Below are positions 1 to 22,845 of a DNA stretch of 22,845 nt, piece after piece. The notes under the pieces were generated by a model. It did no database searches. It was not told the DNA's origin and worked only from the letters and a program-made list of their open reading frames with translations. The DNA comes from a virus, in the IMG/VR virus record IMGVR_UViG_3300025135_000030, positions 1-22,845 of that record; one strand, given 5' to 3'. The translations under genes were made by a program, and so were the position numbers. The stretch's first letter is position 1, and each line of letters starts with the position of its first letter.

Positions 1-9
1 GGGGAGGGG

Positions 10-24
10 CGGGCCGCAGGCCCG
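10..24. terminator. GC-rich hairpin, possible terminator
   Basis: A six-base stem CGGGCC/GGCCCG closes a GCA loop. The same stem with a TGC loop recurs at 4167-4185, between two convergent genes, which suggests a recurring terminator or processing hairpin of this genome. Neither copy has a clean U-tract directly after it, so intrinsic termination is uncertain. Confidence 0.35.
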
Positions 25-275
25 GGGCCGTTACCTAACGATCCTAATGACCTCGCCGTGGGGCATGGCGTCGCTGGGCTGGCCGCCGGGGGAGATAGCC
101 CGGTGATGGGGATGCGCGTATAACTGGTACCGTATAGTTGATAGCTTATATAGTTGATGGCGAAATGGTGTGTATATGTTCGGCCAAGGTGTAATAAATT
201 GGTATGCTTTGTGTACTATACTTTACGATTAGATATATTTTGCCTCCTATCCGGCTTTCAACTTGGAGCGTCTTT

Positions 276-331
276 GGTCCCCTAACGGGGACGGCCGGGA
301 ACCGGGGCTTCGCCCCGAACCCCGGGGGACC
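276..331 (+). promoter_or_regulatory. Structured operon leader with competing pairings
   Basis: GTCCCC at 277-282 can pair with GGGGAC at 287-292 as a four-base-loop hairpin. Alternatively GGTCCCC at 276-282 can pair with GGGGACC at 325-331 and enclose a second hairpin (CGGGGC 303-308 with GCCCCG 312-317, extended by CCGGG 295-299 with CCCGG 321-325). The two uses of 276-282 exclude each other. The element ends 17 bases before the ATG at 349, so it could control translation or transcription of the 349-1078 operon. No ligand-binding RNA family is recognised. Confidence 0.4.
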
Positions 332-348
332 GTATCGGATGTGATAGG

Positions 349-618
349 ATGCCCGCGGAGTACCCGACCCGCCCGTTCGTGGACTATCTTAACTACGCCT
401 TACTGGTTAAAGAGATGCACGAAAAGGGTATACACGTTTTCCGAGTAGTTTCTCCCTTAGGTTTTTCTACGCACCGTTATGCATTCCGTACGGGAAGTCG
501 GGCTACTGATAGTGTAGTCTGTACGATAGAAAGGCAGGAGTTAATAGAAATGCTAAGCGAGGGGGATTATGACTCCCTGGCTACTTACGTGGGCATTAAT
601 GCCTGTTTCGAGCTATGA
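349..618 (+). CDS. Hypothetical protein, tandem paralog 1
   Basis: An 89-residue protein of unknown function and the first gene of a rightward operon of three, each overlapping the next by the four bases ATGA. Its last 33 residues align without gaps to the last 33 residues of the next protein. Shared positions include the VC pair at the start of the segment and the Glu, Gly, Ser-Leu, Tyr, Ile and Phe positions, so the two genes look like a tandem duplication. There is no signal peptide or membrane segment. The start is the ATG directly after the structured leader; the bases before it (GATAGG) are only a weak ribosome binding site. The open frame, the coupling and the paralogy support a real gene. 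Confidence 0.65.
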   Translation: MPAEYPTRPFVDYLNYALLVKEMHEKGIHVFRVVSPLGFSTHRYAFRTGSRATDSVVCTIERQELIEMLSEGDYDSLATYVGINACFEL

Positions 619-866
619 CCGTTAACGAGCATTCTATTATACGGAGGGCCCTGTCTCCCCATAACCTGGCTATGGTAAGAGAATATCGCGATAGAGTTCC
701 TGTAAGCGGCAAATACAGGTTCATCGATGTCGATAGGAATCTTACTTTGAATTCGTATAAGACGGTATGTTTTATGGACGAGTCCGTTATCCTAGAACTG
801 ATAGAGTTGGGGGGCATCCAGTCCCTGCTGTCTTACATCCAGATTGAGAGGTATTTCGGACAATGA
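615..866 (+). CDS. Hypothetical protein, tandem paralog 2
   Basis: An 83-residue protein of unknown function, translationally coupled to the upstream gene through an ATGA overlap and to the downstream gene in the same way. The C-terminal third matches that of the preceding protein at the same spacing, while the N-terminal halves have diverged. The predicted content is a beta-rich N-terminal part followed by a hydrophobic helix-like segment (ILELIELGGIQSLLSYI). I know of no family. Small operons of this kind are typical of phage early, host-takeover regions, but that role is only an inference from context. Confidence 0.62.
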   Translation: MTVNEHSIIRRALSPHNLAMVREYRDRVPVSGKYRFIDVDRNLTLNSYKTVCFMDESVILELIELGGIQSLLSYIQIERYFGQ

Positions 867-1078
867 CGGATACTACGGCCTATCGGGTTGCCGAGCGATA
901 CGGACTGGATATCACGGAGACTCTTGGCGGTCTCTGGTTCTACACGGTCGAACCGCGTCCGTGTAAGCATGGCCTGCATTTTAAACGGACCTTCCTGCTC
1001 GCGATTGAGACGGCCTACGCCGACGATCTGGTCGAGGAACGAGTCCTCACCGCACTTCTTACCCGGGCATTTCCTTAG
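863..1078 (+). CDS. Hypothetical protein, last gene of the 349-1078 operon
   Basis: A 71-residue protein with no recognised family. It starts at an ATG inside the ATGA overlap with the preceding gene, and its stop overlaps the convergent collar gene by four bases. It has a short basic middle (HGLHFKR) and a leucine/alanine-rich end. Its size and general layout resemble the two upstream paralogs, but I cannot align it convincingly to them. Confidence 0.55.
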   Translation: MTDTTAYRVAERYGLDITETLGGLWFYTVEPRPCKHGLHFKRTFLLAIETAYADDLVEERVLTALLTRAFP

Positions 1079-1548
1079 AACCGCTCAGCGTCAGCCGGAA
1101 TTTTCTGTATGTATACGATACTGAGAGTAGTCAGCAAACTAAAATCAGGAGTGGTCCAAAATCTTCCGTTAGGTAATTTATATATTTTTCCGTCACATTT
1201 TACGTATCCGGAGGGCAAAGTAACACTGTTAATATTTAAATTTCCATTTCCGTATAACAAGACAGTCCCTACTGGCACAGCATCAATCGCTTTCTCCAGT
1301 CCCTTGATAAACTTGTTATCGGGACTGAATGATGGCACCTCTACGCTGTCAATCGGATCAGTTACCTCGTACAGGCGGATTGGGCCGTTAACGTTTACTC
1401 GACCTTTCTTATCAATATATACTGACAGAGACTGGGACGGGACGAATTTCTCGGAGATCGGTATATCGCTAAGTCTAGCGAGGCCATGGGCAAATCTCCT
1501 CCCCGACAGAGCTAGAGGGTCGGTGAAGAGTGAGGGGTTATCAGTCAT
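1075..1548 (-). CDS. Phage tail-collar-domain protein
   Basis: A 157-residue protein whose C-terminal part (about residues 91-137) has the signature of the phage tail-collar domain: a Val-Gly-Thr start followed by a hydrophobic strand, then a Pro-Ser-Gly-Tyr and Cys-Asp-Gly motif (LPSGYVKCDGKIYKL) and an aromatic/Pro-Asp end (FWTTPDF). Collar domains sit at the base or tip of short tail fibres and help trimerise or display adhesins. The N-terminal part (residues 1-90) is unlike the usual fibre shaft and may attach to the virion. The start chosen is ATG at 1548, because a 55-residue gene ends just inside it; a TTG at 1593 in the same frame would add 15 residues. It is isolated from the main structural block at 19-22 kb. 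The protein is shorter than most collar fibres. Confidence 0.7.
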   Translation of the reverse strand: MTDNPSLFTDPLALSGRRFAHGLARLSDIPISEKFVPSQSLSVYIDKKGRVNVNGPIRLYEVTDPIDSVEVPSFSPDNKFIKGLEKAIDAVPVGTVLLYGNGNLNINSVTLPSGYVKCDGKIYKLPNGRFWTTPDFSLLTTLSIVYIQKIPADAERF

Positions 1549-1708
1549 GCTTCCATAGCCAGTCTGGCAGAACGTCGCCGATACGGCTGTCAATAAACCT
1601 GAGGGTCTTCCTGCCGACCCGTATGGCCACGGGCTTTACGATCACCTCGGCAAACATGACTCCGGCAAAAGCTGAGACGGCAGTGTGGATATCGTTGGGC
1701 GAAATCAT
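1541..1708 (-). CDS. 55-residue hypothetical protein upstream of the collar gene
   Basis: A short minus-strand gene starting at the ATG at 1708 and ending with TGA at 1541-1543. It overlaps the collar start by eight bases, which suggests translational coupling. The product begins MISPNDIHTAV, has a hydrophobic stretch at residues 10-30 (possibly a helix against a membrane or a partner protein), then a basic turn (RVGRKTLRF) and ends in DWLWKHD. There is no clear ribosome binding site. The function is unknown; its position suggests a partner or assembly factor of the collar protein. Confidence 0.5.
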   Translation of the reverse strand: MISPNDIHTAVSAFAGVMFAEVIVKPVAIRVGRKTLRFIDSRIGDVLPDWLWKHD

Positions 1709-1737
1709 GCTAGACTGGGAGATAAAGTCTGACTACA

Positions 1738-2073
1738 GTGCCTTCAACAATAACCGGTCTGCTCGAGGCGCATGGGACGGGTCGATTCTGGGAGATTCTG
1801 TCGGCCGGCTGGATATCCGAGCACGTCCGGCCGGGCGAATTGGCCGTAGGGGGGGAGCTGGAGAAGCTGTTCGGGGACCAGGAGCCGGAGAGAATCCTCA
1901 GGTTCTCGGAAAACTCTATAAAGGATGGCGTATACCTCAAGGTAGGGGGAGGGAGGGGGTATTGGAGGTTTGAAGGGATAGAGATTGGTACGGAGAAGCG
2001 GCCGGGAGTCATTCGCCGGGCGTTGATGGGGGCGGTAGTGGGGGCGGTTTGGGTCGAGAGGAAAGAGATTTAG
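1738..2073 (+). CDS. Hypothetical protein, possible GTG start
   Basis: A 111-residue open frame with ordinary protein-like composition: an amphipathic first half, a Gly-rich turn near residue 70 and a hydrophobic end (MGAVVGAVWV). An in-frame stop lies at 1723-1725, so the start must be at or after 1726. GTG at 1738 is the first conventional choice, but its ribosome binding site is poor; a GGGAG lies at 1717-1721. It runs divergently from the 55-residue gene and ends just before the repeat region. No family is recognised. The opposite strand is also open through here, so confidence is moderate. Confidence 0.45.
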   Translation: MPSTITGLLEAHGTGRFWEILSAGWISEHVRPGELAVGGELEKLFGDQEPERILRFSENSIKDGVYLKVGGGRGYWRFEGIEIGTEKRPGVIRRALMGAVVGAVWVERKEI

Positions 2074-2098
2074 CACTGTTTCTTCCGCGAAGCGGGAG

Positions 2099-2524
2099 GG
2101 GCCTTCGTGTATTTTGAGGCAAAATTCACCATAAATCTGACCCCTAAGCGTATTTTCACAAATTCCCTGGGGGGGCCTTCGTGTAGTTTCGGGGGGCCTT
2201 CGTGTAGTTTCGGGGGCCTTCGTGTAGTTTTGGGGGCCTTCGTGTAGTTTTGAGATCCCTTGCGCTGCAAGGGTTGTCACAAAAGCACAAATACACGAAG
2301 GGGTAGAAAAGTGTGTTAAATCCCTGAAACCTCTTGCGCTGCAACCGATCCAGGCGAAGGGGGGCCTTCGTGTAGTTTTAAAATTTTCCATAAATTACAC
2401 GAAGGGGTCAAACCCCCTGCGCTGCAGTGGATCTCAGGTTTTGTGAAAAAAAATTTTCCATAAAAACGGCAATATTTTCCATAAAAACGACCAAATTTTC
2501 CATAAATAAAACTACACGAAGGCC
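2099..2524. repeat. 16-bp iterated repeat GGCCTTCGTGTAGTTT
   Basis: Direct copies begin at 2174, 2195, 2215, 2235 and 2363, with a weaker one at 2099. Inverted, mostly partial copies lie around 2292-2303 and 2395-2407, and a full inverted copy at 2509-2524. The four tightly clustered copies have a 20-21 bp period, about two helical turns, so bound proteins would lie on one face of the DNA. Such iterons are typical binding sites for an initiator or partition protein. Spacers of only 4-5 bases exclude a CRISPR array. Confidence 0.8.
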
Positions 2525-2624
2525 TCCGAAAATACAGTTAGGCCCCCCCTCCTCCCGGGGTGTTTTTTCCCCCGATCGGGGGGTCTGGAAAAACCGCCAT
2601 CTGAAACCCCTTGCGCTGCAAGGG
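2257..2624. repeat. Dyad repeat CCCTTGCGCTGCAAGGG, four copies
   Basis: Full copies lie at 2257-2273 and 2608-2624, and shorter copies at 2332-2346 and 2414-2430. The full form is a seven-base stem around GCT. In the third copy the TTGC/GCAA stem becomes CTGC/GCAG, a compensatory change that keeps the symmetry. This points to selection on the dyad itself, either as a protein binding site or as a hairpin. The copies alternate with the 16-bp repeat. Confidence 0.75.
2383..2506 (+). repeat. ATTTTCCATAAA repeats with 21-bp spacing (DnaA-box-like)
   Basis: Identical 12-mers start at 2383, 2453, 2474 and 2495. The last three are exactly 21 bp apart. The core TTTTCCATA differs by one base from TTTTCCACA, the DnaA-box consensus known from cyanobacteria such as Synechococcus. 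All copies share one orientation. They probably bind DnaA or a phage initiator; which of the two cannot be told from sequence. Confidence 0.65.
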
Positions 2625-2682
2625 ATCTCGATTCGGCCAAAACGAAATTCTCGGCAATTCCATGTAAATTCTTGGAGTAATA

Positions 2683-2691
2683 TTTTCCACA
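2683..2691 (+). promoter_or_regulatory. Exact cyanobacterial-type DnaA box TTTTCCACA
   Basis: TTTTCCACA sits immediately left of the most AT-rich stretch of the region (about 2690-2765), which would serve as the DNA unwinding element. It is the only exact match I see in this region, next to one-mismatch copies at 2385-2505. Confidence 0.5.
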
Positions 2692-2773
2692 TATTTTTGT
2701 TTTTTACTATCTTTTTTCCTCCAACAAAGAGAGAATATATGTGTTTCTTTTAATCTCCATTTCTCAGAGTTTT

Positions 2774-2872
2774 GCCGATCGGCCTTTTGGACGTGCTGCC
2801 ACCTCCTCGCGATACGCCCCCTCGCCGCGCTACAGTGACCAGGTCTCGGCCGAGATCCGCAGGCGCCTGCGG
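2774..2872. repeat. Cluster of perfect palindromes
   Basis: GCCGATCGGC (2774-2783), TCTCGGCCGAGA (2844-2855) and CCGCAGGCGCCTGCGG (2857-2872) are perfect palindromes. The last two are separated by one base. CCCCCGATCGGGGG at 2569-2582 is a further one. They could form cruciforms or bind dimeric proteins next to the putative origin. Confidence 0.6.
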
Positions 2873-2978
2873 TTAAGGGGAAATCAGGCCCCTATACGTT
2901 GAAGCAGAGGGGCTAAGGGCCGACCTTTAGTTAAACGCGGTGATTCCGCACCCCACTGCTTAAACAACACAGGAATCT

Positions 2979-2984
2979 TATGAT
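2979..2984 (+). promoter_or_regulatory. Possible -10 element TATGAT before the 3016 gene
   Basis: TATGAT lies 31 bases before the ATG at 3016, inside a small dyad CTTATGATAAG (2977-2987). I see no convincing -35 at 16-18 bases upstream. The transcript leader would contain GGGAG (2992-2996) and then nine consecutive C residues (3007-3015) directly before the ATG. Confidence 0.3.
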
Positions 2985-3015
2985 AAGATGTGGGAGTAGC
3001 TAAATTCCCCCCCCC

Positions 3016-4140
3016 ATGTCCCACGATTATCCGCTCCATTCTCCCGACATTGTCGACAGCCCGGAGGGCCGTGCCTATCTGGCCAGGGTTGTCAGCGAGC
3101 CGATTCCAGCCAACCTCATGACCGATGAGGAGCTACGAATGGCCGTAAAAGCTCAGCAACAGTTCCTTGCCAAACTCGCCGAAGTCGCCAAGGGAAAGGA
3201 AGAGACACTGGCAGTACAGGCACGTACTGTCGAAGTCATGCGTGAGGATACCGGCCTCCTGCGGGAGGAAAAGAGCAAGCTCGAGCTCTTACGGGTGATG
3301 GCTGATCACCAAAGCAATCAGCAGGACCGAGAGCTCCAGGCCAAGCAGATCGATACGTCCAAGGACATTTTTAAAACCGCCTGTGATACCATCCTAGCCT
3401 ACAGCAATAACCATAAGGGTGAAGCGTACACCCATATGGCCGTAAAGAGTATCTCTCAGTCCGCAGCCAAAATCGCCCAGTCAGGATCCCAAGGTTTCGC
3501 GACTCTGCCGGAATTCGCTCCTCCCCCCGACCTGGAAGCCCGAGTGTCCCGAGCCCTAGAGCAAGGGATGCGTTGGAACTCTAATAATCTCCGGCCGTCC
3601 AGACCCGCTACCGTTTTCCGTAAACTGGCGGAGTGGGAAAAGGACTATGAAAACGGCAGGTCCTTTGCCGATCTGAATTACATCGCTGAGAAGAATTACA
3701 GGTTCATTGAGTCGACCTATAGCCGGCCGTTCATAGCCGGCCTCTGTACGGCCCTAGAAGGGGCCTCTGGCACCCCCCCGGCTAGCACGTACCTCACAAC
3801 CCGTTTCAAGGCTGCTACAGAGGCGTACAGGGGGCAGTCTGTGACCGTTACAGTGATAGAACCTGATGCCATATCTTCTGAGGACTATGCTAAGGCCCTG
3901 AGTGAAGAGATTTACGGATATACCGATGCTGACGTCGTAACGATATTGGTCGATCGAATCAAACGGCACGGGGGCGTCCACAAACTGACCCCCGAGCTAA
4001 TCCGGAAAACCTGTACGGTGAAAAGGCTACCCACGTTTATCGAGTGGGATTCGAGCCATGTCACGGATATGGAAAGATTCGGTGCGCTGAGGGAGGGCTT
4101 TTACGACCACCTGTATGAAAGGTTTGTCCGAGAAGATTGA
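3016..4140 (+). CDS. Hypothetical coiled-coil protein next to the putative origin
   Basis: A 374-residue soluble protein without signal peptide or membrane segment. Residues about 35-115 are rich in Glu, Lys, Gln and Leu with heptad character and predict a coiled coil. A linker with a Pro-rich turn (EFAPPPDLEAR, near residue 170) separates this from a mixed alpha/beta C-terminal half. I recognise no family. The position directly beside the iteron array would suit a DNA-binding or initiator-associated protein, but no helix-turn-helix or catalytic motif is visible, so this is only a contextual guess. The ATG follows a run of nine C residues; the nearest purine-rich site lies about 20 bases upstream. 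Confidence 0.8.
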   Translation: MSHDYPLHSPDIVDSPEGRAYLARVVSEPIPANLMTDEELRMAVKAQQQFLAKLAEVAKGKEETLAVQARTVEVMREDTGLLREEKSKLELLRVMADHQSNQQDRELQAKQIDTSKDIFKTACDTILAYSNNHKGEAYTHMAVKSISQSAAKIAQSGSQGFATLPEFAPPPDLEARVSRALEQGMRWNSNNLRPSRPATVFRKLAEWEKDYENGRSFADLNYIAEKNYRFIESTYSRPFIAGLCTALEGASGTPPASTYLTTRFKAATEAYRGQSVTVTVIEPDAISSEDYAKALSEEIYGYTDADVVTILVDRIKRHGGVHKLTPELIRKTCTVKRLPTFIEWDSSHVTDMERFGALREGFYDHLYERFVRED

Positions 4141-4166
4141 CTACTCGGACCGTATCGAGAACAGCC

Positions 4167-4185
4167 CCCGGGCCTGCGGCCCGGG
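4167..4185. terminator. Hairpin between convergent genes
   Basis: An eight-base perfect stem CCCGGGCC/GGCCCGGG with a TGC loop fills the 51-base gap between the convergent genes ending at 4140 and 4192. TTTTT follows on the plus strand at 4197-4201. It probably ends both transcripts. Confidence 0.55.
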
Positions 4186-4191
4186 ACGGCG

Positions 4192-5679
4192 CTAGCTTTT
4201 TGAGATGCCCTTCAGCAGTTCTTCTGACTCTTCTCCCGAAAGATCGAAAAGGCTCTTCACCACTTTCGCAAACTTCTCCCTGGGAATAATCCCTGTCGGT
4301 TGGGGTAAAGATACTGGTTTGTTACAGTCAGCTACGTACACCGACGGATCACAATCCAAACCACACTGGAATTCTACGACGTTCAGGGTTGGGAATACGT
4401 CGAGATTACTCCACCGGTAAAGCAGTTTCTCCCCATTCGCGAATCTCTCCTCATTGAGGCGGTTGATCCGGTCGACTGCTTTTGACTCCGGGCTCCCTCC
4501 ACCGCTCTTCGCGTACCACTCCTGCCAGATGATGCCAGACGTCACGTAGAATATGAACGCCTCGTCATCCTGAATCGCAAGGAGCTTATCGCACATCTCG
4601 TTCATTCCGGTAAGAACGTTAATCTTCTTGAACTTAATATCCGGAGAGAATGGGCCGTAATCCTTGTCAAACCCGACCTTCCTGATATCAGCGTACAGAG
4701 CCTCAATGTCCACGCTGGGAAGTGGGATGCCTTCCACATGCCTAGCGCGGATCATTAACCAGATAAGTTCTGCCAAGTAGTAACTGTGATTATCGTTATT
4801 CGGCCTCGACGTGCTCCGGTACCACTGGTGTCTTTTCCTATCTAGCTGTGTCTTTACGTGACAGCAGATCATATCGTAGTGTAAGACGTCTCGGTACAAC
4901 TGAGCAAAGAGCTTGAGATGCCCGTCGGTCTCAAACTTTTTCTCCTTCCTAATCTCCTTAGTTATGTCCCGAATATTCATGGCGGAGTTAGCGATCATGA
5001 ACTTGAACAGCAGTTCGTAGTGAAAAGCTGAGCCGGCAATAGCGTTATCCACGAACTTGGATATAAACCCAACATACGCCCCTTTAGACGTCATTCTCCC
5101 CCGCTGTTTACCGCTAGAGTCCAGAGCCTGGTCCAGAGAAACCGTGTCGATAATCCCGTTACTGTGGAGAAACAGGAGACATGAGAGCTCAAAGTTACCC
5201 GCGTAGCTCTTGGCGATCCGCACAACGTTATTCCGGACAGCAACGTCCCGCATCTCACGATTAAATTCAGCCGCTGTAAGCCAGCCAGTAATGTCCTGAA
5301 GGATTTTCCATCCCCGCAGGTTTGGCGAGGTCAGCATGGCCCGGAGCAGGTTGGTCCGGTTCCCGTTCGTATTCTTGATCGATCCGATCACCTGGTTCTT
5401 ACAGAACTCTTGCGGATCCTCGTACGCATCGGACAGCTTTTTGACAAACTTGTCCTCGTTAAAGATCTTTAAAAGCTCGAAGGACGGATTGGCCAGAACC
5501 TCTTTGATATAGAGACGAGCCGCAATCCGCATCGTCTCCGAATCGCAATTCGGATTCGACGCCACCGCCTTCCTGATCCGTGTCGACTTCGTAGCGTCCC
5601 ACACCTCCCTCAGGGACTTCTGGTCCGAGTCGGGGTCCGTTGCCTGCTTGTACAGCAGGGTCAAATCAGTACTGCTCAT
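4192..5679 (-). CDS. Large protein with LRV/HEAT-like N-terminus, function unknown
   Basis: A 495-residue protein, last gene of a minus-strand operon. The start is ATG at 5679, which overlaps the stop of the zinc-ribbon gene as ATGA and follows a GGAGG site; a longer frame to 5739 is open but ignores this coupling. Residues about 20-70 contain a segment of the leucine-rich-repeat-variant type (RIRKAVASNPNCDSETMRI then KEVLANPSFELL), which in other proteins builds an alpha solenoid for protein contacts. The rest is mostly helical with many aromatics (YHYELLFKF) and no catalytic motif that I can name. It has no signal peptide. Proteins with a single LRV-like start occur in phages without known function. 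Confidence 0.75.
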   Translation of the reverse strand: MSSTDLTLLYKQATDPDSDQKSLREVWDATKSTRIRKAVASNPNCDSETMRIAARLYIKEVLANPSFELLKIFNEDKFVKKLSDAYEDPQEFCKNQVIGSIKNTNGNRTNLLRAMLTSPNLRGWKILQDITGWLTAAEFNREMRDVAVRNNVVRIAKSYAGNFELSCLLFLHSNGIIDTVSLDQALDSSGKQRGRMTSKGAYVGFISKFVDNAIAGSAFHYELLFKFMIANSAMNIRDITKEIRKEKKFETDGHLKLFAQLYRDVLHYDMICCHVKTQLDRKRHQWYRSTSRPNNDNHSYYLAELIWLMIRARHVEGIPLPSVDIEALYADIRKVGFDKDYGPFSPDIKFKKINVLTGMNEMCDKLLAIQDDEAFIFYVTSGIIWQEWYAKSGGGSPESKAVDRINRLNEERFANGEKLLYRWSNLDVFPTLNVVEFQCGLDCDPSVYVADCNKPVSLPQPTGIIPREKFAKVVKSLFDLSGEESEELLKGISKS

Positions 5680-5936
5680 TTCCGGCCTCCACGGCGCCGT
5701 GTCGATGTGGTCGCTACGCGCTCGGTGATGTCGCACCACAGCTCATTGCTGCACTCTACACTACAGCAGAACTCGGCGGCGTAAAGGGACTTGTACTGGG
5801 TTCGCTTACCGCATACCCCGCAGCGACCCGTCTGCTTCTGGCGGTAGTAGGTGTCGTCGTGACAGTAGACGTAAGGCTCTTCGGGACCGAAGTATTGCCG
5901 TTTGGGGCGGACGTACCCGCCACTGTTGTTGGCCAT
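5676..5936 (-). CDS. Small zinc-ribbon protein
   Basis: An 86-residue protein with a CxxC pair (CGVCGK, residues 39-42) and a second cysteine group (FCCSVEC) that together look like a treble-clef or zinc-ribbon site, plus a C-terminal TRRRGGRK tail that is strongly basic. This suggests a nucleic-acid-binding or adaptor protein. It is the middle gene of a minus-strand operon: 31 bases after the RHH-like gene and coupled by ATGA to the 495-residue protein. The partner is unknown. The ATG at 5936 has no clear ribosome binding site. Confidence 0.75.
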   Translation of the reverse strand: MANNSGGYVRPKRQYFGPEEPYVYCHDDTYYRQKQTGRCGVCGKRTQYKSLYAAEFCCSVECSNELWCDITERVATTSTRRRGGRK

Positions 5937-5967
5937 GAGCCAAGATCGATGTAGAACGTAAATAATC

Positions 5968-6243
5968 CTAGCACAGATTTTCGTCCCTGTGTGACATCGA
6001 CTTCCTGATCTCCGCTTCCCGTTTAACGACGTTCTTTAATTCGCGGCGGGCCATTACCTGGAGAGCGGAGATCGTATCGGACAGAGACTTCTTACCCAAC
6101 AGCTCTTTCCACTCCAGCAGCTCGTCGTAATTCTCCCCCTTGATCTTGATTGTCCGGTAGGTCCCGGGCGCGGAAACGGGCCTCTCGGGCACAGGAGGCT
6201 CCATCCGGCCAGCAATTTCTTCCAGTTTCGAGACGGGATCCAC
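5968..6243 (-). CDS. Ribbon-helix-helix-like putative DNA-binding protein
   Basis: A 91-residue protein. Residues 29-70 have the pattern of a ribbon-helix-helix fold: a short strand (YRTIKIKGENY), helix A (DELLEWKELLGKK), then helix B after SLSD (TISALQVMARRELK). Such proteins dimerise and bind operator DNA with the strand. It begins a minus-strand operon and is divergent from the gene at 6287, so autoregulation at the 43-base gap is plausible. The start at 6243 is GTG; an ATG at 6204 would give a shorter form that keeps the whole domain. The C-terminal tail is charged. Confidence 0.68.
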   Translation of the reverse strand: MDPVSKLEEIAGRMEPPVPERPVSAPGTYRTIKIKGENYDELLEWKELLGKKSLSDTISALQVMARRELKNVVKREAEIRKSMSHRDENLC

Positions 6244-6286
6244 GGGAACGTGTGTAAAGTAAATGTAGTGACACCTTAGCAGTCCT

Positions 6287-6658
6287 TTGAAAAAGCAAAA
6301 GCGCTACCCGGAAATCTACGTCGAGGCGGACTGGCTCACGACCCGTGACGATCTGATCTACAAAGTGATCAAGATTGACGAGACGACCTACAAGGTCATC
6401 CTAGAGCACCCGGTCCTGGGCAAGACCGTAGAACTCTACGAGCTCGATCCGAACGACAATACCCTTTGCCTGAAGAGCGTTTTCCCCGTCGAGATGCAGG
6501 ACGGCGAGGAGGAGATGGAGATAGTAAAAGACTACTACAATAACTTTCTGCTAGAGGGTCAAGAGACTTACATAGAGTACTATAACAAGGACGTAGGATA
6601 TTTCCTGCTGTCCAGGAATATCGGGGTGTACGGGGTAGGCGACACCGAAATAGAGTAA
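6287..6658 (+). CDS. Acidic hypothetical protein upstream of topoisomerase
   Basis: A 123-residue protein with TTG as the first possible start (an in-frame stop lies at 6269-6271). The N-terminus is basic (KKQKR), followed by a beta-rich segment (IYKVIKIDETTYKVILEHP) and an acidic, aromatic C-terminus. It may be a small beta-barrel or SH3-like fold. It lies five bases before the topoisomerase gene and probably shares its transcript. No family is recognised. Confidence 0.65.
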   Translation: MKKQKRYPEIYVEADWLTTRDDLIYKVIKIDETTYKVILEHPVLGKTVELYELDPNDNTLCLKSVFPVEMQDGEEEMEIVKDYYNNFLLEGQETYIEYYNKDVGYFLLSRNIGVYGVGDTEIE

Positions 6659-6663
6659 GGGCT

Positions 6664-8616
6664 ATGACAATCGAAAATAACCGCGTTGCCAGTGTCTCCC
6701 TGGTCACCGAGCTGGTCTCGGATTTCCTGTCCTACTCGACTTCTATATACAACCGGGCATTGCCGGATATCGTCGACGGGCTTAAAATCGCCCAACGCCG
6801 GTCCCTACTCGGACTCAAAGACCTGTCCTTAACCAGCAAATCCCCCTACTGCAAGGTGTCACGGCTGGAGGGGCACGTCTTGGGCAAGTATCACCCGCAA
6901 GGTGGATGTTCGGGGACCGTAATCAACATGGGTCAGCAGTCGGCCATGCGCTACGTGCTTACGGATATCCACGGAAACGCGGGCGGTAGTATCCAAACCG
7001 GACCGGCTATCGGCCAGTTGATTAGCGAGGATGCCCCAGCCGCCTCCAGGTACCTCGAGGTCCGGGCAACACCGCTCTGTGAGTCGCTATACCTGTCTCA
7101 GATCGATAGGGGGCTGGGGTTGTGGCGTCAGAACTATGACGACACCACGACCGAGCCGGTCCGGATCGTCCCCGCTCTGCCCGCTCTGCTCCTGACCGGA
7201 GCCCAGGGCATCGCATCGGGCTACGCGTGCTATCACGTCCCCTACTCCGTCAAAGACGTGGTCTCGGTGACTTCTGCCTGGATACGGAACCGGTCACTCT
7301 CGGATAAGCAGATTGTCTCGAAGTTCTCCGAGCCCCCCGAGCCGCCACAGGGAGGACGGGTCGAAAAGTCCCCGGGCCTTTCCGAGATCATCCTGCATGG
7401 CCGGGGTCAATTCACCGTTTACGGGGAGTGGGAAGTTGACGACTCGATGCCGTGGCGGAAAAAGTCGGTCCGGCCGGGCATCGTGATCACCCGTCTCGCC
7501 CACGGTTCGTCGGAAAAGTTTCTTGAGAAGGTGCGAGATCTCGCCGATACGGATAGGCTGCCTGGCCTCATCGATGCCGCGGATCACTCGAGCCGGGACG
7601 GGATACGAATCGTCCTGGTAGCCAAGACCGTCCCCGAGCGTGATGAGATCCTCGCCACGCTGGTGGCGGCTACGGGCCTAAAGCATCAATACAATGTGAA
7701 TTGTACGGCTGTAGGGTTGGACGGAATGCCCAGGACCGTGGGTGTCCGAGACGTCATTGAGGCCTGGTATGGGGAGCGGGTCTCATACCTGACGCAGCGG
7801 TACACGGCGGAGAAGGCATCTCTCGAGAGTGAGAGCGAAAAACTTACCGGGTTAGTAACGATTCTGGACGAAGTCGGCAGGTTTGTGGATATTGTGAAAA
7901 AGTCATCTGACAAGGTGACCGCGGTAGCCGCCATCTCAAAGCGGTGGAAACTCACCGAACCCGTGGCACGCTATCTCCTAACCATTCCGATCAGCACGCT
8001 GATCCGGACTGAAGGGGAGAAGGTACGGCTCGAGCTGGAGAAGATTAGGGGAGATATCGCTTCCCTCGAGCCGCTATGCTCCACCGGCGGCGATTTAGAT
8101 ACCCATATCCTATCTCAAATCGCCTCTCAGAGGGGCCTACAAGGCCCAGGAAGGTGCCTCTGGATGACTGTAGGTGTCCCGGTGGCCAAAGCGGTAAATA
8201 AGCCTATCCCCGTGAAGGAAAAAATTATAACCGAGGGCAGAGGGTTGGGCATGTCGGTACGATCCGTAAATCAGTGGATTTCGGATAATATCGGCAAGGG
8301 CAGTATAGCGACGAAATGGGATCTGTACAAGGAGGAATATGAGCACCGGGTGTCAATGACAACGAGAGCGGGTAAACAACGACGGAAGGAACGTCTTCTC
8401 GCTCTTCGGGCCGACGCGGAGTCTCGGGGACTACCGACTCGCGGCAGGTACGGGTGGAAATCTTTTATGGCCGGACACGAATCTGCGCGGATTGACCGAA
8501 TCGTGCTAGACTTAGAGGCGTGGATTGAACAACATGCCAAACCCAGTAAAACTGCAACTGACACCCGAGCAACTAGCCCTCGCTCACGCCGAGGCGGAAA
8601 GACGTCAAACGGTTAA
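6664..8616 (+). CDS. Type IIA DNA topoisomerase, cleavage (A) subunit
   Basis: A 650-residue homolog of GyrA/ParC and phage T4 gp52, the subunit that cuts and rejoins both strands. The winged-helix start shows RALPDIVDGLKIAQRR (residues 31-46), the KYHPQGG loop (75-81), and the active site AASRYLEVR with catalytic Arg129-Tyr130. The tower and coiled-coil parts follow (about 370-470). It is longer than T4 gp52 (about 440 residues) and lacks an obvious GyrA beta-pinwheel; the last 170 residues are of unknown type and very basic. No ATPase (B) subunit lies in the window. The final 92 bases overlap the next gene in another frame. It would relieve supercoiling and separate replicated DNA. Confidence 0.93.
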   Translation: MTIENNRVASVSLVTELVSDFLSYSTSIYNRALPDIVDGLKIAQRRSLLGLKDLSLTSKSPYCKVSRLEGHVLGKYHPQGGCSGTVINMGQQSAMRYVLTDIHGNAGGSIQTGPAIGQLISEDAPAASRYLEVRATPLCESLYLSQIDRGLGLWRQNYDDTTTEPVRIVPALPALLLTGAQGIASGYACYHVPYSVKDVVSVTSAWIRNRSLSDKQIVSKFSEPPEPPQGGRVEKSPGLSEIILHGRGQFTVYGEWEVDDSMPWRKKSVRPGIVITRLAHGSSEKFLEKVRDLADTDRLPGLIDAADHSSRDGIRIVLVAKTVPERDEILATLVAATGLKHQYNVNCTAVGLDGMPRTVGVRDVIEAWYGERVSYLTQRYTAEKASLESESEKLTGLVTILDEVGRFVDIVKKSSDKVTAVAAISKRWKLTEPVARYLLTIPISTLIRTEGEKVRLELEKIRGDIASLEPLCSTGGDLDTHILSQIASQRGLQGPGRCLWMTVGVPVAKAVNKPIPVKEKIITEGRGLGMSVRSVNQWISDNIGKGSIATKWDLYKEEYEHRVSMTTRAGKQRRKERLLALRADAESRGLPTRGRYGWKSFMAGHESARIDRIVLDLEAWIEQHAKPSKTATDTRATSPRSRRGGKTSNG

Positions 8617-9040
8617 CGAGGCAAAGAGGCTTTCCGGACGGAACCGAGCCCCGGCATTGGGTGAAAAGGCCCTAGCCATGCACAGGCTCGGAGCGGTAGG
8701 TGAGGTGGCCGCCGCTGTCCATTTAGGACTCGAGGCGTACCTGTTCTCCGAGCAACTTGCCGTGAGAGGAAGCGCAGATCTGCCCGGAGACATTGAGGTA
8801 AAAACCCGCAGCAGGCACAAGTACGACTTGATCGTACAGAAGGGGGAGAGACCGGATAAAAAACTGATCCTGGTGACCGTGGAGGGCGACAGTACACTTC
8901 TCCACGGCTGGTGTATGGCCGGTGACGTGATGCGGGAGGAGTTCTGGGCCGATGTGGCCAGGAACGGCCGCGCCGCGTACTTTGTGCCGAAATCAGAACT
9001 TCGCCCCTTGACCGACCTGCTACCGTTGAAAGCGGGGTAA
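8525..9040 (+). CDS. PD-(D/E)XK nuclease-like protein
   Basis: A 171-residue protein. Residues about 55-125 have the PD-(D/E)XK restriction-endonuclease-like core: Glu60 in a helix (GAVGEVAAAVHL), Asp89 followed by Glu91-Val-Lys93 (GDIEVKTRS) and a following strand (KLILVTVE). These are the expected metal and catalytic positions, so it is probably an active nuclease for replication, recombination or host DNA breakdown; the substrate is unknown. TTG at 8525 with AGAGG upstream gives the start; ATG at 8534 is an alternative. The first 30 codons overlap the topoisomerase C-terminus. Confidence 0.78.
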   Translation: MNNMPNPVKLQLTPEQLALAHAEAERRQTVNEAKRLSGRNRAPALGEKALAMHRLGAVGEVAAAVHLGLEAYLFSEQLAVRGSADLPGDIEVKTRSRHKYDLIVQKGERPDKKLILVTVEGDSTLLHGWCMAGDVMREEFWADVARNGRAAYFVPKSELRPLTDLLPLKAG

Positions 9041-9053
9041 GCACAGAGAACAA

Positions 9054-9299
9054 ATGACCGCGACGATTCTGTTTCTCGCACTCATCGTTTACGTGATCGC
9101 AATTGATCAGAACGTCGCGGACTACATATACCTCCAGTTGGTCCGGGTCCCATTAATCACCCTGCAGTCAAAAGCCCTCCAGCTCAAGCTGTATGTTTCG
9201 CTGAGGTGGGACATTTACATGATGCGGAGAGGAGTCGTGCCCAAGAAGTTTTATGACATGGCCTCTGAAATCCGCAACAGCCTCAACGACCCAGACTGA
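9054..9299 (+). CDS. Small membrane-anchored protein
   Basis: An 81-residue protein with one N-terminal membrane segment (ILFLALIVYVIAI, residues 5-17) followed by a helical, mildly basic region. It could sit in the inner membrane with the C-terminus in the cytoplasm, or be exported; the sequence does not decide this. The start ATG follows a weak AGAGAA site. GTTGAAAGC at 9025-9033, inside the upstream gene, resembles an element seen upstream of other genes. Function unknown. Confidence 0.65.
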   Translation: MTATILFLALIVYVIAIDQNVADYIYLQLVRVPLITLQSKALQLKLYVSLRWDIYMMRRGVVPKKFYDMASEIRNSLNDPD

Positions 9300-9435
9300 G
9301 CTAGAGTCGACCCCTTGGTACGAGTTCGGCTCGTATCTGGACTGCTGCAGGGCGCTCGGAATAGCCCCGAGTGTCGGGCGCTGGGCCGCGTACACACGGT
9401 ACTACCGATCCGTGTTAGAGTCGGAGCAGAGTTGA
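9253..9435 (+). CDS. 60-residue hypothetical protein
   Basis: A short protein that overlaps the preceding gene by 47 bases in another frame. Residues 20-60 look protein-like, with an aromatic and Cys-rich helix region (FGSYLDCCRALG, RWAAYTRYYRS). The only in-frame ATG is at 9253. The N-terminal 18 residues are mainly a by-product of the overlap, so the functional part may be the C-terminal 40 residues. No family is known. Confidence 0.5.
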   Translation: MTWPLKSATASTTQTELESTPWYEFGSYLDCCRALGIAPSVGRWAAYTRYYRSVLESEQS

Positions 9436-9444
9436 TCCCATCCC

Positions 9445-9810
9445 ATGTTCCTCAACGATTTTGAACAAGACCTGCTCCAGTTCACTGGAGCTGTAAACTC
9501 GATGCTAGAGCGTTCTCTAGACGTCGTCGATCAGGCGGAGATCAAGTCAGCCGACTCGGACAGGCTTTCAAATCTGCTAATCGGCCTGAAGGAATACGTC
9601 TCCTGCTCTGAAAATGACCTTCGTGAGCGCCTTGAGGAGTTTATTAGGCAGGGTTATGCGACTGGGATGAGGGGGACTGTGGAAATCGACGAGAACGGGA
9701 CGATTCAGTTCCCGGAATACGTTGTCAAGCTTCTGGGTTGGAAGCCGGGAGACGTTTTGTCCTGGGAAAACAATTCCAACGGGTCCGTAAGTGTCAGAAG
9801 TTTGGGTTAA
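9445..9810 (+). CDS. AbrB/MazE-like domain protein
   Basis: A 121-residue protein. Residues about 76-120 match the SpoVT/AbrB swapped-hairpin fold: a strand with TVEIDENGTIQFP, a helix (EYVVKLLGW), then KPGDVLSWE and a last strand (GSVSVRSL). Such domains bind DNA as dimers in transition-state regulators and antitoxins. The first 70 residues are an acidic helical part, possibly for dimerisation. In other phages such tail domains occur in small proteins of unknown role, so transcriptional control is likely but not shown. The next gene begins 20 bases before its end. Confidence 0.72.
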   Translation: MFLNDFEQDLLQFTGAVNSMLERSLDVVDQAEIKSADSDRLSNLLIGLKEYVSCSENDLRERLEEFIRQGYATGMRGTVEIDENGTIQFPEYVVKLLGWKPGDVLSWENNSNGSVSVRSLG

Positions 9811-10420
9811 TAGCTTGGTTCAGGGCGTATCTTCGTCCGATACGATCGAAGACGGGAAAGCTGTGCTCGTTTCAACGGCCTGGGGACCCTCGGATCAGGG
9901 GTTTTATCGGGCCCGGTCGTGTTATTTACTGGTCAGGGAGAGGTTTCGAGCCGAGACGCTGGTAATTTACCCCGCGGTGGGAGATTTTCTGCCTATTTTT
10001 GGCTGTGAGTACATCGAATTGCCGCATAAACGGTTCGGGGCGGTCGATTTTCACCCCGTAAACGGCAATATCGCCCCGGTGGCTGACTATCTCAGCAACG
10101 AACCCGACCGAACGGTCGAAAAGTCCGCCCATTACGACTTGGATACCCATTTTTCCCCGAAACTCTGGCTGGAAAGGGGCTCGGATCGGGATATTTACGC
10201 GAGATTCCAGGAAAAAGCCAAAAAGTACGTCTCAACGTACCTGGGGATGTTGGCTGACCACTCCAGCGTCTCTGGAGACGGCCCTCACACCCACATTGGC
10301 TATAACAGCTACATGGCCGAGCACGACCCGGCCCATGGTATACTCAAGTCGTACTTCGGGCCCGAGTTCGCTCGTGACTACATTGAAAAATTCCTGTTCC
10401 CGTGTCCGGTTCGTTGTTAG
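9791..10420 (+). CDS. Hypothetical protein, 209 residues
   Basis: A soluble protein of unknown function starting at GTG, overlapping the AbrB-like gene by 20 bases. There is a beta-rich N-terminal half (CYLLVRERFRAETLVIYP) and a His/Tyr/Pro-rich second half (GPHTHIGYNSYMAEHDPAH). The histidines might bind a metal, but I cannot assign them to a known fold. It lies in the rightward run of small genes between topoisomerase and speD. Confidence 0.65.
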   Translation: MSEVWVNSLVQGVSSSDTIEDGKAVLVSTAWGPSDQGFYRARSCYLLVRERFRAETLVIYPAVGDFLPIFGCEYIELPHKRFGAVDFHPVNGNIAPVADYLSNEPDRTVEKSAHYDLDTHFSPKLWLERGSDRDIYARFQEKAKKYVSTYLGMLADHSSVSGDGPHTHIGYNSYMAEHDPAHGILKSYFGPEFARDYIEKFLFPCPVRC

Positions 10421-10451
10421 TTCTTCATTTTCGAAGACTATTAAGCTAGAA

Positions 10452-10808
10452 ATGCTTGACGAGTTTAAATGGTTGAGCGAAAATGCTCCGGATTCGTTAG
10501 CGATTCACATGTCTCCGAGTAACTGCAGGGAATTTGATGAGGAGGGGGTGTTTCTCAACGAGTTATGCATGGTCCGGATTACCAATCAGCAGGTTTATAA
10601 GATCCTGTCCCGCATCGACAAGTTGCTTTTGCATACGGAGAAGGGAATTGAGTCCAAACTGGGTAAACTGTTTGAGCCTGAGACCCGGAGTAAGTCTGGC
10701 CGCTGGTCGGGACACGGGCCCGGGTCGGTAAAGATCTTTTCCCCCACACTTATGTGCTGGTACGATGGCCGTGACTGGAGAAAAATCGATCCGAAGACAT
10801 GGTTCTGA
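10452..10808 (+). CDS. Hypothetical protein, 118 residues
   Basis: The start is taken at ATG 10452, since the longer frame to 10296 overlaps the preceding gene heavily and reads as low-complexity Ser/Thr. The product begins MLDEFKWLSEN and ends with an aromatic segment (CWYDGRDWRKIDPKTWF). It has a helical middle with a Lys/Leu pattern (KILSRIDKLLLHTEKG). Its stop overlaps the start of the next gene by ten bases. No family is recognised. Confidence 0.62.
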   Translation: MLDEFKWLSENAPDSLAIHMSPSNCREFDEEGVFLNELCMVRITNQQVYKILSRIDKLLLHTEKGIESKLGKLFEPETRSKSGRWSGHGPGSVKIFSPTLMCWYDGRDWRKIDPKTWF

Positions 10809-11626
10809 TCTGTCCGGGCCGAATGACCAAGACTCACGGCCAGTTCCTAGCCGATCACCCCACAGCGACTAAGTATAAATACTTAGGCGTCGACGTGGGG
10901 TCAGCCGACTTCCTGTACGAGTCAGAGTCTCCGGAACTCACTCTGTGTACGAATGAGAAATTTATCCTCGAGCTGCACAAGTTCCTCTCCATGCCCCGTT
11001 CGACCCGGATCGTCAGGGAGGTATGGGAACAAGAGTTTTTGTCCGGTACGGATATAGTTCGGTCTCGGGACATTCTTAGAGTCCACAACCACCGCAGCGT
11101 TTTGAGGCTTAAGGTCTTACGGGACTGGAAAGACGTGGCAAAATACTACTGTCTCCTGGCACAAGCCGGCTACTCATATCATTACGAGAAGAGGAAACTT
11201 GTTGTAGATCTGCTTAACCCCATAACACCCCCGTACGACCGTATCGACGAGTGGAGAAAGAGGACTGAGGGCAGGAGGATACGATATCGACCGAAGAGTA
11301 TTTATTGCCTACCTACGTCCCTAATTGATACGGAGACAGCGATCTACATCCACCTGCCTCTGCAGTTCGGTCAGTACGGGTGCGGATATGCCTGGAGCAG
11401 GAGAAAACTGGCCTTCATGGTCTCCCAGCTAACCGAGCTGGCCGGCTTAGGCTACAAAATAGTGGTCAGTGCGGCGCATGGGAAATACGGCCGTGAAATG
11501 CCAATTGCCCGCAACCTTTTACCCCCACCGCTCTTCACCCCTTTCATATACTACGAGTTGAAAGCTAAAAGTAGGTATGGGTTCAACAACTCGAGTTCCG
11601 AGGTATTTTATTGTGCGAATTTCTGA
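10799..11626 (+). CDS. Hypothetical protein, possibly a degenerate D12-type DNA methyltransferase
   Basis: A 275-residue protein. The C-terminal third resembles the layout of D12-class (Dam-like) adenine methyltransferases: a strand where DPPY is expected but reading AIYIHLPLQF, an aromatic loop (YGCGYAWSRRKL), a helix, the strand GLGYKIVVSAAHG and a terminal strand (SSEVFYCANF). The SAM-binding FxGxG motif is not evident at the N-terminus and the Asp-Pro-Pro-Tyr is replaced by His-Leu-Pro. It is therefore either a diverged, perhaps inactive relative or a chance likeness. ATG at 10799 is used; ATG at 10823 is a second option. Confidence 0.6.
   Translation: MVLICPGRMTKTHGQFLADHPTATKYKYLGVDVGSADFLYESESPELTLCTNEKFILELHKFLSMPRSTRIVREVWEQEFLSGTDIVRSRDILRVHNHRSVLRLKVLRDWKDVAKYYCLLAQAGYSYHYEKRKLVVDLLNPITPPYDRIDEWRKRTEGRRIRYRPKSIYCLPTSLIDTETAIYIHLPLQFGQYGCGYAWSRRKLAFMVSQLTELAGLGYKIVVSAAHGKYGREMPIARNLLPPPLFTPFIYYELKAKSRYGFNNSSSEVFYCANF
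11557..11566 (+). promoter_or_regulatory. GTTGAAAGCT element upstream of speD
   Basis: One of four exact copies of this 10-mer in the window. This one lies in the 3' end of the preceding gene, 70 bases before the preferred speD start (10 bases before the longer alternative). It contains TTGAAA, which resembles a -35 hexamer, but no -10 is found at standard spacing. In this copy it may be only coding sequence. Confidence 0.3.
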
Positions 11627-11636
11627 CGAACCTGCT

Positions 11637-11969
11637 ATGGGACATCACGTCCTCCTGAATCTGTACGACTGCGATGAAAGTCGTCTGTCGGACCTAGCTG
11701 GTTTTGAAGGATTTGCTGATAGCCTGCTGCCAGGCTGTAATGCCCAAGTCCTTAATCGGCTCGGGCATCAGTTCAGCGGTATGGGGGACGGCTTCACGTC
11801 CCTGTATCTACTAACCACCTCGCACTTCTCGGTTCATAGCTGGCCGGAGTACTGCTCCGCCGCGGTAGACATTTTCACCTGCGGTGCGGTGGATACGGAC
11901 GAGATCGTAAAGAAGATCGTGATGTACTTCCGGTCCTCTCGACACTCGCTGTCCGATGTGCTAAGGTGA
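11637..11969 (+). CDS. speD: S-adenosylmethionine decarboxylase proenzyme
   Basis: A 110-residue bacterial-type SpeD. It makes decarboxylated AdoMet for spermidine synthesis after self-cleavage creates a pyruvoyl group. Counting from ATG 11637, the processing serine is Ser62 (TTSHFSVHSWPE), the proton donor His67 and the catalytic Cys82 (DIFTCG). These numbers are one below those of the Thermotoga enzyme, which supports this start over ATG 11577, which would add 20 residues and overlap the upstream gene. The residue before the cleaved serine is Thr, whereas Glu is usual. speD is known as a host-derived gene in some cyanophages and would raise polyamines for packaging or replication. Confidence 0.9.
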   Translation: MGHHVLLNLYDCDESRLSDLAGFEGFADSLLPGCNAQVLNRLGHQFSGMGDGFTSLYLLTTSHFSVHSWPEYCSAAVDIFTCGAVDTDEIVKKIVMYFRSSRHSLSDVLR

Positions 11970-11996
11970 CGGGGTACTCAGCAAACTGCTCCATCC

Positions 11997-12143
11997 ATGG
12001 CGAAGAAACCGTCCTTGACAAACGCTAGCGCTCTGAAGTTTGAGAGCAATCCGAAAAAGACCAGGCAAGGTCGTGGGATTAATACGAAGTTGAGTGCGAC
12101 GAGCCGTAATGGCCGTAGAAAAAGGTACCGGGGTCAGGGCTGA
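11997..12143 (+). CDS. 48-residue basic protein
   Basis: A short gene starting at ATG 11997 and ending at TGA 12143. The product begins MAKKPSLTNASALKF, continues with NPKKTRQGRG and ends RNGRRKRYRGQG. It is very rich in Lys and Arg and probably binds RNA or DNA. Short proteins with this SLTN start and KRYRGQG end seem familiar from cyanophages, from memory only. The gene lies 27 bases after speD and ends 12 bases before the tRNA cluster. Confidence 0.7.
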   Translation: MAKKPSLTNASALKFESNPKKTRQGRGINTKLSATSRNGRRKRYRGQG

Positions 12144-12155
12144 CGCCCGTTTTCT

Positions 12156-12229
12156 GCGGGATTAGCAATCTGGTTGAATGCACCGAACTCATAATTCGGC
12201 ATAGGTGGGATCGTTCCCCACATCCCGCA
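12156..12229 (+). tRNA. tRNA with CAU anticodon (elongator Met or Ile2)
   Basis: A complete cloverleaf: acceptor GCGGGAT/ATCCCGC, a D arm with GG, anticodon stem CCGAA/TTCGG around CTCATAA (anticodon CAT) and T stem GTGGG/CCCAC. The first base pair is G-C, so it is not an initiator. Met versus lysidine-modified Ile cannot be decided here. The T loop reads ATCGTTC, with A54 and T58 in place of T54 and A58. No CCA is encoded. Confidence 0.88.
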
Positions 12230-12235
12230 GAGAAA

Positions 12236-12323
12236 AACCGATGGATGGCGGAATTGGCAGACACAGCGCACTCAAAATGCGCCGCCGAAAGGCATGAGAG
12301 TTCGAATCCCTCCGGGTTGGTTC
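12236..12323 (+). tRNA. tRNA-Leu (CAA), atypical acceptor stem
   Basis: The D arm (GCGGAATTGGCAGA), anticodon arm (GCGCA-CTCAAAA-TGCGC, anticodon CAA), three-base-pair variable arm (GCC/GGC) and T arm (GAGAG-TTCGAAT-CCCTC) are clearly those of a bacterial tRNA-Leu. The acceptor is odd: the best helix, AACCGAT with GTTGGTT, lies three bases too far out, leaving GGA opposite CGG unpaired next to the body. The D stem has one C-A mismatch. It may be decaying or have an unusual fold. No CCA is encoded. Confidence 0.6.
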
Positions 12324-12400
12324 GGGAGTCCTATAACACTTCCGGTAATATAGGATAAAGCAAGCTCGGTTAGCTACTTTTTCTGGTTCCCAACCCACTT

Positions 12401-12477
12401 GTCCGCTTAGCTCAGTCGAACAGAGCAACTGCCTTCTAAGCAGTCGGTCGGGGGTTTGAATCCCTCAGCGGACGCCA
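12401..12477 (+). tRNA. tRNA-Arg (UCU), CCA encoded
   Basis: A complete cloverleaf with acceptor GTCCGCT/AGCGGAC, D stem GCTC/GAGC, anticodon stem ACTGC/GCAGT with loop CTTCTAA (anticodon TCT, reads AGA), T stem GGGGG/CCCTC, discriminator G and encoded CCA. The D loop has G18-A19 and the T loop T54-T55-T56, so the G19-C56 elbow pair is replaced by A19-T56. Confidence 0.92.
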
Positions 12478-12548
12478 GCGGGTATAGTGTAGTGGTAACA
12501 CGAGAGTTTTCCAAACTCTAATCAGGGGATCGTACCCCCTTTCCCGCT
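12478..12548 (+). tRNA. tRNA-Gly (UCC)
   Basis: A compact 71-base tRNA starting directly after the CCA of tRNA-Arg with no spacer, so one cleavage yields both ends. Acceptor GCGGGTA/TTCCCGC (one T-T mismatch), anticodon stem AGAGT/ACTCT with loop TTTCCAA (anticodon TCC), T stem AGGGG/CCCCT. The T loop ATCGTAC again has A54 and T58. A run of T residues follows and may end the tRNA transcript. Confidence 0.88.
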
Positions 12549-12569
12549 TTTTCTCTTACCTTCCTGAAC

Positions 12570-12842
12570 ATGTCCACCCAACCACCCGCCAACCTAAACG
12601 AAGAAGGCCTCTCCTGCTGGAAGAAGTACGGATCCAACAGCATGCTGATGTCCCGACACTTCGTGTCATTCGATGCTTGGATAGAGTATAAAGATAACAA
12701 AGAACTTTCCTGGGTAAAATCTCGACTCCTTGAGGGGGTTGATACCCCCGAGTCTATTGATCCTGTATTTTTACGTAACCTTTGTAGGGTTCTGAATAGA
12801 ATCGAAGAAGACATATCTGAACTTGATCGCAGATTCCGGTGA
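12570..12842 (+). CDS. Hypothetical protein, 90 residues
   Basis: A small soluble protein downstream of the tRNA cluster. The first 15 residues are Pro/Asn-rich; a central aromatic segment (SFDAWIEYKDNKELSW) is followed by a charged helical end (NRIEEDISELDRRFR). The leader before the ATG is pyrimidine-rich without a ribosome binding site. No family is recognised. Confidence 0.6.
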   Translation: MSTQPPANLNEEGLSCWKKYGSNSMLMSRHFVSFDAWIEYKDNKELSWVKSRLLEGVDTPESIDPVFLRNLCRVLNRIEEDISELDRRFR

Positions 12843-12882
12843 TAGCATAGGTAGGGGATATTACCCCCCCACCCGAATCGTG

Positions 12883-13002
12883 ATGAAAGAACCTAGCCCC
12901 CAATCCGTAGAACTCTGGAACTCCCGTATCGCCCTTCTCGGCCTCGTAGCCGCTCTAGGCGCTTACGCCGTAACCGGTCAAATCATCCCAGGGATCTGGT
13001 GA
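12883..13002 (+). CDS. hli: High-light-inducible protein (Hli)
   Basis: A 39-residue protein with the chlorophyll-binding helix of the Hli/CAB family: ELWNSRIALLGLVAALGAYA followed by VTGQIIPGIW. The family motif ExxNxR is intact (Glu10, Asn13, Arg15), though the usual Asn-Gly-Arg and Ala-Met read Asn-Ser-Arg and Ala-Leu. Hli proteins dimerise in the thylakoid membrane and protect photosystem II under excess light; cyanophages often carry them to keep photosynthesis running during infection. It is the strongest single pointer to a cyanobacterial host. The leader has a seven-C tract and no ribosome binding site. Confidence 0.9.
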   Translation: MKEPSPQSVELWNSRIALLGLVAALGAYAVTGQIIPGIW

Positions 13003-13017
13003 AGCACTCACGCTTCT

Positions 13018-13027
13018 GTTGAAAGCT
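13018..13027 (+). promoter_or_regulatory. GTTGAAAGCT element before the coiled-coil gene
   Basis: An exact copy of the recurring 10-mer, lying in the intergenic gap 31 bases before the GTG at 13059. It is followed at once by an inverted repeat (13027-13045). Confidence 0.45.
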
Positions 13028-13045
13028 AGTTGATATGTTCAACTA
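13027..13045. promoter_or_regulatory. Inverted repeat TAGTTGA-TATGT-TCAACTA
   Basis: A seven-base perfect dyad around TATGT in the 56-base gap between hli and the next gene. TAGTTGATA also occurs at 135-143 and 22265-22273, again near TATGTT. It may be an operator or part of a phage promoter. Confidence 0.4.
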
Positions 13046-13058
13046 ACCAGGAAGCCTT

Positions 13059-13541
13059 GTGCCTCTTTTTAAGAACCGGAATCCGCAATACGAAGTGAGA
13101 GTTTCCCTGCTCGAGGAAAGACTTCAGGCCTATGACGAAGTCAGTAGGCAAATGCTTGCAAAGCTCGAGCAAGCAGTCGAAAAAATCTCTGAGTCTACCA
13201 GGGATATTTCGCAAATCCTTATCCGCCACGAGGAACGCATCGACCGTACAACCGAGGCAAGTAATGCCCTCATCCAGCTACTAAATAAGACAGAGCATGA
13301 CGTCCGGGAAAAGATTCAGGACGAGTCTAAGGTCTTGTCAAGACGTATTAATGACATCTCCGAACACCTGGAGACGAACAGAAAATCGATCGAAGAGTTA
13401 AAAAAGACCCGGTGGGTATGGGTTGGCATTATTACCGCTACGTCATTTTTTGCCAGTCAGTTAAACATATTTGACAATATTCTTCAGAACAGGGATGGCT
13501 ATAGGGACAGAAATACTATCGGGTATGTGAGGGGGAAATGA
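13059..13541 (+). CDS. Coiled-coil protein with C-terminal membrane anchor
   Basis: A 160-residue protein. Residues about 15-125 are a long charged coiled coil (LEERLQAYDEVSRQMLAKLE and similar). Residues about 127-145 (VWVGIITATSFFASQLNIF) are a membrane segment. This order resembles small phage proteins of the XhlA type, which associate with holins and help lysis, but the likeness is architectural only. GTG at 13059 follows AGGA at proper distance and GTTGAAAGCT at 13018. The next gene starts within its stop codon (ATGA). Confidence 0.7.
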   Translation: MPLFKNRNPQYEVRVSLLEERLQAYDEVSRQMLAKLEQAVEKISESTRDISQILIRHEERIDRTTEASNALIQLLNKTEHDVREKIQDESKVLSRRINDISEHLETNRKSIEELKKTRWVWVGIITATSFFASQLNIFDNILQNRDGYRDRNTIGYVRGK

Positions 13542-13690
13542 GAGGGAGTAGGATCGTCTGTGGTGACGGTCAAATCTACACCATTGTCCATACAATCGTT
13601 GACTTTATCGGGTTCTACGCCGTCTGGGTCGTTAAACGAGGTTCTAGCTACAGAGTTATCGACTCCCGACGTTGTCGGATTCTCCCCTAA
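13538..13690 (+). CDS. 50-residue hypothetical protein
   Basis: A short gene starting at the ATG in the ATGA overlap with the preceding stop, with a strong purine-rich site GAGGGGGAA before it. The product begins MRGSRIVCGDGQIYTIV, has a hydrophobic aromatic core (VDFIGFYAVWVV) and a basic, Cys-containing end (RRCRILP). It may be a small membrane-associated or beta-strand protein. It ends four bases before the ATG at 13695, which indicates that the next gene starts there and not at the upstream GTG. Confidence 0.68.
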   Translation: MRGSRIVCGDGQIYTIVHTIVDFIGFYAVWVVKRGSSYRVIDSRRCRILP

Positions 13691-13694
13691 CACC

Positions 13695-14015
13695 ATGCTT
13701 TCCACCGCTTACCGTCTAAGGCTAGAAACGATTTGTGGCAACATCACCAGCGGGTCTGAAGTTTCTCTCTCCGACATGGTCTGGGCAGAAAAATTAGCAA
13801 AAGCGAACAGAACGGCTGCGACGATGATGAGACAAGCGAGACGGAGAGCGGAGAATCCCGATATGCCCGAGGGAGGTCTAGACGACTTCCTGAATCAGCT
13901 TGATATCGGCGGTACGGGTCATGAGTCCAAGGGGATCCGCCGCTTCGAGACCGTAGATGAGATTGCCGATTTCTTCCGACGTGAGAACACTGACGATTGG
14001 CGACAGCGGGACTAG
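13695..14015 (+). CDS. Hypothetical protein, likely conserved in cyanophages
   Basis: A 106-residue basic-acidic helical protein. Start at ATG 13695, directly after the 50-residue gene; a GTG at 13560 in frame would overlap that gene entirely. The segments VSLSDMVWAEKLAKANRTAA and MMRQARRRAENPDMPEGG look like two helices with a basic patch, and the C-terminus (VDEIADFFRRENTDDWRQRD) is charged. It resembles small proteins I recall from marine cyanophages without known role. Confidence 0.7.
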   Translation: MLSTAYRLRLETICGNITSGSEVSLSDMVWAEKLAKANRTAATMMRQARRRAENPDMPEGGLDDFLNQLDIGGTGHESKGIRRFETVDEIADFFRRENTDDWRQRD

Positions 14016-14053
14016 GTCGTGCTACTGTACGAACAGTCCATCGCTCTGACGTT

Positions 14054-14182
14054 TTGAAAATCTCTGTAAAATCCCTATGGGATCTGTTCTGTTTTCCCGT
14101 CCGTTTATCCGTTTCAGAAAAGTTCGCCCTGTACTGTAAGGAGAATCCGTGGGCACCGGAAGCGAGAATTTACGATCTGTGA
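14054..14182 (+). CDS. 42-residue hypothetical protein, TTG start
   Basis: A short frame beginning at TTG 14054 and ending at 14182, inside the start of the phosphatase gene. It begins MKISVKSLWDLFCFPVRLSV and ends ENPWAPEARIYDL, a well-formed short protein with an aromatic hydrophobic half and an acidic end. The frame continues upstream to 13997 but that part reads poorly. I see no clear ribosome binding site. Function unknown. Confidence 0.5.
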   Translation: MKISVKSLWDLFCFPVRLSVSEKFALYCKENPWAPEARIYDL

Positions 14183-14826
14183 GGGGACCTTACGCGTTTG
14201 TAGGGGATTTGCACGGGCGAGTAGGTCTACTCGATCTCATTCTGAGTCGTGATCCAAAACGCAAGTACCATTACGTGTTTATGGGCGATGTAATTCACCA
14301 CAAACCGTTTTTTAAACATAACAAGAGAACTTCGCCAATCCGAATGCTCCGTGCCATATCCGATCTAATCGGGGAGGGACGCGCAACCCTCCTGCTAGGA
14401 AATAACGAAAACTACATACTCCGGAGTTTAATTCTGCCCGAGCAGGAGATTAAAAAGAAAGAGGTAAAGTATACATTAAAATGCCTTAAGGAGGTGAGTT
14501 TGGACGAAAGACTAAAATTCGTTAACATGATGTCTAACGCACCCCTCTCTCTCGAGCTGGAGGGGAAATTTCGTCTCGCTCACGCGTACTACCCCCACCC
14601 CGGGACCAATGTGTCTCGAGATACCTGCCTGCACGGCCCGGGTTATGTCTGGTTCAGAGACGACAATGTGTCCGACCGTCACAATCTCGATCCTGCTTAC
14701 ACCTACTTCTTCGGGCACTACGGACTCCCCTACTACCGGGAGAATATCCGCATCGTCGATGCGACGAGCCTCGAGGCGGCCGGAGTCTACTACTCAGACC
14801 GGGACGAGTTCATGGTATACTACTAA
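14149..14826 (+). CDS. Calcineurin-like metallophosphatase
   Basis: A 225-residue protein of the metallophosphatase superfamily (PrpE, lambda phosphatase and ApaH relatives). Metal-binding motifs are in order: GDLHG (Asp20, His22), GDVI (Asp47), GNNE (Asn85-Asn86-Glu87), LAHAYY (His145) and FGHYG (His190). The fold binds two metals and hydrolyses phosphate esters; substrates could be phosphoproteins, diadenosine tetraphosphate or nucleic-acid ends. The usual catalytic His in GNHE is Asn, which may lower or change activity. GTG 14149 follows a very good AAGGAG site at five bases, which fixes the start. Confidence 0.85.
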   Translation: MGTGSENLRSVRGPYAFVGDLHGRVGLLDLILSRDPKRKYHYVFMGDVIHHKPFFKHNKRTSPIRMLRAISDLIGEGRATLLLGNNENYILRSLILPEQEIKKKEVKYTLKCLKEVSLDERLKFVNMMSNAPLSLELEGKFRLAHAYYPHPGTNVSRDTCLHGPGYVWFRDDNVSDRHNLDPAYTYFFGHYGLPYYRENIRIVDATSLEAAGVYYSDRDEFMVYY

Positions 14827-14847
14827 GGTGAAAGGTCTGTCCGCCTA

Positions 14848-17583
14848 ATGTTTCAAAACTGCCTCGGTTACTCGGTCCTGCCCCCTGCGATGGCCCGAGC
14901 GGTCTTTGGAGACGCCGCAGTAGACGGTTATAAGCCGGATCTGTCCACGGTCCCCTCGATCACCGAGGAGATGGAGAGCTTTGGCGTGGAGTTCCCGATC
15001 AAGAATCCAGAGCAGTTAGTTGAGCTGCCGGAGTTCAAGTTGCCCCGCATCACCGGGAAGGACATTGCCGACCATTTCGACCGGATCGGTAAAGAAATCT
15101 TGTCAGAGAAAGTAGCTCTGCTGAAGGAGTTTGCGGATGTCGACCTAGTCGACCCACCGACCGAGACGGATATTGTCTACGAAACAGGCTGGACGAGGTA
15201 CCGTCCGTTGCCGAACGGTAAATGGACTATCGAGAGTCTGGGGGACACGGGTCTGTCCGGCGTACCTATTGCCGTCTTCGACTGTGAGACCTTTGTCAAA
15301 GGGACGGAGTTCGGCCACCCCATCCTCGCCACCGTAGTCGGGCATGACGGCTCGTACTATGTCTGGATGCATGAATCGTTTGTCGATCCGGCCGTCCCAT
15401 ACACCCCGCAACTCGTCCCGCTTGGTACGAACAACACGCTCCTGATCGCCCATAACGTAGGGTTTGATAGGCAACGTACTCTGGAGTCTTACGACCTACG
15501 GCATGATCCGTTTCATCCGGATTCGCCTCACGGGAACTTATGGTTCGATACAATGTCCGCCCACATCAACGTTAGTGGTTTGGCATCGGATCAGAGGTTC
15601 TGGTACCAGTCATCCCAGACAACTCCCTCGTACAAGAAGGAGACTCCGCCGGCCTGGTCGGACAAGGGCTGCATGAACAACCTGATCGATGTGTATAACT
15701 TTCACTATATGCCCCTGGTACCACTAGAAAAAGAGACAAAAAAGACTCGTAATCTCTTCGTCGTTGCAGATTCGATGGAGGATTTTGTCCCTGATCGTGA
15801 CAGGCTCGTAGCCTACGCCCTCAACGACGCGAAGATAACTTTCGAGCTGTACTCCGTCCTCGTCCTTAAATACCTGCAAGCCAATCCGTCTCTCACAACG
15901 CTATACGGGCATTTCGCACAGACCTCGTCGATTCTCCCTGTCACCCCGAGCTGGTACGGGTGGGTGGAGAATTGCGAAAAGGTCTGGGACGAATCGATCA
16001 GGAGGCAGGACGAACTCCTGAGCGAGTTGGCTCAACAGTTACTGGATGACTGGCGTAGCGACGATGTCGATACGGAGAACGATCCTTGGTTCAGTCAGCT
16101 TGACTGGGATGCGAATTACGCCCTGAAGAAAGATGGTAACCCTAAATCCCAGTGGTACGGGGTTCCGATGTGGTACAGGAAGAACGCTAAGTACGATAAA
16201 GAGACTAAGACGATTCGGCTTGAGCCTATTACGTCGAAAAGTCGTCTCAGCCACATCCTGCTCCGGCTTAAGTGGCGTGGTCAACCGATCACCTATGTCC
16301 CGGACAAGGGCTGGATGTTCAACAACCCCGAATCGGGTAAGCCGGAGAGGATTCCTCACCCCAACGGCGAGGGGGTCAATGTTGGCGGGGTTCTGAGCAA
16401 AGACTACCTGCCCGAGTTTGAGTCGGGCGTTCTGTCTAGCGACTTGCCACAGGCCCAGGAGCTGATCCGCCTCGCGGTCAAAGTGTCCTACTGGACCTCG
16501 GTCCGGAGCCGTGTCAAGTCGCAATTAGCCCGACCCGCGAACGACGCTAATCTGACCGTCATCGTGCCCCAGACCGTCCCCCACAACACCGCGACAAATC
16601 GGGCCGGTGAGCATCTGTGGCTGACGGTTCCTGACCCCAAGCCGGACAAGATCGGGACTGAGGTGAAGACTAGGGTCCAGGTTACATCCCCTTACACTTT
16701 TATCTCGTCCGATTATGACGGCCAGGAATCCGTCGTAGCCAGCATTTTTGCCGATAGTTACTACCAGATAGCCGGTAGCACGCAGTTCGGGCATAGCGTT
16801 CTGGCCGGGTCTAAAGACGATGGTACAGACATGCATAGTATGACGGCTAAGGCGATCGGGATTTCCCGAACTATCGCCAAGAACTGTAATTATGGCATGC
16901 TTTATGGTTCTGGCGTAAAGACGTTGGCTACGACTATCCGTAAGGGGAATAAGTCCATTAGCGTCGACGAAGCCAAGAAGATGGGTAAGACCCTGATCGA
17001 GAAGAAGAAGGGCTGGAAAGCGTCGGATATCTCCTCCAATCTGGTTGGGGGGAGCGATTCGCACGCCTACAACGAAATGGCCCGCATCGCTAATAGTAAC
17101 GTCCCCCTCAACCCGTTAAGCCGGACGAAGATGTCGACGGCTTTCCGGCCCGCCTCTGTCAAGAACGAGTTCTTTACGATGCGGAATAACTGGGTGATCC
17201 AGTCTACGGGCAGCGCGATGCTGCATGCGTTTCTCACCGCTATGGAGCATTTGACTCGTCGTTACGGTGTCAAGGACGTCCGCTTCTGCATGTCCGTTCA
17301 CGACAGCGTGCTGTACATGTGTAAGGAGGACGACGCTGATCTCGTTTCCGCCCTGTACCAGGTCGCCCACCTCTGGTCATGGGCCTGGCTCCGGTTTAAT
17401 TACGGTATCTGCGAGATGCCCCATGCCAACGCCTGGTTCAGTAGCATCGAGGTCGACAAGGTGTTTCGGAAGTCGGCGACGGCGAGCACGGTGACCGTAT
17501 CACAGCCCGTTCCCGAGCCGGATGGCCGTGCCCATACGATCTCTAGCCTGGTTCCTGTGCTAGATTCGTTAAGCGATAACTGA
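14848..17583 (+). CDS. Family A DNA polymerase, mitochondrial Pol gamma-like, with proofreading
   Basis: A 911-residue replicative polymerase. 3'-5' exonuclease motifs are complete: ExoI VFDCET (Asp145, Glu147), ExoII HNVGFD (Asp207) and ExoIII YALND (Tyr323, Asp327). Polymerase motif A is SSDYDGQES (Asp622, Glu627), motif B RTIAKNCNYG (Arg674, Lys678, Tyr682) and motif C SVHDSV (Asp819). Segments such as GISRTIAKNCNYG, FFTMRNNWVIQS, VGGVLSKDYLP and DPWFSQLDWD parallel human POLG closely, much more than E. coli Pol I or T7 gp5. It is shorter than human POLG (1239 residues), mainly at the N-terminus. Motif C carries Ser820 where nearly all family A enzymes have Glu. It likely replicates the phage genome. 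Confidence 0.93.
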   Translation: MFQNCLGYSVLPPAMARAVFGDAAVDGYKPDLSTVPSITEEMESFGVEFPIKNPEQLVELPEFKLPRITGKDIADHFDRIGKEILSEKVALLKEFADVDLVDPPTETDIVYETGWTRYRPLPNGKWTIESLGDTGLSGVPIAVFDCETFVKGTEFGHPILATVVGHDGSYYVWMHESFVDPAVPYTPQLVPLGTNNTLLIAHNVGFDRQRTLESYDLRHDPFHPDSPHGNLWFDTMSAHINVSGLASDQRFWYQSSQTTPSYKKETPPAWSDKGCMNNLIDVYNFHYMPLVPLEKETKKTRNLFVVADSMEDFVPDRDRLVAYALNDAKITFELYSVLVLKYLQANPSLTTLYGHFAQTSSILPVTPSWYGWVENCEKVWDESIRRQDELLSELAQQLLDDWRSDDVDTENDPWFSQLDWDANYALKKDGNPKSQWYGVPMWYRKNAKYDKETKTIRLEPITSKSRLSHILLRLKWRGQPITYVPDKGWMFNNPESGKPERIPHPNGEGVNVGGVLSKDYLPEFESGVLSSDLPQAQELIRLAVKVSYWTSVRSRVKSQLARPANDANLTVIVPQTVPHNTATNRAGEHLWLTVPDPKPDKIGTEVKTRVQVTSPYTFISSDYDGQESVVASIFADSYYQIAGSTQFGHSVLAGSKDDGTDMHSMTAKAIGISRTIAKNCNYGMLYGSGVKTLATTIRKGNKSISVDEAKKMGKTLIEKKKGWKASDISSNLVGGSDSHAYNEMARIANSNVPLNPLSRTKMSTAFRPASVKNEFFTMRNNWVIQSTGSAMLHAFLTAMEHLTRRYGVKDVRFCMSVHDSVLYMCKEDDADLVSALYQVAHLWSWAWLRFNYGICEMPHANAWFSSIEVDKVFRKSATASTVTVSQPVPEPDGRAHTISSLVPVLDSLSDN

Positions 17584-17597
17584 CTGAACGGCCTCCC

Positions 17598-17843
17598 ATG
17601 GACTTTGAACGAACCCAGAGCGTATTGGCCGAATCGGTAATATGTTCTAGTATTTGTGATATGAGCGAAAAGTTAAACTTTACGTACTTGGAAGGGTTCT
17701 TGAAGTATGTCGATCCGGACGAGGAAAATTCGGACTTCGAGGACGTCTTCTCCTTCCTGTACGATGTGCTGACTACGGACGGGGAAATGTCTGGGCGCGA
17801 AGCCATCTCCCTGCTCTGTAATGCTGTAGACTCTTTAACGTAG
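17598..17843 (+). CDS. Acidic hypothetical protein
   Basis: An 81-residue, strongly acidic protein (DPDEENSDFEDVFSF) 14 bases after the polymerase. Charge and size would fit a DNA mimic or a small polymerase partner, but no motif supports this. The ATG at 17598 has a C-rich leader (GGCCTCCC) and no ribosome binding site. It ends shortly before a terminator. Confidence 0.6.
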   Translation: MDFERTQSVLAESVICSSICDMSEKLNFTYLEGFLKYVDPDEENSDFEDVFSFLYDVLTTDGEMSGREAISLLCNAVDSLT

Positions 17844-17883
17844 GGTTTGAGTCACCGCTGGGACGACAATCCCGTCGGAATAG

Positions 17884-17929
17884 GTAGGATGGCTTAGGGA
17901 CTTCAACCCCTTAGTCAGCCTACTTTTTT
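17884..17929 (+). terminator. Rho-independent terminator after the polymerase operon
   Basis: GTAGG (17884-17888) pairs with CCTAC (17919-17923), with further pairs TGGC/GTCA and GGG/CCC inside, and six T residues follow (17924-17929). This is the clearest terminator in the window. Confidence 0.75.
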
Positions 17930-18035
17930 ATGGCGTGCTCGTTCCGTGCTAAGATGGTCCCGGGCCGGTCTCGTACCGTCCTAATCGCCTGACTTTCTCG
18001 ATACGTCGTTTTCGTCAGTCGTCTCGACATTATCC

Positions 18036-18089
18036 TAACGGGGGTAATGACTGGTACGGAGATTATTCCCCGTCCTAGTTACCCCGTTA
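18036..18089. promoter_or_regulatory. Inverted repeat upstream of the RlpA-like gene
   Basis: TAACGGGGGTAA (18036-18047) and TTACCCCGTTA (18079-18089) are inverted copies with one extra G, 31 bases apart and ending 34 bases before the ATG at 18124. It could be an operator pair or a long stem in the mRNA leader. Confidence 0.45.
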
Positions 18090-18123
18090 CCGAGTTACTG
18101 TCGCTGTCCCTTGCAACACTAAC

Positions 18124-18498
18124 ATGCGTAAAACTCTATCACTAGCATTTGTTACAGCTTTGGGTCTTCTCGCCCTATCACCTGCCGCTAACGCAGTAGG
18201 TAGCCGGGTCTGCGGAGGCGCAAGCTTTTACGGAAGGGGTGACGGATTTGCCTGGCAAACCACTGCTAGCGGAGTCCCTATGGACCCTAACGCTATGACC
18301 ACGGCCCACCGTTCGCTGCCATTTGGTACCCGTATTCAGGTAACCAATAACAGTAATGGTAAGTCCGTGATCGTACGTGTCACTGACCGAGGACCGTTTG
18401 TCGGAGGTCGTGTAGTCGACTTGTCCTACGGGGCATTTTCAGCTATCGCGGCACCGTCGACCGGAGTAACGAATGTCTGTTATACGAGACTAAGCTGA
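18124..18498 (+). CDS. Secreted RlpA-like double-psi beta-barrel protein
   Basis: A 124-residue protein with a standard signal peptide (basic start, hydrophobic LSLAFVTALGLLAL, cleavage after Ala-Asn-Ala at residue 24). The mature part is one RlpA domain: GGASFYG, TTASGVPMD, MTTAHRSLPFGT and VTDRGPFVGGRVVDLS. The residues matching the catalytic His and Asp of Pseudomonas RlpA are His62 and Asp88, so it may cleave peptidoglycan glycan strands; the C-terminal SPOR domain of cellular RlpA is absent. It stands alone with its own leader and a terminator. In a phage it might act in lysis or modify the host wall early. Confidence 0.88.
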   Translation: MRKTLSLAFVTALGLLALSPAANAVGSRVCGGASFYGRGDGFAWQTTASGVPMDPNAMTTAHRSLPFGTRIQVTNNSNGKSVIVRVTDRGPFVGGRVVDLSYGAFSAIAAPSTGVTNVCYTRLS

Positions 18499-18505
18499 TA
18501 GTCGG

Positions 18506-18533
18506 GGGGAGGAGGGAGTCATTCTTCCTCCCC
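18506..18533. terminator. Bidirectional terminator-like hairpin
   Basis: GGGGAGGAGG (18506-18515) pairs with CTTCCTCCCC (18524-18533), one wobble, eight-base loop, with TTT on the plus strand after it. It lies between the convergent RlpA-like and Dps-like genes and covers the last codons of the latter. Confidence 0.6.
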
Positions 18534-18965
18534 TTTCTCGTCTTCAGCCACAGCATGCTGCTTATTAACCGATCCGAGCAGGTACTTAACCTTCGCCATG
18601 TCCACCATCAGGTCCTCGACAAAGCTGAGTACGGCATACTCTTCGGCGTCATCGGCTTTCTTATGAAGGCTTTTCATCGAATCGCATAGGTCCTCGGCTA
18701 CATCGTACAGTTCCTCGGTCAGTTCCTCGGGCGTAGACCACTCCAGCTCAGGTACGCTGTGATAGATTTTAGCCGGGATCTCTACGCCGTATCCGCGAGC
18801 CAATTCCGCCGTACCATCAATCTTTTCCTCTACGATTTCGTAGACACGTTCGAATAGCAGGTGGAAGCTATAGAACTGGGGTCCGTCTACATTAAGATGA
18901 CTAAGATGTGCCGCGCCAGCGAAGTTTCGCTGTGCTGTGAGTAGTTCGATGAAAGCGGATTCCAT
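18519..18965 (-). CDS. Dps-like mini-ferritin
   Basis: A 148-residue four-helix protein. His23, His35, Glu39, Asp50 and Glu54 fall at exactly the spacing of the ferroxidase residues of Dps (His31, His43, Asp47, Asp58, Glu62 in the Listeria protein), within HLSHLNVDGPQFYSFHLLFE and KIDGTAELARGYG. Dps forms 12-mers that oxidise and store iron and protect DNA from peroxide. The C-terminal tail is acidic. The start is set at ATG 18965; the frame extends to ATG 19025 with 20 low-complexity residues, overlapping the upstream gene. The leader is purely pyrimidine-rich. It is the last gene of the minus-strand structural block, so it could also be packaged or act late. Confidence 0.75.
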   Translation of the reverse strand: MESAFIELLTAQRNFAGAAHLSHLNVDGPQFYSFHLLFERVYEIVEEKIDGTAELARGYGVEIPAKIYHSVPELEWSTPEELTEELYDVAEDLCDSMKSLHKKADDAEEYAVLSFVEDLMVDMAKVKYLLGSVNKQHAVAEDEKGEEE

Positions 18966-19005
18966 GGGAGAGAAGGGGGAGAGGGAGGGGTGAGGAGAAA
19001 AGCGG

Positions 19006-19950
19006 CTAGGAGACCGGCCCTTCATTATAGACCTTGTTCAGGGCAACTCCGATCGGCTGATAGGCCGAAGTAGTCGGCAGTGTGTTAGGAACTGTGCCGA
19101 CTGAATTGCGCCATAGGCCCATCTCGATATTCAGTTTAAACCAGTCGGGGTATTCAGTACCTGCTTTGATCCCTTCTCTCGTACACTTCCATACTTTGTT
19201 AAGAGTTCCTGAAATTACTTTGGAGTTATCGATACTCCCGTCCGGCCTGATCGCGCTGATCGGTACGAACGTGTATGTGGCGTCGCCACTTCCCTCCAGA
19301 CCGGTACACTGGACGGATAGATTGTCCCCAATCAGCCTGCCACAACGACCGTCCTCGACGACGTAGGTTTGGGTCGTATCAGGTCCGAGAGTTCGACGCC
19401 ACACCGCTAAGCCGGTCTGCCTACCATCCGGCGTGACGAGGCATTTCCGGACGGGCAGGAAATCGCCGATACTTACCGGATCGAACGCGGCACAGGGCTG
19501 GGAGTAGAATCGGCCGTCGGTAATCAGGACTTCGATAGAGTAGGTCTGCTCATAAATGAACTGAGACGCTTCCTTCGTGACCTGGACGAATCTTTCCGAC
19601 TCGAGTTCAAAGCCGGTTTGGAACTCCAGACCGGGAAGTTCTGGCACCCAGCCCGTTACGGAGTCGGCCAACAGATCGAGGATAGGTAGGCAGAACGAAT
19701 GTCCTTCGCGCTGAGCCTGCTTCTGGACCAGTGTCAGTGTGTAGTTAACTCGCCGTGTACGGACGGTGGGGATGTATGCTCCCTTGTTGGGGTTGTTAGT
19801 ATTCGCGCTGGTAAACGAGACGATGATCATCGCCTGCTCTGCGACCCTGCCGGACTGGTCGAGTTCCTCGGCTAGACGCAGTACTACCGCGCTCTGCCCT
19901 AGGGTCGAGTGAATCCGTCGATGCAACATGTTTTCAATCTCGAGCAGCAT
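19006..19950 (-). CDS. Structural protein, Mu Gp37-like (tail terminator candidate)
   Basis: A 314-residue protein. Residues about 1-150 show the layout of the Gp37/DUF1834-type tail proteins: an N-terminal helix (MLLEIENMLHRRI), strands with MIIVSFTSAN and RRVNYTLTLVQ, a helix ILDLLADSVTGWVP and a late strand (IYEQTYSIEVLI). In Mu-like phages this protein caps the tail tube. The second half (160-314) is beta-rich and of unknown type. Start at ATG 19950; TTG 19980 would run into an inverted repeat. A Gp36-like gene lies upstream on the same strand at 21421-22203, as in Mu order. The assignment is by pattern only. Confidence 0.55.
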   Translation of the reverse strand: MLLEIENMLHRRIHSTLGQSAVVLRLAEELDQSGRVAEQAMIIVSFTSANTNNPNKGAYIPTVRTRRVNYTLTLVQKQAQREGHSFCLPILDLLADSVTGWVPELPGLEFQTGFELESERFVQVTKEASQFIYEQTYSIEVLITDGRFYSQPCAAFDPVSIGDFLPVRKCLVTPDGRQTGLAVWRRTLGPDTTQTYVVEDGRCGRLIGDNLSVQCTGLEGSGDATYTFVPISAIRPDGSIDNSKVISGTLNKVWKCTREGIKAGTEYPDWFKLNIEMGLWRNSVGTVPNTLPTTSAYQPIGVALNKVYNEGPVS

Positions 19951-19969
19951 GGCGAAATATACCGTCCAA

Positions 19970-19995
19970 AAAGCTTTCAACGCGGTGAAAGCTTT
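19970..19995. promoter_or_regulatory. Perfect inverted repeat with GTTGAAAGCT copy, divergent promoter region
   Basis: AAAGCTTTCA (19970-19979) and TGAAAGCTTT (19986-19995) form a ten-base perfect dyad around ACGCGG, in the gap between divergent genes at 19950 and 20016. On the minus strand it contains GTTGAAAGCT (19972-19981), 21 bases before the ATG at 19950. It probably controls one or both genes. Confidence 0.55.
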
Positions 19996-20015
19996 AAGAA
20001 GAAGGGGAATTTGAC

Positions 20016-20237
20016 ATGTCGACTGATCGGATTTTTTGGGAGAACACTCTGGACTCGAAGTGGCGCTGTTACGTCTTAATGCAGACGGACACGTACGGGT
20101 ACCTGAGGATGGAGGATATCGCTACGGGCCAGAGGGTGCTTGACCGGGAAGTCCCGGTCTCACGCTACTTCCGGACCGACGACATCATCGGTTGGGGGAA
20201 TATCTGCATGATCGAGGCTCGGAGACTCGAGCGGTGA
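20016..20237 (+). CDS. Hypothetical protein, 73 residues
   Basis: First gene of a rightward cassette inserted between leftward structural genes. A small beta-rich protein (WRCYVLMQTDTYGYLRMED) with a mixed end (IIGWGNICMIEARRLER). An AAGGGG site lies before the ATG. The next gene starts at a GTG overlapping its stop. No family is recognised. Confidence 0.62.
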   Translation: MSTDRIFWENTLDSKWRCYVLMQTDTYGYLRMEDIATGQRVLDREVPVSRYFRTDDIIGWGNICMIEARRLER

Positions 20238-20389
20238 AGGGCCTGGAACACCACGTCAAGCAGTTACTGAAGCGCATGATGCAGGCCCAGGAGGTGACGG
20301 ATCGCGAGAGGGCACGGAAGATCTTGCGGAAAGCCGAAAAGCACAGGGAGAAGCTGGAACGGGCCGGGAAGTGCTATGATACTGAGTGA
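20234..20389 (+). CDS. 51-residue basic helical protein
   Basis: Starts at GTG in a GTGA overlap with the preceding stop, nine bases after GGAG; a longer frame to 20192 ignores this coupling. The product is one long, strongly charged helix (QAQEVTDRERARKILRKAEK). It could bind nucleic acid or a partner as a coiled coil. Function unknown. Confidence 0.58.
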   Translation: MKGLEHHVKQLLKRMMQAQEVTDRERARKILRKAEKHREKLERAGKCYDTE

Positions 20390-20488
20390 CGGATGACAGC
20401 CCCGCTGCCGGTGCCGTCCCGCTCTTTCAGGGCGGTAAGGGGGCCCTTTCCTCGAGTGTGACCCAGCGTCGTACTTCCCGGGCCCTCA

Positions 20489-20555
20489 GGCAGTTGGCGT
20501 TGGATTGCGCCAGGTAGATAGCCTGGAGAACTAGGTTCGAATCCTAGAACTGCCC
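20489..20555 (+). tRNA. tRNA-like gene with shortened D arm, anticodon position GAU
   Basis: Perfect acceptor GGCAGTT/AACTGCC, anticodon-type stem CCAGG/CCTGG with a seven-base loop TAGATAG, and a perfect T arm CTAGG-TTCGAAT-CCTAG. Only 14 bases lie between acceptor and anticodon stem (usually about 19), so the D arm is reduced. Position 33 is A, not U. Positions 34-36 read GAT, which would decode Ile. It is either a decayed tRNA, a tRNA-like structural RNA or an unusual functional tRNA. Confidence 0.5.
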
Positions 20556-20577
20556 TTTACCCCTCCCCCTCCCGATA

Positions 20578-20640
20578 GTGACTTTACTACTCGTCATCCA
20601 GGTCTCCCTGGCCGTCTTCGGTATGTGCCTGGCCGCTTAA
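20578..20640 (+). CDS. Possible 20-residue hydrophobic peptide
   Basis: A GTG-started frame (20578-20640) that would encode a purely hydrophobic peptide (LLLVIQVSLAVFGMCLAA). Its length suits one membrane helix. A C-rich leader precedes it. Frames this short arise by chance, so this is only a candidate. Confidence 0.25.
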   Translation: MTLLLVIQVSLAVFGMCLAA

Positions 20641-20648
20641 AAGAGGAA

Positions 20649-20684
20649 ATGACAGCAGCAAGACGTCGCCGACAAAAGCTATGA
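20649..20684 (+). CDS. Possible 11-residue leader peptide of the deaminase gene
   Basis: ATG 20649, right after AAGAGGAA, opens a frame for MTAARRRRQKL. Its stop overlaps the deaminase ATG as ATGA. Since the deaminase start itself has no ribosome binding site, ribosomes may reach it by reading this leader. The four consecutive Arg codons could make this sensitive to arginine-tRNA supply. Confidence 0.3.
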   Translation: MTAARRRRQKL

Positions 20685-21067
20685 GCCTCATCGAACCTCG
20701 CCTCTCCGAGCAGGTCCGGATCCTCGCCATGTCGTCTTCGTCTCGCTGGAGAGTTGGCTGTGTCCTGCTGAGAAGGGGCAGGGTGGTGGTCAGCACCACT
20801 AACGTCGAGGGCAAGACGCATCCCCGGCAATCCGAACTCGCCGGGAGGGTCGGACAGCCCTACCGCCGCTCCCTGCACGCCGAGCTCAGAGCGTTGCTGA
20901 AGGCCAGGGTAGAGGTCGATACGTTGGTCGTGGGACGTGTCAACAGCCGTAACGAACTATGCCTGTCTAAACCCTGCCCCGTGTGCCAGCTTGCCCTGCT
21001 CGAGGCGGGCATTACCGACGTCTATTACTCTATCGATGGGGGTGGGTGGGAGTCCCTCGGGCCTTAA
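20681..21067 (+). CDS. Cytidine/deoxycytidylate deaminase-like protein
   Basis: A 128-residue member of the cytidine deaminase fold. The zinc site is HAE (His66, Glu68) plus PCPVC (Cys99, Cys102). The preceding strand VGCVLLRRGRVVVSTTN and the GITDVYYS strand after the zinc helix are typical. Possible substrates are dCMP (feeding dTMP synthesis) or other cytosine compounds. It lacks the allosteric extra segments of long phage dCMP deaminases (about 190 residues in T4). It ends overlapping the convergent structural gene by four bases and belongs to the rightward cassette inside the structural block. Confidence 0.82.
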   Translation: MSLIEPRLSEQVRILAMSSSSRWRVGCVLLRRGRVVVSTTNVEGKTHPRQSELAGRVGQPYRRSLHAELRALLKARVEVDTLVVGRVNSRNELCLSKPCPVCQLALLEAGITDVYYSIDGGGWESLGP

Positions 21068-21414
21068 AATTCTCCGCCAGACACGAAGTCCAGGAGCTCC
21101 CACAATCCCGTGGTGTAGTTATACGCCAGGATATCTCCGGGCTGCGGAGACCGGGTAAAGTTTACATCGGCGAGATCGCGAAGTTTCCTGGTCGCCTCGA
21201 GATTGATAATGTACTGACGAAGTTCGCTGGCCGTCTGCTTGTACGGAGTGGAGTCGGGAAATACTCCGAACGACGAAATAGTCAGCCCGAGAAGTCCGCT
21301 ACTGTTATAGCTGCAGGCGCTACTGCTCGCGTTAGGTACGATGGTCAGGAGGCCAGAGCCGCCCGGCTGAGCAGGATTGAAGGGGTCGTAGCCGTAAGGT
21401 TGATTTAGGGACAT
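21064..21414 (-). CDS. Virion-associated protein with C-terminal shared domain
   Basis: A 116-residue protein following the Gp36-like gene on the minus strand by six bases. The N-terminal half is Pro/Gly/Ser-rich with strands (LLTIVPNASS, LLGLTISSFGV). The last 55 residues align without a gap, to the very last Phe, with the C-terminus of the upstream Gp36-like protein. They contain LRDLADV and PQPGDILAYNYTTGLW, a motif resembling the LxDLxDV...PxxGxVLxY segments common in cyanophage tail fibres. It is probably a structural or fibre-attachment protein. There is no clear ribosome binding site. Confidence 0.65.
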   Translation of the reverse strand: MSLNQPYGYDPFNPAQPGGSGLLTIVPNASSSACSYNSSGLLGLTISSFGVFPDSTPYKQTASELRQYIINLEATRKLRDLADVNFTRSPQPGDILAYNYTTGLWELLDFVSGGEF

Positions 21415-21420
21415 GGTGGA

Positions 21421-22203
21421 TTAGAAGCTATCGGCTTCCTGCAGGCCGCCGGTTGTGAAGTCCCCGTCACTGTCTTCAACGACAAGGACGTCTCCTTCGG
21501 CGGGTGTGGCAGCGTTTTGGGTGTCGGCGAACGAGGCGACGTCGCGAGTAGTTTCCAGGTCGTCGAACAGCTTATTGACTTCGAGAGCGCTGTCACCGAT
21601 CAGGGTCACGTTATTGCGGTCGAGAGAGCCGCTGGGTTCACGGCTCGTCACGTTGTCGATAACGACGGCACCTTTCCGTTTGTACGGGTTCCAACGATTG
21701 TTCGTGGACCAACGCATCTCCCAGCGGGCCAGTGAGGTATCCGTAAGTGCCCGTTCCCTTTGCGTGTTAGACATTGTCATCGAACACGCACTACTCCAGT
21801 AGCGATAGGCCTCTTGCCACTTCAGGCCGGATGAGGGAGATGATTTGCTTGCCCAGAGCTCGAGTTGCTTCAGGGCGGCCTCTGCCGCGTCGATGACCTG
21901 TTGTCGAGGACGGAGGGTGTCGAGATACCAGCGAGCTATTGTGGCCTGTGTACGGCGGTATGAGCCGGCGATAAGCAGTTTTCCTTGCGGCGGGGCTGTC
22001 TCCGCGTAGTTGTTTACGAGTAAGGCGGCGTCGTTCAGGGCGACCTGAATTCGTTGATGGTTTATATTATTAGCTGTCGGATCTTCGAGCCGAGAGAGCT
22101 CGAGGGCTTCGTTAAATCCGAAAATTTCGATGAAATAGTCGACGGTGGCAGGCTCGCAGTTGTTGGCTACGCCAAAAGAGTCTGGGGGTGGTGTGTACGC
22201 CAT
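21421..22203 (-). CDS. Structural protein, Mu Gp36-like (head-tail adaptor candidate)
   Basis: A 260-residue protein. Residues about 20-120 follow the Gp36/DUF1320-type pattern: VDYFIEIFGFNEALELSR, then RIQVALNDAALLVNNYAET and RRTQATIARWYLD, and a final helix (AEAALKQLELWA). In Mu-like phages this helical protein joins portal or connector to the tail. The middle part (130-200) has basic and aromatic residues. The last 55 residues (GDSALEVNKLFDDLETTRD, PAEGDVLV) repeat the C-terminus of the next gene's product. GTTGAAAGCT lies 23 bases before the ATG. Assignment is by pattern only. Confidence 0.6.
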   Translation of the reverse strand: MAYTPPPDSFGVANNCEPATVDYFIEIFGFNEALELSRLEDPTANNINHQRIQVALNDAALLVNNYAETAPPQGKLLIAGSYRRTQATIARWYLDTLRPRQQVIDAAEAALKQLELWASKSSPSSGLKWQEAYRYWSSACSMTMSNTQRERALTDTSLARWEMRWSTNNRWNPYKRKGAVVIDNVTSREPSGSLDRNNVTLIGDSALEVNKLFDDLETTRDVASFADTQNAATPAEGDVLVVEDSDGDFTTGGLQEADSF

Positions 22204-22226
22204 TAAACCACGCTAAGCTTCTATAG

Positions 22227-22236
22227 AGCTTTCAAC
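22227..22236 (-). promoter_or_regulatory. GTTGAAAGCT element before the Gp36-like gene
   Basis: An exact minus-strand copy of the recurring 10-mer, 23 bases before the ATG at 22203. CAACAGA at 22233-22239 and TCTGTTG at 22248-22254 form an inverted repeat around this site, so the divergent gap 22204-22319 may be controlled from both sides. Confidence 0.45.
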
Positions 22237-22251
22237 AGACTAAGTCCTCTG

Positions 22252-22281
22252 TTGAGCTTTTGTTTAGTTGATAGATATGTT
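22252..22281 (+). promoter_or_regulatory. Possible promoter of the homing endonuclease
   Basis: TTGAGC (22252-22257) and TATGTT (22276-22281) are 18 bases apart, close to a sigma-70-like promoter, 38 bases before the ATG at 22320. TAGTTGATA at 22265-22273 lies in the spacer, a motif also seen at 135 and 13027. Confidence 0.35.
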
Positions 22282-22319
22282 AGAATGACTTGTGCCCTAT
22301 TTCTAGGGGGGGGGAGGAG

Positions 22320-22845
22320 ATGGCTACAGTAAAACTCGTGTGGTACACTTACGTGTCTTATGAAATCCCAGGGAGATTATATATTGGTTACAGGAAATGT
22401 CCCCTAAACGAAACGCCAGAGACTGACTCATATCTTGGATCGTACAGGGACAAATCCTTTAGACCCGTCGGTAAAGTTATTTTAGGTATTTATGACTCTA
22501 GAGAAGAAGCTTTAGAAGCTGAGATAGAGCTTCATAGGATTAATAATGTTGCAAAAAATCCCCTGTTTGCTAATAAATCCCGTCAAACTAGCACAGGTTT
22601 TTCTTATTACCGGTCGGGAAAAAAACTTACAGAGCATCATAGAAAAAACATTTCACAATCTGCATTAGGAGTTAATAACCATAATTACAAACCAAGACAC
22701 TGGTATCATAATACTTATGGTGAATTTATAGGTTCTGTGGCAGATCTGGCAAGGGAGTTTCCAGATCAAAATCTCAGTCAGGGGAATTTAAGCCAGGTTG
22801 CTTTAGACAGGTTTTCTCATTATAAGGGGTGGAGACTCTTAGAGA
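22320..22845 (+). CDS. GIY-YIG homing endonuclease (3' end outside window)
   Basis: A partial gene; 175 codons are visible and no stop is reached. It starts at ATG 22320 after a strong GGGGGAGGAG site. Residues 8-75 form the GIY-YIG nuclease: YVSYEIPGRLYIGYRKC (Tyr21-Ile-Gly, Arg25), SYLGSYRDKSF and the catalytic Glu in EAEIELHRIN. Residues 100-123 (KKLTEHHRKNISQSALG, NNHNYK) look like a NUMOD3-type DNA-binding module, followed by a GEFIGSVADLAREFP segment as in T4 Seg-type enzymes. Such genes spread by cutting alleles that lack them. The gene is clearly AT-rich compared with its neighbours, a sign of transfer. Confidence 0.85.
   Translation, partial: MATVKLVWYTYVSYEIPGRLYIGYRKCPLNETPETDSYLGSYRDKSFRPVGKVILGIYDSREEALEAEIELHRINNVAKNPLFANKSRQTSTGFSYYRSGKKLTEHHRKNISQSALGVNNHNYKPRHWYHNTYGEFIGSVADLAREFPDQNLSQGNLSQVALDRFSHYKGWRLLE

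Follow-up and report, generated by a model that had tools for sequence, protein, structure and literature searches.

POLG is the enzyme that copies DNA in the mitochondria of animals and fungi. The origin of this replicase has long been a question, as two papers recount: alphaproteobacteria are without POLG, and a phage source has been proposed from a few cyanophages (PMC7156551, PMC4928673). The same papers and a third cite work in print since 2011 on POLG in cyanophages and how it may be linked to mitochondria (PMC7156551, PMC4928673, PMC3914683).

The stretch of DNA analysed here (the window) is taken from IMG/VR, where it forms a virus record 22,845 bases long. It is a fragment (22.8 kb) and not a whole genome, and an initial annotation had recognised in it a Pol gamma-like polymerase in a phage. 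The locus raises the questions of whether this gene is a true member of the POLG family, what it does for the phage, and what it can say about the source of the mitochondrial enzyme. The best explanation, to which we assign a probability of about 95%, is that it encodes the POLG-family replicative, proofreading polymerase of a tailed phage closely related to S-TIM5, with a DUF5906 protein and a flap nuclease as its probable partners. The window polymerase adds to a known group of cyanophage POLGs, and its kind is not new. What the analysis adds is the size of the clade, tests on rooted trees, the HDS motif throughout the clade, and a pairing of POLG with a primase in the absence of Twinkle. 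The features on which the analysis draws are collected in Table 1.

Table 1. Genes and motifs of the window; positions are those of the 22,845-base record, residue numbers those of the window polymerase
Feature	Position	Strand	Remarks
Type II topoisomerase subunit	6664–8616	+	Collinear with S-TIM5 gp010
Calcineurin-like metallophosphatase	14149–14826	+	Directly upstream of polG; kept there in the clade and in S-TIM5
POLG-family replicative DNA polymerase gene (polG)	14848–17583	+	ORF, Pfam, PHROG and PDB matches, tree, structure
Exo I motif VFDCET (D145, E147)	15274–15291	+	Corresponds in the alignment to VFDVE (mouse POLG, yeast Mip1)
Exo II motif AHNVGFD (D207)	15448–15468	+	Alignment, conservation
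Exo III motif YALNDAKIT (Y323, D327)	15814–15840	+	Alignment, conservation
Motif A SDYDGQE (D622, E627)	16708–16728	+	Alignment, conservation
Motif B / O-helix RTIAKNCNYGMLYG (R674, K678, Y682, Y686)	16867–16908	+	Alignment, conservation
Motif C HD (H818, D819)	17299–17304 (HDS 17299–17307)	+	Followed by Ser where POLG has Glu
Genes after polG with S-TIM5 homologues in the same order	19006–22203	-	19006–19980, 21064–21414, 21421–22203 (head-tail adaptor)

Sequence and motifs of the window polymerase

The open reading frame begins with an ATG and continues uninterrupted through a protein of 911 aa. In Pfam this protein matches PF18136 (DNApol_Exo, mitochondrial polymerase exonuclease) over residues 62–340 with E 3.4e-42 and 145 bits, far above the curated cut-off of 26.7, and PF00476 (DNA_pol_A) with E 3.8e-12. 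Its match to PHROG_22619, DNA polymerase, is at 2.9e-297. A search of PDB sequences placed POLG chains at all of ranks 1–14, with yeast Mip1 the best match (5e-106, 359 bits) and mouse and human POLG at 1.7e-88 to 5e-80; the first polymerase other than POLG was a bacterial Pol I, at E 1.1.

The three Exo motifs and motifs A and B, described as intact in the initial annotation, were all found, and residues D145, E147, D207, D327, D622, E627, R674, K678, H818 and D819 are unchanged in 33 phage homologues. The set of residues that marks a family-A palm, comprising the catalytic Asp of motifs A and C and the Arg and Lys of motif B, is complete, and motif C reads HDS. The same HDS occurs in every one of the 106 sequences checked from the S-TIM5/window clade, and HDE in the other clades checked; with HDS in place of HDE, the catalytic efficiency of the enzyme is not certain. 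Mitochondrial POLG (human/mouse, yeast Mip1) resembles the window polymerase in its exonuclease and polymerase domains joined by a spacer, with which the spacer of the window polymerase aligns. The mitochondrial enzyme differs in its length, about 1,240 aa against 911, which leaves the phage protein some 300 aa shorter than human POLG, and in the Glu of motif C. Y682 stands in the alignment where POLG has the tyrosine of NYG. An O-helix tyrosine is associated with the known dideoxynucleotide sensitivity of mitochondrial POLG, and by analogy the window polymerase is predicted to be sensitive to ddNTPs.

Fold and separation from Pol I and T7 polymerases

An AlphaFold model of the window polymerase, built from 33 phage sequences, has a mean pLDDT of 88.3 and a pTM of 0.87. 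When this model was used as a Foldseek query, matches 1–36 were all POLG or Mip1, with E from 1.9e-56 to 8e-23, and T7 polymerase came next at 5e-14. In VIA-align, 856 residues superposed on POLG at 3.2 Å (Z 38.5), compared with 460 residues at 7.0 Å (Z 17.0) on the best Pol I; across the POLG structures Z was 28–38, with 756–864 residues aligned. Taken over its whole length, the fold of the window polymerase is nearer that of POLG than those of other family-A enzymes. In rooted trees, phage and eukaryotic POLG form a group with 100/100 support against eight outgroups (Pol I, T7 and other family-A polymerases), and the same holds with four. The window polymerase did not group with Pol I in either outgroup tree, and T7 gp5 lay in the outgroup with the 100/100 branch between them; identification as a bacterial Pol I or as a T7-type DNA polymerase was rejected on these grounds.

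It could be argued that the enzyme is an ordinary phage family-A polymerase of the Pol I or T7 kind, its likeness to POLG being generic to that family, because PF00476 matches and because Pol I and T7 structures are also recovered, at lower scores. We give this argument practically no weight. The interval in the PDB search between POLG (5e-106 to 5e-80) and Pol I (1.1), the branch that sets POLG apart from eight other family-A polymerases and the structural Z of 38 against 17 refute it by sequence search, tree and structure alike. We conclude from sequence, structure and phylogeny together that the window polymerase is a genuine POLG-family enzyme. The three checks proposed in the initial annotation, namely a profile search, a phylogeny including eukaryotic POLG and cyanophage homologues, and comparison of a predicted structure with those of POLG, all agree with its assignment; the contrary outcome it had named, a better fit among Pol I or T7-like polymerases, did not occur.

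The phage that carries the gene

The named relatives of the window polymerase are S-TIM5 and its kin (57% identity), S-CBWM1 (34%), Mic1 (31%), A-HIS2 (31%) and A-HIS1 (30%), which bears out the statement in the initial annotation that such enzymes have been reported in a few cyanophages. A scan of IMG/VR with the single protein alone returned no relatives; alignment-based scans found at least 181 there. They include a group 64–75% identical to the window polymerase. The window and its uncultured relatives form a clade (100/99) that is sister to the S-TIM5 (Aurunvirus) group, and the polymerases of S-TIM5, S-TIM54, S-TIM61 and S-TIM66 share with it the same motifs, including HDS, at 57% identity over 98%.

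The resemblance extends to the surrounding genes. Thirteen of the window proteins tested match the S-TIM5 regions compared, mostly in the same order, which runs from topoisomerase II through the metallophosphatase and polG to the head and adaptor genes; the S-TIM5 group likewise has the metallophosphatase upstream, structural genes downstream and a topoisomerase II. The sister-clade placement, together with these largely ordered matches, identifies the window, at the level of sequence, as a piece of an Aurunvirus-like phage, and upholds the assignment of the polymerase to a phage. S-TIM5 has two psbA matches, whereas none was found in the three longest relatives of the window clade, an absence that does not exclude a cyanobacterial host. 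The window also carries four phage tRNA genes (Met, Arg, Gly and Ile) at 12155–12549 and 20489–20555, and at 18124–19025 a gene for a DPBB lytic-transglycosylase-like protein adjoins an opposite-strand gene for a Dps-like protein.

Probable replisome partners and role of the polymerase

S-TIM5, A-HIS1 and Mic1 each encode a 'DNA primase' of PHROG_25243 with DUF5906. This primase is present in 11 of the 11 POLG phage records tested, which span every branch and take in the most divergent one (L083); it is absent from T7. A tblastn search over 50,697 phage records found it in nine, exactly the nine whole-genome records with POLG, two further POLG records being single-gene deposits; the POLG phages are related, so that these are not nine independent events, and several deep branches are covered. 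A stand-alone flap-endonuclease family occurs in nine of ten POLG phage records. DnaB_C, the family of the helicase domain of Twinkle, and T7-type RNA polymerase were each found in none of ten such records, with T7 scoring as the positive control for both. Mitochondria, in contrast to the POLG phages tested, have the DnaB-type Twinkle as partner helicase. Shared replication genes in Mic1, A-HIS and S-CBWM1 have already been noted in a passage of PMC7156551; the portions of the literature covered here hold no report of a phage-wide match between POLG and the primase, or of a missing Twinkle-type helicase.

Read by eye, the motifs of the DUF5906 primase comprise a Walker A (GEPGVGKT), an acidic DD and an Asn motif (ANCN) in an SF3-helicase-like arrangement, and the protein has one weak RNA_helicase match. 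A search for a solved structural relative found none, and the predicted model (pLDDT 38) was not used. Taken together, the Pfam DUF5906 assignment, the RNA_helicase match and the motifs suggest that the 'primase' is probably an SF3-type helicase. The long relatives carry both the primase and the flap-endonuclease gene; since neither falls within the 22.8-kb fragment, we infer their presence in the window phage itself.

In the most likely scheme, the window polymerase would copy the phage genome as a single polypeptide. To judge from the motifs and the model, its palm, fingers and thumb would extend the primer and its N-terminal DEDD exonuclease would proofread; the DUF5906 protein would probably act as the replisome helicase or primase, and a stand-alone 5'-3' flap endonuclease would probably take the primers off. 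That the polymerase is instead a repair or auxiliary enzyme seems to us very improbable. The window is partial, which gives such a view some room, but the parts of S-TIM5 examined have no second polymerase annotated that could serve as replicase, and gp075, labelled 'polymerase', is by Pfam a 5'-3' exonuclease. Moreover, the linkage of POLG to the primase is perfect across deep lineages in the records examined.

Relationship to mitochondrial POLG

Adding the window and its uncultured relatives, over 100 in number, makes a family with several deep branches out of what was a handful of phage POLGs. This enlargement makes possible a rooted test in place of an argument from similarity, and the window polymerase is useful for testing the source of the mitochondrial enzyme. 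The genes that go with POLG in phages are now visible too, and Twinkle-type helicases are not among them. A bearing on the phage origin of the mitochondrial enzyme had been claimed in the initial annotation; we accept it, the argument itself having been in print between 2011 and 2020.

Eukaryotes are represented in our trees by yeast and mouse, taken from PDB alignments, with the C-terminus of the mouse sequence incomplete, and the outgroup branches of the rooted trees are long. Mic1 forms a clade with yeast and mouse POLG with support of 98–100 in full-length, exonuclease-half and polymerase-half trees, and branches outside the two eukaryotes (99–100/98–99). In the eight-outgroup tree the eukaryotes stand with Mic1 (99/99), inside the phage sequences. 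Joining the eukaryotes to the window clade was rejected (AU p=0.0017). In these trees the nearest phage kin of mitochondria is the Mic1 branch and not the window lineage, and a special closeness between the window lineage and mitochondria finds no support. Placing all phage POLG in one clade was rejected with eight outgroups (p=0.028) but gave p=0.087 with four, the deepest branching also changing, and for this reason a passage from phage to mitochondrion, in which eukaryotic POLG would arise within the phage sequences, is favoured with moderate support and not proven. A constraint uniting every phage but Mic1 in one clade was not rejected (p=0.199).

Two other histories have to be weighed. 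All phage POLG might descend from one capture from a eukaryote, from mitochondrion to phage and perhaps by way of a protist or alga. The fragility of the rooting, evident in the two p values for a single phage clade, and a eukaryotic sample of two sequences speak for this, and we nonetheless consider it unlikely: the best rooted trees put eukaryotic POLG beside Mic1 inside phage diversity, variation among the phage lineages is much greater, and each of these lineages has the same primase alongside POLG. It is also somewhat unlikely that Mic1 alone exchanged with eukaryotes, taking its POLG from one, while the remaining phage POLGs, those of the window clade included, form an old family to which the mitochondrial enzyme is sister. 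Such an exchange would fit the scores of Mic1 POLG against yeast Mip1 (606 bits) and mammalian POLG (565), compared with 359 for the window polymerase against Mip1, as well as the result for the clade of phages without Mic1, but it sits poorly with the position of Mic1 outside yeast and mouse and with its retention of the phage primase and flap endonuclease.

Since none of the ten POLG phage records tested has a DnaB/Twinkle helicase or a T7-type RNA polymerase, Twinkle and POLRMT would need another source even if mitochondrial POLG came from such phages. We tentatively suggest, with a confidence a little short of even, that POLG is an old phage replicase in a fixed pair with a DUF5906/SF3-like primase-helicase, that a branch near Mic1 gave the polymerase only to the animal/fungal mitochondrial ancestor, and that POLG, Twinkle and POLRMT came from at least two phage sources and not as one module.

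Other carriers of POLG

The enzymes of S-CBWM1, A-HIS1 and A-HIS2, with their uncultured relatives, belong to the POLG family like that of the window but differ from it in an insertion before the O-helix, a Phe at the NYG position and HDE at motif C; S-CBWM1 and A-HIS1 both have the partner primase and flap endonuclease. The polymerase of Mic1, a Microcystis phage, is like that of the window in its O-helix Tyr, with the primase also in common. Mic1 is unlike the window in being the phage branch that groups with eukaryotes and in carrying a group I intron inside motif A (11244–11516 of the Mic1 record; Rfam RF00028, E 2.2e-10, just below the gathering score). A 298-bp intron in Mic1 polG has already been reported, its class not being stated in the passage concerned (PMC7156551). 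A scan for more Mic1-like phages with eukaryote-like motifs gave only near-copies of Mic1.

Two uncultured POLG genes are split by stop-containing gaps, of about 0.9 kb in one (L087, 11597–12483) and about 0.3 kb in the other (L086, 3129–3419). Neither gap had an Rfam match; these may be introns that went unrecognised, or the gene may be in two parts. A 77-kb contig (L083) encodes, at 9959–12397, a very divergent short POLG of 812 aa, together with the same primase family; in one rooted tree this POLG branches deepest among the phage sequences.

Among cellular sequences, a scan of 84,980 prokaryote genomes with short-peptide patterns, which can miss members, returned a single match, itself a phage contig. 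This contig (CALGUV010000039.1) has sheath and portal genes and is binned in a Microbacteriaceae MAG, which points to either a binning error or a non-cyanobacterial host. A plasmid scan with short-peptide patterns, subject to the same limit, gave no POLG. There is no sign of a bacterial POLG from the prokaryote and plasmid scans.

Repeats in the window

The initial annotation had also described a DnaA-box-type iteron region and regarded the replication system as unusual on its account. DnaA boxes (TTATNCACA, with at most one mismatch) number 13 in the window against 11.9 expected and show no clustering above chance; the only perfect one sits inside the polymerase gene. With the boxes at chance level, a DnaA-dependent iteron origin near polG was rejected, and the unusual character founded on it lapses. 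A dense intergenic repeat array that does not consist of DnaA boxes lies at 2097–2630, about 12 kb from polG, and had no match in any relative compared. It contains six direct copies of GGGGGCCTTCGTGTAGTTT, several of them 20–21 bp apart, as well as inverted ones, five copies of AAAATTTTCCATAAAAACGAC and four of the palindrome CTTGCGCTGCAAGGG, and is a candidate origin, promoter array or recombination site.
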